Source: an uncultured Bacteroidales bacterium (GTDB lineage: Bacteria > Bacteroidota > Bacteroidia > Bacteroidales > Muribaculaceae). Taken from it: 64,000 bases of DNA. Below, in pieces: positions 1-64,000 of the stretch. Each line of letters opens with the position of its first letter. The first letter of the stretch is position 1. The stretch is taken from contig CAMWHE010000006.1 of NCBI GenBank assembly GCA_947173955.1, positions 1 through 64,000 of the forward strand. The letters are read 5' to 3'. The notes beneath the pieces are model-generated. The model did not search any database and was not told the origin of the DNA. It worked only from the letters and a program-made list of their open reading frames with translations. Position numbers and translations under genes: made by a program.

Positions 1-1
1 G

Positions 2-86
2 CGGAGAGAGAGGGATTCGAACCCCCGGAGGTGTTACCCTCAACGGTTTTCAAGACCGCCGCAATCGACCACTCTGCCATCTCTCC
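2..86 (-). tRNA. tRNA-Ser (anticodon TGA)
   Basis: Read on the minus strand, a 7-bp acceptor stem GGAGAGA/TCTCTCC closes a cloverleaf with a class II long variable arm. The anticodon loop CTTGAAA gives anticodon TGA, and the T arm contains GGTTCGAATCC. The discriminator base is G at position 2. CCA may or may not be encoded, because the window edge falls there. The long variable arm and the anticodon both indicate serine (UCN codons). Confidence 0.95.
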
Positions 87-123
87 TTTTGTATATCGAC
101 AAGTTTGGTCGCGATTACGGGTG

Positions 124-155
124 CAAAGGTAGAGAGTCTTTTGAAACTATGCAAA
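124..155 (-). promoter_or_regulatory. Housekeeping promoter of tRNA-Ser
   Basis: On the minus strand a -33 TTTG (152-155) is followed by exactly 20 nt and a -7 element TACCTTTG (124-131). This matches the Bacteroidota consensus TTTG...TAnnTTTG. It lies about 38 nt before the tRNA 5' end. Confidence 0.85.
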
Positions 156-279
156 TATTTTTGTCTCTTTTTTTATTTCTGTGAGAATTTTGATTTATAT
201 GCAGACTCTCATACTACGAATACATATAGTTTTTTTATTTTTATGCAACTTTCAAGCTGAATCAGCTACATATAAGTGT

Positions 280-774
280 ATGAATAACGATGCGACACGA
301 CAACGGCTCTTTGATCAGATCCTGAATGAATATTCCGGAATGGTCGACCGTATATGCTATATGTACAGCAATAATTCGGAAGACCAGCGGAAGGATCTCT
401 ATCAGGAATGTATGCTTAACATCTGGCAGGGTCTACGAAACTTCCGCGGAGACGCCAAGCTGTCAACGTGGCTCTACCGTGCCTGCATCAATACGTGTGT
501 TACCTCGTTTCGCCGTCACAGCAAGCACAGCTCCACCCTACCCCTCGACCAGGCTATCACAATGACCGCCGACGAATCGTCACGACCGGATGACCTCAAA
601 GAGCTGTATCGTCTGATAGGAATGCTCGGAGATATCGACAAGGCGATAATCATGATGTGGCTTGACGAAAACAGTTATGACGAGATAAGCGAAGTGACAG
701 GCATGACACGCAATACTGTCGCATCGAGAATACGACGCATCAAAGAGCGTCTCGTAAAATTCAGCAATAGCTAA
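280..774 (+). CDS. ECF-family RNA polymerase sigma factor
   Basis: This is a 164-aa extracytoplasmic-function sigma factor. Region 2 spans roughly residues 10-75 and includes DLYQECMLNIWQGLRNF and the promoter-melting segment STWLYRACINTC. Region 4 is a C-terminal helix-turn-helix with SYDEISEVTGMTRNTVASR. The open frame extends upstream to a GTG at 181, but that extension is hydrophobic and unlike the family, so the ATG at 280 is preferred. The next gene, 12 bp downstream, encodes a membrane protein that may act as its partner or anti-sigma factor (inference). A TATTTTTG -7-like element at 156-163 could drive transcription, but no -33 element sits at the right distance. Confidence 0.85.
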   Translation: MNNDATRQRLFDQILNEYSGMVDRICYMYSNNSEDQRKDLYQECMLNIWQGLRNFRGDAKLSTWLYRACINTCVTSFRRHSKHSSTLPLDQAITMTADESSRPDDLKELYRLIGMLGDIDKAIIMMWLDENSYDEISEVTGMTRNTVASRIRRIKERLVKFSNS

Positions 775-786
775 TAATTTGGTTCT

Positions 787-1362
787 ATGGATATAGATTT
801 CGAACAATTAAAACGCCAATGGGCTGAACAATCGGCACGTATAGAGCGATTGGAGGCTCAGAACGAAAAACTGCGGCACAAGCTGTCATCATCATCAAAC
901 ATGACGCTGCGTGACAAGCTGATACGTGACTATAAGATATTTCTCTTTGTATCCATAATACTCGTACCGATCACATTCAGCACATTTCCTCTCTGCGACT
1001 TTCCATGGATGATGACGGTATCGTTCGCTCTGCTGTTCGCCCTTGAATCCATTGCGAACGGATATATTCTGAAGCTACTTAAGGACATAGATTTCACTTC
1101 ACAGACTACGCGTGAGGCTCTTACCCGGGTCATTCACCTGCAAAAGAGCAGAAGCCGCCTGCAGATAATTTTTATTACGCTGACGATACCGGTGCTGACC
1201 TATGGCTTTTATGTATTCGGGACTATTGACAAGGATATGATCTGGAGCGGACTTCTGGGAGGTATATTCGGAGGAATAATCGGAGCCATAAAAGACCGGC
1301 AGATCCGACAGATCATCCGTCGGATGAAAGCCGAACTTGAGGAGATGGATCGGGAAGAATAG
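787..1362 (+). CDS. Membrane protein with N-terminal coiled coil, possible ECF sigma partner
   Basis: This 191-aa protein belongs to no family I can name. Residues 1-37 are charged and heptad-like (QLKRQWAEQSARIERLEAQN), predicting a cytoplasmic coiled coil. Four hydrophobic segments follow at about 49-67, 75-95, 124-145 and 153-167, and the C-terminus is basic then acidic (RRMKAELEEMDREE). It lies 12 bp after the ECF sigma gene, in the usual place for an anti-sigma factor or a co-transcribed effector, but it has no recognisable zinc anti-sigma motif (HxxxCxxC). The anti-sigma role is inference from position only. Confidence 0.7.
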   Translation: MDIDFEQLKRQWAEQSARIERLEAQNEKLRHKLSSSSNMTLRDKLIRDYKIFLFVSIILVPITFSTFPLCDFPWMMTVSFALLFALESIANGYILKLLKDIDFTSQTTREALTRVIHLQKSRSRLQIIFITLTIPVLTYGFYVFGTIDKDMIWSGLLGGIFGGIIGAIKDRQIRQIIRRMKAELEEMDREE

Positions 1363-1390
1363 TCCTGATTTACTAACAAGATAATAGAAT

Positions 1391-1426
1391 GAGTGCCGAC
1401 AGAGACTATCCGTCGGCACTCTGAAT
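1391..1426. terminator. Bidirectional terminator between convergent genes
   Basis: The perfect 10-bp stem GAGTGCCGAC / GTCGGCACTC has an 11-nt loop and lies between the convergent membrane-protein gene and malQ. The flanks are AT-rich but lack a long uninterrupted T run. Confidence 0.6.
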
Positions 1427-1427
1427 T

Positions 1428-4082
1428 TTAGCGGCCGTTGTCGTCAATCAGGCCTTTGATTCTCTTGTTCAAGAGCGTTTCGTCATTGAGTTGCTCAAGA
1501 GTCAGATGCATTCGGTAGCGCCAGTAGTGACGTGAGTTGGCCGGAACATTGATCTGCTCTTCAAGCGGATTCTGGCGTCGAATTGTTCCGTCGATCGAGA
1601 GCCAGTCCTGGAGAGGCATAATGCACAACATCGCAGGCGAGGCGAGATGCTGGCTGACAATTTTCTCGCAGATCCACGGCTCTGCAAAATATGGAGCTTC
1701 GCCATGTTCATGTAGAACCTGATGATAATACGCTTCGGTTGTATTCCGGTCTTCCTCCCACCACTGGCGTATGCCGCCCATGTCATGGGTAGACGTAGTG
1801 CATACAGTGTGGTACGGATAATCGGCCGGATTGCCAAACCGGCAGTTGGGATCCTTGGGCATACGCTGGATATCGAGTGTCAGAATCTTCAGATCATTCA
1901 TCACAGCCGGCACACAGTGAGGTATCATACCCAGATCCTCCGCACAGGTCAGCATGCGCGTAGCATCAATCAGCGGAGGCAGTTTCCACATAGCCTTGTG
2001 ATACCAGAAATCGTCATGGCGGTGATAGTAGAAATCGTTGTACATCCGGTCGAAGCACCAGCGCTGATAATCATTGAGCGCCCGATACTGGAATGTAGAT
2101 GAAGCAGAGATACGCGGATGGTATTTGGATTTCTCATAAGGATCCTCGATAAACAGGACATCGTCAATCAGGCACATCAGCCCGTTGCATATACGGGTGT
2201 TCCGCTCGTCCTTAGGCAACTCGGCAAACAGGGCGGCAACCTTACGCTGGGTAGCGACTTCAGGCTTCAACTCATAGCGGCCATATCCGGTGTGATTCAG
2301 GTAGCGGCCTTTTACTTCATCGGTCAGATCTCCGAACACGTCGCCGAGCATCCAGTCCATGATATAGGGATGGGTGTACACGTCAACATCCATATGGAAA
2401 TCAAAGTCACGCATCATCTCAACAGGAGAGAGGGGCAATGCCGGATTGAATACTCCGAGCAATCCGTGTATCGCATCCATCGGGATCTGCCATATACGGA
2501 AAAATCCGAGTACATGGTCGATTCGGTAGGCATCGAAGTATTCAGACATCTTTCTGAAGCGGGCCTTCCACCATGCAAACCCGTCGCGGGCCATCTCTTC
2601 CCAGTTATAGGTCGGGAAGCCCCAGTTCTGTCCCAGCACGGAGAAGTCATCCGGCGGCGCACCGGCCTGACAGTCCAGATTGAAAAGTCGCGGTGAAATC
2701 CATGCATCGACGCTTGTGCGCGAGATGCCGATCGGAATATCGCCTTTTATAGCCACACCCTTGCTGTGTGCATACTCCCTGACATGACGGAGCTGTCGGT
2801 CAAGATTATACTGTTGATAGCATACAAAGTCAATCTCTTTCTTATTATCTTTGATAAAACGCTCCACGCGTGTCTGATCATACACGGCATAGACATCCCA
2901 GTTGGAGAAATCCGGTGTGCGATATTTATCTCTTAGCACGCAGAAAGCCGCATAAGGCAAGAGCCAGTCGGAATTGGCCGACATAAAATCAGCAAAATCT
3001 TTGCTCTTAATCACTTTAGCACCTTCCTGCTCAAAGATTTCACGGGTGTAGGCTGTTTTCAGATTATTGACCGCCTCATAGTCAACCTCCTTAAGCGCGT
3101 TCAGTTCCTTACGCTTTTCTTCGTAATATGCCATCCGCGACTTATCGGCAAGCAGACCGAGCGCCTCAAGGCGGAGATACATCGGATGGAGGGCGAAAGT
3201 CGAATTGGCATTGTAGGGATACGAGTCGGTCCAGGTGTGGGTCATTGTCGTATCGTTGATGGGCAGAATCTGGATAAAGCGCTGATCGGTGAGGACAGCC
3301 CAGTCGACCATCTTTTTCAGGTCGTAAAAATCGCCGACGCCAAAGTCATCTTCACTTCTGAGTGAGAATACAGGAATTGCCACACCGGCACCGCGCCACC
3401 TCCGGGTGTCATCTTCATACGGACGAATATTGATCCTGACAGCCGCGCGACGGTCGACACTGCCCAGATCAAGCACCCGGTTGTGTCCGCTTTCCCATGC
3501 GACTACCTTCCGGCTATCTTTCTCGACCTTGACCAATTTGTACTCAACCCGCTCCGGCAGACGACTGAACGGAATATTAACGGTCCAGACCGGGAAACAG
3601 GCATCATTCATCGCCTGCGCTTTCTGCGGATCCCAACCGCCGAGTTCAGGACAATCACCGCATACAACCAGTTCACACTCTGAATCAATCTTCGGAGCCT
3701 CGACAGAAAGCATCAGATAGCGTGCGCGCAGAGACAGGCGTTGAGAGTGGCCGGATCTGCGATTTATACATTCGGTAAAAGCCTGCGAGAAAAATGGCTT
3801 GTCATAAGGGACATCCTGCCATCTGTCGTACACCTCATATTCTGATGCCGACTTACCGGCCACAAATGTGTGGGGACTCCCCCACTCGCTCCTTACTATG
3901 CGTTCTCCGCGCTTTACCTCATAAGTATATTCAAGCGTATTCGCTTCAGTCTCGACTGTCAGCACCCATTTTGAGGTGCCGGTCAGCATCATTTCCCGGC
4001 AGTCGGCGTCAGGTGCAAGGAGTCGCAGATACAGACTCTCACCCCACTGTGTGCGATAATCAATTGCAAAATGTATAGTCAT
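1428..4082 (-). CDS. malQ: 4-alpha-glucanotransferase with tandem CBM20 domains (GH77)
   Basis: MalQ (amylomaltase, disproportionating enzyme) transfers alpha-1,4-glucan segments between malto-oligosaccharides during starch or glycogen metabolism. From ATG 4082 the product is 884 aa, far longer than the roughly 500-700 aa of single-domain MalQ. Residues about 1-95 and 115-215 look like two starch-binding CBM20 domains (for example LVVCGDCPELGGWDPQKA), followed by the GH77 barrel. Catalytic residues are visible: nucleophile Asp near 522 in YRIDHVLGFFR, acid/base Glu near 715 in CAEDLGMIP, and Asp near 767 in TSTHDMGG. The architecture resembles plant DPE2 and is typical of Bacteroidota. A TTG two codons upstream is in frame, but ATG is preferred. 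No signal peptide is present, so it should be cytoplasmic. Confidence 0.95.
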   Translation of the reverse strand: MTIHFAIDYRTQWGESLYLRLLAPDADCREMMLTGTSKWVLTVETEANTLEYTYEVKRGERIVRSEWGSPHTFVAGKSASEYEVYDRWQDVPYDKPFFSQAFTECINRRSGHSQRLSLRARYLMLSVEAPKIDSECELVVCGDCPELGGWDPQKAQAMNDACFPVWTVNIPFSRLPERVEYKLVKVEKDSRKVVAWESGHNRVLDLGSVDRRAAVRINIRPYEDDTRRWRGAGVAIPVFSLRSEDDFGVGDFYDLKKMVDWAVLTDQRFIQILPINDTTMTHTWTDSYPYNANSTFALHPMYLRLEALGLLADKSRMAYYEEKRKELNALKEVDYEAVNNLKTAYTREIFEQEGAKVIKSKDFADFMSANSDWLLPYAAFCVLRDKYRTPDFSNWDVYAVYDQTRVERFIKDNKKEIDFVCYQQYNLDRQLRHVREYAHSKGVAIKGDIPIGISRTSVDAWISPRLFNLDCQAGAPPDDFSVLGQNWGFPTYNWEEMARDGFAWWKARFRKMSEYFDAYRIDHVLGFFRIWQIPMDAIHGLLGVFNPALPLSPVEMMRDFDFHMDVDVYTHPYIMDWMLGDVFGDLTDEVKGRYLNHTGYGRYELKPEVATQRKVAALFAELPKDERNTRICNGLMCLIDDVLFIEDPYEKSKYHPRISASSTFQYRALNDYQRWCFDRMYNDFYYHRHDDFWYHKAMWKLPPLIDATRMLTCAEDLGMIPHCVPAVMNDLKILTLDIQRMPKDPNCRFGNPADYPYHTVCTTSTHDMGGIRQWWEEDRNTTEAYYHQVLHEHGEAPYFAEPWICEKIVSQHLASPAMLCIMPLQDWLSIDGTIRRQNPLEEQINVPANSRHYWRYRMHLTLEQLNDETLLNKRIKGLIDDNGR

Positions 4083-4114
4083 AACCAATCATATTTATAG
4101 TCAGAACAAACGGA

Positions 4115-6643
4115 TTATCCACACTTTGAAGTGCCGCACGAAGTGCATATCAGGCATCCCTCCTGATAAATAAGTGTCTCCTGGCCGCAATTAGGACAGC
4201 ACTGTCCGGAAGCCTTCGTTCCGTTGGGGAGATATTTCTTGAGGGCACGTTCGACACCCATTTTCCATGTATTGATCGACTGACTGTCGAGTTCAAGACC
4301 TCCTACAAGTTTGAGAACCTGATCAATAGGCATCTGATAACGGAGCACCCCGGAGATGAGCTTGGCATAATTCCAGTATTCGGGGTTGAACTTGTCGCTC
4401 AGACCTTCGATCGTAGTCTTGTAACCGCGTTTGTTGACGAACTGGAAGTCATAACGCTTGTTGCCTTCGGCATCCACAGCCTTGATAATCTTGCCGTGAG
4501 TTACTGACTTGGGACAGAATATACCATCCTCATCATCTGCAAGACCTGTGAAAATCTCATAGGGTTTCCCATCAACGAGACCGACAAAAGCGATCCACTT
4601 TTCCTTGTTGTTCTGGAAGCGAACGACGTCAGCCTCCAGCTCAATAGGACGCTTGCCGATATGGATTGGCTCCGGAGCAGTAGCCGAAGGCTTCTTCTCA
4701 AGCGCGACAAGCACACCGGAGCGGGAACCGTCGCGATATACTGTACATCCTTTGCATCCCGATTTCCATGCCTCGACATAGAGACGGTTGACAAGCTCCT
4801 CGGAAACATCGGCCGGCAGATTGATCGTAACTGAAATCGAGTGATCCACCCATTTCTGTACACGGCCCTGCATCTTGACTTTCTCTATCCAGTCAACGTC
4901 ATTGCTCGTAGCCCCTGCATATGGCGAACGGGCTACAAGTTCGTTAAGTTCTTCCTGTGTGTAGTCATCCTTCACCTCGATTCCGTTGATATTCATCCAG
5001 TCAATAAATTTCGGGTGGTAGACGATATATTCCTCAAATGAGTCACCATTCTCGTCGGTAAAGTCGACTCGCACAGAGGTGTCATTGGGATTGACCTTAC
5101 GGCGGCGCTTATAGACCGGAAGGAATACGGGTTCGATTCCCGAGGTCGTCCGGGTCATGAGGCTGGTAGTACCTGTGGGAGCAATTGTAAGACAGGCTAT
5201 GTTGCGACGGCCATATTTGGTCATAAGGTCATACAGCTCCGGATCTTCTGCTTTCAGACGATTGATATACGGGTTGCTTTTTTCGCGTTCAGCGTCATAG
5301 ATTTCAAAAGCGCCGCGTTCTTTCGCCATCTCGACCGACGAGTGGTATGCAGCAAGAGCCAATGCCTTATGAACGCGCTCAGAAAAATCGGTAGCTTCCT
5401 TAGTACCATACTTCAGACCGAGAGCGGCAAGCATATCGCCTTCGGCTGTCGTTCCGACACCGGTACGGCGACCTTTAAGAGTCTTTGCCTTAATTTTAAG
5501 CCAGAGATTGCGCTCAGTGCTCTTCACTTCTTCTGTCTCGGGATCGGAATCAATCTTTTCAAGGATTTTGTCAATCTTCTCCATCTCAAGATCGATGATG
5601 TCGTCCATGATGCGCTGAGCCTTGGCTACATGCTTGCGGAAGAGATCAAAATCAAATTCGGCCTGAGGTGTAAACGGATTCTTTACATAAGAATATAAGT
5701 TGATAGCCAGCAGTCGGCAGCTGTCATAGGGACACAGAGGAATCTCGCCGCACGGGTTGGTGGAAATTGTGCGGAAACCCAGATCAGCGTAACAGTCGGG
5801 AACTGCTTCTCGGGTAATAGTATCCCAGAACAACACTCCGGGCTCAGCCGACTTCCATGCATTATGTATGATCTTGTTCCACAGAGCAGCTGCATCAATC
5901 TCCTGTGTGATAGACGGCTCGGAGGAATCCACAGGGAACTGCTGAACGTACGGAATACCCTCTGTTGCTGCTTTCATGAAGTCGTCGTCGATTCTTACAG
6001 ACACATTCGCACCGGTAATCTTTCCCTCAGTAAGCTTGGCGTCAATAAACTTCTCGGCATCCGGATGCTTGATGCTGACAGTCAGCATCAGTGCGCCACG
6101 GCGACCGTCCTGAGCCACTTCGCGGGTTGAATTCGAGTATCTTTCCATGAACGGCACGAGGCCGGTCGAAGTCAGAGCCGAGTTCTTCACCGGTGTACCC
6201 TTGGGACGGATGTGTGACAGGTCATGGCCTACGCCTCCGCGGCGTTTCATCAGCTGTACCTGCTCTTCGTCAATACGGATAACGCCTCCGTAGGAGTCAG
6301 GCGTACCGTCCAGACCGATAACAAAGCAGTTGCTCAGCGATCCTACCTGATAGTCATTACCGATACCCGACATGGGGCTTCCCTGAGGGACTATGTAGCG
6401 GAAATCCTTAAGATAAGAAAAGATTTCCTCATGCGACATTGGATTAGGATACTTCGACTCGATACGTGCGATCTCGGTTGCAATACGATGATGCATATCG
6501 TCAGGAGTCAACTCAAAAAAGTTACCGTAAGAATCCTTCAGGGCATATTTACTTGCCCAGACACGAGCAGCCAGACCGTCTCCGCCAAAATACTTAAGCG
6601 TGGCGTCATAGACCGTATCGTAGTCATATTTTTCTTTTTCCAC
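4115..6643 (-). CDS. nrdJ: Adenosylcobalamin-dependent ribonucleotide reductase (class II)
   Basis: Class II RNR reduces ribonucleotides to deoxyribonucleotides using adenosylcobalamin as radical source and needs no oxygen. The 842-aa product has the radical-site NPCGE with Cys298 flanked by Asn296 and Glu300. The predicted reductive pair is Cys106 (in GSLSNCFV) and Cys309, with APTGTTS further on. The C-terminus carries a zinc-ribbon-like cysteine cluster with CCPNC, CTSCG and a final SKCG, the expected swinging-arm disulfide region. Translation starts at GTG 6643. It sits 26 nt before malQ on the same strand, so co-transcription is possible. I saw no cobalamin riboswitch or NrdR-box pair in the 268 nt upstream. 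Confidence 0.95.
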   Translation of the reverse strand: MEKEKYDYDTVYDATLKYFGGDGLAARVWASKYALKDSYGNFFELTPDDMHHRIATEIARIESKYPNPMSHEEIFSYLKDFRYIVPQGSPMSGIGNDYQVGSLSNCFVIGLDGTPDSYGGVIRIDEEQVQLMKRRGGVGHDLSHIRPKGTPVKNSALTSTGLVPFMERYSNSTREVAQDGRRGALMLTVSIKHPDAEKFIDAKLTEGKITGANVSVRIDDDFMKAATEGIPYVQQFPVDSSEPSITQEIDAAALWNKIIHNAWKSAEPGVLFWDTITREAVPDCYADLGFRTISTNPCGEIPLCPYDSCRLLAINLYSYVKNPFTPQAEFDFDLFRKHVAKAQRIMDDIIDLEMEKIDKILEKIDSDPETEEVKSTERNLWLKIKAKTLKGRRTGVGTTAEGDMLAALGLKYGTKEATDFSERVHKALALAAYHSSVEMAKERGAFEIYDAEREKSNPYINRLKAEDPELYDLMTKYGRRNIACLTIAPTGTTSLMTRTTSGIEPVFLPVYKRRRKVNPNDTSVRVDFTDENGDSFEEYIVYHPKFIDWMNINGIEVKDDYTQEELNELVARSPYAGATSNDVDWIEKVKMQGRVQKWVDHSISVTINLPADVSEELVNRLYVEAWKSGCKGCTVYRDGSRSGVLVALEKKPSATAPEPIHIGKRPIELEADVVRFQNNKEKWIAFVGLVDGKPYEIFTGLADDEDGIFCPKSVTHGKIIKAVDAEGNKRYDFQFVNKRGYKTTIEGLSDKFNPEYWNYAKLISGVLRYQMPIDQVLKLVGGLELDSQSINTWKMGVERALKKYLPNGTKASGQCCPNCGQETLIYQEGCLICTSCGTSKCG

Positions 6644-6911
6644 TGTGATAATATGTTATTGGTTTTTAATAAGCGATAAATGCGATTGCAAAGATTAAAA
6701 AAATATCCCGGTAACACAAAAATGTTTTTCGTTTATATAGTGTTTTTAGGCAAAGTTTCCCATTTTAAAACATTATCATGTTGACTGAAAGCAAGATAAA
6801 GTTATCAACATTTTATCAATGTTTTCCATTTAAATAACTTTAGACAATTCAAATTTGTCACACTCATAATATTTCTGTAAATTCGCTTCACTAATATAAC
6901 ATTTCTGACAG

Positions 6912-7661
6912 ATGAAAAATGAAAGTTACTGGACTGACCGGCGTACAATCAGGCGCTATTCAGATCGCCCGGTAAGCGATGCACTTTTAAAAGATATGTT
7001 GCAAAAAGCCGCTCATGCGCCCACAACCGGCAATATGCAGCTTTACAGCGTCATTATTTCCAGAACTGCCGAGGAAAAACACGCTCTCGCGGCAGCCCAC
7101 TTCAACCAGCCGCAGGTAGAAGGCTGTTCCGCAGTCCTGACTTTTTGCGCCGACCTCAACCGAATGACCCGATGGTGCCAGGTCAGGAAAGCCGATCCGG
7201 GATTTGACAATCTGCAGTCGCTTATTGCCGCTATACTCGACACGTCGCTGATTGCCCAGCAATTCAACACCATCGCCGAGCAAAACGGACTTGGGGTATG
7301 TATGCTGGGGACCACGACTTACAATGCGCCCCAGATTGCAAAAGCACTCGGTTTACCCTCTCTGGTAGTTCCTGTAATAACCCTTACTGTGGGTTATCCG
7401 GCTGAAAGTCCGGAGGATTGCGGACGCCTGCCGGTGGAAGCATTTATCCACAACGGCCGCTACAACGATTATACACCCGAATCGATTGACAAGCTTTACA
7501 GCGAAAAAGAGGCACGCGAGGACTCAAAACGTTTTGTTGAAGAAAACGATAAAGAGACATTGGCTCAGGTATTTGCCGACGTGCGCTATCCAAGAAGCAA
7601 CAATGAACACTTCTCGACAACATTCATCGAGTATCTGAACTCCATCGGAATAAAGATCTGA
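6912..7661 (+). CDS. NfsA/FRP-type nitroreductase family flavoprotein
   Basis: This 249-aa FMN-dependent oxidoreductase probably uses NAD(P)H to reduce nitro-aromatics, quinones or flavins; the real substrate cannot be read from sequence. The N-terminus has the family FMN-binding signature RRTIRRYSDRPV (about 10-21) and APTTGNMQLYS (about 36-46). The central GLGVCMLGTTTYN and the PVITLTVGYPAE segment match the NfsA-like clade. There is no signal peptide. It stands alone, divergent from nrdJ and convergent with dnaA, whose stop codon lies only 17 bp away. Confidence 0.88.
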   Translation: MKNESYWTDRRTIRRYSDRPVSDALLKDMLQKAAHAPTTGNMQLYSVIISRTAEEKHALAAAHFNQPQVEGCSAVLTFCADLNRMTRWCQVRKADPGFDNLQSLIAAILDTSLIAQQFNTIAEQNGLGVCMLGTTTYNAPQIAKALGLPSLVVPVITLTVGYPAESPEDCGRLPVEAFIHNGRYNDYTPESIDKLYSEKEAREDSKRFVEENDKETLAQVFADVRYPRSNNEHFSTTFIEYLNSIGIKI

Positions 7662-7678
7662 ATGAGTATGAGGCGGCC

Positions 7679-9067
7679 TTATTTCAACAAGGCTGCCTCA
7701 ATCTTGCTTACATCATCCTGAAGCTGCTTCTCCAGAGGAAGACGCTCCTCGATGTTCTTGCAGGCATACAGCACTGTCGCATGGGTGCGTGACAGGCGTG
7801 TACCGATAGCCGTCAGCGGCATCTTCGCGTGCTTTTTAGCCATATACATCACCATCTGGCGCGCATCTGAAATCTCGCGCTTGCGTGTCTTGGAAAAAAT
7901 ATCGTCAGGCTCGATATTATAGTAGGAGCTGACGCTCTCGGTGATCATCTCAAAATTCAGCTGCTTACGCGATACTTTGACCGCATTGCTAAGCACACTA
8001 CGCGCCAGTTCAACGGTTATGTCCTTTGAAAGCACTGTGGCATGCGCGAGGAGAGAGACGATAATGCCTTCAAGCTCACGGATGCTGCTCGTCACATTCT
8101 CCGCTATAAAGGTAAGCACATCCCGGCTTATATCCAGACCCTCGATCTCAGCCTTGAGCTGAAGCACTTCTTTGCGCAACTCAAGATCAGGACGCTCAAG
8201 CTCCACAGTCATGCCCCACTTGAATCGGGTCAGCAAGCGTTCGGGCATACCCTTAAGCTGCGAAGGACGGCAGTCGCTCGTCAGGATTATCCGCTTGTTG
8301 TTGAGGTGGAGATGATTGAATATATGGAAGAATGCCACCTGCGTCTTCTCCTTATCAATCAGATCCTGAATATCATCTATTATCAGGACATCAATTGACT
8401 GGAAGAACGCAATGAAATCATTGATCTTACCATTTCGGCTGGCCACCGTAAACTGACTCTCAAACAAGCGGGCATTCGTGTAAAGCACGCGAGCCTGAGG
8501 CTGACGCTCCTTGATTCTGACCCCAATGGCATGAACAAGGTGAGTCTTGCCAACTCCGGACGGACCGAAAACAAACAGCGGATTGAACGTCGTGCTCGAC
8601 GGATCATTGGCAATTGTCTCGCCTATCGATCGAGCCAGACGGTTGCTGATACTGCCGCAATAGTTTTCAAATGTATATCTCGGGTTAAGTTGAGAATCAA
8701 AAAGGGTATTTACAGGAGCCTGGAACGGATTTGCCTTTACCGGCTCATCTTTGATAGCATAGCTCTTTTTATCCGACTTAAGGTTGATCTTTGTTTCCGG
8801 CTCATTCTTGACCTGCTCATACTGATAGAACAGCTCTATGCCGGCTCCAAAGACCCTTCTAAGCACCTTTACTATCAAAGGAAGATACTTCTCTTCAAGG
8901 TGCTCGACAAAGTAGGATGAAGGAACTGCTACGGTCAGTCTGCCATCTTCAAAACTCACTGCCGTGACAGGTTTGAACCAAGACTCGAATTGCTCGGTAC
9001 TGACATTGTCACGGAAGATTGTCAGACACTCTTCCCACTTGGCAATATGTAACTGATCGGATGACAT
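7679..9067 (-). CDS. dnaA: Chromosomal replication initiator protein DnaA
   Basis: DnaA binds DnaA boxes at the origin and, as an ATP-bound oligomer, opens the duplex. The 462-aa product has domain I (about 1-85, WEECLTIFRDNVSTEQFESWFKPV), a short linker, then the AAA+ domain with Walker A GPSGVGKT (168-175) and Walker B DVLIIDDIQDL (about 226-236). The C-terminal DNA-binding domain contains the signature SRTHATVLYACKNIEERL. Length is normal for the family. The 333 nt upstream are AT-rich and include a DnaA-box-like TTATTAACA at 9273-9281, compatible with autoregulation. dnaN is not adjacent, which is common in Bacteroidota. Confidence 0.97.
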   Translation of the reverse strand: MSSDQLHIAKWEECLTIFRDNVSTEQFESWFKPVTAVSFEDGRLTVAVPSSYFVEHLEEKYLPLIVKVLRRVFGAGIELFYQYEQVKNEPETKINLKSDKKSYAIKDEPVKANPFQAPVNTLFDSQLNPRYTFENYCGSISNRLARSIGETIANDPSSTTFNPLFVFGPSGVGKTHLVHAIGVRIKERQPQARVLYTNARLFESQFTVASRNGKINDFIAFFQSIDVLIIDDIQDLIDKEKTQVAFFHIFNHLHLNNKRIILTSDCRPSQLKGMPERLLTRFKWGMTVELERPDLELRKEVLQLKAEIEGLDISRDVLTFIAENVTSSIRELEGIIVSLLAHATVLSKDITVELARSVLSNAVKVSRKQLNFEMITESVSSYYNIEPDDIFSKTRKREISDARQMVMYMAKKHAKMPLTAIGTRLSRTHATVLYACKNIEERLPLEKQLQDDVSKIEAALLK

Positions 9068-9400
9068 AGATTGATTTTTCGTACTACAAAATTCAAAATA
9101 AAAAACTTCAAAAACAATAGCTTTTTTATTTGGATTTTATATAATCAATACAACTACCCTGATGTTCAACTAATTATTGAGATTCAAACGAATTAATTAA
9201 ACTTTCACTCGAATCACCAAACCCTAATACATTTAAAACAATCACATTACACTTAAGCGGTCATCGGAAAAGTTATTAACATTAGAGCTCTGTTTAACCT
9301 TCGAAACCTACTGACAATGTGGAGTTACATAATATTTCTCGACCAGTCGAAATTTAGACTCAGTCTAACATTATCACAACAATAGCTACGAATTAAATCC
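9068..9400. other. AT-rich gene-free region upstream of dnaA
   Basis: These 333 nt lie between the dnaA start and the mlaD stop, both on the minus strand. They hold no credible ORF. Visible elements are a DnaA-box-like TTATTAACA (9273-9281) inside a 15-nt block that nearly matches one at 6798-6812, and a short palindrome TTAGACT-c-AGTCTAA (9354-9368). The region probably contains the dnaA promoter and control sites. Whether it is part of oriC cannot be decided here. Confidence 0.5.
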
Positions 9401-10288
9401 TTACAGCAATTTAATAGATATGTACCTTTTGGGATTGCGCTTGATATCCGTCAAAAGACTATCAAGACTACGCGCAACGCTATTCAGATTATCATAGAAT
9501 CCGTCCTCATTGAGCAGCTTGCCAACGGTAGATTCCGTATTATTGAGAGCATCGGTAACTTTAACAAGATTCTCCGTAATAGATCTTACATTATTCAAAG
9601 TTGAATCAAGCGGTAGCTCGGACAGCTGCGCTGTAAAGGAATTCATATTTGCTGCAACGCCCTTCAGTTGCGATGATATTTCATTGACATCGCTCAAGAT
9701 TGAGGGTACCCCTTTGACGATGTTGTTTACCGCACTCATAGTCGTGGATAGAGTGCTTGTTATCGATTCCAGATTTTTTATTGTAGCAGCAAGCGCCGGA
9801 TCAGTGACAATACCATTTACATTGGAAAGCAGTGCGTCAACATGAGGAACAACAGAATTTATTCCGGGCAGCAGATCTGACGTCACGGCATCCATCATTC
9901 CGGGATTGACCTTCGCCAGCAATTCGCTACCCGACTCAAGACGCCGGTCGGAGTCTCCCATCGAGAGTTCGACAGAAGCAGTTCCAAGAAGAGCTACTTT
10001 TATGACAGCCGCCGTTCCTTCCGTAATGACCAGATCCTTATCGAGACTCATATCAACCCTCACATGACCGGGATTGTCATACATATAGGAAATTTCACTT
10101 ACCTGTCCTACTTTGAAGCCGTTGACAGTGACAGGCGCGGAGACCGACAACCCCTCTACATTAGTATATATAGAGTAGTAGTTGTTGGATGCCTTGAAGA
10201 TATTGACACCCTTAAGAAATTCAATACCAAAAAACAATATTACTAAAGCGATGGCTACGCATAGTCCTATGATAAAATTCTTCTTCAT
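9401..10288 (-). CDS. MlaD/MCE-family lipid-transport protein
   Basis: MCE-domain proteins such as MlaD form periplasmic hexameric rings that shuttle lipids between inner and outer membrane. The 295-aa product has one N-terminal transmembrane anchor (about 4-26), then the MCE domain at about 38-115 (YTNVEGLSVSAPVTVNGFKVGQV and ALLGTASVELSMG). A long helical tail with many Ser/Asn/Val residues follows, as expected for a coiled-coil tube. It lies 28 bp downstream of the amidase gene, an arrangement I recognise as common in Bacteroidota. The matching permease and ATPase (MlaE/MlaF) are not in the window. Confidence 0.88.
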   Translation of the reverse strand: MKKNFIIGLCVAIALVILFFGIEFLKGVNIFKASNNYYSIYTNVEGLSVSAPVTVNGFKVGQVSEISYMYDNPGHVRVDMSLDKDLVITEGTAAVIKVALLGTASVELSMGDSDRRLESGSELLAKVNPGMMDAVTSDLLPGINSVVPHVDALLSNVNGIVTDPALAATIKNLESITSTLSTTMSAVNNIVKGVPSILSDVNEISSQLKGVAANMNSFTAQLSELPLDSTLNNVRSITENLVKVTDALNNTESTVGKLLNEDGFYDNLNSVARSLDSLLTDIKRNPKRYISIKLL

Positions 10289-10316
10289 ATACTTTATTTA
10301 TAGTATTTGTCTGCTA

Positions 10317-11126
10317 TTAATTATTTGATGAAATTGGCTTGGAATCTGTGACGGGATAGAGTTTCCGATATTTCTGAAACGCGTCAAAGATTGCATCGGC
10401 AAGCTTTTTCTGGCCTTCCGCCGAGCCGAGAAACTGTTCCTGCGTAGGATTGCTGATAAAGTCAAGTTCGATCAGTATCGACGGCATTGATGTGGCCCAT
10501 AGCACCCAGAATCCACTTTGCTTCACACCGATATCGCGACGCCCGGCCTTAGCTACCAGAGCCTGCTGGACGAGATCCGCCATGTCGATACTCTGCTCCA
10601 TATCCGCGCTCTGACTCAGTTCGAATATTATATAGGATTCCGTAGAATCAGGATCAAAGCCCTGATATACTTCCGAATAATCGGACTCAAGCGACATCAC
10701 GCTGTTCTCGCGCATCGCGACAGCAAGATTCTCCTCACTTTTTCCCAGTCCTAAAGTATATACTTCCGAACCGTGGAACGTCTTACGCTTCTTCGACTTG
10801 AGCGGAAGCGAGTTCACATGTATGGAGATGAACAGGTCTCCATCAGCGTCATTAGCCTTCTTCGCACGGTCTCTGAGCGAGACAAACGTATCATTGTCGC
10901 GGGTCATGACGACCTTTACATCCTTACATTCTTTTTTTATGCGTTCGGCCAACCGCTTTGCAACTGCAAGATTAACATCCTTTTCCTTATATCTCGCACC
11001 CTTGGCACCCACATCTTTCCCGCCATGCCCCGCGTCGATTATAAGCACGAAATCGCGTGCATCCGCAGTCAGCGAAAACAATAAGCAGGAAACAATTGTC
11101 AATAATATGAATACCGTGCGTCTCAA
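10317..11126 (-). CDS. N-acetylmuramoyl-L-alanine amidase (Amidase_3)
   Basis: This zinc amidase cleaves the bond between N-acetylmuramic acid and the peptide stem in peptidoglycan, mainly during cell separation. The 269-aa product has a signal peptide (about 1-23, ending LTADA). The catalytic domain shows zinc ligands and catalytic residues in DAGHGGKDVGAKG, the Glu in YKEKDVNL, the His in SIHVNS, and the Glu in ILIELDFISN. There is no LysM or AMIN domain. Translation appears to start at TTG 11126, because no in-frame ATG precedes the signal peptide. A -7 element (11147-11154, minus) implies a leader of only about 14 nt. mlaD follows as the second gene. Confidence 0.9.
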   Translation of the reverse strand: MRRTVFILLTIVSCLLFSLTADARDFVLIIDAGHGGKDVGAKGARYKEKDVNLAVAKRLAERIKKECKDVKVVMTRDNDTFVSLRDRAKKANDADGDLFISIHVNSLPLKSKKRKTFHGSEVYTLGLGKSEENLAVAMRENSVMSLESDYSEVYQGFDPDSTESYIIFELSQSADMEQSIDMADLVQQALVAKAGRRDIGVKQSGFWVLWATSMPSILIELDFISNPTQEQFLGSAEGQKKLADAIFDAFQKYRKLYPVTDSKPISSNN

Positions 11127-11146
11127 GGTCGTTCGTATATTTTCTG

Positions 11147-11154
11147 CAAAAATA
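11147..11154 (-). promoter_or_regulatory. -7 element for the amidase-mlaD operon
   Basis: TATTTTTG on the minus strand matches TAnnTTTG and lies 21 nt before the TTG start of the amidase. The best -33 candidate, a TTG at 11177-11179, is 22 nt away, so spacing is slightly long. Confidence 0.5.
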
Positions 11155-11228
11155 ATAAATACTGATATAGTAGACGCAATTTAGTTTTTAATTATTGCTA
11201 AATATACCACTTTTGTAGCTCAAAACAC

Positions 11229-11236
11229 TATCTTTG
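11229..11236 (+). promoter_or_regulatory. -7 element for the GldB-like gene
   Basis: TATCTTTG matches the Bacteroidota -7 consensus and would start transcription about 35 nt before the ATG at 11277. A TTTG occurs at 11212-11215, but the 13-nt gap is too short for a normal -33 pairing. Confidence 0.45.
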
Positions 11237-11276
11237 CAAACCTGACCAAGTATAAATATCTTATTACGACGTAACC

Positions 11277-12266
11277 ATGAAGCAATTCCATTTCACCCTA
11301 ATATCAATTCTGATTCTTCTTTCATTAGAAGCCTGCAATAAAGATCCAAAAAACGTCAGCACCTTAACTCCCGGCTATGATCCGGTCAAAGTAGAACGCC
11401 TGGATCTGGCTATAACTGATCTGCCGTCATCTTCCGCGCAGCTCCTTGACTCCATGAAGTCCGGGCTGGATATCTATCTGCCTGTTCTCGGCTTCTCTGC
11501 CGACAGTGTGCAATCAGCATTACCTGCTATCTACGAATCACCGTTGACAGCCACTTTCGGAGTGGAGGTCCGCGACCGCTTCCCGTCTGCCGACTCGATT
11601 GAATTAGAGCTCGGACGTATCTCACAGGTTCTCGCCGACACACTCCCGACCATACATCTCGACAGAGTTTTCGGAGTAATAAGCCCATATAACCAGTCGG
11701 TAATCGTGGCTGACTCCACAGTTCTTGTAGCGCTCAATCACTACATGGGAAGCTCTTATGAAGCCTATTCCGCCATACCTGAACCTCTCCGCCTGCTTAA
11801 GACCCCGGATCGCATTCCGATTGACATTGCGGAGGCCATGATCCGCGTCAACTATCCCTTCCTAGCTTCTGATAATCCGACCATGCTTGAGCGGATGCTC
11901 TATGAAGGGGCGGTAGCGACAGCGCTGTCTACGCTATTCCCCGATTCCGGCCGGGAATACATTTTCGGATTGAGCCAGGACGTTTACATGAATTCAGTAA
12001 AATCCATTCCCCTGACATGGAACGACCTTTCCTCTTCCGGTCTACTCTACTCAACTGATACAAAAGCTGTAAGCCAATTATTCTCTCGTCTGCCGAATCC
12101 AGATTTCCCGCCATACTCAGGACCGATATTAGGATGGCATATAGTCAAAAGCTACGTCGCCAATAATCCCTCCGTAACCCAGACTTATCTCCTTTCTCCG
12201 GATTTTTTTCAGCAGGCTCAGACCCGTCTTATCGAAGCAAAATTCGACGCCCAGAGTGTTATTTAA
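11277..12266 (+). CDS. GldB-like lipoprotein
   Basis: The 329-aa product has a lipoprotein signal peptide with lipobox LEAC (Cys about residue 20), so it should be anchored in the cell envelope. The body fits the GldB gliding-motility lipoprotein family, including VALNHYMGSSYEAY in the middle and the later PIDIAEAMIRVNYPF and MLERMLYEGA segments. Non-motile Bacteroidales keep GldB-like proteins whose role is unknown, so gliding should not be assumed. Family assignment is by pattern recognition. It is monocistronic and divergent from the amidase operon. Confidence 0.7.
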   Translation: MKQFHFTLISILILLSLEACNKDPKNVSTLTPGYDPVKVERLDLAITDLPSSSAQLLDSMKSGLDIYLPVLGFSADSVQSALPAIYESPLTATFGVEVRDRFPSADSIELELGRISQVLADTLPTIHLDRVFGVISPYNQSVIVADSTVLVALNHYMGSSYEAYSAIPEPLRLLKTPDRIPIDIAEAMIRVNYPFLASDNPTMLERMLYEGAVATALSTLFPDSGREYIFGLSQDVYMNSVKSIPLTWNDLSSSGLLYSTDTKAVSQLFSRLPNPDFPPYSGPILGWHIVKSYVANNPSVTQTYLLSPDFFQQAQTRLIEAKFDAQSVI

Positions 12267-12357
12267 CTTTATTTAACTAAAATACAGACTTTCCGCTCCA
12301 ACAAAGCGAAAAAAAGTTCAGATTCAGCCGAACAAAACATCCCGCCGACGTGTTGAT

Positions 12358-12388
12358 TTTGTGAATTGGCTGAATAATTGTACTTTTG
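12358..12388 (+). promoter_or_regulatory. Housekeeping promoter of the thioredoxin-like gene
   Basis: -33 TTTG (12358-12361), a 19-nt spacer, and -7 TACTTTTG (12381-12388) fit the Bacteroidota consensus. Transcription should start near 12394, leaving a leader of roughly 130 nt before the ATG at 12523. Confidence 0.7.
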
Positions 12389-12389
12389 C

Positions 12390-12483
12390 AGAGTCTGACA
12401 CGACATAAGTGGCCATAGAGATGGCCAATCGCCGAAAATCGGCAAGAACTTGCGTTCGTCAACTCTGCCTGCGAGATTGCAGC
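12390..12483 (+). ncRNA. Structured 5' leader (candidate cis-regulatory RNA)
   Basis: The leader between the promoter and the ATG at 12523 contains nested complementarity. A closing helix pairs AGAGT-c-TGAC (12390-12399) with GTCAACTCT (12458-12466), leaving one bulged C. Inside it are two perfect hairpins: GGCCAT-agag-ATGGCC (12411-12426) and GCCGA-aaa-TCGGC (12431-12443). A further CTGC/GCAG hairpin follows at 12470-12483. This layout suggests a multibranch junction rather than a terminator, since no T run follows. I do not recognise it as a known riboswitch class. The outermost pairs may lie just upstream of the true start site. Confidence 0.45.
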
Positions 12484-12522
12484 CATTGAATGCAGTTCTA
12501 ATGAGTAACTAAATTTTATTGT

Positions 12523-12999
12523 ATGAAGAAGGCAATTTTATTTATTGCGAGCTTCGCCATCCTTATCATTTCCCTGTCGGCATTCACTGATAAAGCATCG
12601 GCACCGGTAATTGGTTACAAAGCACCTGAACTCGTCCTCCAGCAGGACAATCAGGCGATGACTCTTTCAAGCTTCAAAGGGAAATACGTGCTCCTCAACT
12701 TCTGGACAACCTCGGACGCAGACTCTCGTATGAAATGTAATTTCTACGATGATATTACGTCAGATAAGGATAACTTAAGTCTCATCTCTGTCAACCTCGA
12801 CAGTAGCAGTGCGCTTTATCGTGAGATTGTCAAGCGCGACGGACTTAATACAGAATCGCAATTCCACATGGAAGGAACTCAGGCTGCCAAGATTCACGAA
12901 GTCTATCGTCTGAACAAAAACCTGAAATCGTTCCTTATCGATCCGACCGGACGTATTCTCGCTGTCAATCCTGACGCTCAGAGACTCGCCGCCATCTAA
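12523..12999 (+). CDS. Exported thioredoxin-fold protein lacking the CxxC motif
   Basis: The 158-aa product has an N-terminal signal or anchor segment (about 1-20), then a TlpA/AhpC-like fold: IGYKAPELVLQQDNQAMTLSSF, then GKYVLLNFWTTSDADSR. In active TlpA/ResA proteins the residues after FW are a CxxC redox pair. Here they are TTSDADSRMKC with a single, displaced Cys, so thiol-disulfide exchange is unlikely. The usual FLIDPTGRILAVNPD strand near the C-terminus is intact. It may be a structural or binding relative of TlpA (inference). A structured leader precedes it and a strong terminator follows. Confidence 0.75.
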   Translation: MKKAILFIASFAILIISLSAFTDKASAPVIGYKAPELVLQQDNQAMTLSSFKGKYVLLNFWTTSDADSRMKCNFYDDITSDKDNLSLISVNLDSSSALYREIVKRDGLNTESQFHMEGTQAAKIHEVYRLNKNLKSFLIDPTGRILAVNPDAQRLAAI

Positions 13000-13040
13000 G
13001 CATGACCAGAATCGATTAAGCTTAAGTAAGTCAGATTACT

Positions 13041-13078
13041 GTCGTTTTCACTCCTCAGCGGATGAAAACGACTTTTAT
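13041..13078 (+). terminator. Intrinsic terminator after the thioredoxin-like gene
   Basis: Perfect 10-bp stem GTCGTTTTCA / TGAAAACGAC with a 12-nt loop, followed by TTTTATTA. Confidence 0.85.
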
Positions 13079-13188
13079 TATATCCGAACCGGTCAATTAG
13101 TATCAGCATTTCAAACCAAATCTCCCTTATACTTGTTAAGATTACAAACTTTAATCTGATTAACACAACTATCTTATCTATTCTTATT

Positions 13189-13683
13189 ATGAAAAAAGTT
13201 GGTATTTTCTATGGTTCATCCACCGGCACGACTGCCGATATAGCTGAAAAAATTGCAAAAATACTCGGAATCGGCAGTGCCGACATACACAACGTAAATG
13301 CTACCGCACCATCGGCTGTGGGCGATTACGAGACTCTGATATTTGGATCAAGCACATGGGGCAACGGTGATCTGCAGGACGATTGGTATGACTTCCTTGA
13401 TGGTCTCAAAGCCTTAAGTCTGCCCGACCACAAAGTAGCCATATTCGGCCTTGGCGACGAGACCATGTCCGATACATTCTGCAATGCAGTAGGAAAACTC
13501 TATGACGCCGTATCAGAGACCGGCGCAAAGGTAATCGGCGAATACGACACCGACGGCTATACATTCAGCCATTCGGACGCGGTACGCGACGGTAAGGCTG
13601 TAGGACTGCTCCTTGACGATGTAAATCATCCGGAACTGACCGACCGCCGGCTCAGAGGGTGGTTGAACTCAATCGCCGAATAA
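13189..13683 (+). CDS. fldA: Flavodoxin
   Basis: Flavodoxin is a small FMN-binding electron carrier that can replace ferredoxin. The 164-aa product has the FMN phosphate-binding loop GSSTGTTADIAEKI (about 9-22), the FMN-stacking segment SSTWGNGDLQDDWYDFL (about 54-70), and the loop FGLGDETMSDTFCNAVG. Length matches long-chain flavodoxins. It stands alone; the leader from 13079 to 13188 shows no clear promoter match. The name fldA is by family. Confidence 0.93.
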   Translation: MKKVGIFYGSSTGTTADIAEKIAKILGIGSADIHNVNATAPSAVGDYETLIFGSSTWGNGDLQDDWYDFLDGLKALSLPDHKVAIFGLGDETMSDTFCNAVGKLYDAVSETGAKVIGEYDTDGYTFSHSDAVRDGKAVGLLLDDVNHPELTDRRLRGWLNSIAE

Positions 13684-13751
13684 AAAATAGACTATCCGTA
13701 ATAATTTTATAAAAATATAACCGGAACATTCATCATTGCTGAAATTTTCGC

Positions 13752-13759
13752 TAATTTTG
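13752..13759 (+). promoter_or_regulatory. -7 element for pyrB
   Basis: TAATTTTG matches TAnnTTTG and would start transcription about 8 nt before the pyrB ATG, giving a very short leader. No clear TTTG is found 19-21 nt upstream. Confidence 0.5.
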
Positions 13760-13773
13760 CAAAAAAATCAGCA

Positions 13774-14715
13774 ATGATGAACCCAAACAGTCTCGTCTCC
13801 ATTTCTGACCTTTCCAAAGAGCAGATGCTCCGACTCCTGGAACACGCTCGCTTCTTTGAGGAAAATCCCAATCACAAGATCCTGGACGGGCGTGTAGTCG
13901 CAACCCTCTTCTTTGAGCCCTCGACCCGCACGCGTCTTAGTTTTGAAACAGCAGTCAACCGTCTGGGGGGACGGATTATCGGATTTTCCGATGCTTCGAC
14001 AACAAGTTCCTCCAAGGGAGAGACCCTGAAAGACACGATTATCATGGTCAGCAACTACGCCGACCTTATTATCATGCGTCACTATCTTGAGGGAGCTGCC
14101 CGCTATGCAACGGAAGTGACTGACACGCCCATCATCAATGCCGGCGACGGAGCCCATCAGCATCCCTCGCAGACCATGCTTGATCTCTACTCTATTTATA
14201 AGACCCAAGGTCGGCTTGACAATCTGACGATCACACTCGTGGGGGATCTAAAATACGGGCGCACGGTACATTCGCTTATAATGGCTATGCAGCATTTCAA
14301 TCCCACATTCCGGTTTGTAGCCTGCGAAGAACTCAAGATGCCTCAGGAATACAAGACATTCTGTGAGGAACACGGGATCAAATACACAGAACATACTGAC
14401 TTCTCGCCCGAGGTCATCAACAGCTCGGACATCATATATATGACACGCGTACAGCGCGAGCGCTTTACCGATATCATGGAATATGAACGCGTCAAGGATC
14501 TCTATACTCTGCGCAATTCGATGCTCGACAACTCGCGTCCCAACCTCCGCATACTTCATCCGCTCCCCCGCGTCAACGAGATAGACCGCGATGTCGACGA
14601 CAACCCTAAGGCATACTACTTTACCCAGGCCAAAAACGGTCTTTATACCCGTCAGGCTCTGATATGCAATGCACTTGGCATCGACCCGCTCAAAGACATT
14701 CAAATCCGCAAATGA
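13774..14715 (+). CDS. pyrB: Aspartate carbamoyltransferase catalytic chain
   Basis: PyrB joins carbamoyl phosphate to L-aspartate in the first committed step of pyrimidine biosynthesis. The 313-aa product has the carbamoyl-phosphate loop [12 protein letters not shown] (STRTR at 50-54), [12 protein letters not shown], and [14 protein letters not shown] near the C-terminus, all family signatures. Length is normal. The regulatory chain gene pyrI follows after 22 bp, so this is the class B dodecamer (2 catalytic trimers, 3 regulatory dimers) expected to be allosterically controlled by nucleotides (family knowledge). Confidence 0.97.
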
Positions 14716-14737
14716 CACATCTTTAAGGACAAGCATC

Positions 14738-15196
14738 ATGACATCAAAAAAAGAACTCGCAGTAGCCGCTCTCCGCAATGGCATAGTCATAGACCACATC
14801 CCGTCCGACGCCCTGTTCAAATGTGTCAAAATCCTCGGACTTGACGCGATCAATTCCCAGCTCACTATCGGGAACAATCTCCACAGTTCCAAACTCGAGA
14901 CCAAAGGCATCATTAAGGTTGCCGATGTGGACTTCCCAGAGCAGACACTCAATCGAATAGCTCTTATTGCACCTACTGCGGTTGTCAACACCATCAAGAA
15001 TTTTGAAGTCACCGAAAAACGTCATGTAGTTTTGCCTGACAACATCGTCGGAATCGTAAAATGCGACAATCCCAAATGCATAACGAACAATGAGCCGATG
15101 ACGACGCGCTTCACTGTCATCAGCCGCGACCCGGCAGTAATCCGATGCCACTACTGCAGTCACACAGTTAAAGCCTCCAAAGCAACTATACTCTGA
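14738..15196 (+). CDS. pyrI: Aspartate carbamoyltransferase regulatory chain
   Basis: PyrI binds nucleotide effectors and zinc and holds the PyrB trimers together. From ATG 14738 it is 152 aa. The open frame extends further upstream into the end of pyrB, but MTSKKELAVAALRNGIVIDH is the normal N-terminus. Zinc ligands are visible as C109-x4-C114 and C137-x2-C140. The effector-domain segment GIVIDHIPSDALFKCVKIL is also conserved. It is the second gene of the operon; the flavin reductase gene starts 6 bp after its stop. Confidence 0.96.
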   Translation: MTSKKELAVAALRNGIVIDHIPSDALFKCVKILGLDAINSQLTIGNNLHSSKLETKGIIKVADVDFPEQTLNRIALIAPTAVVNTIKNFEVTEKRHVVLPDNIVGIVKCDNPKCITNNEPMTTRFTVISRDPAVIRCHYCSHTVKASKATIL

Positions 15197-15202
15197 TACG
15201 CG

Positions 15203-15769
15203 ATGAAACAGAATTGGAAACCCGGCACAATGATCTATCCCCTTCCGGCGGTAATAGTCAGCTGTGCTGACCTAAAAGGCAATTCCAATCTGATCACTGT
15301 AGCCTGGACAGGTACGATTTGCACCGATCCGGCTATGTGCTTCATCTCTGTCCGACCCGAACGGCACAGCTACCGGATGATCAAAGAATCGATGGAATTT
15401 ACCATCAATCTCACCACACAGGCCATGGCTCAAGCCACCGACTGGTGCGGAGTACGTTCCGGACGCGACTACGACAAGTGGGCTGCCACAGGTCTGACAC
15501 CCGAACCTGGTGTCATGGTCGCGGCTCCTTCAATTGCTGAATCTCCCCTCTCCATAGAGTGCCGCGTAAAAGAAATCGTTCCTCTTGGAAGTCATCATAT
15601 GTTTATAGCATCCGTCCTCAATGTCAGAGCCGACGAGTCACTTATTAATCCGGTAACCGGAGCATTTGATCTGGGTGCCGCCGGACTCATCAACTATTCT
15701 CACGGACATTACTATCGTCAGGGTGACGAAATCGGCCACTTCGGATGGACAGTGAAAAAAAAGAAATAA
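15203..15769 (+). CDS. Flavin reductase-like FMN-binding protein
   Basis: The 188-aa product belongs to the flavin reductase-like (split-barrel, FMN-binding) superfamily. Signatures include YPLPAVIVSCADLKGNSN at the N-terminus, AWTGTICTDPAMCFISVRPERHSY in the middle, and IECRVKEIVPLGSHHMFIASV. Such proteins reduce free flavin with NAD(P)H or act as small flavoproteins; the partner is unknown. It sits 6 bp after pyrI and 33 bp before glyA, probably in the same transcript, with no obvious metabolic link to pyrimidine synthesis. Confidence 0.85.
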   Translation: MKQNWKPGTMIYPLPAVIVSCADLKGNSNLITVAWTGTICTDPAMCFISVRPERHSYRMIKESMEFTINLTTQAMAQATDWCGVRSGRDYDKWAATGLTPEPGVMVAAPSIAESPLSIECRVKEIVPLGSHHMFIASVLNVRADESLINPVTGAFDLGAAGLINYSHGHYYRQGDEIGHFGWTVKKKK

Positions 15770-15802
15770 TCAATCATTTTACATTATTATATAATAGACA
15801 CA

Positions 15803-17083
15803 ATGACTCACGACAATCTCGTCTTCGACATCATCAACCGCGAACACCTCCGCCAGAAAAAAGGTATCGAACTCATCGCCTCCGAAAACTTTGTCAGCGA
15901 CCAGGTCATGGCAGCCATGGGCTCCTGCCTTACCAACAAATATGCCGAAGGCTATCCCGGCCATCGCTATTATGGCGGCTGCCAGGTAGTCGACGAAATG
16001 GAACAGCTCGCTATTGACCGTCTGAAAAAGATATATGGTGCGGAATATGCCAACGTACAGCCTCACTCCGGCGCACAGGCGAATATGGCTGTATTCATGA
16101 CAGTACTTAATCCCGGTGATAAATTCCTCGGTCTGAATCTTGCCCACGGAGGTCACCTTTCTCATGGCAGCCCCGTCAATTTCTCCGGTCTGATGTATCA
16201 GGCGCTGGAATATAACGTAAAAGAAGATACCGGGCTTATAGACTACGACCAGATGGAAGAAGTAGCCCGCCGCGAGCGTCCGAAGCTTATCATCGGCGGA
16301 GCCAGCGCATACTCCCGCGAATGGGACTACGCCCGGATGCGTCGTCTTGCCGACGAGATTGGAGCAATCCTCATGATCGATATGGCTCATCCCGCCGGAC
16401 TGATTGCAGCCGGACTTCTCGACAACCCTCTCCGCCATGCCCACATCGTTACCTCGACCACTCACAAGACCCTCCGCGGTCCGCGTGGTGGTATAATCCT
16501 TCTGGGTCAGGACTTTGAGAATCCATGGGGAAAAACCACCAAAAAGGGCGAGATCCGCAAAATGTCATCACTTATCGATTCCGCCGTGTTCCCCGGCACT
16601 CAGGGAGGCCCGCTTGAACATGTGATCGCGGCTAAAGCTGTGGCATTCGGAGAAGCTCTTCAGCCAGAATACGTAGACTATCAGAAACAGGTTAAGAAGA
16701 ACGCAGCCACAATGGCCGCCGCTCTGACCGACAAAGGCTATAAGATCATCTCCGGAGGTACCGACAACCACTGCATGCTCGTCGATCTCCGCACAAAATT
16801 CCCTGAACTCACAGGTAAGGTCGCAGAAAAAGTTCTCGTAGAAGCCGATATCACAGCCAACAAGAACATGGTACCTTTCGATTCCCGCTCACCGTTCCTC
16901 ACGTCAGGCATCCGCCTCGGTACAGCCGCCATCACAACACGTGGCGTCAAGGAAGACTCCATGGGCGACATCGTAGAAATGATCGATACCGTACTATCAA
17001 ATCCTGAAGATCAGAAGACAATAGACAGCGTGCGCGAAAAGGTCAACACAATGATGGCCGATTACCCCATGTTCGCTTACTAA
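15803..17083 (+). CDS. glyA: Serine hydroxymethyltransferase
   Basis: GlyA is a PLP enzyme that interconverts serine and glycine and loads tetrahydrofolate with one-carbon units for purine and thymidylate synthesis. The 426-aa product shows the PLP lysine K222 in [13 protein letters not shown], the N-terminal ELIASENF, and [13 protein letters not shown]. Length and motifs are complete. It lies 33 bp downstream of the flavin reductase gene and 14 bp upstream of plsC. Confidence 0.97.
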
Positions 17084-17097
17084 GAGCTTTTACTGAT

Positions 17098-17820
17098 ATG
17101 ATGATCTTCTACAGAGTCTACCAGATATTAATAGCATTGCCACTGCTATTGGTCGCCACCATTATGGCGTCATTAGTGACAATAATAGCTGTCATGCTCG
17201 GCATAAAAGCGGGGAGCTACTATCCTGCCCATATCTGGGCCAAACTATGGTGCTGGCTCAACTTCGTGAAGGTCACTGTCAGGGGTCATCAGAATGTAGA
17301 TAAAAAGACATCTTACGTATTCGTAGCCAATCATCAGGGGGCTTTCGACATCTTTTCGATATATGGCTTCCTCGGCCATGATTTCAAATGGATGATGAAG
17401 GTTAGTCTTCGCAAGATTCCGCTTGTAGGTTATACCTGCTATCGCGCCGGACATATCTTCGTCGACCGCTCTTCAGCCGCAGCCGTGCGCCGCACGATGG
17501 AAGATGCTGAAAAACGCCTGAAAGGAGGAGCCTCGCTTGTCGTGTTCCCCGAAGGTGCGCGCACATGGGACGGTCATATGCGTCAGTTCAAGAAAGGTGC
17601 TTTTCAGCTTGCCATGGAGTTCAATCTTCCCTTGGTACCCGTGTCGGTCGACGGCTCGTTTGATGTAATGCCCCGTACGGCTCGCCTGCCGCGACCGGGT
17701 CATATCATCCTGACAATCCATCGCCCGGTTCAGTCTTCTGCATCTGCCGATGAGCGTGACAAGGCTATGGAACAGACCGCCCGGACTATCCGGGAAGCCC
17801 TGCCGGAGCGATTCCGCTGA
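17098..17820 (+). CDS. plsC: 1-acyl-sn-glycerol-3-phosphate acyltransferase (PlsC-like)
   Basis: PlsC-type enzymes acylate lysophosphatidic acid to phosphatidic acid at the inner membrane. The 240-aa product has an N-terminal hydrophobic anchor (about 8-35). The catalytic HX4D motif is NHQGAFD with H79 and D84, and the substrate-binding FPEGAR is at 150-155. VPVSVDGSFDVMPR near the C-terminus fits motif IV. It is the last gene of the run that starts at pyrB. Confidence 0.92.
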   Translation: MMIFYRVYQILIALPLLLVATIMASLVTIIAVMLGIKAGSYYPAHIWAKLWCWLNFVKVTVRGHQNVDKKTSYVFVANHQGAFDIFSIYGFLGHDFKWMMKVSLRKIPLVGYTCYRAGHIFVDRSSAAAVRRTMEDAEKRLKGGASLVVFPEGARTWDGHMRQFKKGAFQLAMEFNLPLVPVSVDGSFDVMPRTARLPRPGHIILTIHRPVQSSASADERDKAMEQTARTIREALPERFR

Positions 17821-17845
17821 ACATCCGGCGACCTTTAAATGTTTA

Positions 17846-17882
17846 AGGTGTGACAGATTGGATGTGACAATCTGTCACACCT
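17846..17882. promoter_or_regulatory. Perfect inverted repeat upstream of groESL, candidate activator site
   Basis: 15-bp arms AGGTGTGACAGATTG (17846-17860) and CAATCTGTCACACCT (17868-17882) flank a 7-nt centre. The centre adds a third copy of TGTGACA (17863-17869). The element is centred about 62 bp upstream of the predicted start from the sigma-54 promoter, so it may bind an enhancer-binding protein. It does not match CIRCE. The alternative is a transcription terminator for plsC, but no T run follows either arm. Confidence 0.55.
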
Positions 17883-17898
17883 GATTGTTTGAAACCGA

Positions 17899-17915
17899 TT
17901 GGCACGAATATTGCA
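17899..17915 (+). promoter_or_regulatory. Sigma-54 (RpoN) promoter of groESL
   Basis: TTGGCACGAATATTGCA matches the sigma-54 consensus YTGGCACG-N4-TTGCW at every defined position. The invariant GG (17901-17902) and GC (17913-17914) are separated by the required 10 bp. Transcription should begin near 17926, 43 nt before the groES ATG. The palindrome upstream is a plausible activator site. No TAnnTTTG element is seen in the same stretch. Confidence 0.75.
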
Positions 17916-17968
17916 GCTTAAAATTATCAGAACAACATTATATCATAACCATTAAATCTATTCACGAT

Positions 17969-18241
17969 ATGAACATCAAACCATTAGCAGATCGCGTACT
18001 GATTCAGCCCTCAGCTGCTGAAGAAGTTACAGCTTCAGGTATCATCATCCCCGACTCAGCTAAAGAGAAACCTCTCAAAGGGAAAGTCCTCGCTGTCGGC
18101 GATGGAACCAAAGACGAAGCGATGGTCGTCAAAGTAGGCGACACCGTACTCTACGGAAAATATGCCGGCACCGAAATCGAGGTCGACGCTGAGAAATATC
18201 TCATCATGCGACAGAGCGACATTCTTGCTATCTGCCAATAA
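17969..18241 (+). CDS. groES: Co-chaperonin GroES
   Basis: GroES forms the heptameric lid of the GroEL folding chamber. The ATG at 17969 gives a 90-aa protein starting [14 protein letters not shown]. The frame is open further upstream to 17885, but that extension overlaps the promoter and is not family-like. The mobile loop [14 protein letters not shown] and the C-terminal [13 protein letters not shown] are present. It lies 29 bp upstream of groEL. The only promoter I can see is of the sigma-54 type. Confidence 0.97.
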
Positions 18242-18258
18242 ACGACGATAACCTTTAA

Positions 18259-19908
<1,650 letters not shown>

Positions 19909-19947
19909 TCTTCCCAACTGACAGAAAGTCTATCAATTCTATAATGC

Positions 19948-19982
19948 GTCGCATCGGAATAATTCCGGTGCGACTTTTTTTG
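19948..19982 (+). terminator. Intrinsic terminator of groESL
   Basis: Stem GTCGCAtCGGAAT / ATTCCGgTGCGAC with a one-base loop region, followed directly by seven T. The T tract also supplies the -33 TTTG of the next promoter. Confidence 0.9.
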
Positions 19983-20010
19983 TCAACATCGTGTGACTTT
20001 GCTATCTTTG
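19979..20010 (+). promoter_or_regulatory. Housekeeping promoter of the NlpC/P60 gene
   Basis: -33 TTTG (19979-19982), exactly 20 nt, then -7 TATCTTTG (20003-20010). Transcription would start only a few nt before the ATG at 20020, so the mRNA is nearly leaderless. Confidence 0.75.
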
Positions 20011-20019
20011 TAACTGATT

Positions 20020-20616
20020 ATGAATATCCGACTGAAAGTATCGATTTTGCTGTGCGGCGCTTTTATAGCTTTTTCTACGTCCGCATATGAACCGGTATAT
20101 CCGCTTATGTTTCAGTCTGCACCAGGAGCTCCACTTTACTTCGCCGAACAGCTTAACTTCACTAACACTCCCCCACTCGACTCTCCGCTATCCGAAGCCG
20201 ATACATCGTCAGAACTCCCTCCGGTGTTAGACGATATCCTATCCGAAGCTAAGACGCATCTTGGCACCCGCTATCGGCGAGGCGGAAAGTCGCCTGCCGG
20301 CTTTGACTGCTCGGGGTTTACAGGATATGTCTTCCGACAATTCGGTTACCGGCTCGGCGCATCCTCACGCGACCAATATGCTCGCGATGGCGTCTCAGTC
20401 CCCACCGATGAGATCCGCCCCGGCGACCTTGTTTTCTTCAAAGGGCGCTCAAAAGGCTCTGTCGGACATGTCGGCATTGCCGTAGACAGAGATCCCGCTA
20501 CCGGCGACGTCACATTCATTCACTCCGCCACGTCAAGCGGAATTCGTTATGACCGGATATCAGCGCCTTATTACAGGCAGAGATTTCTCGGCGCCCGTCG
20601 CGTTATCCACCAATAA
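20020..20616 (+). CDS. NlpC/P60 (C40) family cell-wall endopeptidase
   Basis: The 198-aa exported cysteine peptidase probably cleaves gamma-D-Glu to diamino acid bonds in peptidoglycan stem peptides. A signal peptide covers about 1-22 (ending STSA). After a Pro/Ser-rich linker, the C40 domain starts near residue 70. Catalytic Cys lies in GFDCSGFTGYVF, the catalytic His in GSVGHVGIAV, and the supporting His in FIHSATSSG. There is no SH3 or LysM domain. It sits 24 bp before ligA and may be co-transcribed with it. Confidence 0.92.
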   Translation: MNIRLKVSILLCGAFIAFSTSAYEPVYPLMFQSAPGAPLYFAEQLNFTNTPPLDSPLSEADTSSELPPVLDDILSEAKTHLGTRYRRGGKSPAGFDCSGFTGYVFRQFGYRLGASSRDQYARDGVSVPTDEIRPGDLVFFKGRSKGSVGHVGIAVDRDPATGDVTFIHSATSSGIRYDRISAPYYRQRFLGARRVIHQ

Positions 20617-22641
<2,025 letters not shown>

Positions 22642-22716
22642 TTTTCGCCTGCTATCAATCAAAAAATCAAACTGATTTGTTATAAATTCATCTGAACATC
22701 TTTTCAACTTTTATAT

Positions 22717-23577
22717 ATGAAACTCGACGGCAGACGCACCAGCAGCAACGTATCCGACCGTAGACGCATGTCTGGAGGTAAACTGATAGGCGGTGGTATT
22801 ACCGGTGTCATCATTGCAGCAGTTATCGCACTTCTGTCCGGGGGCGACCTCGGCTCTGTTTTCACATCGGCATTGTCGGATGCAACAACCGGACAGTCTG
22901 GTCAGTATGTAGAAGATGCTGAGGATCAGCGCCTGTATGACCTTGCGTCAAAAGTACTTGCAGGTACGGAGGATGTATGGACGCGCGAGTTCAGGCGTCA
23001 GGGTTGGGGCGAGTATGAATGTCCGCAGATGGTGCTCTATCATGGCGCGGTCGAGACAGGATGCGGTCATGGATCGGCTCAGACCGGCCCCTTCTACTGC
23101 TCTGCTGATGAGACAGTCTATATCGACCTTGACTTCTTCAAGAATATGGACTCCACTATCGGCGCGTCAGGCGACTTTTGCTATGCATATGTCATTGCCC
23201 ACGAAGTAGGCCACCATGTACAGCATCTGCTCGGCACACTCGATGAGGCTCATGAGGCCATGTCGCGCTCGTCTCAGACAGAGTCCAATCAGATCAGTGT
23301 CCGGCTTGAGCTACAAGCCGACTTCTATGCCGGAGTATGGGGCTATAACGACAATGAGATGTTCGGATCTATTGAACCCGGCGATGTCGAAAATGCCATC
23401 AACGCAGCCTCCCGCATAGGCGACGACTACCTCCAGCGCAAAGCCTACGGACGTGAGATGCCCGAATCTTTCAATCACGGCAGGTCGAGCCAACGTGTCA
23501 AGTGGCTGAAACTCGGACTCCAGACCGGCGACCCCCGAAGAGGCGATACATTCTCTCCCGCCTATTCGGCTCTTTAG
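22717..23577 (+). CDS. YpfJ-family putative zinc metallopeptidase
   Basis: The 286-aa product matches the neutral zinc metallopeptidase family (YpfJ). The N-terminus is basic (KLDGRRTSSNVSDRRRMSGG), then a single membrane segment at about 24-42. The catalytic motif is HEVGHH (H162, E163, H166), and the ELQADFYAGVWGY segment supplies the third ligand region. Most of the protein should face the periplasm. Its substrate is unknown in the family. Confidence 0.9.
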   Translation: MKLDGRRTSSNVSDRRRMSGGKLIGGGITGVIIAAVIALLSGGDLGSVFTSALSDATTGQSGQYVEDAEDQRLYDLASKVLAGTEDVWTREFRRQGWGEYECPQMVLYHGAVETGCGHGSAQTGPFYCSADETVYIDLDFFKNMDSTIGASGDFCYAYVIAHEVGHHVQHLLGTLDEAHEAMSRSSQTESNQISVRLELQADFYAGVWGYNDNEMFGSIEPGDVENAINAASRIGDDYLQRKAYGREMPESFNHGRSSQRVKWLKLGLQTGDPRRGDTFSPAYSAL

Positions 23578-23663
23578 AAAAAAATTGGACAGGCATTGTC
23601 AGAAGATGTCAAACCATACATTAATATATAATGTTATAATAGCATAATATAAAAACAACTTCT

Positions 23664-24275
23664 ATGAGACACATTATTTCCGCACTATGCGTTGCTGCCG
23701 GCGCCATCGCATTTACCTCATGTAATGAGAAAGCTAAACTTGCTGACTCTCTGACCGGTACATGGAGCTCAGCGCCTGAACGCATTGCCACTGCCGACAC
23801 CCGCGCAACTACGACCGTCGAACGTACACTCACATTCCTCAACGACGAGTCTTCAAATACCGGTGGAGATGTTGATGCCACTGTCAAGTTTTCTATACTT
23901 ACAGGCACTCAGCTCCAGGCCGCTGATGTGCAGCCGATATCGATAACAGCAGAAGGCACCGCCTCGGTTTCAGGCCGATGGGAAGCGACAGACGACGATG
24001 AAATCGTTGTAAACTGGAATTTTTCAACACTCAAGGTCAATGTTGACCCCGATGCAGTTTCTCTTGACTACGATGTTGTCACTCAAAACGACTCCGAGAC
24101 CCTGATGACACTTAAGCCGGCTGTGATTAAAGCTCTGACTGCCACCATCTCCTCGGCCATGCCTACCGAAGTATTCAATTTCGGCAAAGTCGATGATATC
24201 AAATTCATTAACAACTCGACTTCACTGAAATGTGAGATTGGCGACAAAGACTACGTCTTCAACAGACTGTTATAA
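23664..24275 (+). CDS. Hypothetical lipoprotein
   Basis: The 203-aa product has a signal peptide with lipobox FTSC (Cys about 20) and is probably lipid-anchored. The mature part is beta-rich: SLTGTWSSAPERIA, then VERTLTFLNDESS and GTASVSGRWEATDDDEIVVNWN. This resembles Bacteroidales lipocalin-like lipoproteins, but I do not recognise a named family. It has its own terminator downstream and no operon partner on the plus strand. Confidence 0.75.
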   Translation: MRHIISALCVAAGAIAFTSCNEKAKLADSLTGTWSSAPERIATADTRATTTVERTLTFLNDESSNTGGDVDATVKFSILTGTQLQAADVQPISITAEGTASVSGRWEATDDDEIVVNWNFSTLKVNVDPDAVSLDYDVVTQNDSETLMTLKPAVIKALTATISSAMPTEVFNFGKVDDIKFINNSTSLKCEIGDKDYVFNRLL

Positions 24276-24290
24276 ACATCAATGACATAA

Positions 24291-24340
24291 AAAATGTGTG
24301 GCCGGAATCCTATTCTGAGATATTCCGGTCACATTTTTAT
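24291..24340. terminator. Bidirectional terminator
   Basis: AAAAATGTG(tg)GCCGGAAT pairs with ATTCCGGTCACATTTTT around a 12-nt loop. It has an A run on one side and a T run on the other, between the convergent lipoprotein gene and miaB. Confidence 0.85.
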
Positions 24341-24353
24341 TTCTATAATATCG

Positions 24354-25718
24354 TTATGCGAGATCACATATCAGAGTAGCTGAAGAAGCATCCCTGACTT
24401 TCACCTTGACCAGATCGCCTACCCGGAACTCGCCACGGGGAAACACAGCTGTCTTATTCTGCGACGTGCGGCCTACCCATTGCTCCTTGCTTCGTTTTGA
24501 GACCCCTTCGACCAGCACCTCAAACTCTTTGCCGATATCACGGCGGTTTGATTCCGCCGACAACTCATTCTGAAGCTCGATCATTCTGTTGAGGCGCTCT
24601 ATCTTTACATCCTCCGCCACATTGTCAGGCAGATGCTTGGAGGCATAAGTGCCGGGACGTTCCGAGTATTTGAACATAAACGATGAATCAAATCCGACCT
24701 CGCGCATGAGAGAGAGAGTCTCCTGGAAATCCTCCTCAGTTTCGTCGTGAAAACCCGTAAACATATCGGTGGAAATACCGCAGTCGGGTATTGCCTTACG
24801 GATCGCAGCTATACGGTCGAGATACCACTCGCGGGTGTACTTTCTGTTCATCAGCTTCAGCACCCTGTTGCTCCCTGACTGAACTGGCAGATGGATATGC
24901 CGGCAGATATTCGGATAAGCGGCTATCGTCGCGATCGTCTCGTCGCTCATATCCTTGGGATGCGAAGTCGTAAACCTTACACGCATATCCGGAGCTGCCT
25001 CAGCCACCTTTGCCAGAAGCGATGCAAATGTATAGGCAGTCCCGTCATCGTCCGCGTATGAATAGCTGTTGACATTCTGCCCAAGCAACGTCACTTCCTT
25101 AAATCCCTGACGGCGCAGATCGGCCAGCTCCGCAAGAATACTGTCGACAGCGCGGCTCCGCTCCCGGCCGCGAGTATAGGGCACTATACAATATGAGCAG
25201 AAATTATTGCAACCGCGCATTATGCTGATGAAGCCGCTTACCCTGTTTCCGGTGATGCGCGAAGGTATCACCTCGCGATAGGTCTCTGTCGTACTAAGTT
25301 CCACATTAATAGCTTTGTGCCCGGCTTCAGCCGATGCAAACAGTTCCGGCAGCGACATATACGCATCCGGTCCGGCTACGATATCGACTCCATGATTTTC
25401 TATAAGATTGTCACGGACACGCTCGGCCATACAGCCTATAACACCGACAAGTAGCTTGCGGCTGTTGCCCCGCTTTCGGCGTAAGGAAGCGAGATAGACC
25501 AGACGTGACAATATCTTCTGCTCCGCATTATCGCGTATCGAGCAGGTATTGAGCAGCACTGCGTCAGCCTCCTCGATATTCTCCGTAACAGTATAGCCGG
25601 CCATACCGAGTATCGAAGCCACGACTTCGCTGTCCGCCACATTCATCTGGCAACCGTAAGTCTCGATAAAAAGTCGTTTATCTGACACATCATTAGTGCC
25701 TTTAATATATTGTTGCAT
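24354..25718 (-). CDS. miaB: tRNA-2-methylthio-N6-dimethylallyladenosine synthase
   Basis: MiaB is a radical-SAM methylthiotransferase that adds a methylthio group to i6A37 of tRNAs reading U-starting codons. The 454-aa product has the UPF0004 domain with cysteines C23, C59 and C96 for the auxiliary 4Fe-4S cluster. The radical-SAM CxxxCxxC is C170, C174, C177 (RGCNNFCSYCIVPYTRGRE), and a C-terminal TRAM domain is present (about 385-454). It is complete and monocistronic, divergent from the CoA-transferase gene. Confidence 0.95.
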   Translation of the reverse strand: MQQYIKGTNDVSDKRLFIETYGCQMNVADSEVVASILGMAGYTVTENIEEADAVLLNTCSIRDNAEQKILSRLVYLASLRRKRGNSRKLLVGVIGCMAERVRDNLIENHGVDIVAGPDAYMSLPELFASAEAGHKAINVELSTTETYREVIPSRITGNRVSGFISIMRGCNNFCSYCIVPYTRGRERSRAVDSILAELADLRRQGFKEVTLLGQNVNSYSYADDDGTAYTFASLLAKVAEAAPDMRVRFTTSHPKDMSDETIATIAAYPNICRHIHLPVQSGSNRVLKLMNRKYTREWYLDRIAAIRKAIPDCGISTDMFTGFHDETEEDFQETLSLMREVGFDSSFMFKYSERPGTYASKHLPDNVAEDVKIERLNRMIELQNELSAESNRRDIGKEFEVLVEGVSKRSKEQWVGRTSQNKTAVFPRGEFRVGDLVKVKVRDASSATLICDLA

Positions 25719-25740
25719 ATAAAATACTCTACCGAAAATG

Positions 25741-25772
25741 TTTGTTAAATCCGTAATATATTCTTAATTTTG
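25741..25772 (+). promoter_or_regulatory. Housekeeping promoter of the CoA-transferase gene
   Basis: -33 TTTG (25741-25744), exactly 20 nt, then -7 TAATTTTG (25765-25772). Predicted start is near 25779, with a leader of about 53 nt. Confidence 0.8.
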
Positions 25773-25831
25773 CACAAAATTACAAAAAACGAGCAAAACT
25801 GGCTCAGAAATCAACCACAAATCTATATTTC

Positions 25832-27325
25832 ATGGCATACAATTTCATTACTGCCGAAGAAGCCGCTGCCCAGATTAAGAATGGCGATACCCTGGGTCTC
25901 TCAGGATTTACGGCTCCCGGCAACCCGAAAGCAATTCTCGAAGCTGTAGCCCACAAAGCCGCCAAAGAGCACGAAGAAGGGCGACCCTTCAAGGTCAACA
26001 TTTTCACCGGCGCATCCACCAACGACCATGTAGATGGCATCCTGTCGCGAAACGACGCTATCAATATGCGCGCGCCCTATCAGAATACGCCCGACCTCCG
26101 CAAGCGTATCAATGCTCACGACACCCACTACTTTGACCGTCATCTCTCCGAGATGTCGCAGGAGTCTCGCTACGGTTTCTATGGAGATTTCGACTATGCC
26201 ATCATCGAAGCTATCGATATCAACGAAAAGGGCGAAATCCTCTTAGGCTGCGGTCTTGGCAATATCCCCACTTACGCACGCCTCGCCAAGAAAATTTTCG
26301 TCGAGCTCAATACCGCGCTGCCTAAATCAATCTACGGTATGCACGATATTTATGTTCCCAACGACCCCCCCTACCGCCGCGAGATACCCATCTTCCGCCC
26401 CAACGACCGCATAGGCTCTCCCCTGCTCAAAGTTGATCCCGAAAAGATCGTCGGTATCGTCAAGACTCACTCTCTTGACGGCGTCAAGCCCTTTACAGAG
26501 CCCGACGAGATCAGCAAGCAGATCGGTTCGAATGTCGTACGCTTCCTCCTCGGCGAGTATCGCTCCGGAAGAATTCCCAAAGAATTTCTCCCCCTCCAGA
26601 GCGGTGTGGGCAATGTGGCTAACGCTGTGCTCTACGACCTCGGCGAAAGCTCCGAGATTCCTCCGTTCATGATGTACACCGAGGTAATCCAGGATGCCGT
26701 TCTCGAACTGCTCAAGAAAGGCAAATGTACATTTGCCAGCACATGCTCGATGACCTTCAGCGACCGCACCGAAGAGCAGCTTTTTGCCGATCTTGACTTC
26801 TTCCACGACAAGATCCTGATGCGTACAGCCGAGATTTCAAACAATCCCGAAGTAATACGCCGACTCGGAGTTATCGCGATGAATACCGCCCTCGAAGCCG
26901 ACATCTTCGGAAATGTCAACTCAACCCATGTACTCGGCACAAAGATGATGAACGGTATCGGTGGCTCAGGTGACTTCACACGCAATGCCTACATCTCGAT
27001 TTTCAGCTGTCCCTCTGTCACCAAGGGTGGTCTGATAAGCAATATCGTGCCGATGGTAGCCCATGCCGACCACAGCGAGCACTCAGTCGACGTAATCATC
27101 ACCGACCAGGGTATCGCCGATCTCCGCGGCAAAGACCCCGTACAGCGCGCCGAAGCCATCATCAACAACTGCGCTCATCCTGCCTATCGTCCTCTGCTTC
27201 TTGACTATCTCAAGATGGGTAAGGGCGGTCAGACCCCCCACTCTCTCGCAGCTGCATTCGCATTCCATACGGAGTTTGCAAATTCTGGCGATATGCGCAA
27301 TACCGACTTCGCTAAATATTGCTGA
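25832..27325 (+). CDS. Acetyl-CoA hydrolase/transferase family protein (probable succinate CoA-transferase)
   Basis: The 497-aa product belongs to the Cat1/AarC family, which swaps CoA between carboxylates. In propionate- and succinate-producing Bacteroidales this role is often succinyl-CoA:acetate or succinate:propionyl-CoA transfer (inference for this gene). Signatures are GDTLGLSGFTAPGNPKA at the N-terminus, PPFMMYTEVIQDAVLELL with Glu284 in the catalytic-glutamate position, and MNGIGGSGDFTRNAYIS plus ITDQGIADLRGKDP in the C-terminal half. It has its own promoter and terminator. Confidence 0.92.
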   Translation: MAYNFITAEEAAAQIKNGDTLGLSGFTAPGNPKAILEAVAHKAAKEHEEGRPFKVNIFTGASTNDHVDGILSRNDAINMRAPYQNTPDLRKRINAHDTHYFDRHLSEMSQESRYGFYGDFDYAIIEAIDINEKGEILLGCGLGNIPTYARLAKKIFVELNTALPKSIYGMHDIYVPNDPPYRREIPIFRPNDRIGSPLLKVDPEKIVGIVKTHSLDGVKPFTEPDEISKQIGSNVVRFLLGEYRSGRIPKEFLPLQSGVGNVANAVLYDLGESSEIPPFMMYTEVIQDAVLELLKKGKCTFASTCSMTFSDRTEEQLFADLDFFHDKILMRTAEISNNPEVIRRLGVIAMNTALEADIFGNVNSTHVLGTKMMNGIGGSGDFTRNAYISIFSCPSVTKGGLISNIVPMVAHADHSEHSVDVIITDQGIADLRGKDPVQRAEAIINNCAHPAYRPLLLDYLKMGKGGQTPHSLAAAFAFHTEFANSGDMRNTDFAKYC

Positions 27326-27365
27326 TAATAGTCCCCTGACTCCTGTCAGAGAAATTAACTATATA

Positions 27366-27408
27366 AATGCCACGCCAAATTCGATAATTTTGACGTGGCA
27401 TTTTTTAT
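27366..27408 (+). terminator. Intrinsic terminator of the CoA-transferase gene
   Basis: Stem AAATGCCACG / CGTGGCATTT with an extended inner CAAAA/TTTTG pairing, followed by a T run (TTTTTTATTT). Confidence 0.9.
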
Positions 27409-27589
27409 TTATAGGTTCTTCTCTTAAGAATTACCATCAGATTGACACTGAATTTTAATAAGTGGCATCTCCACATCAATATATTTTATTAATCATACCG
27501 GTTTTACACTTTCTATTGGTCAGAAATTCCACAGCTTTGATATATTTTAGAAATAATCAATTTTTTAACAAAAAAAATCGTTATTTCCT

Positions 27590-27621
27590 CTTGACAACCG
27601 CTTTTTCATATTGTATTTTTG
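27590..27621 (+). promoter_or_regulatory. Housekeeping promoter of the ftsX operon
   Basis: cTTG (27590-27593), a 20-nt spacer, and -7 TATTTTTG (27614-27621) lie about 80 nt before the ftsX ATG. The stretch from 27409 to 27589 is very AT-rich; a 64-codon frame there looks like chance, and I see no gene or other signal in it. Confidence 0.65.
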
Positions 27622-27701
27622 CACAAAATTTCAACCATTTACTATTCGCCTACTGATGAGCACTTTAACAGATTAGTGCAACTTCATAATGTAGAGAAGA
27701 G

Positions 27702-28571
27702 ATGAAACGCAAAAGTCTATCTGACAAGACTATATTCACCAAGCACCTCACATCCACAGTGAGCGTAATGCTCGTGATGTTTACCCTTGGCCTCGTTGGT
27801 ACTATTGTGGCAGGTACTAAGGGGGTGACAGATATGCTCAAGTCGCGCACCGGTTTTACAATAATAATGACTGACGAGGCTCAACCCTCAGAAATATCAG
27901 CCGTCAGCCACGCCCTGTCGGCTGACAATAGCATCCGCTATTTTTCGTTTAAGAGCGCAGAAGAAAATATGTCCGAATGGAATCGAGAGAATGAAGAAGA
28001 TGTCCTTCAGATATTAGGAGTCAATCCATTCCCGGCCGACTTTACAGTCCGTGTTTTCCCTGACTGGAGTGCTCCCGATATACTCGCATCCCTCGGCGAC
28101 AGATATGCCGCTATGGCGGGCGTCAGCGAAATAACCCTAAGTACCAGTGCCGTCTCCAACCTCCACCACTTTATTTCGACCGTAAACTGGATTCTCACTG
28201 TCATTGCGGCAGGGCTTTTGTTAATATCGTTCGTACTGATCAACAACACCGTGCGACTAACCGTTTACTCCCGCCGGTTCCTCATACATACGATGAAACT
28301 GGTCGGAGCTACCGGCTCTTTCATCCGCGGCCCGTTTGTTCGCTCCGGGATACTTAGCGGACTGACTGCCGGTGTGATCGCTTCCGGACTGCTTGCCGGA
28401 CTCATATCATTCGCACATTCCAAACACGCAGCCGTCAGCGATTGTATTCCCTGGTCAGCGCTATGGTGGCTGTTCCCGGCCATAATTCTCGCAGCCATGG
28501 CCGTCTGCTCCATCGCTTCAATACTCGCCACTAACAGATATCTGCGAATGGATTACGACGACCTTTTTTGA
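27702..28571 (+). CDS. ftsX: Cell division protein FtsX (ABC transporter-type permease)
   Basis: FtsX with the ATPase FtsE controls peptidoglycan hydrolases at the division septum. The 289-aa product has one transmembrane segment near 22-40, a periplasmic domain at about 45-160, then three C-terminal membrane segments (about 164-185, 215-245, 255-280). LINNTVRLTVYSRRFLIHTMKLVGAT is the typical FtsX permease core. FtsE is not in the window, which is common in Bacteroidota, where the genes are unlinked. It leads a cluster with DUF3098, uppP, truB and queA. Confidence 0.93.
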   Translation: MKRKSLSDKTIFTKHLTSTVSVMLVMFTLGLVGTIVAGTKGVTDMLKSRTGFTIIMTDEAQPSEISAVSHALSADNSIRYFSFKSAEENMSEWNRENEEDVLQILGVNPFPADFTVRVFPDWSAPDILASLGDRYAAMAGVSEITLSTSAVSNLHHFISTVNWILTVIAAGLLLISFVLINNTVRLTVYSRRFLIHTMKLVGATGSFIRGPFVRSGILSGLTAGVIASGLLAGLISFAHSKHAAVSDCIPWSALWWLFPAIILAAMAVCSIASILATNRYLRMDYDDLF

Positions 28572-28648
28572 ATTTCGACCTTATTCCCAATAACAATAAA
28601 ACGTATTTATAATCCGAGAATATTAACTCTGTAAAATTTTTTCTAACA

Positions 28649-28933
28649 ATGAGCATTAATGTAAAGAAATCCTTGAATAGTAGCGGTTCAGACACCAAAC
28701 TTGAGAAGGCTACACTTTTGCCCCTCGTTAAAATTAATTTTATTTTAATGGCCTGCTCGGCAGCCCTGATCGTTTTGGGTTTCCTGTTGATGTTGGGCGG
28801 TAGTTCTACAACTTCCGGGTTCAATCCCGACATCTTCAGTTCCCGTCGCATCATTATCGGTCCTACTATAGCATTCATAGGATTTGTCGCAATGGGTATT
28901 TCCATCATATACAAACCCAAAAGCCGTCAGTAA
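28649..28933 (+). CDS. DUF3098 family small membrane protein
   Basis: The 94-aa protein has two transmembrane helices (about 30-50 and 69-88) separated by a short loop SSTTSGFNPDIFSSRRIIIGP. It matches DUF3098, a Bacteroidota family found between ftsX and uppP. The function is unknown; the conserved neighbours suggest a role in cell envelope growth or division (inference). It starts 77 bp after ftsX and ends 17 bp before uppP. Confidence 0.88.
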   Translation: MSINVKKSLNSSGSDTKLEKATLLPLVKINFILMACSAALIVLGFLLMLGGSSTTSGFNPDIFSSRRIIIGPTIAFIGFVAMGISIIYKPKSRQ

Positions 28934-28950
28934 CCTTCATTTGAATTCCT

Positions 28951-29826
28951 ATGGATTGGCTTCACGCTCTAATACTCGGCATCATTCAAGGTCTTGCCGA
29001 ATATCTTCCCATCAGCAGTTCGGGTCATCTGGAGATATTCAAGGACATTCTCGGGATGAAAATGGATGGTGCTGAATCTCTCGAGTTCGACCTTGTGCTT
29101 CACGTCGCCACCGTCCTCAGCACAATAGTCGTCCTATGGCGCGAATTTGTTCCACTTATCACCTCCTTCTTCGGATGGCGTCGCGACTCCAACTTCTATT
29201 ATGTATGGAAGATTCTGCTCTCATGCGTTCCCATACTGGTCGTAGGCCTGATTTTTAAAGATAAGATTGACGCCTTGTTCGAAGGTAATCTGCTCATTGT
29301 CGGCATTGCTCTAATAGCCACTGCAGCCCTTCTGTCATTCACATATTTTTCCCGTACCGAGCCCGCCCTCCGCTCCGGAGATAAATCCATCGCCAAAAAA
29401 GGTCACGATATCACCTGGCTTGACGCTTTCATAATCGGTTGCGCTCAGGCTGTCGCCGTCATTCCGGGTCTCAGCCGTTCCGGCTCGACAATCGCCACCG
29501 GTATTCTCTTAGGCGACCGACGCGACAAGCTTGCACAATTCTCATTCTTCATGGTCATCATCCCGATACTCGGCGAAGCATTACTTTCAGTCAAGGACAT
29601 ACTGGGAGGAGAAGCTATTGACACCGTTGCTCAGGCCGGTATCGCCGAGACAACAGCTTCTGTAGGTCTGTTTCAGCTACTGATAGGCTTTGTCGCCGCA
29701 TTCGTTGTAGGATGTATTGCGTGCAGATGGATGATAAATCTTGTCAAAAAAGGCAAGCTTATATGGTTCGCCGTCTACTGTGCCTGCGCCGGTACGCTTT
29801 GTATCGTCTGGAATCTTTGCCATTAA
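28951..29826 (+). CDS. uppP: Undecaprenyl-diphosphate phosphatase
   Basis: UppP (BacA) dephosphorylates undecaprenyl diphosphate and so recycles the lipid carrier for peptidoglycan and polysaccharide export. The 291-aa integral membrane protein has GLAEYLPISSSGHLEI (about 14-29) with the catalytic Glu/Ser/His region, and PGLSRSGSTIATGILLG, both family signatures. About eight hydrophobic segments are visible. Production often gives bacitracin tolerance (family knowledge). Confidence 0.96.
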   Translation: MDWLHALILGIIQGLAEYLPISSSGHLEIFKDILGMKMDGAESLEFDLVLHVATVLSTIVVLWREFVPLITSFFGWRRDSNFYYVWKILLSCVPILVVGLIFKDKIDALFEGNLLIVGIALIATAALLSFTYFSRTEPALRSGDKSIAKKGHDITWLDAFIIGCAQAVAVIPGLSRSGSTIATGILLGDRRDKLAQFSFFMVIIPILGEALLSVKDILGGEAIDTVAQAGIAETTASVGLFQLLIGFVAAFVVGCIACRWMINLVKKGKLIWFAVYCACAGTLCIVWNLCH

Positions 29827-29845
29827 CCTGTAATCCAATCTGTCA

Positions 29846-30565
29846 GTGAACTTCATAGAAGGCGAAATATTATATGTGGACAAACCGCTTGAATGGACAT
29901 CATTCAATGTCGTCAAGCGGATCCGAAGCATATTGCTCCGCAGAATGCACACTAAGAAGCTCAAGGTCGGTCATGCAGGAACCCTTGACCCCCTTGCTAC
30001 AGGAGTCATGATTGTCTGCACGGGCAAAGCCACCAAACTTATCGATACACTTCAGGCCGGAGTCAAGGAATATATTGCCACGATTGCCCTGGGAGCTACG
30101 ACACCAAGCTTTGACCTTGAGACCCCCGTTGATGCCACCTACCCTGTCGACCATATTACCGAAGAACTTGTCAGGAATACTCTCCTGCAGTTTCAGGGGC
30201 GTATCGAGCAGGTGCCTCCCGCTTTCTCGGCCTGCAAGATCGACGGACACCGCGCCTACAAAATGGCACGCCGCGGCGAAGAAGTCGAGCTAAAGCCCAA
30301 GATTCTTGTCATTGACGAGATCGAACTTCTCCAATACTCCCGTCAGGCTATCACCATCCGCGTCGTGTGCAGCAAAGGCACCTATATAAGGGCTCTTGCC
30401 CGTGACATTGGCGCCGCTCTCGGCTCCGGTGGACATCTCACCGCTCTACGTCGCACCCGCGTCGGCGACATTGATGTCAAAGACTGTCTCTCTATTGATG
30501 CCGTCGCCGATCTGCTCAGTAATTGCCAGATTGAGATGCCCCGGGACACTGATGACCGGGAATAA
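29846..30565 (+). CDS. truB: tRNA pseudouridine(55) synthase
   Basis: TruB makes pseudouridine 55 in the T loop of tRNAs. The 239-aa product starts at GTG 29846, 20 bp after uppP. Catalytic Asp48 lies in VGHAGTLDPLATGV, and VRIRALARDIG-like RALARDIGAALGSGGHLTAL follows. It is shorter than the E. coli enzyme because it lacks most of the C-terminal PUA region, which is usual for this phylum. Confidence 0.95.
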   Translation: MNFIEGEILYVDKPLEWTSFNVVKRIRSILLRRMHTKKLKVGHAGTLDPLATGVMIVCTGKATKLIDTLQAGVKEYIATIALGATTPSFDLETPVDATYPVDHITEELVRNTLLQFQGRIEQVPPAFSACKIDGHRAYKMARRGEEVELKPKILVIDEIELLQYSRQAITIRVVCSKGTYIRALARDIGAALGSGGHLTALRRTRVGDIDVKDCLSIDAVADLLSNCQIEMPRDTDDRE

Positions 30566-30614
30566 TATAAATAGAAATACAATATAAGGTAAATACATAA
30601 GACACGTCAATAAT

Positions 30615-31664
30615 ATGAAACTCTCACAGTTTAAATTCAAACTCCCTGAAGATCTTATCGCTCTTGAGCCTACGGCCGAACGCGACGAGTGCCGCCTGAT
30701 GATTGTCAACCGCAAGACAGGCGACATTCAGCACACTATCTTTAAAGACATCCTCAACTACTTCGAGGATGGCGACATGATGATTTTCAATGACACTAAA
30801 GTCTTTCCTGCACGCCTCAACGGCAACAAGGAAAAGACAGGCGCACGCATCGAAGTCTTTCTGCTCCGTGAGCTTGATGAGAAAAATAAGCTTTGGGATG
30901 TACTCGTGGAACCCGCCCGAAAGATCCGCATCGGCAATAAGCTCTATTTCGGCGATGACGAATCGATGGTAGCTGAAGTCATCGACAACACTACATCACG
31001 CGGACGCACTCTCCGCTTCCTCTACGACGGACCGCACGACGAATTCAAGGCCGCCCTCTTCGCCCTCGGCGAGACCCCGCTCCCTCTCTACATCAAGCGT
31101 GATGCACGTCCGGACGATGCCGAAAACTATCAGTGTATCTTTGCACGCAACGAAGGAGCCGTCGTAGCCCCCGCAGCCGGCATACACTTCAGCCGCGAGC
31201 TTATGAAGCGACTCGAGATCAAAGGCGTTCAGGAAGGATTCATCACAGTTCACAGCGGTCTGGGCAACTTCCGTGAAATCGATGTAGAAGATCTGACCAA
31301 GCACCGCATGGACTCTGAACAGATCGAAATTTCTGAAGAACTCGTCAAAAACGTCAACGCCACGAAAGACAGCGGCCACAAAGTATGCGCCGTCGGCACA
31401 TCCGTTCTACGCGGAATAGCAAGCGCCGTCAGCATGGGTGGACATATGAAAGTCTGCTCCGGCTGGACCAACAAATTCATTTTCCCGCCCTACGAGTTTA
31501 CCGTAACGGATGCTCTCGTCACCAATTTCCATCTCCCCTACTCCACGATGCTTATGATGGTAGCGGCTTTCGGTGGCTATGACCTCATCATGAAAGCCTA
31601 TGAGGTAGCCATCAAAGAGGGCTACCGCTTCGGAGCTTACGGTGACGCAATGCTCATAATCTGA
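30615..31664 (+). CDS. queA: S-adenosylmethionine:tRNA ribosyltransferase-isomerase
   Basis: QueA transfers and isomerises the ribosyl part of SAM onto preQ1 in tRNA to make epoxyqueuosine. The 349-aa product has [20 protein letters not shown] at the N-terminus, [28 protein letters not shown], and [19 protein letters not shown]. All are family signatures, and the length is normal. It is 49 bp after truB; the cluster pairs two tRNA-modification genes with envelope genes. Confidence 0.96.
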
Positions 31665-31671
31665 CAACGAC

Positions 31672-32190
31672 ATGATTATCGACGAACGTCTCTCTCAGCT
31701 TGATCGCGCCATGCAGGCAGCCGGTCGCATGATTACCGCGGCTCGCACTGCTCCCAAGGCGCGCGGCATAGATATTCTCGAAGCGTGTATTCTTACCGGC
31801 GACGATATCACACGCCTTTCGGAAGCCATGCTTGACCTGCACCGCTCCACCGGACGTCCCGTCTATGAGCGCGATGCCGCCAATATACTCAAGGCGCAGT
31901 GCATCGTACTCATCGGTACGCATCGCCAGCTCATGGGGCTAAACTGCGGCCACTGCGGATTCCCTACCTGTGCCGCAAAACCGGCGGAAGCTCCCTGCGC
32001 CATGAATGTCACTGATGTCGGCATCGCCATAGGATCAGCCTGCGCAGCTGCTTCCGACTGCAAGGTAGACACCCGCGTCATGTTCTCGGCCGGTATGGGT
32101 GCGATGCGCCTTGACCTGCTCCCCGGCTGCACTCAGGTTTTTGCCATTCCGGTCGCCATTGCCAGCAAAAATCCGTTTTTCGACCGCTGA
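31672..32190 (+). CDS. DUF2148 ferredoxin-like protein
   Basis: The 172-aa protein matches the DUF2148 family, small predicted iron-sulfur proteins. The cysteine-rich core includes NCGHCGFPTC, EAPCAMNV and GSACAAASDCKVDTRV, enough ligands for one or two clusters. Function is unknown. It lies 7 bp after queA and its TGA overlaps the ATG of yigZ, so translation is probably coupled. Confidence 0.82.
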   Translation: MIIDERLSQLDRAMQAAGRMITAARTAPKARGIDILEACILTGDDITRLSEAMLDLHRSTGRPVYERDAANILKAQCIVLIGTHRQLMGLNCGHCGFPTCAAKPAEAPCAMNVTDVGIAIGSACAAASDCKVDTRVMFSAGMGAMRLDLLPGCTQVFAIPVAIASKNPFFDR

Positions 32191-32786
32191 TGGGCGATAC
32201 CTTCTATACAATTTCATCTGAAGGCGAAGGCATCTACAAAGAGAAGATGAGCAAATTCATCGCCTTTGCGATCCCCGTATCGTCAGCAGCCGAGGCCAAA
32301 TCCTCTGTCAGCAGCTACGCTAACAAATATCACGACGCACGTCACGTCTGCTGGGCCTACATGATAGGTCCGCAGCGTGACGAATTTCTTTCAAGCGACA
32401 ACGGCGAACCCTCCGGTACAGCCGGCAAACCTATATTAGGACAGATCAATTCCCACAATCTGACCAATATAGTTATTATTGTTGTCCGCTATTTCGGAGG
32501 CATCAAGCTCGGCACATCTGGACTCATCTCAGCCTATCGCGAAGCCGCTCGTCTTGCCATCGAAGCGACCGAGATCATCGAATGTCATGACCAGACCGTC
32601 ATCTCATTCACCTTCCCCTATCTCGCCATGGAGCCGGTCATGCGCCTTGTCAAAGGGAGCGACCTGAAAATACTTGAACAGGTATTCGACAACAGCTGCT
32701 CGATGTCAATTTCGCTCAGATCCGACCATGCTCCGGAATTACACCGCCGGCTTTCAGATATCGAGGGAGTCTCAATTATAGAATAA
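32190..32786 (+). CDS. YigZ/IMPACT family protein
   Basis: The 198-aa product belongs to UPF0029 (YigZ, bacterial IMPACT homologue). Signatures are KFIAFAIPVSSAAEAKSS, NGEPSGTAGKPIL, and VIIVVRYFGGIKLGTSGLI; a small C-terminal DUF1949-like domain follows. Bacterial YigZ proteins have no firm biochemical role, although a nucleic-acid-binding function has been proposed. The start codon overlaps the preceding stop by one base. Confidence 0.9.
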   Translation: MGDTFYTISSEGEGIYKEKMSKFIAFAIPVSSAAEAKSSVSSYANKYHDARHVCWAYMIGPQRDEFLSSDNGEPSGTAGKPILGQINSHNLTNIVIIVVRYFGGIKLGTSGLISAYREAARLAIEATEIIECHDQTVISFTFPYLAMEPVMRLVKGSDLKILEQVFDNSCSMSISLRSDHAPELHRRLSDIEGVSIIE

Positions 32787-32791
32787 TAGGC

Positions 32792-32832
32792 AAAAAAACA
32801 CCGGAGCAATTATGTTACTCCGGTGCTTTTTT
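32792..32832. terminator. Bidirectional terminator between yigZ and cydB
   Basis: AAAAAAA-CACCGGAG / CTCCGGTG-cTTTTTT with a loop of about 10 nt lies between convergent genes. A and T runs flank both sides. Confidence 0.9.
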
Positions 32833-32852
32833 ATCATATGGCTATTGACGAA

Positions 32853-33989
32853 TCAATAGCTATGGTCATTCTCCACTTCTTCAGTGGTAAGCGGACGGGC
32901 ATTCATCTTATACCAGACATAGCCGATGTAGGCCACAACCACAGGGACAAAGGCCGACACCCAGGCCATCACCTTAAGGGTAAAGTGAGTGGAAGAACTG
33001 TTAGCTATCGTCAGAGAGCTTGACGGATCACTGACCGAAGGCAGATAGGCCGTGCCGTTATATCCGGCCGCACACAGAAGGGCGAAGACGGTAAGCACCG
33101 TACCGATACCGGTCCACCATATACCGCAACGCCATACTCCCTTGCATGGAAGTGCGGTTCTCACTATTCCCCAGAGCACGCAGAGCACACCGGCGAGAAG
33201 CATCAGGCCGAGCCACCACAGATTCGTCAGATTAGAGACATACTTATATGGCATCTTCTCGATCACGCCCGACTCGTTGACACCGTAACCCGACGAAGTA
33301 AGCAGCACGGCGGCAAAAGCGAGGAATAGCACTACGAAGATGCCTCCGTTGACTATAACTGACTTACGCATACGGGCTGCAAATTCAGCACCGTCATCAA
33401 TCGAATTGATGAAATAGAGTGCGGCAAGCGTACGGGCGAGGAACAGCACCATAAAGCCGAGCAGAAGATTTCGCCAGGAAGCGATTGCCTCGAGTCCGTG
33501 GCTGCCGTTCCACTGAGAGATCACAGGAGCCGAGCCGTCAAGCAGGTTACCGCGTGTCACGCTGAAATCCGCTCCGAAAAACAGGGTGCCAACAACCACA
33601 CCGAGCAGCACACAACCGACACAGCCGTTGAACATCAGGAAGATGTCATAGACGCGCTCGCCGAAGATATTGCCCGGTTTACGGCGGAATTCATAGCTGA
33701 CTGCCTGAAGGATAAAGCTCAGGAGTATGAGCATCCAGAGCCAGTAGGCGCCTCCGAAACTCGTAGAATAAAACAGCGGAAACGAAGCGAAGAATGCGCC
33801 GCCATAGACCACCAGCGTGGTGAATGTCAGCTCCCACTTGCGTCCGAGGGAATTTACTATAAGATTGCGTGTCTGTTCATTCTTCACGCATCCTATGTAT
33901 GTCTGGCCTCCCTGCACGAAGAGCAGAAATACGAGCAAAGCGCCCAGCAGCGAGACTATCGCCCACCAATATATCTGAAGTTCATTCAT
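32853..33989 (-). CDS. cydB: Cytochrome bd ubiquinol oxidase subunit II
   Basis: CydB partners CydA in the high-affinity bd oxidase, allowing oxygen use or detoxification at very low oxygen. From ATG 33989 the product is 378 aa with about eight membrane segments and no soluble domain, starting MNELQIYWWAIVSLLGALL. An in-frame TTG at 33995 would overlap cydA by 4 nt, but the ATG is more family-like and leaves a 2-nt gap. The conserved AFVPVVVAYIGYVWYKMN end is present. Confidence 0.95.
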   Translation of the reverse strand: MNELQIYWWAIVSLLGALLVFLLFVQGGQTYIGCVKNEQTRNLIVNSLGRKWELTFTTLVVYGGAFFASFPLFYSTSFGGAYWLWMLILLSFILQAVSYEFRRKPGNIFGERVYDIFLMFNGCVGCVLLGVVVGTLFFGADFSVTRGNLLDGSAPVISQWNGSHGLEAIASWRNLLLGFMVLFLARTLAALYFINSIDDGAEFAARMRKSVIVNGGIFVVLFLAFAAVLLTSSGYGVNESGVIEKMPYKYVSNLTNLWWLGLMLLAGVLCVLWGIVRTALPCKGVWRCGIWWTGIGTVLTVFALLCAAGYNGTAYLPSVSDPSSSLTIANSSSTHFTLKVMAWVSAFVPVVVAYIGYVWYKMNARPLTTEEVENDHSY

Positions 33990-33991
33990 AA

Positions 33992-35563
33992 TCAATCGTT
34001 TTTATCGTTAAGTATATCTCTTTTTGACTCTTTTCTGATCTGTCTTACCATGATGCTTACCTCAGCGACGAGCAGACAGGTGAACAATGCCGCGAACAGC
34101 CAGAATGTCAGCATGACCGATCCGGAGCTTACGCCTGAGATCGCAGCCTTACAGGGAAGCAGATCCTGCACCACCCAGGGCTGACGACCGACCTCGGCTA
34201 CAATCCATCCTGCCTCGCTGCATATCCATACGATAGCGATCGTGGCGAGTCCGCCCCACAGTATTAATTTCTTATCCAGCCATCCTGGACGCTTGTAGAC
34301 CATGAACAGTGCGGCCACGAAGAACAGCAGCAGATAGCCGCCTGCCATCACCATCACGCGGAAGGCGTAGAAAGTCAGCGCTACCGGCGGAACGGCATCC
34401 TCCGGACTGTCAAAGTAGCCGTAGCCAAAATACTGATAGTCGGCTTTCAGAAGTTCTGTAGCCTCAGCCATTCCGGCGCTGTCGCCGGCCTTCTGAGCCT
34501 TGCCATAGGCTGCAAGCGCTTCTTGCGCGCGCTTACCGGCTTCAATCCGATCGGCATAGGATACAGTGTGGATCGTATCGCCGTCTGCTGTCAGCTCTAT
34601 ACCCTCTATCAGATCGTCGATACCGGGCACGAATGCATTGGCATCATGACGGGCAAGGATTGACAGACCCTTCGGAATCTTTATTTCAAAAAGCATCTCC
34701 TTCTGATCATCGCCCGGCTTCTTCGATGGATTCAGCACGCCGATACCGACAAGACCTTGTCCGCACTCGCCGCGGTAGAGGCCTTCCATAGCCGCCAGCT
34801 TCATAGGCTGAACCTTGCCGACCTGAACAGCCGAGCCGTCGCCGGTCCACATTGTCAGTATGATACCGAACATTCCGACCCAACCGCCTACCTTGATCGA
34901 GCTCTTGGCAAACTCCTGATTGCGGCCACGCAGTAGCAGATAGCAGCTGACACCTACGACAAACACGCCGCCGAGTACCCATCCGCTGGCTACCGTGTGG
35001 AAAAATTTATTTATAGCCACAGGAGAAAGCGCTACATCCGTAAAGCTTACCATCACATTACGCATCTCGCCCGGATCAAATTCCATGCCGGCCGGATATT
35101 GCATCCATGCGTTGGCGACAAGAATCCACAGAGCTGACAGCACCACACCGATAGCCGTGAGCCATGTAGCTGTCAGATGGAATCCGCGGCTGACTTTCTT
35201 CCATCCGAAGAACATCACTGCTATAAATGTTGACTCGAGGAAGAAGGCGAAAATACCTTCGATAGCCAGCGGAGCTCCGAATATATCACCTACAAACCAG
35301 CTGTAGTTTGACCAGTTTGTACCGAATTCAAATTCCAGAATGATGCCGGTCGCAACTCCACACGCGAAGTTGATTCCGAATAGCTTCATCCACGTCTTTG
35401 TCATGCGCAGCCACTTTTCGTTGCGCGTGCGATACCACATTGTCTCCATGATCGCCACTATCAGCGACAACCCGATTGTCAGGGGGACAAACAGCCAGTG
35501 GACCATCGCTGTCAGCGCGAACTGCGCACGCGACCAGTCGACCAAACTTACCAAGTCATTCAT
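33992..35563 (-). CDS. cydA: Cytochrome bd ubiquinol oxidase subunit I
   Basis: CydA carries the haems b558, b595 and d, and the quinol site. The 523-aa product has the haem ligand His22 in MVHWLFVPLTIGLSL, FFHTVASGWVLGG, and GRQPWVVQDLLP near the C-terminus. A long Q loop (about residues 250-370) makes it similar in length to the E. coli protein. It sits between DUF4492 (upstream, 23 bp) and cydB (downstream) in one operon. Confidence 0.97.
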   Translation of the reverse strand: MNDLVSLVDWSRAQFALTAMVHWLFVPLTIGLSLIVAIMETMWYRTRNEKWLRMTKTWMKLFGINFACGVATGIILEFEFGTNWSNYSWFVGDIFGAPLAIEGIFAFFLESTFIAVMFFGWKKVSRGFHLTATWLTAIGVVLSALWILVANAWMQYPAGMEFDPGEMRNVMVSFTDVALSPVAINKFFHTVASGWVLGGVFVVGVSCYLLLRGRNQEFAKSSIKVGGWVGMFGIILTMWTGDGSAVQVGKVQPMKLAAMEGLYRGECGQGLVGIGVLNPSKKPGDDQKEMLFEIKIPKGLSILARHDANAFVPGIDDLIEGIELTADGDTIHTVSYADRIEAGKRAQEALAAYGKAQKAGDSAGMAEATELLKADYQYFGYGYFDSPEDAVPPVALTFYAFRVMVMAGGYLLLFFVAALFMVYKRPGWLDKKLILWGGLATIAIVWICSEAGWIVAEVGRQPWVVQDLLPCKAAISGVSSGSVMLTFWLFAALFTCLLVAEVSIMVRQIRKESKRDILNDKND

Positions 35564-35586
35564 AAGTCTTAAATTTTCAGGTTTGT

Positions 35587-35829
35587 TTATCTGTTAATTA
35601 ATGAATTCCTCACTGCTTCCGCTCGCTCGGCATCCGTATCATATCTGCTCGAGAGCGTGTCGGAAAAGAAAAACAGTTTCAGCACAAAAAAGATGATAAA
35701 CAGCTTAATCAGTATAATAAGCCATAGTTTTCGGCCTACCGTCATCGAACGGAATCCATCGACATACAGCCCGACAACCCGCTTCAGCAGACTGTCATTA
35801 CCGCTATTTTGTGTTGATAAGTCTTTCAT
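35587..35829 (-). CDS. DUF4492 small membrane protein, cydAB-associated
   Basis: The 80-aa protein starting MKDLSTQNSGNDSLLKRV has an amphipathic N-terminus (VVGLYVDGFRSMTVGRKLW), one transmembrane helix (about 36-54, LIILIKLFIIFFVLKLFFF) and a charged tail (RYDTDAERAEAVRNSL). It matches DUF4492, found just before cydAB in Bacteroidota. A role as accessory subunit like CydX is plausible but is inference. The frame stays open far upstream of the ATG, but that part runs antisense to the DUF4494 gene and is not real. A -7-like TAGTTTTG (35842-35849, minus) lies upstream. Confidence 0.82.
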   Translation of the reverse strand: MKDLSTQNSGNDSLLKRVVGLYVDGFRSMTVGRKLWLIILIKLFIIFFVLKLFFFSDTLSSRYDTDAERAEAVRNSLINR

Positions 35830-35871
35830 GTTAATTAAACACAAAACTATAAAAAAATTTAATAAAACGAT

Positions 35872-35879
35872 TAACTTTG
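35872..35879 (+). promoter_or_regulatory. -7 element for DUF4494-yggS
   Basis: TAACTTTG matches TAnnTTTG and lies 28 nt before the ATG at 35908. No TTTG is at the standard distance upstream, so the -33 part is weak. Confidence 0.5.
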
Positions 35880-35907
35880 CTATCCAAAACAACAAAAAAA
35901 TATAATT

Positions 35908-36354
35908 ATGGCCAACTGGTTTGAATGTAAAGTGCGCTATGACAAGACAATGGAAAACGGCGCACAGAAAAAAGTCAACGAGCCTTATCTCGTCGACGCA
36001 CTCTCTTTTACGGAAGCTGAAGCACGCATGATCGATGAAATCACGCCCTTCATCTCCGGCGACTTCTCCATTTCCGCTGTAAAACGCACTAAAATAGCCG
36101 AAATATTCTGGGACGATTCCGCCGACAAGTGGTATCTTGTCAAGGTCGCTTTCATCACAATCGACGAAAAGACAGCCGCCGAGAAAAAGACAACGTCCCT
36201 CATTCTTGTGGCAGCCAACGACTTCCGCGGAGCTCTCGACGCATTCATGCTCGGAATGAAGGATACGATGGCCGACTTTGAGATCGTATCCATTACCGAG
36301 ACTCCGCTGATGGATGTCTATCGCATGAAAGTAGTCGACAATAAACCTGAATAA
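35908..36354 (+). CDS. DUF4494 family protein
   Basis: The 148-aa cytoplasmic protein matches DUF4494, a Bacteroidota family of unknown function. It starts ANWFECKVRYDKTMENG and contains EPYLVDALSFTEAEARM plus the FEIVSITETPLMDV end typical of the family. There is no signal or membrane segment. Its TAA overlaps the ATG of yggS by one base, so the pair is translationally coupled. Confidence 0.88.
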   Translation: MANWFECKVRYDKTMENGAQKKVNEPYLVDALSFTEAEARMIDEITPFISGDFSISAVKRTKIAEIFWDDSADKWYLVKVAFITIDEKTAAEKKTTSLILVAANDFRGALDAFMLGMKDTMADFEIVSITETPLMDVYRMKVVDNKPE

Positions 36355-37034
36355 TGTCCGACACGATTGCCGACAATCTCCGCCGCGTCGCGGCATCTCT
36401 CCCTCCGGATGTGCGTCTGCTCGCAGTCTCCAAGTTTCATCCGGCCGAAGCTGTCCTCGAGGCTTACTCGGCCGGACAGCGCCATTTCGGCGAGAGCCGC
36501 GTCCAGGAGCTGATCCCGAAAGTCAAAGCCCTCCCGGCCGACATCAACTGGCACTTTATCGGCCATCTGCAGACCAATAAGGTGCGCCAGCTCATCGGCC
36601 TGTGCTATCTGATAGAGAGCGTTGACTCGCTCCGGCTTCTTGAAGCGATCGATCGCGAAAGCCTTCGGGCCGGAGTTGTCACGCGCATTCTCATGCAGGT
36701 ACATGTAGCCCGCGAAGAAACTAAATTCGGATTCACTCCCGACGAGATTCTCGACTATTTCTCCCGCCGGCAGTTCGAGTCCCTGCAGGCCACGCATATA
36801 TGCGGACTGATGGGGATGGCGTCAAACACCGACGACACCGGCCGCATCACGACTGACTTCCGGACTATCCGCTCGCTCTACGATAAGATCCTCCGGACGT
36901 GTCCCGACCTGCGCGGATTCGACACGATCAGCATGGGCATGAGCGACGATCGCGAGATAGCCATCCGCGAAGGCTCCACACAGATCCGCGTGGGCACGGA
37001 TATCTTCGGAATACGCGATTACGGAGCCGGATGA
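36354..37034 (+). CDS. YggS-family pyridoxal phosphate-binding protein
   Basis: YggS/PROSC proteins bind PLP and maintain vitamin B6 and amino-acid balance. The 226-aa product has the PLP lysine in LLAVSKFHPAEAVLEAY, HFGESRVQELIPKV, WHFIGHLQTNK, and the phosphate-binding SMGMSDDREIAIREGST. It is a single-domain fold-type III barrel of normal length. It is coupled to the DUF4494 gene. Confidence 0.95.
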   Translation: MSDTIADNLRRVAASLPPDVRLLAVSKFHPAEAVLEAYSAGQRHFGESRVQELIPKVKALPADINWHFIGHLQTNKVRQLIGLCYLIESVDSLRLLEAIDRESLRAGVVTRILMQVHVAREETKFGFTPDEILDYFSRRQFESLQATHICGLMGMASNTDDTGRITTDFRTIRSLYDKILRTCPDLRGFDTISMGMSDDREIAIREGSTQIRVGTDIFGIRDYGAG

Positions 37035-37097
37035 CACAAATTTTATCGAATAACTCATTTTTTTAACAATTAGCGCCGTCAGTCACAACTTTTTTTA

Positions 37098-37105
37098 TAC
37101 CTTTG
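37098..37105 (+). promoter_or_regulatory. -7 element for the MFS permease
   Basis: TACCTTTG matches the -7 consensus and lies about 80 nt before the ATG at 37187. A clear -33 TTTG is not found 19-21 nt upstream. Confidence 0.45.
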
Positions 37106-37186
37106 TAAGACAAGCAGGCGCTTACGCCGTGTCTCTCTCTATTTAAGACCATAAAAAACTAATAATCAATCAATATCAAAAACGCA

Positions 37187-38512
37187 ATGGCAACACAAAA
37201 GAAAAACAGCAATTTCGTTGCGATTATCACGATGTTCTTCATCTTCGCAATGATATCGTTTGTTACCAACATGGCTGCGCCTTTCGGCAATATCTGGGGA
37301 TTCAGATATGAATGGGCCGGTATGGCAGGTAACCTCATGAACTTTACCGCTTACCTCTTCATGGGCATCCCAGCCGGTAACATGCTCATCAAGTACGGTT
37401 ACAAAAAGACTGCGCTCATAGCCCTCGCTGTCGGAGCTATCGGTCTTGGCATCCAGCTTTTATCAAGCGCTGTGGGCGACAACATCATTGTTATTAACGG
37501 TGAGAATCCCACTACACTCAACCTGTTCATCTACCTGCTCGGCGCTCTTGTGTGCGGCTGCTGCGTATGTATGCTCAATACCGTGGTCAACCCCATGCTC
37601 AACCTTCTCGGTGGTGGCGGTAACAAAGGTAATCAGCTTATCCAGACCGGTGGCACGCTTAACTCTCTTTCAGGTACTCTGACCCCTCTGCTTGTAGGTG
37701 TACTTGTCGGTACTCTTACCAAGGAAACAACTATGGCAGCCGTCGCTCCCCTGGTGATTACCGGTATCGTTATCTTCGTTCTCGCATTTATCGTAATCTC
37801 GTTCATCAAAATCGCAGAGCCTCAGGCTAACCTCAACAACGTCAAATACGAGCACTCTCCCCTCGCCTTCCGTCACTGTCTGCTCGGCGTTGTAGCCATC
37901 TTCTTCTATGTAGGTATCGAGATCGGTATCCCCGGAGAACTCAACGCATGGATCAGCCGCGAAAACTTTGAAGGTGCGGCTGCTGTCGCCGGCTCTCTGG
38001 CAGCCATCTACTGGCTCATGATGCTCATCGGCCGTTTCCTCAGTTCAATCATCAGCGGTAAGGTTTCAACCCGCACCCAGATGGTGACTGTATCATCAGT
38101 AGCTATAATCCTTGTACTTATTGCTATCATTCTGCCTGAAAGCGTTACATTCAAATCGCCTAAACTTGAAGCGCTCAACATCACAAGTGGCGAAGTACCT
38201 CTGAAATGTCTCTTCCTCTTCCTCTGCGGTCTCTGCACATCTGTCATGTGGGGCGGCATCTTCAATCTTGCCACTGAAGGTCTCGGTAAATACACCGCCA
38301 AAGCATCAGGCATCTTTATGATGATGGTAGTGGGCGGTGGTATCATGCCCTATATTCAGGACTGGCTTGGCCGCCACTTCGGATATGTCAACAGCTACTG
38401 GCTTGTGGTAGCGATGCTTGTCTATATCCTCTACTACTCGATCGTAGGCTCCAAGAATGTCAACAAAGACATACCTGTCAACGAAGAGCCCTTCGACCTC
38501 CGCGACCTCTAA
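37187..38512 (+). CDS. FucP-like major facilitator superfamily permease
   Basis: The 441-aa protein has about 12 membrane segments and fits the FucP/GluP sugar:proton symporter branch of MFS. Indicators are NMAAPFGNIWGFRYEWAGMAGN near the start, FMGIPAGNMLIKYGYKKTAL in the first conserved loop, and MWGGIFNLATEGLGKYTAKASG in the C-terminal half, which is typical of the family. Substrate is probably a monosaccharide such as glucose, galactose or fucose, but cannot be fixed from sequence. It is monocistronic. Confidence 0.85.
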   Translation: MATQKKNSNFVAIITMFFIFAMISFVTNMAAPFGNIWGFRYEWAGMAGNLMNFTAYLFMGIPAGNMLIKYGYKKTALIALAVGAIGLGIQLLSSAVGDNIIVINGENPTTLNLFIYLLGALVCGCCVCMLNTVVNPMLNLLGGGGNKGNQLIQTGGTLNSLSGTLTPLLVGVLVGTLTKETTMAAVAPLVITGIVIFVLAFIVISFIKIAEPQANLNNVKYEHSPLAFRHCLLGVVAIFFYVGIEIGIPGELNAWISRENFEGAAAVAGSLAAIYWLMMLIGRFLSSIISGKVSTRTQMVTVSSVAIILVLIAIILPESVTFKSPKLEALNITSGEVPLKCLFLFLCGLCTSVMWGGIFNLATEGLGKYTAKASGIFMMMVVGGGIMPYIQDWLGRHFGYVNSYWLVVAMLVYILYYSIVGSKNVNKDIPVNEEPFDLRDL

Positions 38513-38585
38513 TCTCGTCAAGCTCCGGTTATATCGATGCAATATATATTAATGTATATACTTACACTGATATAAAATCCACAAA

Positions 38586-38620
38586 CGTTGTCGGACGCCT
38601 CTCAGGGCGATCCGACAACG
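38586..38620 (+). terminator. Strong hairpin after the MFS gene
   Basis: CGTTGTCGGA-CGCC pairs with GGCG-a-TCCGACAACG, 14 bp with one bulge. What follows is CTATATATTA rather than a T run, so it may be a weak or factor-assisted terminator. Confidence 0.6.
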
Positions 38621-38695
38621 CTATATATTATCATAAAAACCTGACATAACGGAATTATCATTAAGCATTAAAACTAATACCCTATTAATCAATCT

Positions 38696-40732
38696 ATGAC
38701 TCAAGATTCTAACCTCCTGACAAGAGCCGCCGACAATATCCGCGTGCTCGTTGCCTCAATGGTCGAAAAGTCTAAATCAGGCCATCCGGGCGGCGCTATG
38801 GGTGGCGCAGACTTCGTCAACGTCCTTTACTCCAAGTTCCTTGTGACCGATCCTGACAATCCCACATGGATTGCCCGCGACCGTTTCTTCCTCGATCCCG
38901 GCCATATGTCGACGATGCTCTACTCCGTGCTTGCCCTTACCGGCAAATACACCCTCGACGAGCTCCAGCAGTTCCGTCAGTGGGGAAGCGTTACGCCGGG
39001 GCACCCCGAGCTCGATCCCGAACGTGGCGTTGAAAACACCTCCGGACCTCTCGGCCAGGGTCATACGATGGCTGTAGGATGTGCTATCGCAGAGCGCTTC
39101 CTCGCAGCCCGCTTCGGCTCAGTAGTCGAACACAAGACTTACGCATTCATCTCCGACGGCGGCATCCAGGAAGAGATCTCTCAGGGCGCAGGCCGTCTCG
39201 CCGGTCATCTCGGTCTGAGCAACCTCATCATGTTCTACGACTGCAACGAAGTGCAGCTCTCCACAATGGTAAAAGATGTAGACCGTGAAGACTACGCTGC
39301 AAAATATCGCGCATGGCACTGGAATGTAATCGAGATCGACGGCACCGACCCCGTAGCGATCGCTAATGCTCTCGAGCAGGCTCACGCCGAAAAGGAACGC
39401 CCCACCCTCATCATAGGCCATACTATCATGGGGCGTGGCTGCGTCAAGGCCGACGGCACCAACTTCGAAGGCCAGTGCTCTACCCACGGCCAGCCCATAA
39501 GTAAGTCCGGCGCCGACTATGCCGCTACCGTCAAGAATCTCGGCGGCGATCCCGAAAATCCATGGGTTATCTGGGATGACGTCAAAGACCTATACGCAAA
39601 GCGCAACGAAGAACTTAAAGCCATCGTCGCTAAACGTCACGCAGAGGAAAAAGCCTGGGCTGCAGCCAATCCCGAAAAGGCCGCTCAGCTCGCCGACTAT
39701 ATCGCCGGCCGTCTCCCCGAGATCGACTTCAGCGCTATCGTCCACAAAGCCGACGATGCTACCCGCAATGCATCAGCCACCGTACTCAGCGTCCTCGCCG
39801 AAAAAGTCGGCAACATGATCGTCTCCAGCGCCGACCTTGCCAACAGCGACAAGACCGACGGATTCCTCAAAAAGACAACAGCATTCAAGAGCGGTGATTT
39901 CTCTGGCGCATTCCTTCAGGCCGGTGTAGCCGAACTCACCATGGCGTCGGTAATGAACGGTATCGCCCTTCATGGCGGATGCATCGCAGCCTGCGGCACA
40001 TTCTTCGTATTCTCTGATTATATGAAGCCCGCCGTACGTCTTGCCGCACTCATGGAACTCCCAGTCAAATACATCTGGACACACGACGCATTCCGCGTAG
40101 GCGAGGATGGCCCCACTCATGAGCCCGTCGAGCAGGAAGCACAGATTCGCCTGATGGAACAACTCAAAAACTTTGCCGGCAAGCCCTCTGTACTCGTGCT
40201 TCGCCCCGGCGACAGCGCGGAGACAAGCGTAGCATGGAAGATGGCACTCGAGAATCAGTCCACCCCCACCGCGCTCATTCTCTCCCGCCAGAACATCAAA
40301 GACCTTCCTGCCGCTCCCGGACAGCGGTATGCCGAGGCTACCAAGGCTGAAAAGGGCGCCTACACCGTAATGTCAGTCGCCAATCCGCAGGTCATCCTCT
40401 TAGGCAACGGTTCCGAGGTATCGCTCCTCTGCGAGGTTGCTGTCGAACTTCAGGCCGGCGGCGTGCCCTGCAATGTAGTGTCGATACCTTCCATAGGCCT
40501 CTTTGAAGAGCAGCCCGCCGACTACCGCAAGTCAGTCCTACCCTGCGGTGTTCCCGTATTCGGTCTGACAGCCGGTCTCCCCTCGACACTCAAAGGCCTT
40601 GTAGGCGACAACGGCACCGTATTTGGTCTCGACCACTTCGGCGCATCAGCTCCCTACAAAGTTCTCGACGAAAAATTCGGCTTCACAGTTCAGAATATCG
40701 TCGACCAAGTGTTAAAATTTATCGGAAAATGA
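38696..40732 (+). CDS. tkt: Transketolase
   Basis: Transketolase moves two-carbon units in the non-oxidative pentose phosphate pathway using thiamine diphosphate. The 678-aa product has KSGHPGGAMGGADFVNVLY, TSGPLGQGHTMAVGCAIAE, and the ThDP/Mg motif region FISDGGIQEEISQGAG to NLIMFYDCNEVQLS. The later WTHDAFRVGEDGPTHEPVEQ and the C-terminal domain are complete. It stands alone between an MFS gene and ompA. Confidence 0.96.
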   Translation: MTQDSNLLTRAADNIRVLVASMVEKSKSGHPGGAMGGADFVNVLYSKFLVTDPDNPTWIARDRFFLDPGHMSTMLYSVLALTGKYTLDELQQFRQWGSVTPGHPELDPERGVENTSGPLGQGHTMAVGCAIAERFLAARFGSVVEHKTYAFISDGGIQEEISQGAGRLAGHLGLSNLIMFYDCNEVQLSTMVKDVDREDYAAKYRAWHWNVIEIDGTDPVAIANALEQAHAEKERPTLIIGHTIMGRGCVKADGTNFEGQCSTHGQPISKSGADYAATVKNLGGDPENPWVIWDDVKDLYAKRNEELKAIVAKRHAEEKAWAAANPEKAAQLADYIAGRLPEIDFSAIVHKADDATRNASATVLSVLAEKVGNMIVSSADLANSDKTDGFLKKTTAFKSGDFSGAFLQAGVAELTMASVMNGIALHGGCIAACGTFFVFSDYMKPAVRLAALMELPVKYIWTHDAFRVGEDGPTHEPVEQEAQIRLMEQLKNFAGKPSVLVLRPGDSAETSVAWKMALENQSTPTALILSRQNIKDLPAAPGQRYAEATKAEKGAYTVMSVANPQVILLGNGSEVSLLCEVAVELQAGGVPCNVVSIPSIGLFEEQPADYRKSVLPCGVPVFGLTAGLPSTLKGLVGDNGTVFGLDHFGASAPYKVLDEKFGFTVQNIVDQVLKFIGK

Positions 40733-40850
40733 ACTTTTTTGAACGCAAAACATTTAGTATTTTAAACAGAGTTAAAACCCTGAACGACTAAAATCAAAAA
40801 AAATTCAAAAAAATTCCCGAAAATTAACGTAGATTTAAAAAAATAGTTGT

Positions 40851-40858
40851 AATTTTGA
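40851..40858 (+). promoter_or_regulatory. -7 element for the OmpA-family gene
   Basis: TAATTTTG lies about 82 nt before the ATG, inside an extremely AT-rich upstream region (40770-40855) that could act as an UP-like element. No clean TTTG is at 19-21 nt. Confidence 0.5.
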
Positions 40859-40939
40859 CCCCTGAATAAGCAGTAAGTTCATTAACATCTAAGTTTCAAC
40901 TATTTAGAAGAAATTACAAATTCAATATTTTACCTGTTT

Positions 40940-42067
40940 ATGAAAAAATCATTTTTCGCAATCGCATGCGCACTGTTCTTAGGACAGAGCATGGTAGCAC
41001 AGAACGACAATGTCGTAGTGCTCGTAGAAGATCCCACTCAGGGCGTATTAGAAAATCGCTTCCGCGACAACTGGTTCCTCGGCGTAGAAGGTGGCATCAG
41101 CTTCCTCAACAACCGCAAGGGTGAAAACGTTGACTTCAAGGATCGTATCGCTCCCGATGTACAGCTCAGCGTTGGTAAGTGGTTCTCTCCCAAATGGGGC
41201 GTTCGTGCTAACCTCGAATGGTTCCAGAGCAAAGCCGCTTACAAGATGAACAACTTCGGTGCATCTGTTGACGGATTACTCAACCTCACCAACTGGTGGT
41301 GTGGCTACAACCCCACCCGCGTCTACAACGCATCTCTCTACGCTGGTGCCGGCGTTGCTGTTCGTTACGCTAAGAACGGTGCAGGCGACTGGAAAGACGT
41401 AAACAATAACCTCATCGTAGGTCGCGTTGGTCTTTTGAACACATTCCGTCTCTCTGAGCACTGGCAGTTCCTCATCGACCTCCGCATCATCGGTAGCGAC
41501 AAGAGCCTCATCGACTACACCAACAACGGTCAGTCTTACGGTGGTCAGGTTCTCATCGGCTTCAACTACAACTTCGGCAAATCTACATGGAATGCTCCCG
41601 TTGTTCCCGTTTGCCCCGAACCCGAGAACTGCGACGCTCTCCGCGCTCGTCTCCAGGCTGCTGACGCTCGCATCGCCGACCTCGAAGCTCAGCTCAAGGC
41701 TTGCCTCGAACGTCCCGTTCAGACTGTAGTAGAAGCTCCCAAAGCTCCCCTTGCTACTATCTACTTCCCCATCAACTCTTACACACTCAACCGCTCTGAC
41801 CGCAACGTCCTCGGTGCTATCGCCAACATCATGAAGAGCAACCCCAACCAGACTTACGTTCTGACTGGCTATGCTGACAACTACACCGGCACCGACGCTT
41901 ACAACGTTAAGCTCCGTCACAACCGCGCTAACAGCGTTCAGAAGCAGCTCGTTCGCAATGGTGTTCCCGCTTCTCAGCTCGAAGCTACCATCAACAACGG
42001 TAACCTCTGCGACCTCGGCGAAAAGTATGTAGCTCTCGACCGCTGCGTAACTATCAACGAGAAATAA
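40940..42067 (+). CDS. Major OmpA-family outer membrane protein
   Basis: The 375-aa protein has a signal peptide (about 1-21, ending MVAQ), an eight-strand-type N-terminal barrel (about 35-215), a short coiled-coil linker (CDALRARLQAADARIADLEAQLKA) and a C-terminal OmpA peptidoglycan-binding domain (about 270-375). LTGYADNYTGTDAYNVKLRHNR holds the Asp and Arg that bind diaminopimelate. Codon use is strongly biased to a few codons (CTC, CGT/CGC, GCT, AAC), stronger than its neighbours, suggesting very high expression. A strong terminator follows. Confidence 0.93.
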   Translation: MKKSFFAIACALFLGQSMVAQNDNVVVLVEDPTQGVLENRFRDNWFLGVEGGISFLNNRKGENVDFKDRIAPDVQLSVGKWFSPKWGVRANLEWFQSKAAYKMNNFGASVDGLLNLTNWWCGYNPTRVYNASLYAGAGVAVRYAKNGAGDWKDVNNNLIVGRVGLLNTFRLSEHWQFLIDLRIIGSDKSLIDYTNNGQSYGGQVLIGFNYNFGKSTWNAPVVPVCPEPENCDALRARLQAADARIADLEAQLKACLERPVQTVVEAPKAPLATIYFPINSYTLNRSDRNVLGAIANIMKSNPNQTYVLTGYADNYTGTDAYNVKLRHNRANSVQKQLVRNGVPASQLEATINNGNLCDLGEKYVALDRCVTINEK

Positions 42068-42093
42068 TCTGAATTAACTCAATTCAAATACAG

Positions 42094-42130
42094 AGCGCCC
42101 TGTGCATCCTGCACAGGGCGCTTCTTTTTT
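42094..42130 (+). terminator. Intrinsic terminator of the OmpA-family gene
   Basis: Perfect 12-bp stem AGCGCCCTGTGC / GCACAGGGCGCT with a 5-nt loop, followed by TCTTTTTT. Confidence 0.95.
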
Positions 42131-42304
42131 ATCAACTGTCCAATATAGATAGCATTTGGGACTGTTTATAAGGGAATAAATCGTGACGGCCGCTGTGGCG
42201 GATTTGCTGTTTGCAAATTTTAATGTGATAATTTGACTGTAGATTTGTGAGATTTGAAAAACAATCTTAAATTTGTAACAATATTATCATAACAAAATTT
42301 ACAA

Positions 42305-42685
42305 ATGGAAGTAACAGGAAAAATCATCGTAGCCCTTCCCGAAGTCTCCGGCACATCAAAGGCAGGAAATGTGTGGAAAAAACGTCAGTATGTACTCGAG
42401 ACTCAGGATAACTACCCCACAAAAATAGCTTTCGAATTCTTTGGTGAAAGAGCCGATCAGTATCCTCTCTCGGTTGGCGAAGTTGTCAAGCTCAGTTTCG
42501 ACATCGACAGCCACGAATACAATGGCCGCTGGTTCACATCTATCCGCGGTTGGAAAGCCGACAAAGTCGACGGAAGCATGAGCGCCGCTCCCGCATCAGC
42601 ACCTGCTGACTTCGGCGCACCCGCACCCGCACCCGCTCCCACCTTCACTCCCTCGGCTGACGCCAACGACGACCTCCCCTTCTGA
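42305..42685 (+). CDS. DUF3127 protein with SSB-like C-terminal tail
   Basis: The 126-aa protein has an OB-fold-like DUF3127 domain (about 1-95): MEVTGKIIVALPEVSGTSK, KRQYVLETQDNYPTKIAFEFFG, and FDIDSHEYNGRWFTSIRGWKADK. An Ala/Pro-rich linker leads to the acidic tip NDDLPF. That tip closely resembles the end of single-stranded DNA-binding protein, which recruits repair and replication partners, so a nucleic-acid role is plausible. The function is inference. No ssb is in the window. It has its own terminator. Confidence 0.85.
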   Translation: MEVTGKIIVALPEVSGTSKAGNVWKKRQYVLETQDNYPTKIAFEFFGERADQYPLSVGEVVKLSFDIDSHEYNGRWFTSIRGWKADKVDGSMSAAPASAPADFGAPAPAPAPTFTPSADANDDLPF

Positions 42686-42711
42686 TCCCGAATCAGCACA
42701 TAAATCCATAT

Positions 42712-42745
42712 AAAAAAGTCCGGCCTCAATGGTCGGACTTTTTTT
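42712..42745. terminator. Bidirectional terminator after DUF3127
   Basis: AAAAAAGTCCGgcc / ggtCGGACTTTTTTT with a 5-nt loop; T runs on both strands. Confidence 0.92.
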
Positions 42746-42804
42746 ACGGGAATATCTTCATCCCCAATCGCACCATAAGGGAATCATTACAGCTTTAAGG
42801 TTGC

Positions 42805-44505
42805 CTACCAGGTAAAGGTGCGCGTATCGGTGGAGCTGTTGCCGCAGGCATCGGTCACCGTAAGGACTACCTTGTGTCTGACACCCTTTTTCCAACGCTT
42901 GGGATCAAGTTTGAATGACAGTGTGCCGGTCTTCCCGTCAAGCTCCATGAGTGCCCATTTTCCGTCGATCTCTCCGCGATAGGTGTCGATTCCGCTGAGA
43001 TTGTCGGAAATCTTGTATGTGACGGCACCACGCTGCCCCCACTTTTCGGGTTGCTGCGCCACGACTTTCGGAGCTACCGTATCTGCCATCACGGAGTAGT
43101 TGCCAAAACGATTGACTTTTGCCTCCATCCGTCCGCCTCGGTATTCGCCCTCGACTGCCGACGGGCGCAATCCGTTGTAGCGTACGAGACAATATTTTCG
43201 CTTGTCGGCAATGACATCATTCCCGACCGGCAGTGATATCCGGATGTTGCCGGCCAACGGCTCTTCGGGAGAGCCTATGGAATAAAGAGCCGAGTATGTG
43301 CCGTCAGGCGCAGGCTCTACGCGCTCCATGGCAAACAGATAGTCGCGATAAAGCATCCCGGCGGGAATTTCGACCACGGCTCCACCCTCCTCTATCCGGT
43401 AGGGACGGTCAAAAGACAGCAGACGCCCCTCGCCGGCCGGATCAGGTATAGCCGACTCCTTGCCTACGATCGAAAACGGTACGCGGGTACGGTTTCCGTG
43501 GTGATCCTCCAGAATGAACTCACACTTATATGTACGCTCCCGGTCGATCATCAGAGAGCCGTCGCCACGTGAATATATCATGTCGGTCAACGGACGCGAC
43601 TCAGGTTGCTCAGTAATCATGTTCCACGATTTATCGCGCACTACGTCGCCATACTCTACGAGGGTATTGACCGCACGCGACCTGTCGAAGTCAAACTCAT
43701 CGATGACACGGCGATAGACGGTGTCTCCGTCGACAATAAAGGTCATATACTTTACGCCATAGATATTGGTAGTGCCGGTCATCTTGTCATAGGCTTTGAT
43801 TCCGGGCACTACCCTGCCCCAGGCTGTGAACGAGTCCCTGAGATGCGGCCCGGAATGAAAGGCCGGTACCGGACGTCCGTTGACGACTCCTTCGCGCGGA
43901 TAGAGCGCCACAGCCCTGACCTCGGGAGGGACATTGTCCTTTATATGCCCCGCGTAATAGTCCATCGGGTCGAGGGCATGCTCCGTCTCGGCGTCGCGCA
44001 CATCCATGTGGAGATGCGGACCTCCGGATGAGCCTGCATTGCCGCTGCGCCCGATAAGCTCGCCGCGGCTGACAGGAATATCGCCGGGGGCATACTCGAT
44101 ATCTATTCTGAATGTCTCTTCGGCATACTGCCTCGCACGGGTCGGATTGTCAATGCGCGTCGAAAACGACTGCAGATGACCGTAGACTGTGACGAGACCC
44201 AGCTCGGGATGCGTCACATAGACCGCTCGCCCGAAACCCCACGGAGAGACCAGCACGCGACTCACATAGCCGTCAGCCGCACAATAGACCGGCAGACCGG
44301 TCTGCCCCTGAGTCTTGAAGTCGAGCCCGGAGTGAAAGTGATTGTTGCGCAGCTCGCCGAAATTGCCGCTCAGCAGCAGAGGGATGTCAAGCGGCACACG
44401 CAGGTTGGCCTGCGACGGAGTAGCTCTCTTAGTCGCCGACATATCTGAAGCAGCAGCGACCGTCAGGGTCACTGCTGCAATATATTTCAGGAATATTCGT
44501 CTCAC
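42805..44505 (-). CDS. M23 (LytM-type) metallopeptidase
   Basis: The 566-aa exported protein has an N-terminal signal (about 1-24) and an M23 domain at about 45-185. Zinc ligands sit in NNHFHSGLDF (HxxxD type) and in GPHLHMDVRD (HxH). The remaining 380 residues look like beta-rich Ig-like modules, for example RMEAKVNRFGNYSVMADTVAPKV. M23 enzymes cut cross-links in peptidoglycan, or act as inactive activators; both ligand motifs are intact here. The start is GTG 44505, 3 nt after the DUF3332 stop. It is last in the cdsA-purM-mltF run. Confidence 0.9.
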   Translation of the reverse strand: MRRIFLKYIAAVTLTVAAASDMSATKRATPSQANLRVPLDIPLLLSGNFGELRNNHFHSGLDFKTQGQTGLPVYCAADGYVSRVLVSPWGFGRAVYVTHPELGLVTVYGHLQSFSTRIDNPTRARQYAEETFRIDIEYAPGDIPVSRGELIGRSGNAGSSGGPHLHMDVRDAETEHALDPMDYYAGHIKDNVPPEVRAVALYPREGVVNGRPVPAFHSGPHLRDSFTAWGRVVPGIKAYDKMTGTTNIYGVKYMTFIVDGDTVYRRVIDEFDFDRSRAVNTLVEYGDVVRDKSWNMITEQPESRPLTDMIYSRGDGSLMIDRERTYKCEFILEDHHGNRTRVPFSIVGKESAIPDPAGEGRLLSFDRPYRIEEGGAVVEIPAGMLYRDYLFAMERVEPAPDGTYSALYSIGSPEEPLAGNIRISLPVGNDVIADKRKYCLVRYNGLRPSAVEGEYRGGRMEAKVNRFGNYSVMADTVAPKVVAQQPEKWGQRGAVTYKISDNLSGIDTYRGEIDGKWALMELDGKTGTLSFKLDPKRWKKGVRHKVVLTVTDACGNSSTDTRTFTW

Positions 44506-44508
44506 TGA

Positions 44509-45054
44509 TTAACGCTGGGCTGTAAAAGCTCCGGTTGCTATCTGCTGATAAGCGAGCACGCCGGCCTGTGAAAGTTCCACAAGCTGCATCTCGCCGCCGG
44601 GAGCTGCCATTTTGACATGATCTGCATCGACAAAGGTCATCAGAGAGTAGGACTCACCGCCGACATTGACACTCCAGCTGTTTTCGTCGCTGTCAAAGTC
44701 AAAACGTACTACCTCGCCGTTAGCCTCGGACGTGATGGTGTAGCCTGACTCATCGCACTCGACGAGGTAGCGTCCATCCTTGCCCTCGACTACTTTCTGA
44801 TTGCTTGCCACGGGATTTTCACCTGACCAGAATTCGATGCTGTTGAGCACAAGAACGTCTGCAAGGCAAGACACTTCATATACCGGAAGTACCCAGAATG
44901 CGAAGAATACGAGCTCGTTGACGAATTTATTATCGATAGTCTTGTTCCATGCCAGAAGCTTGTTGCTCAGAGAGAACGAACCGATGCATGATGTGAAGAG
45001 CATAGAGCCTGAAAGCGCGATGACGAGTGCAACGCTGAGTTTTGTCTTTTTCAT
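44509..45054 (-). CDS. DUF3332 lipoprotein
   Basis: From ATG 45054 it is 181 aa; the frame is open further upstream, but MKKTKLSVALVIALSGSMLFTSC is a clear lipoprotein signal with lipobox FTSC. DUF3332 features are NKLLAWNKTIDNKFVNEL, one hydrophobic segment (about 50-65, VFFAFWVLPVYEVSCLADVL), and NSIEFWSGENP. Function is unknown. It lies 23 bp after mltF and 3 bp before the M23 gene, suggesting an envelope role. Confidence 0.88.
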   Translation of the reverse strand: MKKTKLSVALVIALSGSMLFTSCIGSFSLSNKLLAWNKTIDNKFVNELVFFAFWVLPVYEVSCLADVLVLNSIEFWSGENPVASNQKVVEGKDGRYLVECDESGYTITSEANGEVVRFDFDSDENSWSVNVGGESYSLMTFVDADHVKMAAPGGEMQLVELSQAGVLAYQQIATGAFTAQR

Positions 45055-45077
45055 AATGAAATGTGTCTTAATGTTAA

Positions 45078-46520
45078 TTATTTGGGAATATATTCTATTG
45101 CTGTTTCGTAGAAGTCCATTACTTTTCTGACATACGCCGTGGTCTGGAGTCCGCGCGCATAGCCGTACTTGCATACCGGGTCATTGTAATATTCCGGATT
45201 GGATTTAAGAATCATGCACTCGGCTACGTTGCCGTCCCATACATGAGGGTCATATTCATACTTGCGGGCGAGCGCGAGCGCATCATATATGTGGGCAATA
45301 CCGCAGTTGTAGGCTCCGAGCACAAACTTGGCACACTCGGCCGAGTCCGGCACATGGCGGCTCAGCTTGCCGCGCAGGTCGGCCAGCATACGGGTGGCCG
45401 TGACTATCGATACCTCCGGATCCTCAAGCCTGTCGGGATCGGAGCCGTAGGCGCGAGCCGTGCGGGGCATTATCTGCATGATTCCCTTAGCTCCGGCCCA
45501 TGAGGTCAGCGATGAGTCAAAACGGCTTTCGGCATATCCCTGCGCCGCCAGAAGCCGCCAGTCATAGCCGATCGAGTCGGCATACTGCCTGAAAAGATTG
45601 TCGTATGGCGAGATATTTCCTTTTGTAAAGTCTATCTGAAAAGTAGGCTTGGCCACTTTACTCAGCTCAAAATATCGCTTCATCAGTACCGACTGGGCGT
45701 GCCGCGGCTCCTCGAGCGAAAGCCAGCTGTCGATAGAGTCGGCGAGCCATTGGTCGGACGGAGCCACTCCCCAGGCCGAACGCTGTGGAAAACTGAGCGG
45801 CAGCGACACATCGATATCCGAGTAGTATGTCCTGTTTATCAAAGCAATGTTGTTGTCCACGACCGTCAGCGGGATCTCGCCGGTCGATACCATACGGATC
45901 AGATCCTCGGTGATGATAGTGTCGCGCTCTACGATGTGGATATTGACGCCACCGCCGAGCTCGTTGTCAAGATTGACGAGACGATGATAATATTTTGAGT
46001 CGCCTTCCACATAAATATCGCGACCGACGAGCTGTGTTTCATCCGTAATCAGCGGCTGATTCTTCTTCCGGGGCTGAACGAGCACCTGAAAGCTCTCCGA
46101 CCGCGGGCCGCACGCCACCACCGAGGCCTTGTTCTCAGCCGTCATCGGCACCTCATAGGCTATCAGGTCGACATAGCCGGAGTCAAGCCATTCGATCATG
46201 TCCTGAAGGTTGGGCGCCACACGGATATCAAGCGCGATGTCCTTGTCCTTGGCGAATGCCTTTATCAGCGAGTAGTCGTAGCCCATCTGTTCTTCCTTGT
46301 AGATAAAGTAGGATGTCGGGCTGTTGAGAGTGGCGACTCTAAGTGTATCGGGCAGCGGATGCGACTCATTCTCCCGATGTAGATGAATCTTTCCGGAGCA
46401 TCCCCGGCATATCAATATGAGAAGGACTATAAGACCCGCAACCGCCAGTCCGGCTACAGTGCGCCTGTGTTGGAGCCACTTTGCCGGAAATACGTTTTTT
46501 AATCGGTCAGGTATCTTCAT
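45078..46520 (-). CDS. mltF: MltF-type membrane-bound lytic transglycosylase
   Basis: MltF enzymes cleave peptidoglycan glycan strands with formation of anhydro-muropeptides. From ATG 46520 the product is 480 aa with an N-terminal anchor (about 23-41). A periplasmic solute-binding-like domain follows (about 60-270, DTLRVATLNSPTSYFIYKEE to SWGVAPSDQ), then an SLT domain with the catalytic Glu in AQGYAESRFDSS and GAKGIMQIMPRTARAYG. The solute-binding part may sense muropeptides (family knowledge). It lies 24 bp after purM. Confidence 0.92.
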   Translation of the reverse strand: MKIPDRLKNVFPAKWLQHRRTVAGLAVAGLIVLLILICRGCSGKIHLHRENESHPLPDTLRVATLNSPTSYFIYKEEQMGYDYSLIKAFAKDKDIALDIRVAPNLQDMIEWLDSGYVDLIAYEVPMTAENKASVVACGPRSESFQVLVQPRKKNQPLITDETQLVGRDIYVEGDSKYYHRLVNLDNELGGGVNIHIVERDTIITEDLIRMVSTGEIPLTVVDNNIALINRTYYSDIDVSLPLSFPQRSAWGVAPSDQWLADSIDSWLSLEEPRHAQSVLMKRYFELSKVAKPTFQIDFTKGNISPYDNLFRQYADSIGYDWRLLAAQGYAESRFDSSLTSWAGAKGIMQIMPRTARAYGSDPDRLEDPEVSIVTATRMLADLRGKLSRHVPDSAECAKFVLGAYNCGIAHIYDALALARKYEYDPHVWDGNVAECMILKSNPEYYNDPVCKYGYARGLQTTAYVRKVMDFYETAIEYIPK

Positions 46521-46544
46521 CAATCCCTGCGGTCAATGGCAGAT

Positions 46545-47711
46545 TCAATATTCAAATCTGCCCTTTTCAGAGATAATGGTCAGCTTGTTGGAATCGGCAT
46601 CCTCGACACGTCCCACAATACGTCCTTCTATGCCGTATTCAGCCGCAATGTCAATGACTGCCTGCGCCTTCTCGGGTGATAGATAGATCTCCATACGGTG
46701 ACCCATATTGAATACCTTGTACATCTCGGCCCAGTCTGTGCCGCTCTCGCGCTGTATCATGTCGAACAGCGGAGGAACGGGGAACAGATTGTCCTTTATG
46801 ACGTGCTTGTTCTCTACAAAGTGCATGACCTTGGTCTGTGCGCCGCCCGAACAATGAACCATGCCATGGATATCCTTCCGCATGACATCGAGCAGCCGCT
46901 TGATGACAGGAGCATAGGTACGTGTCGGCGACAGAACGAGATGACCGGCATCGACAGGGACACCCTCGACGGCATCGGTCAGCCCCACGCTTCCGGAATA
47001 GATCAGTTCGGCAGGTACGGCCGGATCATAGCTCTCGGGATAGCACTCGGCCACTTCCCTGTTGAACACGTCATGACGGGCCGAAGTCAGGCCGTTGCTT
47101 CCAATGCCGCCGTTATAGGCTGACTCATAAGTGGCCTGACCATAGGAAGCCAGACCCACAATTACGTCGCCACCCTTGATGTTGGCGTTGTTGATGACAT
47201 CGGCACGGCGCATACGGCAGGTCACAGTGCTGTCGACTATTATGGTACGTACCAGATCGCCGACATCGGCCGTCTCGCCACCGGTGCTGTAGATCGAGAT
47301 GCCGGCCTCACGAAGCTCTGACAGAAGCTCCTCGGTGCCGTTGATGATGGCGGCGATCACCGAGCCGGGTATCAGATGCTTGTTGCGCCCGATAGTCGAG
47401 GATACAAGGATATTATCGGTCGCACCTACACACAGCAGGTCGTCGATATTCATTATAAGCGCATCCTGGGCAATACCTTTCCATACACTCATGTCGCCGG
47501 TCTTGCGCCAGTATACATACGCCAGAGCCGATTTGGTGCCGGCACCGTCGGCGTGCATGATATTACACCACTCCGGGTCGCCACCGAGTATATCGGGGAT
47601 TATCTTACAGAATGCCTTCGGATAGAGGCCTTTATCTACATTCTTAATGGCATTGTGGACATCCTCCTTCGAGGCTGACACGCCGCGCAGATCGTAACGC
47701 TGACTTGACAT
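46545..47711 (-). CDS. purM: Phosphoribosylformylglycinamidine cyclo-ligase
   Basis: PurM forms the imidazole ring of AIR in purine biosynthesis using ATP. The 388-aa product is somewhat longer than the usual roughly 345 aa but fits the Bacteroidota form. Signatures are YDLRGVSASKEDVHNAI, the ATP/acidic region HADGAGTKSALAYVYW, DALIMNIDDLLCVGATD, STGGETADVGDLV, and CSGGAQTKVMHFV. It is the second gene of an operon with cdsA, an unusual companion. Confidence 0.92.
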   Translation of the reverse strand: MSSQRYDLRGVSASKEDVHNAIKNVDKGLYPKAFCKIIPDILGGDPEWCNIMHADGAGTKSALAYVYWRKTGDMSVWKGIAQDALIMNIDDLLCVGATDNILVSSTIGRNKHLIPGSVIAAIINGTEELLSELREAGISIYSTGGETADVGDLVRTIIVDSTVTCRMRRADVINNANIKGGDVIVGLASYGQATYESAYNGGIGSNGLTSARHDVFNREVAECYPESYDPAVPAELIYSGSVGLTDAVEGVPVDAGHLVLSPTRTYAPVIKRLLDVMRKDIHGMVHCSGGAQTKVMHFVENKHVIKDNLFPVPPLFDMIQRESGTDWAEMYKVFNMGHRMEIYLSPEKAQAVIDIAAEYGIEGRIVGRVEDADSNKLTIISEKGRFEY

Positions 47712-47728
47712 GAGGTCTTATTATTGGA

Positions 47729-48556
47729 TTAGAATAAATCTTTGGCTGATATGAAGATAAAAGTGACAGGGGCTACAAAGAGCAGCGAGTCGATACGGTC
47801 GAGGATGCCTCCGTGGCCGGGAAGGATAGATCCTGAGTCCTTGATGCCGAGCGTGCGCTTGATAAGCGACTCAACGAGGTCGCCGAATGTGGCGAACACC
47901 GCTACCAGAAGGCCGAGGACCGCTAAATCTACCATCGAGAAGCGCGATAAGGCCGTGCCACCCCAGATACAGTGAGCTACCACGCCGGCAAGCACAGAAA
48001 AGACGACTCCGCCAACAAATCCTTCCCACGATTTCTTAGGCGAGATACGCTCAAAAAGCTTATTCTTTCCGATAAGCGAACCTACACAGAACGCGCCCGT
48101 GTCATTAAGCCATATCATTACGAACATCAGAAGCACCAACGGAGCCGACTGGTAATATATCATGAGCAGCAGAAGAAGCGGGAGCGTGATATATAGCTGA
48201 GCCATAAGTGAGAAGGCAGTCTCCTTAAGCGGGTTATCCACTTTCACATATAACGCGGCGATCATTCTGACAGAAATCATGAAGAACGCTATTACCAGGA
48301 ATATGAGACCCGTCCTGTATGAGCCTTCGAAAAGCGCATAGGGCATCAGGAACGCCATACCGGCCGTCATCAGGTCGAGGGCACGCAGGACTGCGGGAAT
48401 ACGTTGCTTATTGGTTATACCGGTAAACTCATTTATAGCCAGGAAGGCCAGAAGCATGACGAGCCAGAGCATCCAGTAGCCGCCGGCGAAGATTGCCGCG
48501 ATGATCAGGCCGATGTAGACAAGCCCTGTGATCGAACGTGTAATGACGTTATTCAT
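47729..48556 (-). CDS. cdsA: Phosphatidate cytidylyltransferase
   Basis: CdsA makes CDP-diacylglycerol from phosphatidic acid and CTP, the branch point for phospholipids. From ATG 48556 the product is 275 aa with about eight membrane segments. The signature KKSWEGFVGG followed by GDLVESLIKRTLGIKDSGSILPGHGG near the C-terminus is diagnostic. The frame runs further upstream, but a -7 element at 48589-48596 lies inside that extension, favouring this ATG. It is the first gene of the minus-strand run cdsA-purM-mltF-DUF3332-M23. Confidence 0.94.
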   Translation of the reverse strand: MNNVITRSITGLVYIGLIIAAIFAGGYWMLWLVMLLAFLAINEFTGITNKQRIPAVLRALDLMTAGMAFLMPYALFEGSYRTGLIFLVIAFFMISVRMIAALYVKVDNPLKETAFSLMAQLYITLPLLLLLMIYYQSAPLVLLMFVMIWLNDTGAFCVGSLIGKNKLFERISPKKSWEGFVGGVVFSVLAGVVAHCIWGGTALSRFSMVDLAVLGLLVAVFATFGDLVESLIKRTLGIKDSGSILPGHGGILDRIDSLLFVAPVTFIFISAKDLF

Positions 48557-48588
48557 ATCCTTTGTAATTATTTCGTTTTTTATATCTG

Positions 48589-48596
48589 CAAAATTA
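48589..48596 (-). promoter_or_regulatory. -7 element for the cdsA operon
   Basis: TAATTTTG on the minus strand lies 33 nt before the cdsA ATG at 48556. It is back to back with the sua5 promoter. No TTTG at the standard distance. Confidence 0.5.
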
Positions 48597-48651
48597 ATCA
48601 TTTTTTTCAAGCTATTTGCCGTCACAGGCCAATAAATATAGAAATCTACTT

Positions 48652-48682
48652 TTTGACAGATTATAGTTTTTTATTATTTTTG
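48652..48682 (+). promoter_or_regulatory. Housekeeping promoter of sua5-wcaJ
   Basis: -33 TTTG (48652-48655), a 19-nt spacer, and -7 TATTTTTG (48675-48682). Transcription would start near 48689, about 13 nt before the ATG. Confidence 0.7.
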
Positions 48683-48701
48683 CGTAAAATTGAGCTGAAC
48701 A

Positions 48702-49271
48702 ATGACTATAGAAGAAGACATCGCCAATGCTCTCAGGACTCTGCGCGATGGCGGAACGATACTCTATCCCACCGATACGGTCTGGGGCATAGGCTGCGAC
48801 GCGACACGGAGCGATGCCGTCAGACGCATCTACGACATCAAGCATCGCGCCGACTCCAAGGCAATGATCGTGCTGCTGTCGCGGCCTGACGACCTGTGGA
48901 ATTATGTCGAGGATGTCCCTGACATAGCCTTCGAGCTTATCGAGGCTGCCGTCAGCCCGCTGACAATAGTCTACGACCGTGGCCGGCGGATAGCCCCAGA
49001 GCTGCTGGCCTCCGACGGAAGCATCGGCATTCGCATAACATCCGAAGAGATTTCCTCCCGCCTCTGCCGCGGTCTGCGCCGACCCCTCGTCTCCACTTCG
49101 GCCAATATCAGCGGCACGCCGGCTCCGGCTCTGTTCTGCGAGATCACGCCTGAGATCCTGGATTCGGTCGACTACGTCATGGAGAGCCGGCGCGACGATA
49201 TGAAGAGATCCAAACCATCATCGGTCATCAAACTAAGTTCCAACGGCATTTTCAAAATTCTCCGCCCTTGA
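48702..49271 (+). CDS. L-threonylcarbamoyladenylate synthase (Sua5/YrdC family)
   Basis: This enzyme makes threonylcarbamoyl-AMP for the t6A37 modification of tRNAs. The 189-aa product covers the YrdC domain: LRDGGTILYPTDTVWGIGCD, IKHRADSKAMIVLLSRPDD (KxR and SxN motifs), and VSTSANISGTPAP. It is the short form without the extra C-terminal Sua5 domain. The TGA overlaps the TTG start of the next gene by 3 bases. Confidence 0.93.
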   Translation: MTIEEDIANALRTLRDGGTILYPTDTVWGIGCDATRSDAVRRIYDIKHRADSKAMIVLLSRPDDLWNYVEDVPDIAFELIEAAVSPLTIVYDRGRRIAPELLASDGSIGIRITSEEISSRLCRGLRRPLVSTSANISGTPAPALFCEITPEILDSVDYVMESRRDDMKRSKPSSVIKLSSNGIFKILRP

Positions 49272-50686
49272 AGAGCGACTCGCGACATAGCGCAATCTAC
49301 ATCGTCAGCGACTTTATATCAACGTCGCTCGCATGGCTGCTCTTTAATATCGTCAGATACACGACGCTCGATCCCGTCAACAACTTCACATCGCTGGGCA
49401 ACTATCTGCTCTATCCGCTTGTGCTCGCCGGACAGTTTGTCGTTCCCCTGATGATGATGGCTCTCTACTGGCTCTCAGGATATTACAATAAAGCATTCGT
49501 AAAGTCGCGCATCGAGAGCATCATGACTACACTCGGATCGACGCTCATCGGCACGGTAATCATCTACTTCATTGCTATAATCGACGACCCGATCCCCGAC
49601 CGCTACAGCAACTATGAGCTTGTACTCATACTTGAGGGGCTGATGTTCACCATCGTCAGCCTGTCGCGCATCATCATCACCAACCGATTCCTCCGGCTGC
49701 GTTACCAGCGCCGCATATGGCTCAACGTCGCTGTGATAGGCACCCCTGAGACTATCGACGACTGCATCCGTCGACTCAATGTCAAGACTCCGGCGCTCGG
49801 CCTGAAAGTCATGGCGGCTGCCTCCGTGACAGACACACCGTACACCGCCTCGCCCGATGTCGCCCCTTTCTCGCTTGACAATCCGGCAGCCGACGCCGAC
49901 AGGCTCGGCATCGAGCAATTCATTATCGCGCTCCCGCCGTCCTGCTCTGAAATGGAGCGCATGACGCTGCTGCGCAAGCTCTATCCCCTCAACCGCACCA
50001 TCCTCCAGCCTGCATGGCTCGACTCCGGACTGAGTATGCGTACACGCGTCAGCAATGTGGCCGGCGAGCCGCTGACCGACATTTCCTCGGCAGTAATCTC
50101 CGAAAGCACCCGCAATGTCAAGCGAACCTTCGATGTAGTCATTTCCACGATCGTACTGATACTGCTTCTCCCCGTTTTCGCCATTATCGCCGTCTGCATC
50201 AAGCTCAACAGCCGCGGCCCCGTATTCTTCTCGCAGGAGCGTATAGGCCACCACGGCAAGCGCTTCAGGATATACAAATTCCGCACGATGATACCCGACG
50301 CCGAGCCGGACGGACCGGCACTATCCCGACCGGACGACCGTCGCATCACGGGCTTCGGACGCACGCTTCGCAAATATCGCCTTGACGAGCTCCCCCAGTT
50401 CTGGAATGTACTGAAAGGCGAAATGTCGATAGTCGGACCCCGTCCGGAGCGCGAATTCTACGAAGAACAGATCATCGCGAAAGCTCCGGAATACACCCTC
50501 CTCCATCAGCTTCGTCCCGGGATAACCTCCTGGGGAATGGTCAAATACGGCTATGCATCCGATATCGACGCGATGATTGCCCGCATGCGCTATGACATAA
50601 TCTATATAGAGAATGTATCGATAGCCATCGACCTCAAGATTCTGCTTTACACCATCAACACTGTCATCACAGGCAAAGGCATCTGA
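49268..50686 (+). CDS. Polyprenyl glycosylphosphotransferase (WcaJ-like)
   Basis: This enzyme transfers a sugar-1-phosphate to undecaprenyl phosphate to begin surface polysaccharide assembly. The 472-aa product has four N-terminal membrane segments, a central CoA-binding-like domain (about 140-260), then a fifth segment followed by the catalytic domain. Signatures are KRTFDVVISTIVLILLLPVF, GPVFFSQERIGHHGKRFRIY, KYRLDELPQFWNVLKGEMS and VGPRPE. Start appears to be TTG 49268, overlapping the sua5 stop; the next in-frame ATG would delete the first membrane helix. The sugar is unknown. Confidence 0.9.
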   Translation: MKSDSRHSAIYIVSDFISTSLAWLLFNIVRYTTLDPVNNFTSLGNYLLYPLVLAGQFVVPLMMMALYWLSGYYNKAFVKSRIESIMTTLGSTLIGTVIIYFIAIIDDPIPDRYSNYELVLILEGLMFTIVSLSRIIITNRFLRLRYQRRIWLNVAVIGTPETIDDCIRRLNVKTPALGLKVMAAASVTDTPYTASPDVAPFSLDNPAADADRLGIEQFIIALPPSCSEMERMTLLRKLYPLNRTILQPAWLDSGLSMRTRVSNVAGEPLTDISSAVISESTRNVKRTFDVVISTIVLILLLPVFAIIAVCIKLNSRGPVFFSQERIGHHGKRFRIYKFRTMIPDAEPDGPALSRPDDRRITGFGRTLRKYRLDELPQFWNVLKGEMSIVGPRPEREFYEEQIIAKAPEYTLLHQLRPGITSWGMVKYGYASDIDAMIARMRYDIIYIENVSIAIDLKILLYTINTVITGKGI

Positions 50687-50699
50687 CCCTGACCAACCA

Positions 50700-52523
50700 A
50701 TGAAACACATCAAGATAAGACTTCTACCACCCTCCGCTCAGAAATGGCTCCATGATGTCGTCTTCCGCTTCATGCTATGGCGCGAACGCCACGTCAGCGA
50801 GAAGACCTTCCTGATAGTCCTGGCCCTCATAGTAGGCATAGCCTGCGGCATGGCGGCCATGCTGCTGAAATACCTCATCCATCTCATCGGGTCAAACCTG
50901 ACCGCGAGCGCCAGCATGACGGAAGGCAACTATATCTATCTCATCTATCCCGTCGTGGGTATTGTCCTCGCCGGATGCTATGTCAGATATGTCGTCAAGG
51001 ACAACATATCCCACGGTGTCACCCGCGTGCTTTACTCCATCTCGCAGAACAAGAGCCGACTGAAACCTCATAATATGTACACCTCCGTCCTTGCCAGCTC
51101 CATCACGATAGGATTCGGCGGATCAGTCGGAGCCGAGGGTCCTATAGTATATACGGGAGCGGCCATAGGATCCAACCTCGGACAGATGTTTCGCCTGTCG
51201 CCCCGTATCCTGATGATACTCGTAGGGTGCGGTGCCGCAGCCGGCATCGCAGGTATATTCAAGGCTCCGATTGCCGGTATGCTTTTCACTCTTGAAGTCC
51301 TGATGCTCGACCTGACTACAGTGTCGGTCATGCCTCTGCTCATAGCCTCGATCACCGCAGCCACCATTGCCTATATCTTCACCGGCACGGAGCTTGAATT
51401 CTTCTTCGTTCAGAGCGAACCGTTCGCCACCACACGTATACCCTACGCCATCTGCCTCGGCCTCTTCTGCGGCATCGTCTCGCTCTATTTCACGCGCTCG
51501 ATGAATTTCATGGAAGGCTTCTTCAAGAAACGGCTGAAGACCCCTTGGCGCAAGACGGCTGTCGGAGGCGTAATCCTCGCAGGCCTTGTCTTTCTCTTCC
51601 CGCCGCTCTACGGCGAAGGCTACGGAGCTATCAACGACCTGCTCAACGGCAATCCCTCGTCGATCGTCGACGGCAGTATCTTCTACCACGACGGAGGCAG
51701 CGCCCTGTTCATAATCTTCTTCATCGGCCTCATCATCGTGACCAAATCGATAGCCACGGCGGCCACCAACGGCGGAGGAGGTGTCGGCGGCACATTCGCT
51801 CCGTCGCTCTATGTCGGGTGCATGACCGGCTTCCTCTTCGCGTTTCTTATCAACTACTGCTTCGCCCTTGATCTCTCGGTCAAGAACTTCGCCCTGATGG
51901 GCATGGCCGGCATCATGAGCGGCGTCATGCACGCCCCACTGATGGGTATCTTCCTTACCGCCGAACTGACCGGAGGCTACGACCTCTTCCTACCACTGCT
52001 TATCGTCTCGACCATCTCTTACGGCACAATCCGAATATTCGAGCCATACAGCATCTACACACGCCGTCTCGCCCAGAAAGGCGAACTGCTCACACATCAC
52101 AAGGATAAAGCCGTGCTGACCCTGCTGAAGATAGGCAGCGTCATCGAGACCGACTTCAAGACCGTCACCCCCGACATGGATCTGCGCAGCATGGTCAAGG
52201 TCATCTCCGAATCCAACCGCAACCTCTTCCCTGTGGTCGACGGCGACGGGAAACTTCTCGGAGTAGTGCTTCTTGACGACATCCGCAACATCATGTTCCG
52301 CCCCGACCTCTACAGGCGCATGCACGTCAGTCGCTTCATGGCCATGCCCTCCGACAAAATCCTTGTCGACGAACCGATGGACCAGGTCATGAAGAAATTT
52401 GATGTCACCGGCGCATGGAATCTGCCCGTCATCGACGCCGACGGTCGCTACGTAGGCTTCGTCTCCAAATCAAAGATCTTCAACTCCTACCGCCGCGTCC
52501 TCCGCCACTACTCCGAAGACTGA
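50700..52523 (+). CDS. ClC-family chloride channel/transporter with CBS domains
   Basis: The 607-aa protein is a ClC chloride channel or chloride/proton antiporter. The anion-pathway motifs are FGGSVGAEGPIVYTGAAIG (gating Glu within GAEGP) and GGGGVGGTFAPSLYVG, with about 10-12 membrane segments to about residue 445. Two CBS domains follow (about 475-590: IETDFKTVTPDMDLRSMVKV and KFDVTGAWNLPVIDADGRYVG), which usually sense nucleotides. It may help acid resistance or turgor. It is 14 bp after the sugar transferase gene. Confidence 0.94.
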   Translation: MKHIKIRLLPPSAQKWLHDVVFRFMLWRERHVSEKTFLIVLALIVGIACGMAAMLLKYLIHLIGSNLTASASMTEGNYIYLIYPVVGIVLAGCYVRYVVKDNISHGVTRVLYSISQNKSRLKPHNMYTSVLASSITIGFGGSVGAEGPIVYTGAAIGSNLGQMFRLSPRILMILVGCGAAAGIAGIFKAPIAGMLFTLEVLMLDLTTVSVMPLLIASITAATIAYIFTGTELEFFFVQSEPFATTRIPYAICLGLFCGIVSLYFTRSMNFMEGFFKKRLKTPWRKTAVGGVILAGLVFLFPPLYGEGYGAINDLLNGNPSSIVDGSIFYHDGGSALFIIFFIGLIIVTKSIATAATNGGGGVGGTFAPSLYVGCMTGFLFAFLINYCFALDLSVKNFALMGMAGIMSGVMHAPLMGIFLTAELTGGYDLFLPLLIVSTISYGTIRIFEPYSIYTRRLAQKGELLTHHKDKAVLTLLKIGSVIETDFKTVTPDMDLRSMVKVISESNRNLFPVVDGDGKLLGVVLLDDIRNIMFRPDLYRRMHVSRFMAMPSDKILVDEPMDQVMKKFDVTGAWNLPVIDADGRYVGFVSKSKIFNSYRRVLRHYSED

Positions 52524-52543
52524 TCCTAAATTGGAGGGGTTAC

Positions 52544-52744
52544 TTACACCATGTTGCTATCATAAATGAGTGCCGGAGACTCGTTGTTATGACCAGTGTA
52601 CTTACTCTCAGCAGATTTAATCGGCGTTCTCCAAATGCCTGGCGGGAGATATATGATAAACCGCGCACGCTGGCCTTCGGCCTCGGCGTACACGGTTACT
52701 GGTAAATCGATGTCCTGCCGGACATCCGCCTTATTATCTGACAT
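52544..52744 (-). CDS. Possible small protein downstream of the restriction-like gene
   Basis: A 66-codon frame starts MSDNKADVRQDIDLPVTVY and contains AEGQRARFIIYLPPG. It lies on the same strand 66 bp after the nuclease gene, so it may be its third operon partner. Codon third positions look protein-like in the first two thirds. I do not recognise the sequence, and it could be a remnant or chance frame. On the opposite strand a second frame of similar length covers the same bases, which lowers confidence. Confidence 0.3.
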   Translation of the reverse strand: MSDNKADVRQDIDLPVTVYAEAEGQRARFIIYLPPGIWRTPIKSAESKYTGHNNESPALIYDSNMV

Positions 52745-52810
52745 TTATCATACAAGATGGGTACTTGATTATATAGTACTCACATTATTTAAGTGACAAA
52801 TTATATGTCC

Positions 52811-53662
52811 CTACAATGCCTCAAATTGCATGGGTAATTTAAAAGGATACTTATCCTTTATTTCTTGCCACGTCTTGAATTGGATGTGATTTGAATCAAT
52901 ATATGTACCGAATTTTTCTAAAAATGCTTTTATATCTTCGTTAGTCGCAGGGTTATTACCATCCGTAATAAATATGACATATTTTTTATCATTATCTGCA
53001 CGAATTATATTTCTGAATATCTGATAATTCAGTAGAATATCTTCTGCGGTAGCGTTGTCTTTAAGATATTCCGGCAACAGTTTCTCATATTGACGAGCCT
53101 TGCACTTATGACGTTCATCTGCATCCTTTTTCTCTTTAGCAAATCCGTCTTCCGTGAATTTTATCTCAAAATAGACTTCAACTTTATCATCTTTGATATG
53201 GAAATCAAAAGAAGTCCCTTCATTTTCCGATTTACCCAAAACATCAAACTTAATGTCTTCCTTGTATTCAAAATCGCATTTAGCTCCCTCATGAATTTCA
53301 ATATTGAAAGCATCCTTCATAAATTTGACCATCTCTTTAGTGGCACAATGCTTTACATCAATTAGTTTTGAAAAAAACATCATGCATAGAATCTGAGAAG
53401 AATTAACATGATGTGCATACTGATGTAATCCTCTTAAACCGGGAAGATATGGCTTGCAGTCGAATTCAAAGTACTTTTTAATTGCATCTGCGCGATTACG
53501 AAGAGTATTATCATTGTTCTTTAATGGAAGAATATGCTTTTTCAAATACTCTTTACCATTGCGTACATATGTTCCACATTCCCAATTCATATCCTTGGTA
53601 AGGACTTCTAACACTCGGTCTGTGTAATTTGCGTGACTTACACTCTGCGTTTTTGTTGTCAT
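52811..53662 (-). CDS. PD-(D/E)XK nuclease, PGN_0703-type putative restriction endonuclease
   Basis: From ATG 53662 it is 283 aa. The nuclease core is visible as Asp153 (TSFDFHI) followed by Glu166-Ile-Lys168 in VEVYFEIKFTEDGF, the PD-ExK pattern. The strand-loop-strand layout and flanking sequence recall the PGN_0703 family of putative restriction endonucleases, by memory of pattern only. No methyltransferase gene is nearby, so it is not an ordinary type II pair. It is AT-rich compared with its neighbours, suggesting transfer. It follows the SLOG-sigma gene by 44 bp on the same strand. Confidence 0.75.
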   Translation of the reverse strand: MTTKTQSVSHANYTDRVLEVLTKDMNWECGTYVRNGKEYLKKHILPLKNNDNTLRNRADAIKKYFEFDCKPYLPGLRGLHQYAHHVNSSQILCMMFFSKLIDVKHCATKEMVKFMKDAFNIEIHEGAKCDFEYKEDIKFDVLGKSENEGTSFDFHIKDDKVEVYFEIKFTEDGFAKEKKDADERHKCKARQYEKLLPEYLKDNATAEDILLNYQIFRNIIRADNDKKYVIFITDGNNPATNEDIKAFLEKFGTYIDSNHIQFKTWQEIKDKYPFKLPMQFEAL

Positions 53663-53706
53663 AATAAATTGCAATTAGATGGTTAATAATAAATATATTG
53701 GTTGAA

Positions 53707-54417
53707 TTATCTACTTAGTGCCTCTTCGATGCTTTGTCTTATCCACCGGATGGCGTAGGTCGTGAATTTGAATCCTTGCGACGGGTCATATTCATAGGCA
53801 GCCTGTATCAGTCCTTTGTTTCCCTCTGCAATCAGTTCCTCAATGGGATGATTCGCTGTAACATATTTCATAGCTGTTGTCTTAACAAACCGTCGGCACG
53901 CGAGCAGCAGTCTGTCTTTCGCGGCATCGACGTCGCCCTCTCGGGCTTTGATTTGCCGGACAAGCGCTACTTCTTCTTCCACTGTGAGAAGGTCTTCCCG
54001 CCGGGTATCATCAGAATAATCCATATGACAGTTTGATATGGATTGATTTGATGCTATGGGCTCATCGGCAAATACAACAAGGGCATTTTTCCCATATCCA
54101 TACGATACCCCGGCATCCTCTACGCGGGATATTTTTGCCACAGACCGTGTAGTGAATGCTACTACCATATCGGCATCGTCAATAAGTGCATTATTCCGCG
54201 CCAGCTTTGATTCAGCCTCGTCAGTTAAACAATTAAACACTGAAATCGGTATCGAGAATTGAACGGCATACTTTCTCACATAAGAGTTCAAAAGCGTATC
54301 GCCTCCGGTGATACGAAATTCCGATACTGATTTTTTCCAGAAATGATGACGGAAGATTCTCACCCAATCATGATAGGAGAGTGTGGGATTTATAGTCCCG
54401 ATTATAGCTAACTTCAT
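53707..54417 (-). CDS. Fusion of SLOG-like sensor domain and sigma-70 regions 1.2-2
   Basis: The 236-aa product has two unrelated halves. Residues 1-118 look like a SLOG (YspA/DUF2493-like) Rossmann domain: KLAIIGTINP, the loop ITGGDTLLNSYVRKYA, FSIPISVF, and RNNALIDDADMVVAF, followed by YGYGKNALVVFAD. SLOG domains bind nucleotides or related ligands in many conflict systems. Residues 143-236 match primary sigma factor regions 1.2 and 2: LLTVEEEVALVRQIKAREGD, then IEELIAEGNKGLIQAAYEYD and FKFTTYAIRWIRQSIEEALS. The protein ends just after region 2.4, with no region 3 or 4. It could bind RNA polymerase core and melt or recognise a -10-like element, but the biological role is unknown. Confidence 0.8.
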   Translation of the reverse strand: MKLAIIGTINPTLSYHDWVRIFRHHFWKKSVSEFRITGGDTLLNSYVRKYAVQFSIPISVFNCLTDEAESKLARNNALIDDADMVVAFTTRSVAKISRVEDAGVSYGYGKNALVVFADEPIASNQSISNCHMDYSDDTRREDLLTVEEEVALVRQIKAREGDVDAAKDRLLLACRRFVKTTAMKYVTANHPIEELIAEGNKGLIQAAYEYDPSQGFKFTTYAIRWIRQSIEEALSR

Positions 54418-54650
54418 TTATATATAAAAAAATTGGTGCTATATATATTATACGATCGAGATTTTTGGGAAATGTATCTTTTTGTTAAAATAGATATTTC
54501 AAAACACAACACTTCACGAATTCCTCGGCGTAAAGCAATGATAATACAGACTATACGCGTTAGAAAAGTTTAACTTAAAAATTTTAACAAATACATTTCT
54601 CATAGAATCTTAGCCTCGGGCTTCCCCTCCTTAGCGTTTGTTATTATACG

Positions 54651-54963
54651 AAAAAAGCGTAGGAATCTGTATCTGTTGCCGTCTTACCATTGGAGGCTTC
54701 TCGCATTGCCTTTAGATGTCGAACGGCAACAGCGACGCCTACGCCAGTATATGCTACAGATGCTTTCGGCCTCATCACTCACGGGACGATCTGCCGGACG
54801 CATGATATCACATACTAACAGGCATCTACCGTTGCTACTCCTTGACATCTAAGTGAATCTTGCGAGAATTCCCAATGGACAAGAATCAGCGCGGATAAAC
54901 GCTTCAATATTTAATGCAGCTCTCACGCATTGCCCTTAGCCGGGCATAGGCGATACGGTCTGT
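54651..54963 (-). ncRNA. Candidate structured noncoding RNA, about 310 nt
   Basis: No ORF of note exists here. A good minus-strand promoter (54969-55000) predicts a start near 54963. The 3' end forms a terminator-like structure: CCTACGC/GCGTAGG (54738-54744 with 54657-54663) stacked on ACGGCAACAG/CTGTTGCCGT (54723-54732 with 54673-54682), then six T on the minus strand. Nine bases in the enclosed loop (54712-54720) are perfectly complementary to 54844-54852, a candidate pseudoknot. AATGC/GCATT and GCCC/GGGC hairpins lie near the 5' end. GGCAATGCG occurs twice (54702-54710, 54926-54934). It does not match tmRNA, RNase P, 6S or SRP RNA as I know them. The 230 nt between it and the SLOG-sigma ATG (54418-54650) show no gene. 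Confidence 0.55.
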
Positions 54964-54968
54964 TACTG

Positions 54969-55000
54969 CAAATGTACAGCTATTTTTCAATTAATACAAG
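54969..55000 (-). promoter_or_regulatory. Promoter of the candidate ncRNA
   Basis: On the minus strand CTTG (54997-55000) is followed by exactly 20 nt and TACATTTG (54969-54976), a full match to TAnnTTTG. Confidence 0.65.
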
Positions 55001-55068
55001 AAGACTGTCAACCCATACACTTTGTAACTGAGGGAAAGCGGAACTATTTCATAGGTTCAGGCGTTATA

Positions 55069-55455
55069 ATGACAGAACTAACAGTTAATACCATGACACA
55101 AAAAGAACTAACAGACCTGATCGCCTCTAAAGTAGCGGAAGTCCTTAATAATCCTGAAAGCTGGGGCGAAGACCCTCAGATAAGTATAGTCCCGACAACC
55201 CTTATCGTCGAAATCGAGCGGCGCGGAGATGCCGACCGCGACATCGAGTACAGCGACTATGCCATCGAGGCTGACGCTGTAGAAGACGGCGACTACTCGG
55301 AAGATGCAGCAGATTTCCAGTCGGCTTCCGACCCTGACCTCTACCCCATCGGAACTCTTATCGACTATGCGACTAAGAAACCCGACCTGAAGAAAATCGC
55401 CAAGCTGGTAGAGCAGTATATCCCGGAGCAGTCGGAGAACCTCTACGCCGAGTAA
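55069..55455 (+). CDS. Hypothetical acidic protein
   Basis: The 128-aa protein is strongly acidic, with clusters such as DAVEDGDYSEDAADF and DRDIEYSDYAIEADA in the middle. The N-terminus (MTQKELTDLIASKVAEVL) and C-terminus (PDLKKIAKLVEQYIPEQSENL) look helical. An internal ATG at 55105 is an alternative start. I do not recognise a family; acidity suggests a DNA mimic or a binding partner, but this is speculation. It is 22 bp from the convergent cardiolipin synthase gene. Confidence 0.6.
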   Translation: MTELTVNTMTQKELTDLIASKVAEVLNNPESWGEDPQISIVPTTLIVEIERRGDADRDIEYSDYAIEADAVEDGDYSEDAADFQSASDPDLYPIGTLIDYATKKPDLKKIAKLVEQYIPEQSENLYAE

Positions 55456-55476
55456 CTCCGAGCGGTTAGATTTACA

Positions 55477-56925
55477 TTATAGGATCGGGGCGAAGATGCG
55501 CATCAGCGACTCTTTGGCTTTCTGGCGCTTGGGACGGCGACGCCACTCGGCGCCTTTGACGCGATAGCACTCGGCCTGATCGGCATAGAACTGTTCCCGC
55601 AGCTTCTCGTTAAACTCCCGGGAATAGATGAACATATTGCTTTCGAAATTATGCTCCACGCTGCGGAAATCAAAGTTTGTAGATCCGACCGTGGCAAACT
55701 CATCGTCGACAAGCATCGACTTGCTGTGAAGCATACCCGGCTCATAGAGATAAAACTTGATGCCGGCCTGCAGACACTCATTGATATATGAGTAGGAAGC
55801 ATAGCGCAATATCTCCGAGTCGCTCCGGCGCGGAATCATGATCCTGACATCGACCTTGGCGAGCGCCGATGCCTGCAGGGCTCGCAGGAGAGCGTCGGTA
55901 GGCAGGAAATAAGGAGTCTGGATATAGATGCATTTCTTAGCCTGAGATATGGCCTGCAGGAAGACAAAGGCGATGTTGCTCCACTGGTCGTTAGGACCCG
56001 ATGTCAGAAGTTGCATCCCGTAGCTGCCCGCTTTGTGATGTTTAGTCGCCGGCTCTGACGTCTCCTCATCAAGCTTATGACCCATGGCATACCAGTCGAC
56101 GGCAAACGAATATTCGAGCGCCATGACGGCCGACCCCTTGATACGTAGGTGCAGGTCGCGCCATACGTCGAACTTGCCGCCGGTCAGATACCTGTCGGCA
56201 ATGTTCATACCGCCGATATATCCCGTCTCGCCGTCGATGATGCAAAGCTTACGGTGATTGCGCCAGTTGATGCGCGATCCAAGAAGCGGAAACGAAACCT
56301 TATAGAACGGATAGATCTCGATACCGGCGTCAGACATCGACCTGAAGAAACGTTTCCTGACGCGGAACGACCCCACATGATCATATATGACACGGACTTT
56401 CACACCGGCACGGGCACGCTTTATCAGCGCGTCGCGCAGACGGCATCCGACTTCATCGTCTGAGAGGATATAGTATTGGAGATTGATGTATCTGGTGGCT
56501 CCGGAGATGTCGACAAGCATGGCATCAATCTTGTCGCTGCCGTTATTGAACAGCTCGGCCGAGTTGTCGATGAAATAAGGGGCGCCGGCAAGCGACTGCG
56601 CGAGGCGAATGTGCTGCACGGAGCTGTCTGTGAGGTCAAGGCGACGCAGATCGCCCTTATAGCCTATCTCGCGACGGCGCAGCCTGCGACGGACGCTTCG
56701 CGAGACGATCCGCTTATTCTTGATATTTCTACCGAATACGATGTACAGAATCAGGCCGAAAGCCGGGAGCGCCAGAAGCACCGTGACCCATGCGAGTGTC
56801 TTGACGGGGTTGCGGTTCTGCGATATGACCACCCCTACTATCGAGATAATTGTAAGCGCATAGATCAGCGTGAAAAACCAGTAGATCCACGTCAGATTGA
56901 AATATTGCGACACAAATTCCGTCAT
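55477..56925 (-). CDS. cls: Cardiolipin synthase (phospholipase D family)
   Basis: Cls condenses phosphatidylglycerol molecules to cardiolipin. The 482-aa product has two N-terminal membrane segments (about 8-28 and 40-58), then two PLD domains. HKD motifs are NHRKLCIIDGETGYIGG in the first domain and LHSKSMLVDDEFATVGSTN in the second; both catalytic His/Lys/Asp sets are present. The C-terminus is basic (RRRPKRQKAKES). It is monocistronic. Confidence 0.95.
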   Translation of the reverse strand: MTEFVSQYFNLTWIYWFFTLIYALTIISIVGVVISQNRNPVKTLAWVTVLLALPAFGLILYIVFGRNIKNKRIVSRSVRRRLRRREIGYKGDLRRLDLTDSSVQHIRLAQSLAGAPYFIDNSAELFNNGSDKIDAMLVDISGATRYINLQYYILSDDEVGCRLRDALIKRARAGVKVRVIYDHVGSFRVRKRFFRSMSDAGIEIYPFYKVSFPLLGSRINWRNHRKLCIIDGETGYIGGMNIADRYLTGGKFDVWRDLHLRIKGSAVMALEYSFAVDWYAMGHKLDEETSEPATKHHKAGSYGMQLLTSGPNDQWSNIAFVFLQAISQAKKCIYIQTPYFLPTDALLRALQASALAKVDVRIMIPRRSDSEILRYASYSYINECLQAGIKFYLYEPGMLHSKSMLVDDEFATVGSTNFDFRSVEHNFESNMFIYSREFNEKLREQFYADQAECYRVKGAEWRRRPKRQKAKESLMRIFAPIL

Positions 56926-56971
56926 ACCCGATAATTTGCCCCTAAATTACAAAAACAAATCCACAAATTCC

Positions 56972-56979
56972 TATCTTTG
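56972..56979 (+). promoter_or_regulatory. -7 element for the GH28 gene
   Basis: TATCTTTG matches TAnnTTTG and lies 33 nt before the ATG at 57012. No TTTG at the standard distance upstream. Confidence 0.5.
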
Positions 56980-57011
56980 TAAATTAATAAATATGAAATA
57001 ATAGTTTGCAA

Positions 57012-58451
57012 ATGCGAGTAGGTCTTTTTTTGTTGGCATTGGCGACAGCATCATGTTGCTATGGCCGTGTGCTTAAGGCAACCGACCATGGCATCCGGTC
57101 CGATCAGGAGAAAGTGCAGACGGAAGCCATACAGAAGCTACTTGACAAAGCGGCGGAAGATGGCAGCGAGGTCTTGTTTCCGGCTGGAGTCTATGTGACG
57201 GGAACCATATACGTGCCGACCGGTGTCACAATCAATCTTGACCCCGGCGCCACACTCCTCGGCAGCCTCGATCCGTATGACTACGCCGGCTATGCGACAG
57301 ATACCCCGGAGGTCAATCTCCAGGCCGACAAATGCTCGAAGCGGATGCTGGCGCTCATCTGCTCACACGCCACACAGCGCATCGCCATCACGGGACACGG
57401 CACCATCGACGGCCGCGGACTCGAAGTAGCCCTCGCCATCGACAGTCTGCACCACATAGGGCAACGGATCGACCCCACCTACAACACCCGCCGCATGCGC
57501 CCTTCTATCCGGCCGAAACTGATCGATTTCGACGAGGTCGACACTCTGCTTATCGAAGGAATCAGCCTGCGCGCTTCAGCGTCATGGGGTCTGTCGCTCA
57601 ATAAATGCAACGACGTGACCATACGCGATATTGACTTCATCAACCGCGCATACTGGAACAACGACGGTATCGACATCGCTGACTGCCACAGAGTGCTGAT
57701 CACAGGATGCAGGATCAACTCGGCTGACGACGGAATCGTACTGAAATCGTTTGACCCGCTTGACGGCAACGAGGACGTGACGATAACCGACTGCGAGATA
57801 CGCAGCAGCGCCAATGCCGTAAAACTGGGGACAGAGTCGTTTGGCGGATTCCGACGTGTCAAGGTGTCTGATATCAAAGTGTTTGACACATTCCGGTCCG
57901 CGATAGCCCTTGAAAGTGTCGACGGCGCAAAGCTTGAGGATGTGACTGTAGACAATGTCACTGCCGTCAACACAGGCAACGCCATATTCATCCGCCTCGG
58001 CCACCGTCGCGGAGAGCATCCCGGGACTCTTAAGAACGTCTCAATCAGCAATCTGACATGCGAGATACCGTTCGGGCGCCCTGATACCGACTACGATCTG
58101 CGCGGGCCGGATATCAACACCATCCACAATCCCTTTCCATCCAGTATCACAGGGCTGCCTGACGCAAAAGTCGAAAACATCGTCCTGAGCAACATCAACA
58201 TCTCCTATCCGGGCCGTGGCACCCGCGGAATGGCCTATGTCGGGAGCTACCGGAGTGTACCGGAACAGAGGGCTGAATACCCGGAATTCCACATGTTCGG
58301 TGAACTGCCCGCGTGGGGATTTTTCCTCCGCCATATCGACGGGATCACATTCGACAACGTAAAAATCTCCGTGCGGGAGCCCGATTGCCGTCATGCAACT
58401 TTCACCGAGGATGTCACCTCCATGACCGGCTTCCCGGAAGTCGCCGGCTGA
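57012..58451 (+). CDS. GH28-family glycoside hydrolase (polygalacturonase-like)
   Basis: The 479-aa exported protein has a signal peptide (about 1-18) and a right-handed beta-helix. GH28 motifs are recognisable: YWNNDGIDIADC (NxD), NSADDGIVLKSFD (DD pair) and KLGTESFGGFR in the place of the usual GHG/RIK. The canonical acid residues seem present, so it is probably active, but on which pectin-like or other glycan is unclear. No SusC/SusD pair or other glycan-degradation genes lie nearby, so it is not in an obvious polysaccharide-utilisation locus. ATG 57012 is preferred to the TTG two codons upstream. Confidence 0.85.
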   Translation: MRVGLFLLALATASCCYGRVLKATDHGIRSDQEKVQTEAIQKLLDKAAEDGSEVLFPAGVYVTGTIYVPTGVTINLDPGATLLGSLDPYDYAGYATDTPEVNLQADKCSKRMLALICSHATQRIAITGHGTIDGRGLEVALAIDSLHHIGQRIDPTYNTRRMRPSIRPKLIDFDEVDTLLIEGISLRASASWGLSLNKCNDVTIRDIDFINRAYWNNDGIDIADCHRVLITGCRINSADDGIVLKSFDPLDGNEDVTITDCEIRSSANAVKLGTESFGGFRRVKVSDIKVFDTFRSAIALESVDGAKLEDVTVDNVTAVNTGNAIFIRLGHRRGEHPGTLKNVSISNLTCEIPFGRPDTDYDLRGPDINTIHNPFPSSITGLPDAKVENIVLSNINISYPGRGTRGMAYVGSYRSVPEQRAEYPEFHMFGELPAWGFFLRHIDGITFDNVKISVREPDCRHATFTEDVTSMTGFPEVAG

Positions 58452-58457
58452 CGCGTA

Positions 58458-59003
58458 TCAGAGAGCGGGCATGGGGATGCGGACGGTGAGGGGACGGCGA
58501 TGTTTCGGCGTGCGGAAGTAGTCGGAGGCCACGTCGATCAGCGGACGAAGATAGGCCTGGACGGCACTGGCTACTTCGCTGAAGCAAGACGACAGATGCT
58601 GTCCGAGCGTATTACCATTCTGTGCAGTCAGGATGCGCATTATGTTGTCGATCGTCTCGGCATAATGCTGCTTTATCCAGAGCAGACGGCGCACATTGTT
58701 GTCGTTCAGCGGCATATACACTGCCGGGGCATTCGCCGCGGCGGTCTGCTTCTTCGGTTTCGCAGGGGCGGCCTTGCGCTTCTCGGCGCGCTTGCGGGCG
58801 GCTTCGGCTCGGGTCTTCAGCTTCTTTACAAGGCTCTGAATCAGCGGATGAGCGTCAGTATAGGCTGAGAGGTCGATAGAGTCAGGAGCGGCAGCGGCAT
58901 TTTGTACGGCAGTCAGGATGGCCTGACGGAGTGTGGGGTCGGAGATTTCAAGAATCTGTGAAAATTCGTCGATGGTGAGTGTGATAGTCTTTGATTTATT
59001 CAT
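58458..59003 (-). CDS. Hypothetical protein
   Basis: From ATG 59003 the product is 181 aa: MNKSKTITLTIDEFSQILE, then an Ala/Lys/Arg-rich coiled segment (about 73-103, KKLKTRAEAARKRAEKRKAA) and a helical C-terminal half ending DYFRTPKHRRPLTVRIPMP. There is no signal or membrane segment. The Ala/Lys block resembles histone-H1-like or DNA-binding tails, but I do not recognise a family. It converges with the GH28 gene, leaving only 6 bp between stops. Confidence 0.6.
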   Translation of the reverse strand: MNKSKTITLTIDEFSQILEISDPTLRQAILTAVQNAAAAPDSIDLSAYTDAHPLIQSLVKKLKTRAEAARKRAEKRKAAPAKPKKQTAAANAPAVYMPLNDNNVRRLLWIKQHYAETIDNIMRILTAQNGNTLGQHLSSCFSEVASAVQAYLRPLIDVASDYFRTPKHRRPLTVRIPMPAL

Positions 59004-59093
59004 AGTAAATTGTGTGTTATTGTGTTTTCCATCGCAAAGATGCACACAAAATCGCCCCGGACGGATGCACATTATACACTTTTGAGCTTTCCA

Positions 59094-59229
59094 CGGGTTC
59101 AAGAACCCGCGGATAACGAAGTTCAGCCCGTCCCGGGCTGGCAATGAGTAAGATATGCCCAAAGGTCACCCGCAGGAGCGGGTGACAGCAGAGTAGCCTG
59201 TGGTAAAGGCGACAAGCCGAAACCACAGG
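59094..59229. repeat. Cluster of four tandem GC-rich hairpins
   Basis: Four perfect stems follow one another: CGGGTTC-aa-GAACCCG (59094-59109), CAGCCCG-tcc-CGGGCTG (59124-59140), GTCACCCGC-agga-GCGGGTGAC (59165-59186), and CCTGTGGT/ACCACAGG enclosing GGC/GCC (59197-59229). No credible gene covers them. The pattern suggests a dispersed intergenic palindromic repeat or a structured RNA; I recall similar intergenic blocks in Bacteroidales but cannot confirm copy number from one window. It lies in the upstream region of the gene at 58458-59003. Confidence 0.6.
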
Positions 59230-59244
59230 AACATCTAAAAAGTG

Positions 59245-59280
59245 ATAAGCTCCTTAACTATGAATAGTTAAGGAGCTTAT
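59245..59280 (-). terminator. Terminator of tRNA-Leu
   Basis: Perfect 16-bp stem ATAAGCTCCTTAACTA / TAGTTAAGGAGCTTAT with loop TGAA lies 4 nt from the tRNA-Leu 3' end; TTTTT follows shortly after on the minus strand. Confidence 0.88.
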
Positions 59281-59284
59281 TCTG

Positions 59285-59366
59285 TGCGCATGAAGGGACT
59301 CGAACCCCCACGACCTTAAGTCATTAGATCCTAAGTCTAACGCGGCTACCATTACGCCACATGCGC
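59285..59366 (-). tRNA. tRNA-Leu (anticodon TAG)
   Basis: Minus strand: acceptor stem GCGCATG/CATGCGC, discriminator A at 59285, anticodon loop CTTAGGA with stem TTAGA/TCTAA giving anticodon TAG. A class II variable arm and T arm GGGGGTTCGAGTCCC are present. Class II shape and anticodon agree on leucine. Confidence 0.96.
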
Positions 59367-59382
59367 ATTCATCAGGATGGTG

Positions 59383-59414
59383 CAAAGTTAGCGACTTTCT
59401 GTCAATTGTGCAAA
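59383..59414 (-). promoter_or_regulatory. Housekeeping promoter of tRNA-Leu
   Basis: On the minus strand TTTG (59411-59414), exactly 20 nt, then TAACTTTG (59383-59390), ending about 16 nt before the tRNA 5' end. Confidence 0.85.
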
Positions 59415-59495
59415 TGGCCGTAAGTTTTTTTAATGTGTAATAAAAAAAGCGAGCGAGCAAGAGATGCTCGCTCGCATATAAGTCAGCTGAAAATG

Positions 59496-60698
59496 TTAGC
59501 GGATAATAATATATCCGGCAGCTTCGAGGGCTGAATGGATCTCGTTGACGTGCTCGGGATTGCGTGTCTCAAGCTCAACCTGAAGCTCGCAATTGTTTAT
59601 ACCGGATTTGTTGGATGTTCGTCCGTGGTTGACACTGAGGATATTGCCACCATGCTTGCCGATGACGTCGCAGACACCGGACAGCTGTCCGGGCTTGTCG
59701 TTAAGGTCAAGGGTTATCCGGCAGATGCGTCCGCTCTTGGTCAGGCCACGGGTAATCACTCTATTCAATATAGTAACGTCGATGTTGCCGCCAGATACAA
59801 GACATACGACTTTCTTACCTTTTATAGGTAGCTTACCGAACATTGCGGCGGCCACGGCTACTGCCCCGGCACCTTCGGCCACAAGCTTCTGCTTCTCGAT
59901 GAGAGTCAGGATCGCGGCAGCAATCTCGTCCTCGCTCACGGTCACGATCTCGTCGACATATTCCTTGCAGGCCTTGAATGTGAGTGTCCCGGGCTCCTTG
60001 ACGGCAATGCCGTCGGCTATGGTCGAGACGGCATCGAGACGCTTTCGCTCGCCATCAGCTATAGACATGAACATACTCGGAGCGCCGGCTGCCTGAACGC
60101 CATATACCTTGATATCGGGGCGCAGAGTCTTGACTGTGTATGCGACTCCGGCGATAAGGCCACCGCCACCTATCGGTACTATGATGGCCTCGACATCCGG
60201 CATTTCCTCAAGAATCTCGAGTCCGATCGTGCCCTGACCGGCAATAACCAGAGGATCATCAAAAGGATGGACGAAGGTGTAGCCTTCTTTGTCACGCAAC
60301 TCAAGAGCCTTGTTGTATGCATCATCATAGACACCGTCGACAAGACATACTTCGGCTCCGAGAGCCTTTGTCGCCTCAACCTTGGAGAGCGGAGCGCCGG
60401 AGGGGAGACATATCAGAGCCTTTATGCCATTACGGGCTGCGCCGAGCGCCACGCCCTGTGCATGATTACCGGCTGAGCAGGCTATTACACCACGGGACTT
60501 CTCCTCCGGAGTCAACTGTGATATCTTAAAATATGCGCCACGCAATTTAAAAGAGCCTGTATACTGCAGATTCTCGGGTTTCAGATATACTTCTGCGTCA
60601 GGAGCCAACTGTGTCGGCCCGATAAGGCGCGGATGACGTGCTACATCGGCAAGTACCTGCTGCGCACGATAAACATCGCTGATCTTGAGTTCTTCCAT
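59496..60698 (-). CDS. ilvA: Threonine ammonia-lyase
   Basis: Threonine dehydratase deaminates threonine to 2-oxobutyrate, the first step toward isoleucine. The 400-aa PLP enzyme has Lys51 in YTGSFKLRGAYFKI and the phosphate loop VPIGGGGLIAG. A single C-terminal ACT domain (about 325-400, RITLDLNDKPGQLSGVCDVIG) fits the shorter form with one regulatory domain. Neighbouring isoleucine genes are absent, so a biosynthetic or a catabolic role both remain possible. Confidence 0.92.
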   Translation of the reverse strand: MEELKISDVYRAQQVLADVARHPRLIGPTQLAPDAEVYLKPENLQYTGSFKLRGAYFKISQLTPEEKSRGVIACSAGNHAQGVALGAARNGIKALICLPSGAPLSKVEATKALGAEVCLVDGVYDDAYNKALELRDKEGYTFVHPFDDPLVIAGQGTIGLEILEEMPDVEAIIVPIGGGGLIAGVAYTVKTLRPDIKVYGVQAAGAPSMFMSIADGERKRLDAVSTIADGIAVKEPGTLTFKACKEYVDEIVTVSEDEIAAAILTLIEKQKLVAEGAGAVAVAAAMFGKLPIKGKKVVCLVSGGNIDVTILNRVITRGLTKSGRICRITLDLNDKPGQLSGVCDVIGKHGGNILSVNHGRTSNKSGINNCELQVELETRNPEHVNEIHSALEAAGYIIIR

Positions 60699-60827
60699 TT
60701 TCGTATTTTAGCCTTTGGAGCTGATTATATCATTACCTGATCTAATACTGTCAGGACTGATACAAAATAACCGCAAAAATTTGATTTCTGCAAATGATTG
60801 CAACCAATTTTACGGCGACCGGTCAAA

Positions 60828-61322
60828 TCATTTTGCCGGCAGGAGAAGCATGGGATAAGGATCTGACAATGCGACAGGGGATTCCGACTTCAACCGCAGG
60901 AAAATGTCGGCGAGCTCCTGATCCGAAGCAGGCGCACCGACCGCCACATAGTAGAGCGGCTCGGCTGTAACGAGCAAGCAGGCATCGTCATAACCGGCAT
61001 CACGCAGCCTCCTGCACAGCGAGCGCGCATTGAAAAGCTGCTTGAACTGTGCCGCGACTACATACCGCCCGGCCAACGGTTCGTCAGACTGACCGTCAAC
61101 GGCCTTTACCCTGACTGTCACTGCCGGAATCTCTACTCCGGCAGCCATAACCGTGGAGGGGCGGCTCTGACGCCTGATCTCATCGTAGACAGTGCCGTCG
61201 ATGCCGTTCCAAGAGTCACGATGCGCCTTTGCCTTCTCATAGGCAGCCCGATAATTAGCCTCTGTCGTGCGGCATCCGCCCAGAAAAAGAATTAATAAAA
61301 AAGGGAAAATAAGCTTCTTCAT
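60828..61322 (-). CDS. SPOR-domain-like lipoprotein
   Basis: The 164-aa protein has a lipoprotein signal with lipobox LGGC (Cys about 17). The C-terminal part (about 85-150: RYVVAAQFKQLFNARSLCRR LRDAGYDDACLL then YYVAVGAPAS) looks like a SPOR domain, which binds denuded glycan strands at division sites. The middle (about 25-70) is helical and unassigned. Its ATG overlaps the stop of the YfcE-like gene by 4 bases. Confidence 0.75.
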   Translation of the reverse strand: MKKLIFPFLLILFLGGCRTTEANYRAAYEKAKAHRDSWNGIDGTVYDEIRRQSRPSTVMAAGVEIPAVTVRVKAVDGQSDEPLAGRYVVAAQFKQLFNARSLCRRLRDAGYDDACLLVTAEPLYYVAVGAPASDQELADIFLRLKSESPVALSDPYPMLLLPAK

Positions 61323-61822
61323 ACCTTTAGTTTTCCAAGTTCGATTACCTCCAGATCCTTCATATCGGCACCGTCAATAGTCAGCCGGATAAGCGTACGC
61401 TCTTTCTGCCAGCCGTGATGACCTGCCGCTCCGGGGTTTATATGCAGACACTCAAGCGCATTGTCGTACATTACTTTCAGAATATGGGAATGCCCGGCTA
61501 CAAAAAGCGCTGCGCGGGAATCATGTATCATACGGGGAATGCCTGGAGCATATCGACCGGGGTAGCCACCGATGTGAGTCATCAGGACATTGATCCCTTC
61601 GACCGTGAACTGCTCAACCTCACGACATCGCCGACGCACTACCTGCCCGTCGATGTTACCGCTGACCGCACGGACAACCGGCGCCACCCCCTCGAGACGC
61701 GCTATGACGGAGATATCGCCCACATCGCCTGCATGCCATATCTCATCGCAATCCTTGAAGTGGAGCGCGAAGCGGTCATCCCAGCATGAGTGAGTATCGG
61801 AAAGTATGCCTATTCTTTTCAT
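61319..61822 (-). CDS. YfcE/MJ0936-family phosphodiesterase
   Basis: The 167-aa calcineurin-type phosphoesterase has the metal-binding motifs GILSDTHSCWD, HAGDVGD, SGNIDG, THIGGYPGR and GHSHILK, then NPGAAGHHG. All metal ligands are present, so a two-metal phosphodiesterase is likely; the physiological substrate is unknown. It is the first gene of a two-gene operon with the SPOR lipoprotein. Confidence 0.93.
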   Translation of the reverse strand: MKRIGILSDTHSCWDDRFALHFKDCDEIWHAGDVGDISVIARLEGVAPVVRAVSGNIDGQVVRRRCREVEQFTVEGINVLMTHIGGYPGRYAPGIPRMIHDSRAALFVAGHSHILKVMYDNALECLHINPGAAGHHGWQKERTLIRLTIDGADMKDLEVIELGKLKV

Positions 61823-61833
61823 TATCTTCTGTG

Positions 61834-61876
61834 TAAAAAAGAAACGGACACCGGGACGCTTTTGTTCCGGTGCCCG
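61834..61876 (-). terminator. Intrinsic terminator after the C1 peptidase gene
   Basis: GGcACCGGaAC / GTcCCGGTGtCC pairing around a short loop on the minus strand, followed by TTTCTTTTTTAC. It separates the peptidase from the phosphoesterase operon. Confidence 0.75.
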
Positions 61877-61896
61877 CAGATTTCTGAGGTAAAAAG

Positions 61897-63105
61897 TTAT
61901 TTCTTTATCCCTAATTTTTTAGCGATATCCTTGGGGAGAGCGTCACGATGAACATAGATATTCATGGTCTTTGCAAGCACATACGGCTCTGAAGCGTAGA
62001 GATAACCGCCATATACCTGCTTGTCGGTCCATGAATTACGCACTTTGTAGTAGCGCTTGCCGTTCTGGTCGGTAGCATAGCCTACGATCTCCATGCCATG
62101 GTCATCAGTAGTCTCCTGACGATCAAACATATCCTGACGCAGCTCCTGAGTGACAACGATTTCATCGACCGGACCTTCGATATCAAAGCGCTCAGAATTC
62201 TTCTCGGCATCTGTGAGTTTGACCCAGCGGGCGAGCTCGGTGCCGTCCATGTCGGTGGTGTTTTTCTCAGCCGGAATCACGGCCACACCTTTTTTCCACT
62301 TGAAGCCGGGCTCGCTGACATCGGCAGCCCATACCATCGGATAGCCGTTCTCGACAGCATTATCAATGACAGCCTTAAACTCATCAAGAGGCAGGTTGTA
62401 GTACTGACCGTAAAGCCAGTTATCGGGAACCTCAACTACAAACTGCTCATAGAACGGATGATGACTGAAGGATGTAAGAGCCACATACTCGTCAGGATTT
62501 ATACCCAGTTCCTTCGCATAGGTTTTGGGAGTGTAAGTCTTTCCATCGACAACGAATGTCTCGGGGACTTCACCGAGGTAAGCGTCCAGGATGCCTGAGA
62601 GACCCTTGGCCCATGCGGTAGAGAGGCGCTTGTTAGGCTTGCCAACTACACCGCGGAGATATCCTTTCATAGCACTTTCCATCTCAGAGTGCATATGATT
62701 GTCTTCGCCATAGCTGAGACCGGGATAGACGCTTTCAGGCACGATGCCATAATTGGCCCATACATATGGAACATCGAGGAGACTGCCGCCCTGCGAGAAG
62801 TTGGCAGTGCCATACATTCTCACATAACGGTCCGCCTTGTCCTCATAGCACTTGCGGACAGTGTACATTTCGGCGAGGTCGACCGGCTTGCCTCCCTTAC
62901 GGATTATCTCATCCTCAAAGAAAGTAGTCCCGGCGAAGCACCAGCATGTGCCGCTCTTATTCTGATCGCGTACAGGGGTCGACTCCACGACACGGACATC
63001 GGTAAAGACGAATCCCGCTGAATCCTTCTGCTCTTTCGGTTTGTCCTGTGCGACGGCTGAAAGCGCGGCCACCCCCATCAGGGCAGCCAGTATTCTCGCA
63101 TTCAT
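61897..63105 (-). CDS. C1-family cysteine peptidase (aminopeptidase C / bleomycin hydrolase-like)
   Basis: From ATG 63105 the product is 402 aa (a GTG one codon earlier is in frame). A signal peptide covers about 1-19. The papain-like triad is visible: oxyanion Gln and catalytic Cys54 in RDQNKSGTCWCFAG, His in DDHGMEIVGYA, and Asn in YYKVRNSW. The layout resembles PepC/bleomycin hydrolase, but the signal peptide suggests an exported enzyme. The start lies 6 bp after the fabD stop, so the two are co-transcribed. Confidence 0.9.
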   Translation of the reverse strand: MNARILAALMGVAALSAVAQDKPKEQKDSAGFVFTDVRVVESTPVRDQNKSGTCWCFAGTTFFEDEIIRKGGKPVDLAEMYTVRKCYEDKADRYVRMYGTANFSQGGSLLDVPYVWANYGIVPESVYPGLSYGEDNHMHSEMESAMKGYLRGVVGKPNKRLSTAWAKGLSGILDAYLGEVPETFVVDGKTYTPKTYAKELGINPDEYVALTSFSHHPFYEQFVVEVPDNWLYGQYYNLPLDEFKAVIDNAVENGYPMVWAADVSEPGFKWKKGVAVIPAEKNTTDMDGTELARWVKLTDAEKNSERFDIEGPVDEIVVTQELRQDMFDRQETTDDHGMEIVGYATDQNGKRYYKVRNSWTDKQVYGGYLYASEPYVLAKTMNIYVHRDALPKDIAKKLGIKK

Positions 63106-63111
63106 CACGGC

Positions 63112-63990
63112 TTACTGTTTACCGGAAACGGCTGCGTTACGGTCGATCTTGAGGACAAGACCCTGGAGAACCTTGCCCGGGCCGAGCTCAACAAATTCGG
63201 TAGCTCCGTCGGCTATCATGTTCTGCACGGTCTGAGTCCAGCGCACGGGAGCTGTGAGCTGAGCGACAAGATTTGCTTTAATCTCGGCGGGATCGGTATG
63301 AGGGAGAGCATCCACATTCTGATAAACGGGACAAGAGGGGGTGTGTACCTCGGTAGCCTCGATAGCCTCGGCAAGCTCGGCTCGCGCGGGCTCCATGCAG
63401 GGAGAATGGAACGCACCGCCTACCTTGAGCTTGAGCGCACGTTTCGCACCGGCGGCAAGAAGTTTCTCGCAAGCGGCATCGATAGCCTCGATATCGCCTG
63501 AGATCACAAGCTGACCGGGGCAGTTGTAGTTGGCGCAAACCACTACACCGGGGACTGAAGCGCATATTTCCTCGACCTTCTCATCGGGGAGGGCAAGCAC
63601 GGCAGCCATAGTAGAAGGCTTGAGCTCGCAGGCTTTCTGCATCGCCATAGCGCGGGCTGCGACAAGCTTCAGGCCGTCTTCAAACGAAAGAGCTCCGGCG
63701 GCAGTCAGTGCTGAAAATTCGCCGAGCGAATGGCCGGCGACCATGTCGGGTTTGAACTCTTCGCCGAGGGTCTTGGCAAGAATCACCGAGTGAAGGAAAA
63801 TGGCAGGCTGAGTGACCTTGGTCTGGCGAAGATCTTCGTCAGTACCCTCAAACATCAGGTCGGTAATACGGAAACCGAGGATCTCGTTAGCTTTTTCAAA
63901 CATCTCGCGGGCCTCGGGATTATTGTCGTAGAGGTCCTTGCCCATGCCCACAAACTGGGCACCCTGGCCGGGAAATACAAATGCTTTCAT
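63112..63990 (-). CDS. fabD: Malonyl-CoA:ACP transacylase
   Basis: FabD loads malonyl groups onto acyl carrier protein for fatty acid synthesis. The 292-aa product has FVFPGQGAQFVGMGKDLY, catalytic Ser88 in VAGHSLGEFSAL, the active-site His in GGAFHSPCM, and QLTAPVRWTQTV. The gene is complete; its start is 10 nt from the window end, so the promoter lies outside. It is followed by the C1 peptidase gene. Confidence 0.97.
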   Translation of the reverse strand: MKAFVFPGQGAQFVGMGKDLYDNNPEAREMFEKANEILGFRITDLMFEGTDEDLRQTKVTQPAIFLHSVILAKTLGEEFKPDMVAGHSLGEFSALTAAGALSFEDGLKLVAARAMAMQKACELKPSTMAAVLALPDEKVEEICASVPGVVVCANYNCPGQLVISGDIEAIDAACEKLLAAGAKRALKLKVGGAFHSPCMEPARAELAEAIEATEVHTPSCPVYQNVDALPHTDPAEIKANLVAQLTAPVRWTQTVQNMIADGATEFVELGPGKVLQGLVLKIDRNAAVSGKQ

Positions 63991-64000
63991 ATAAAGAATG

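Follow-up and report, generated by a model that had tools for sequence, protein, structure and literature searches.

A sigma-70 region 2 module, fused to a SLOG relative or arrayed in tandem, encoded directly upstream of PD-(D/E)XK nucleases

The window, i.e. the whole 64,000-nucleotide stretch of gut-bacterial DNA analysed here, carries a gene whose product joins a SLOG-derived domain to a fragment of a sigma-70 factor, and this gene is followed by one for a PD-(D/E)XK nuclease. Sigma region 2 (sigma-2) is usually regarded as a component of the machinery that initiates transcription. In the present loci it appears as an evolutionary unit in its own right, either joined to SLOG or repeated in arrays, and adjacent to a nuclease gene wherever this can be checked. 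The fusion, the order of the two genes, a separate lineage of sigma-2 domains, selection on both halves of the fusion, a private upstream element and an insertion polymorphism are all observed. From these features we infer, tentatively, a mobile controller-plus-nuclease cassette of two genes, probably anti-phage, in which the sigma-2 protein would bind the element and control the nuclease in cis. The initial annotation of this DNA recognised the fusion; the neighbouring nuclease gene, the arrays of repeats, the private element and the mobile insert escaped it.

The fusion gene and its distribution

The fusion gene lies where it was first placed, at 53707..54417, and is on the minus strand. It has an ATG start, encodes 236 amino acids and stops directly after sigma region 2.4. 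Residues 1-119 (54061..54417, minus strand) constitute the N-terminal SLOG-derived domain, in which phosphate-loop signatures are lost, and residues 139-236 (53710..54003, minus strand) the sigma-70 region 1.2-2.4 domain. A search with the SLOG half in 397 genomes of the family, a survey of the kind proposed in the initial annotation, yields six further fusions, which are 37-47% identical to the window protein. All seven, found in three genera of the one family, have the same two domains and a common end point. In the order at large, 393 sampled genomes yield no others.

Pairwise dN/dS values for close pairs are 0.11-0.15 in the sigma half and 0.25-0.56 in the SLOG half; both halves are under purifying selection. 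The single architecture and end point of seven fusions, together with these values below 1, rule out a frameshift, a chimera or other assembly artefact, and also a two-gene or chance origin of the frame, which had been read as one gene and proves to be one. The viral contigs searched contain neither fusion nor array, their matches being ordinary sigma factors, and this argues against a phage origin of the fusion. Phage and plasmid records show matches to region 2 only, at less than 60% identity; the best phage record has 29% identity over 83% of the query.

In the fusion gene of genome G004 (L018:8935-9660), regions 1.2 and 2 are separated by an in-frame TGA; the nuclease gene of this locus is intact. 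For the G001/G004 pair (the L002/L003 fusion genes), dS is 0.20 in the SLOG half and 0.89 in the sigma half, an inequality that points to recombination at the domain border.

The nuclease partner

The window nuclease gene (52811..53662, minus strand) is 44 nt 3′ of the fusion gene and on the same strand. Its product of 283 amino acids is a PD-(D/E)XK nuclease of the PF22558 'REase-ARP' type (Pfam 1.1e-26); the ATG is at 53662, and there is an upstream TTG at 53674. A PD-(D/E)XK nuclease gene directly follows the sigma-2 gene, on the same strand and after a gap of 15-44 nt, at all eight testable loci, i.e. those where the contig extends far enough to check the next gene. The catalytic residues D126, E141 and K143 (D...ExK, numbered by the first row of the nuclease alignment) are invariant in all aligned partners. 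With a nuclease as partner, the conflict or defence setting that was originally suggested is plausible. Reading of the open reading frames revealed nothing methyltransferase-like in the insert that bears the cassette or in its immediate neighbours, and no known defence genes besides the nuclease adjoin it in the window.

The nucleases of the window and of the G105 cassette belong to one family (53% identity). Those of the other loci are of a divergent PD-(D/E)XK family and are mostly missed by the PF22558 model, the G001 nuclease matching it at 1.7e-7. The window nuclease is a PF22558 member, unlike those of most other cassettes, which fall outside the model. A profile built with the window nuclease among its rows had pointed to a single family, but an independent profile comparison did not join the groups, and so they are named here as divergent families, at least two by sequence comparison. 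Sigma-2 lineages appear to have swapped nucleases, since the sigma-2 domain of the window clusters with those of G165 and G228 (support 92/83) although its nuclease family is shared with G105.

Outside the bacterial family, at L150:3255-6631, a gene for a PF22558-like nuclease lies downstream of one for an 833-amino acid HATPase (sacsin-like by eye). This nuclease thus teams with other sensor types as well.

A separate lineage of sigma-2 domains

Searches that started from the nuclease uncovered sigma-2 arrays. Locus L082 encodes a protein of 332 amino acids with two sigma-2 repeats, and L077 one of 428 amino acids with four; neither has a SLOG domain, and both genes are directly upstream of the nuclease gene. 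Pfam likewise counts two and four Sigma70_r2 copies in these arrays. The two-repeat protein is that of the G105 cassette, and it also has a region-4-like tail.

A tree was constructed from 36 region-2 sequences that included RpoD, phage sigma factors and short sigma-2 open reading frames not linked to a nuclease. All 12 nuclease-linked domains are on one branch (support 99/98), apart from these three groups. The single branch, and the existence of arrays without SLOG, indicate that the module is a sigma-2-derived lineage of its own in which SLOG is an optional extra.

Properties of the sigma half

The Pfam Sigma70_r2 model matches residues 173-234 with an E value of 6.7e-14, and the match to region 1.2 (residues 136-158) is weak (0.0016). 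Residues 139-234 align to residues 348-443 of E. coli RpoD (PDB) without any change in length, so the protein stops just past region 2.4, in agreement with the initial annotation. The AlphaFold2 (AF2) model has pLDDT values of 92-98 over this half. Regions 3 and 4 are missing: no fusion among the seven extends past region 2.4, and hence all are without region 4, which binds the -35 element and the beta-flap. Region 4 is needed for a functional promoter-recognising sigma factor.

Regions 1.2-2.4 are ~50% identical to those of the Bacteroidales primary sigma factors (RpoD, sigma-ABfr). The fusion differs from these factors in its lack of regions 3 and 4, in its place on a separate branch and in altered core- and DNA-contact residues. 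W433, R436, Q437, L384, D403 and Q406, which in sigma-70 contact core or recognise the -10 element, are variably replaced among the sigma-2 domains; position 433 is R, W, C, Y, G or V and position 437 is Q, E, L or K. About half of the residues that read the -10 element or bind core are conserved, and the -10-pocket aromatics F427, Y430 and W434 are retained. Conservation shows no clear bias toward a face (core 0.41, DNA 0.53, other 0.47), and preferential conservation of the core- or DNA-binding face is not usable as an argument either way. What persists is the fold. With regions 3 and 4 absent and the -10 and core residues variably replaced, a sigma function of the fusion protein is doubtful, and so is the initial proposal that it re-programs transcription.

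Ancestry of the N-terminal half

A single-sequence Pfam search with the N-terminal 120 residues matches no family. The fused SLOG domain does match stand-alone proteins of 116-118 amino acids from the same bacterial family (8.8e-8), and one such protein of the 116-amino acid type in turn matches DprA (PF02481, 9.7e-12) and the YspA-type YAcAr model (2.4e-6). In a profile-profile comparison, fused and stand-alone SLOG domains align over their full length (99.3%, E 5e-20). The AF2 model of this half has a pLDDT of 82, and its best TM match by Foldseek is the SLOG protein YpsA of B. subtilis (TM 0.70, prob 1.00, E 0.004). SLOG ancestry is therefore sound. The profile search that was to decide the matter came out blank with the single sequence and positive through the stand-alone relatives; the structure prediction, also proposed at the outset, agrees with the latter.

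The 'GGD loop' on which the SLOG assignment was partly based is not a family signature. The canonical GGAKGVD loop is replaced by GGDTLLN in the window and by DGETLLN or GGETLLN in the relatives, and both the GGAxGxD phosphate-loop signature and the S-x-GT motif are lost in the fusions. Thus the domain resembles the YspA/YAcAr and DprA branch of the SLOG superfamily in fold and in distant sequence homology, and differs from it in the loss of these motifs and in being joined to a sigma-2 domain. The fused SLOG relative is probably ligand-blind, and the idea of ligand control in the initial annotation loses its footing, also because SLOG is dispensable in the arrays.

An island of several genes recurs in the same family (L071:1-6238; similar at L070, L072-L076, L078, L080 and L081). 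It encodes a stand-alone SLOG protein, a protein of ~235 amino acids and a second protein, both of unknown type, a PD-(D/E)XK nuclease related to those of the cassettes, an FtsZ/tubulin-like GTPase (1e-9) and a metallophosphatase; RtcB and a WYL regulator are encoded close by. Gene content differs from locus to locus. The fused SLOG domain probably derives from an island of this type.

The private upstream element

A 17-nt element, ATCGTATAATATATATA, is found at 54440..54456 on the minus strand, 22 nt upstream of the start codon of the fusion gene. It is identical in eight of nine cassettes, these being the seven fusions and the four-repeat gene; the G105 cassette alone is without it. The distance to the start codon is 18-22 nt in the fusions and 46 nt in the four-repeat array. 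The element contains TATAAT and is non-palindromic.

Of 61 relatives, three have the gene, and the 16-nt core of the element is confined to these, with a single copy in each. Among 225 genomes of the family it is present in nine, i.e. the eight cassette genomes and G243, where the match is attributed to chance as it lies within recQ. Matches with two mismatches are not commoner than for a control pattern. The association between element and cassette is strong, with a Fisher p of 6e-13 that is uncorrected for relatedness. Genomes with the nuclease and no sigma-2 protein do not have the element, which thus tracks the sigma-2 protein and not the nuclease. The primary sigma factor of the host group, sigma-ABfr, reads TAnnTTTG (PMC7366714) and not TATAAT, so the element is no ordinary host promoter.

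Farther upstream are two boxes that form an inverted pair, one of the TTTTAACA type at 54476..54491 and its partner, ~90 nt away, at 54568..54602 (TGTTAA...AAGTTAAA). The TGTTAA...TTAACA core of these boxes (54476-54602 in the window) is conserved in the eight aligned loci. In the window sequence the complementary boxes can fold as RNA (z -2.5), but the alignment displays no covariation and there is no Rfam match, and a structured leader RNA is not supported. The boxes are read as putative DNA sites.

Insertion and mobility

The cassette is part of a 2.95 kb insert (52524..55476) between convergent genes for a ClC channel and a cardiolipin synthase. Four congeners have the same convergent junction with only 3-37 bp between the two genes, and this represents the empty site. 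The GC content of the nuclease gene is 0.34 vs 0.54-0.56 in the flanking genes.

In addition to the fusion and nuclease genes, the insert contains an open reading frame of 128 amino acids (55069..55455, plus strand) for which no family was found and whose membership in the cassette is unproven. An open reading frame of 131 amino acids is near the G105 cassette (L082:7841-8236, minus strand). The two carry a similar acidic stretch (EDAADFQSASDPDLY and ESATDFQSAQDPDFY, respectively), and are thus near both of the PF22558-type cassettes.

Relation to described systems

None of the family models, defence models and papers searched describes the fusion, the arrays or the link to a nuclease, in keeping with the initial statement that no family with this fusion was known; within incomplete coverage of the literature, nothing was found on SLOG-sigma fusions or sigma-2 decoys. 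Of the described systems, the one that comes closest is MZA, an anti-phage system whose component MzaA is a region-2-containing protein of the sigma-70 family. The MzaA HMM matches the window protein (1.7e-13) and, at 3.2e-43, four segments of the four-repeat array. Region 2 is the only part in common: MzaA models are ~680-730 amino acids long and belong to a five-gene system, and mzaB-E are absent among the neighbours of the window cassette. Cassettes of a nuclease and a partner are already known; the sigma-2 partner itself is new.

Possible roles of the cassette

In the reading tentatively preferred here, the first gene would encode a protein derived from sigma region 2, specialised and no longer competent for transcription initiation; in the window this copy of region 2 is fused to the SLOG relative, and elsewhere it forms tandem arrays. 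The second gene would supply the nuclease. Alone or docked on RNA polymerase, the sigma-2 protein would act in cis on the TATAAT-containing element before its own gene and thereby set the expression of the nuclease, and perhaps its activity as well, in the way that C proteins govern restriction enzymes. The C proteins of restriction-modification systems are HTH proteins (Xre-type) with palindromic C-boxes and accompany a methyltransferase. In these systems a small regulator gene lies directly upstream of a restriction-like nuclease gene and a conserved private element precedes the regulator, and it is this same order in the cassettes that suggests a controller. Unlike C-protein systems, the cassette has a sigma-2/SLOG protein, a non-palindromic element and no methyltransferase. 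The element is invariant and the -10 residues vary, so canonical -10 recognition cannot explain it. The lack of the element in the G105 cassette, the four repeats, which a simple promoter binder would not be expected to have, and the want of a nearby methyltransferase or of an adjacent defence gene other than the nuclease in the window also count against a controller. The private element makes the idea directly testable.

Second in rank is the possibility that the sigma-2 domains mimic the host primary sigma factor and act as bait for phage proteins that take over sigma or RNA polymerase. Captured bait would free or trigger the nuclease, and tandem repeats would provide more bait. This would explain better than a controller why the domain also occurs, without SLOG, in arrays of two and four. 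Strong purifying selection on the fold, while the working surfaces of sigma change, and a truncation that takes away the promoter-recognition regions 3 and 4 fit as well, and phages do target the primary sigma factor, AsiA and Alc being examples (PMC7824862). However, ~50% identity to host RpoD and changed exposed faces make for poor mimicry of RpoD itself, and the private element is left unexplained. Perhaps the whole is a sigma-decoy immune system in which single or arrayed copies of host region 2, uncoupled from transcription, are the bait, the paired nuclease is unleashed and SLOG is a repurposed scaffold, but this is unlikely. Should either control in cis or a decoy be correct, a fragment of the bacterial sigma factor would have been made to serve a DNA-cutting weapon as its sensor or switch.

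Less likely again is an antitoxin-like partner that would silence the nuclease by direct binding and repress its own operon at the upstream boxes. It would explain the operon logic, i.e. partner first, nuclease second, short gaps and an operator-like private element, and the cassette is mobile and patchy. Yet one partner family is kept with at least two divergent nuclease families, which is not expected of a dedicated inhibitor interface.

The model of the initial annotation, in which a minimal sigma factor under ligand control would globally re-program or block transcription in the host, is improbable. The sigma-2 fold with F427, Y430 and W434 is kept and SLOG ancestry is real, but the SLOG ligand signatures are lost, arrays do without SLOG, regions 3 and 4 are absent, and W433/R436/Q437 and L384/D403/Q406 are replaced; the private element never recurs in the family genomes scanned, hence there is no visible regulon. 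A chance fusion or a decaying, functionless remnant, for which the in-frame TGA of the G004 homologue and short degenerate sigma-2 frames elsewhere might speak, is very improbable and strongly disfavoured by dN/dS values well below 1, with seven fusions over three genera and a conserved operon and element also against it. The probability that is left goes to explanations not foreseen here.

Other sigma-2-like reading frames

Open reading frames of 115-126 amino acids that consist of sigma-2 only are found at L163:2839-3186, L164:3408-3788 and L166:887-1255. They have degenerate regions 2.2 and 2.4 and no nuclease nearby, and they are on a separate branch. Those at L163 and L164 adjoin a gene for a 5′-nucleotidase-like protein, and L163 also has a WYL gene. 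A viral contig of 161 kb has two adjacent open reading frames (L214:3995-6734) of 353 and 514 amino acids, both of which have a sigma-2-like stretch in the N-terminal portion ahead of a long C-terminal part.

What the first reader, a model, noticed from the sequence alone, without database searches (positions are those of the whole stretch)
54651..55000. Candidate noncoding RNA with promoter, terminator stem and pseudoknot, upstream of the SLOG-sigma operon
A full promoter match (CTTG-N20-TACATTTG) precedes about 310 nt with no ORF. The 3' part folds into stacked 7-bp and 10-bp helices followed by six T. The loop of that helix is perfectly complementary over 9 bases to a segment 130 nt upstream. 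A GGCAATGCG repeat appears twice. It does not match the common housekeeping RNAs I know. It may be an independent sRNA or the RNA part of the neighbouring cassette, as with retrons or type III toxin-antitoxin systems (inference).
Basis: partly seen in the sequence, partly recalled or inferred. Interest (0 to 1): 0.75.

Follow-up and report, generated by a model that had tools for sequence, protein, structure and literature searches.

The report
Multi-copy two-state leader RNA, Bacteroidales
The stretch is one of about 22 copies in this gut bacterium's genome of a large folded RNA, absent from the RNA family library, that sits at the start of many unrelated messenger RNAs and looks built to switch between letting transcription continue and stopping it before the gene.

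Summary
It is one copy of an RNA family absent from Rfam 15. A covariance model finds 22 copies in this 2.46-Mb genome, matches in 110/118 genomes of its own family (Muribaculaceae by contig match) and in 88/295 genomes of its order (Bacteroidales). In nearly all copies a Bacteroidetes promoter precedes the RNA and an unrelated gene starts about 54 nt after its terminator, so it is a 5' leader.

The fold is strongly supported by compensatory changes. A long-range 5'-3' duplex (H2, H3) flanks an 8-bp kissing loop. A switch strand pairs either upstream (antiterminator) or with the terminator's 3' arm. Each copy's 5' and 3' strands fit each other and not those of sister copies (17 of 18 in this genome).

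Best explanation: a riboswitch-like transcription attenuator heading a large regulon of surface, secreted and stress genes. The trigger is unknown. No expression data were available. The SLOG-sigma link is loose: the gene keeps its own upstream region in a relative that lacks the RNA, and here a 29-codon ORF occupies the usual gene position.

The parts
54969..55000 (-). Bacteroidetes-type promoter: -33 CTTG (55000-54997), 20-nt spacer, -7 TACATTTG (54976-54969); transcript start inferred near 54963
   Evidence: Exact pattern found twice in the window vs 0.05 expected. Across the family TANNTTTG lies within 230 nt upstream of 179 of 203 copies vs 26 shuffled.
54651..54905 (-). Conserved RNA core (255 nt; position p maps to 54905-(p-1))
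   Evidence: Model R2 matches the window here at 179.9 bits, E 4.5e-42; next best hit in the window E 8.3. The window copy is in the model's training set. Fold z -6.2.
54906..54968 (-). Variable 5' part of the transcript between promoter and core; holds the second GGCAATGCG, which is unique to this copy
   Evidence: Sequence; repeat in 1 of 208 copies.
54872..54878 (-). H2, 5' strand (CCATTGG), pairs with 54693-54687 (CCAATGG)
   Evidence: Strongest covariation of all column pairs; covariation 0.607 vs 0.186 shuffled, all 8 pairs with changes on both sides.
54687..54693 (-). H2, 3' strand
54861..54868 (-). Kissing loop K, 5' loop TTCTCGCA
   Evidence: 95.7% of cells paired, covariation 0.225 vs 0.094 shuffled, all 7 pairs with compensatory changes; distant copies swap both sides, e.g. 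TCATCCAAA/TTTGGATGA in L111.
54698..54705 (-). Kissing loop K, 3' loop TGCGAGAA, at the tip of a GGC/GCC hairpin
54844..54852 (-).
   Evidence: All 7 counted pairs show changes on both sides.
54712..54720 (-). H3, 3' strand GACATCTAA
54817..54835 (-). Antiterminator upstream strand GCAACGGTAGATGCCTGTT (RNA 71-89)
   Evidence: RNA 71-75:176-180 91.5% paired with 4 of 5 pairs compensated; RNA 84-89:163-168 94.2% paired, weak covariation.
54723..54744 (-). Switch strand GCGTAGGCGTCGCTGTTGCCGT (RNA 162-183): pairs upstream (antiterminator) or downstream (terminator)
54657..54682 (-). Terminator 3' arm ACGGCAACAGATACAGATTCCTACGC
   Evidence: RNA 162-168:243-249 97.9% paired, 5 of 7 pairs with compensatory changes, covariation 0.230 vs 0.196+-0.005.
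54651..54656 (-). U run TTTTTT of the intrinsic terminator
   Evidence: Sequence; conserved in most copies.
54894..54905 (-). 5' end strand GAAGCGTTTATC: pairs with RNA 76-84 (P1) or with the terminator tail ACGCTTT (P0)
   Evidence: P1 91.4% paired, covariation 0.255 vs 0.212; P0 92.8% paired, 0.176 vs 0.149.
54613..54632 (-). Conserved post-terminator segment (AAGGAGGGGAAGCCCGAGGC; family form AACGAGRGGATGACCGCGGC)
   Evidence: Alignments; a loose form of it was found in 65 of 210 copies.
54514..54603 (-). 29-codon ORF (MRNVFVKIFKLNFSNAYSLYYHCFTPRNS) whose ATG is 47 nt past the U run, the usual gene-start position
   Evidence: Sequence; typical distance. No evidence that it is translated.
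53707..54417 (-).
   Evidence: PF04542 E 6.7e-14; starts 233 nt past the U run.

Best explanation
The element is a 5' mRNA leader of a previously uncatalogued RNA family that works as a two-state transcription attenuator. Transcription starts at the Bacteroidetes promoter. As RNA polymerase moves on, the 5' arm stays available and the 3' half zips onto it as it emerges: first the antiterminator helix (RNA 71-89 with 162-180), then H3, the kissing loop K, and H2. The 5' end may also cover the terminator's last bases (P0). In that state the terminator's 3' arm has no partner and transcription reads through into the gene. In the other state the 5' end pairs locally (P1 and a local 5' hairpin), the switch strand (162-183) pairs with 224-249 instead, and the long hairpin plus U run ends transcription, giving a leader RNA of about 310 nt. 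A signal (ligand, protein or RNA, not identified) would shift the balance. The same leader heads about 22 transcription units in this genome. Shown here by computation: the family, its spread, the leader position, and compensatory support for both sets of helices. Inferred: the switching, its direction and the existence of a trigger.
For: Family and copy number: 22 copies in this genome, 110/118 genomes of the family, 88/295 of the order. Leader position: next ATG at a median of 54 nt after the U run, in 161 of 171 copies; promoter upstream in 179/203 vs 26 shuffled. Structure: unbiased mutual information puts H2 and K on top; ON helices 87.6% paired, covariation 0.362 vs 0.164+-0.006, slid versions at most 0.133; terminator state 95.6% paired, 0.200 vs 0.138+-0.004. 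RNA 176-180 pairs upstream or downstream and 163-168 likewise, both conserved. Copy-specific fit: own 5'/3' arms -36 to -40 kcal/mol vs -19 to -22 when swapped between copies, self best in 33/39, 66/76 and 17/18. Folding of growing prefixes predicts the zip order; ON -101.5 vs OFF -88.8 kcal/mol.
Against: No transcript, termination or structure-probing data. Energies favour the ON state strongly even without counting a trigger, so a real switch needs something that blocks the 5' arm. The upper antiterminator helix (84-89:163-168), P0 and the local hairpin S have only weak to moderate covariation. The gene starting at the usual distance differs in almost every copy (131 clusters among 200 proteins), so no shared pathway points to a ligand. 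In this window the long gene is 233 nt away and seems to keep its own upstream region.
Confidence: 0.75

Rival explanations
1. A stand-alone trans-acting sRNA family, present in many copies, whose transcript ends at its terminator; the genes downstream have their own promoters.
For: Own promoter and strong terminator in most copies. In the window the SLOG-sigma gene keeps an upstream region that is conserved in a relative without the RNA. The energy-based fold is stable.
Against: Gene starts cluster at 40-69 nt after the U run in 109 of 161 copies, which leaves little room for a separate promoter in most copies. Strand-swapping between antiterminator and terminator would have no purpose in a constitutive sRNA, yet both pairings are kept.
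Confidence: 0.13
2. A mobile 5'-leader cassette or recombination site that lets genes be exchanged behind a common promoter, the RNA fold being needed for DNA-level recombination.
For: Very many unrelated genes behind the same element; copies often lie at contig ends; element present or absent at one syntenic site (G001 vs G004).
Against: Copies in one genome differ by about 25% and diverge like an old family, not like a spreading element. No match in phage, plasmid or viral-contig collections. The alternative pairings and the U run are features of transcripts, not of DNA sites.
Confidence: 0.07
3. RNA partner of the SLOG-sigma and restriction-enzyme cassette (retron-like or type III toxin-antitoxin-like).
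For: It lies upstream of SLOG-sigma in the window and, 268 nt upstream, in G001.
Against: 21 other copies in the genome lie elsewhere, most with other genes behind them; G004 has SLOG-sigma without the RNA; no reverse transcriptase beside it and no tandem repeats.
Confidence: 0.03

Closest known systems
Transcription-terminating riboswitches that control many operons (for example c-di-GMP riboswitches; T-box leaders)
   Same: Long conserved 5' leader, switch strand shared by antiterminator and intrinsic terminator, many copies per genome in front of different genes (comparison from general knowledge).
   Different: No match to any Rfam riboswitch or T-box model; antiterminator is a long-range 5'-3' duplex with copy-specific sequence plus a kissing loop; ligand unknown.
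Cobalamin riboswitch (kissing-loop riboswitch)
   Same: Loop-loop helix between two hairpins stabilises a regulatory fold (general knowledge).
   Different: Rfam cobalamin models do not match; here one of the kissing loops lies inside the terminator hairpin.
Bacteroidales-1, Bacteroides-1, Flavo-1, 6S-flavo (Weinberg et al. 2010, PMC2864571; given Rfam numbers there)
   Same: Structured RNA candidates from Bacteroidetes.
   Different: No Rfam model reached its threshold on this RNA or its distant relatives, and none of these matched even at E up to 10.
Candidate structured RNAs of human microbiomes (Fremin and Bhatt 2021, PMC8040213)
   Same: A de novo set from human microbiome bacteria that could contain this family.
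   Different: A term search of the main text found no matching motif; the supplementary tables could not be read, so overlap is not excluded.

Membership tests
Cis-acting transcription attenuator leader | Promoter upstream and coding start shortly downstream on the same strand | tested here: met
   TANNTTTG in 179/203 copies; ATG at median 54 nt in 161/171.
Cis-acting transcription attenuator leader | Intrinsic terminator before the gene | tested here: met
   Conserved helix 162-168:243-249 followed by a U run, 97.9% paired with compensatory changes.
Cis-acting transcription attenuator leader | Mutually exclusive antiterminator supported by covariation | tested here: met
   RNA 71-75:176-180 (4 of 5 pairs compensated) excludes 176-182:225-231. 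The upper helix 84-89:163-168 has only weak covariation.
Cis-acting transcription attenuator leader | Measured change in termination with a signal | not testable with these tools
   Needs in vitro or in vivo transcription.
Metabolite riboswitch (new class) | Conserved aptamer that binds a ligand directly | not testable with these tools
   Many invariant positions, but no ligand assay, and downstream genes give no common pathway.
Metabolite riboswitch (known classes) | Match to a known riboswitch model | tested here: not met
   No Rfam 15 match at gathering score or at relaxed E-value.
T-box leader | Match to the T-box model | tested here: not met
   No T-box match.
6S RNA, RNase P RNA, tmRNA | Match to the family model or ARAGORN | tested here: not met
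Retron ncRNA | Adjacent reverse transcriptase | tested here: not met
   Neighbours are sigma-r2, REase-ARP, PLD, pectinase-like and other proteins.
Type III toxin-antitoxin RNA | Tandem repeats of the RNA before a ToxN-like gene | tested here: not met
   No tandem repeat; next long gene is a sigma-region protein.

The most novel reading that the evidence does not exclude
A new riboswitch class (or a leader read by one dedicated regulator) that lets a single cellular signal set transcription of dozens of unrelated surface, secreted and stress genes across the Bacteroidales, a regulon heading about 22 units in one 2.5-Mb genome.
Probability: 0.4. Interest if true: 0.9.

Novelty: new variant of a known kind. 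Interest (0 to 1): 0.74.

Why it matters
If the model holds, a family of gut bacteria (Muribaculaceae) and a good part of the order Bacteroidales carry a common RNA switch in front of many BspA-like, secreted, PEGA, VWA, TerB and other genes, which share no feature in their own sequences that would group them. Finding the trigger would expose one signal behind part of these genomes' surface and stress output. The covariance model also gives annotators an RNA feature that pipelines relying on Rfam leave blank.

Tried and rejected
Rfam at gathering and relaxed thresholds, on the window and on distant relatives: no family. Leader-peptide attenuation: the mini-ORF ATGCCCGTGGATATGTAA in many Muribaculaceae copies is broken or absent in others, so rejected. 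GGCAATGCG repeat as a functional repeat: in 1 of 208 copies. RNAalifold's first consensus missed H2, H3 and K because they compete with local helices; the mutual-information scan recovered H2 and K and gave weaker signals for H3. Automatic classification of the single-sequence fold of every copy by its terminator partner was uninformative: most fell in 'other'. The generic sigma-70 and terminator scan is not informative here, since Bacteroidetes promoters and this long terminator are outside its patterns. Phage, plasmid and viral-contig searches: nothing. Paper searches found no description of the family.

Full report
What is there. Minus strand 55000-54651 holds a promoter (CTTG-N20-TACATTTG; the general pattern occurs twice in 64 kb against 0.05 expected), a transcript of about 310 nt (start inferred) and a terminator. 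The 255-nt core folds at -101.5 kcal/mol, z = -6.2. No Rfam family matches. The '9 bases 130 nt upstream' are TTAGATGTC/GACATCTAA (here H3). The GGCAATGCG repeat exists only in this copy (1 of 208).

It is a family. A DNA search of relatives returned 11 matches in this genome and matches in 25 of 61 genomes. A covariance model from 34 copies (R1) hit 110 of 118 genomes of the same family (at most 17 candidates were scored per genome, so copy numbers there are lower bounds). A second model from 76 diverse copies (R2) found 22 places in this genome and 88 of 295 genomes of the order (57 of 178 genera). Outside the order it found one hit among 197 Bacteroidota genomes, and that hit has a proper kissing loop, terminator and downstream lipoprotein-like gene. 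Pattern matches in named records include Duncaniella muris, Heminiphilus faecis, Xylanibacter caecicola and Barnesiella. Contig lengths equate some genomes of the window's family with Heminiphilus faecis and Ca. Amulumruptor, hence Muribaculaceae. Phages, plasmids and viral contigs gave nothing.

It is a leader. In 161 of 171 copies an ORF begins after the U run, at a median of 54 nt, 109 of them at 40-69 nt. TANNTTTG lies within 230 nt upstream in 179 of 203 copies against 26 for shuffled sequence. The genes differ: 200 proteins form 131 clusters, the largest being BspA-like/LRR (28); others include PEGA, VWA, TerB, C10 proteases, GIY-YIG, a protein kinase and HTH-like proteins. About 60% have a hydrophobic N-terminus by a crude count.

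Structure. Numbering: RNA position p is window base 54905-(p-1). Mutual information over 171 copies, without any structure given, ranks H2 (27-34:213-220) and the kissing loop (39-44:202-208) at the top. On a MAFFT alignment of 76 copies less than 78% identical (A5), the ON helices are 87.6% paired with covariation 0.362 against 0.164+-0.006 in shuffles and at most 0.133 when slid. H2, H3, K and the 71-75:176-180 helix were not part of R1, the model that collected these copies; P1, the local hairpin S and the terminator were, so for those the support is slightly biased. H2 alone: 0.607 against 0.186. K alone: 95.7% paired, every pair with compensatory changes; distant copies replace both loops together, for example TCATCCAAA/TTTGGATGA, ATCGCCAAA/TTTGGCGAT, CTTGGCC/GGCCAAG. 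The terminator state is 95.6% paired, 0.200 against 0.138+-0.004. The switch strand keeps both partners. P1, P0, S and the local terminator helix T1 are supported weakly to moderately.

Private fit. The 5' and 3' arms of one copy pair at -36 to -40 kcal/mol on average; arms swapped between copies at -19 to -22. A copy's own arm is its best partner in 33 of 39 later copies, 66 of 76 copies in A5 and 17 of 18 within this genome; no permutation of 2000 was as good. The later copies were found with R2, which contains these helices, so that set is not fully independent.

How it may work. Folding prefixes of the window RNA predicts sequential zipping: antiterminator helix, then H3, K and H2. The full ON fold (-101.5) leaves the terminator without its stem; the forced terminator fold is -88.8 and brings in P1 and the local 5' hairpin by itself. 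Read-through would then be the default, and a factor holding the 5' arm would cause termination. The direction and the trigger are inference. Kissing-loop geometry and the energy of pseudoknotted states were not modelled separately.

The neighbourhood. Full-length homologues were found in only two other genomes among 79. In G001 the RNA lies 268 nt upstream of the gene. In G004 the same upstream genes and the same gene are present without the RNA, while the region just before and into the gene is about 76% identical to the window. In the window and in G001 a short ORF (29 and 25 codons) takes the usual gene position. So the RNA is a module that can be present or absent there, and its regulatory target at this locus is uncertain.

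Novelty. Attenuator leaders and riboswitches are a known kind. This family is absent from Rfam 15 and was not found in the papers that could be searched, with the limit that supplements and subscription papers were not readable. Its long-range, copy-specific antiterminator with a kissing loop in the terminator tip, and its many unrelated targets, make it a distinct variant.

Noticed in passing
window 54514-54603 and L340 about 1290-1365: Short ORFs of 29 and 25 codons sit at the usual gene-start distance between this RNA and the SLOG-sigma gene in two genomes; they show no obvious similarity to each other.
   Followed up: partly
window 54613-54632 and the same place in many Muribaculaceae copies: A conserved segment AACGAGRGGATGACCGCGGC follows the terminator about 20-30 nt before the start codon; in about ten copies its ATG is in frame with the gene (N-termini MTAA/MTEA), which may be a second start or an upstream ORF.
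   Followed up: no
window 52811-54417: The sigma-region gene is followed by a REase-ARP restriction-endonuclease-like gene (PF22558, E 1.1e-26); the sigma part also matches the defence protein MzaA in PADLOC (E 1.7e-13). A possible defence pair.
   Followed up: no
L371 3627-4290: In G001 a gene pair that looks like an MNT nucleotidyltransferase and a HEPN protein (by eye) lies just upstream of the RNA and SLOG-sigma; it is missing at the same site in G004.
   Followed up: no
L301 1054-1299 (-) and 1556-1772 (+): Two copies of the RNA lie back to back about 260 nt apart, pointing away from each other.
   Followed up: no
L035 7268-7588, L036 7191-7511: Two copies carry a similar extra stretch of about 60 nt in the variable apical part of the RNA.
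   Followed up: no
own-genome contigs C53, C63, C75, C7: Several copies lie at contig ends, suggesting that assemblies break at this repeated element and that copy numbers are undercounted.
   Followed up: no
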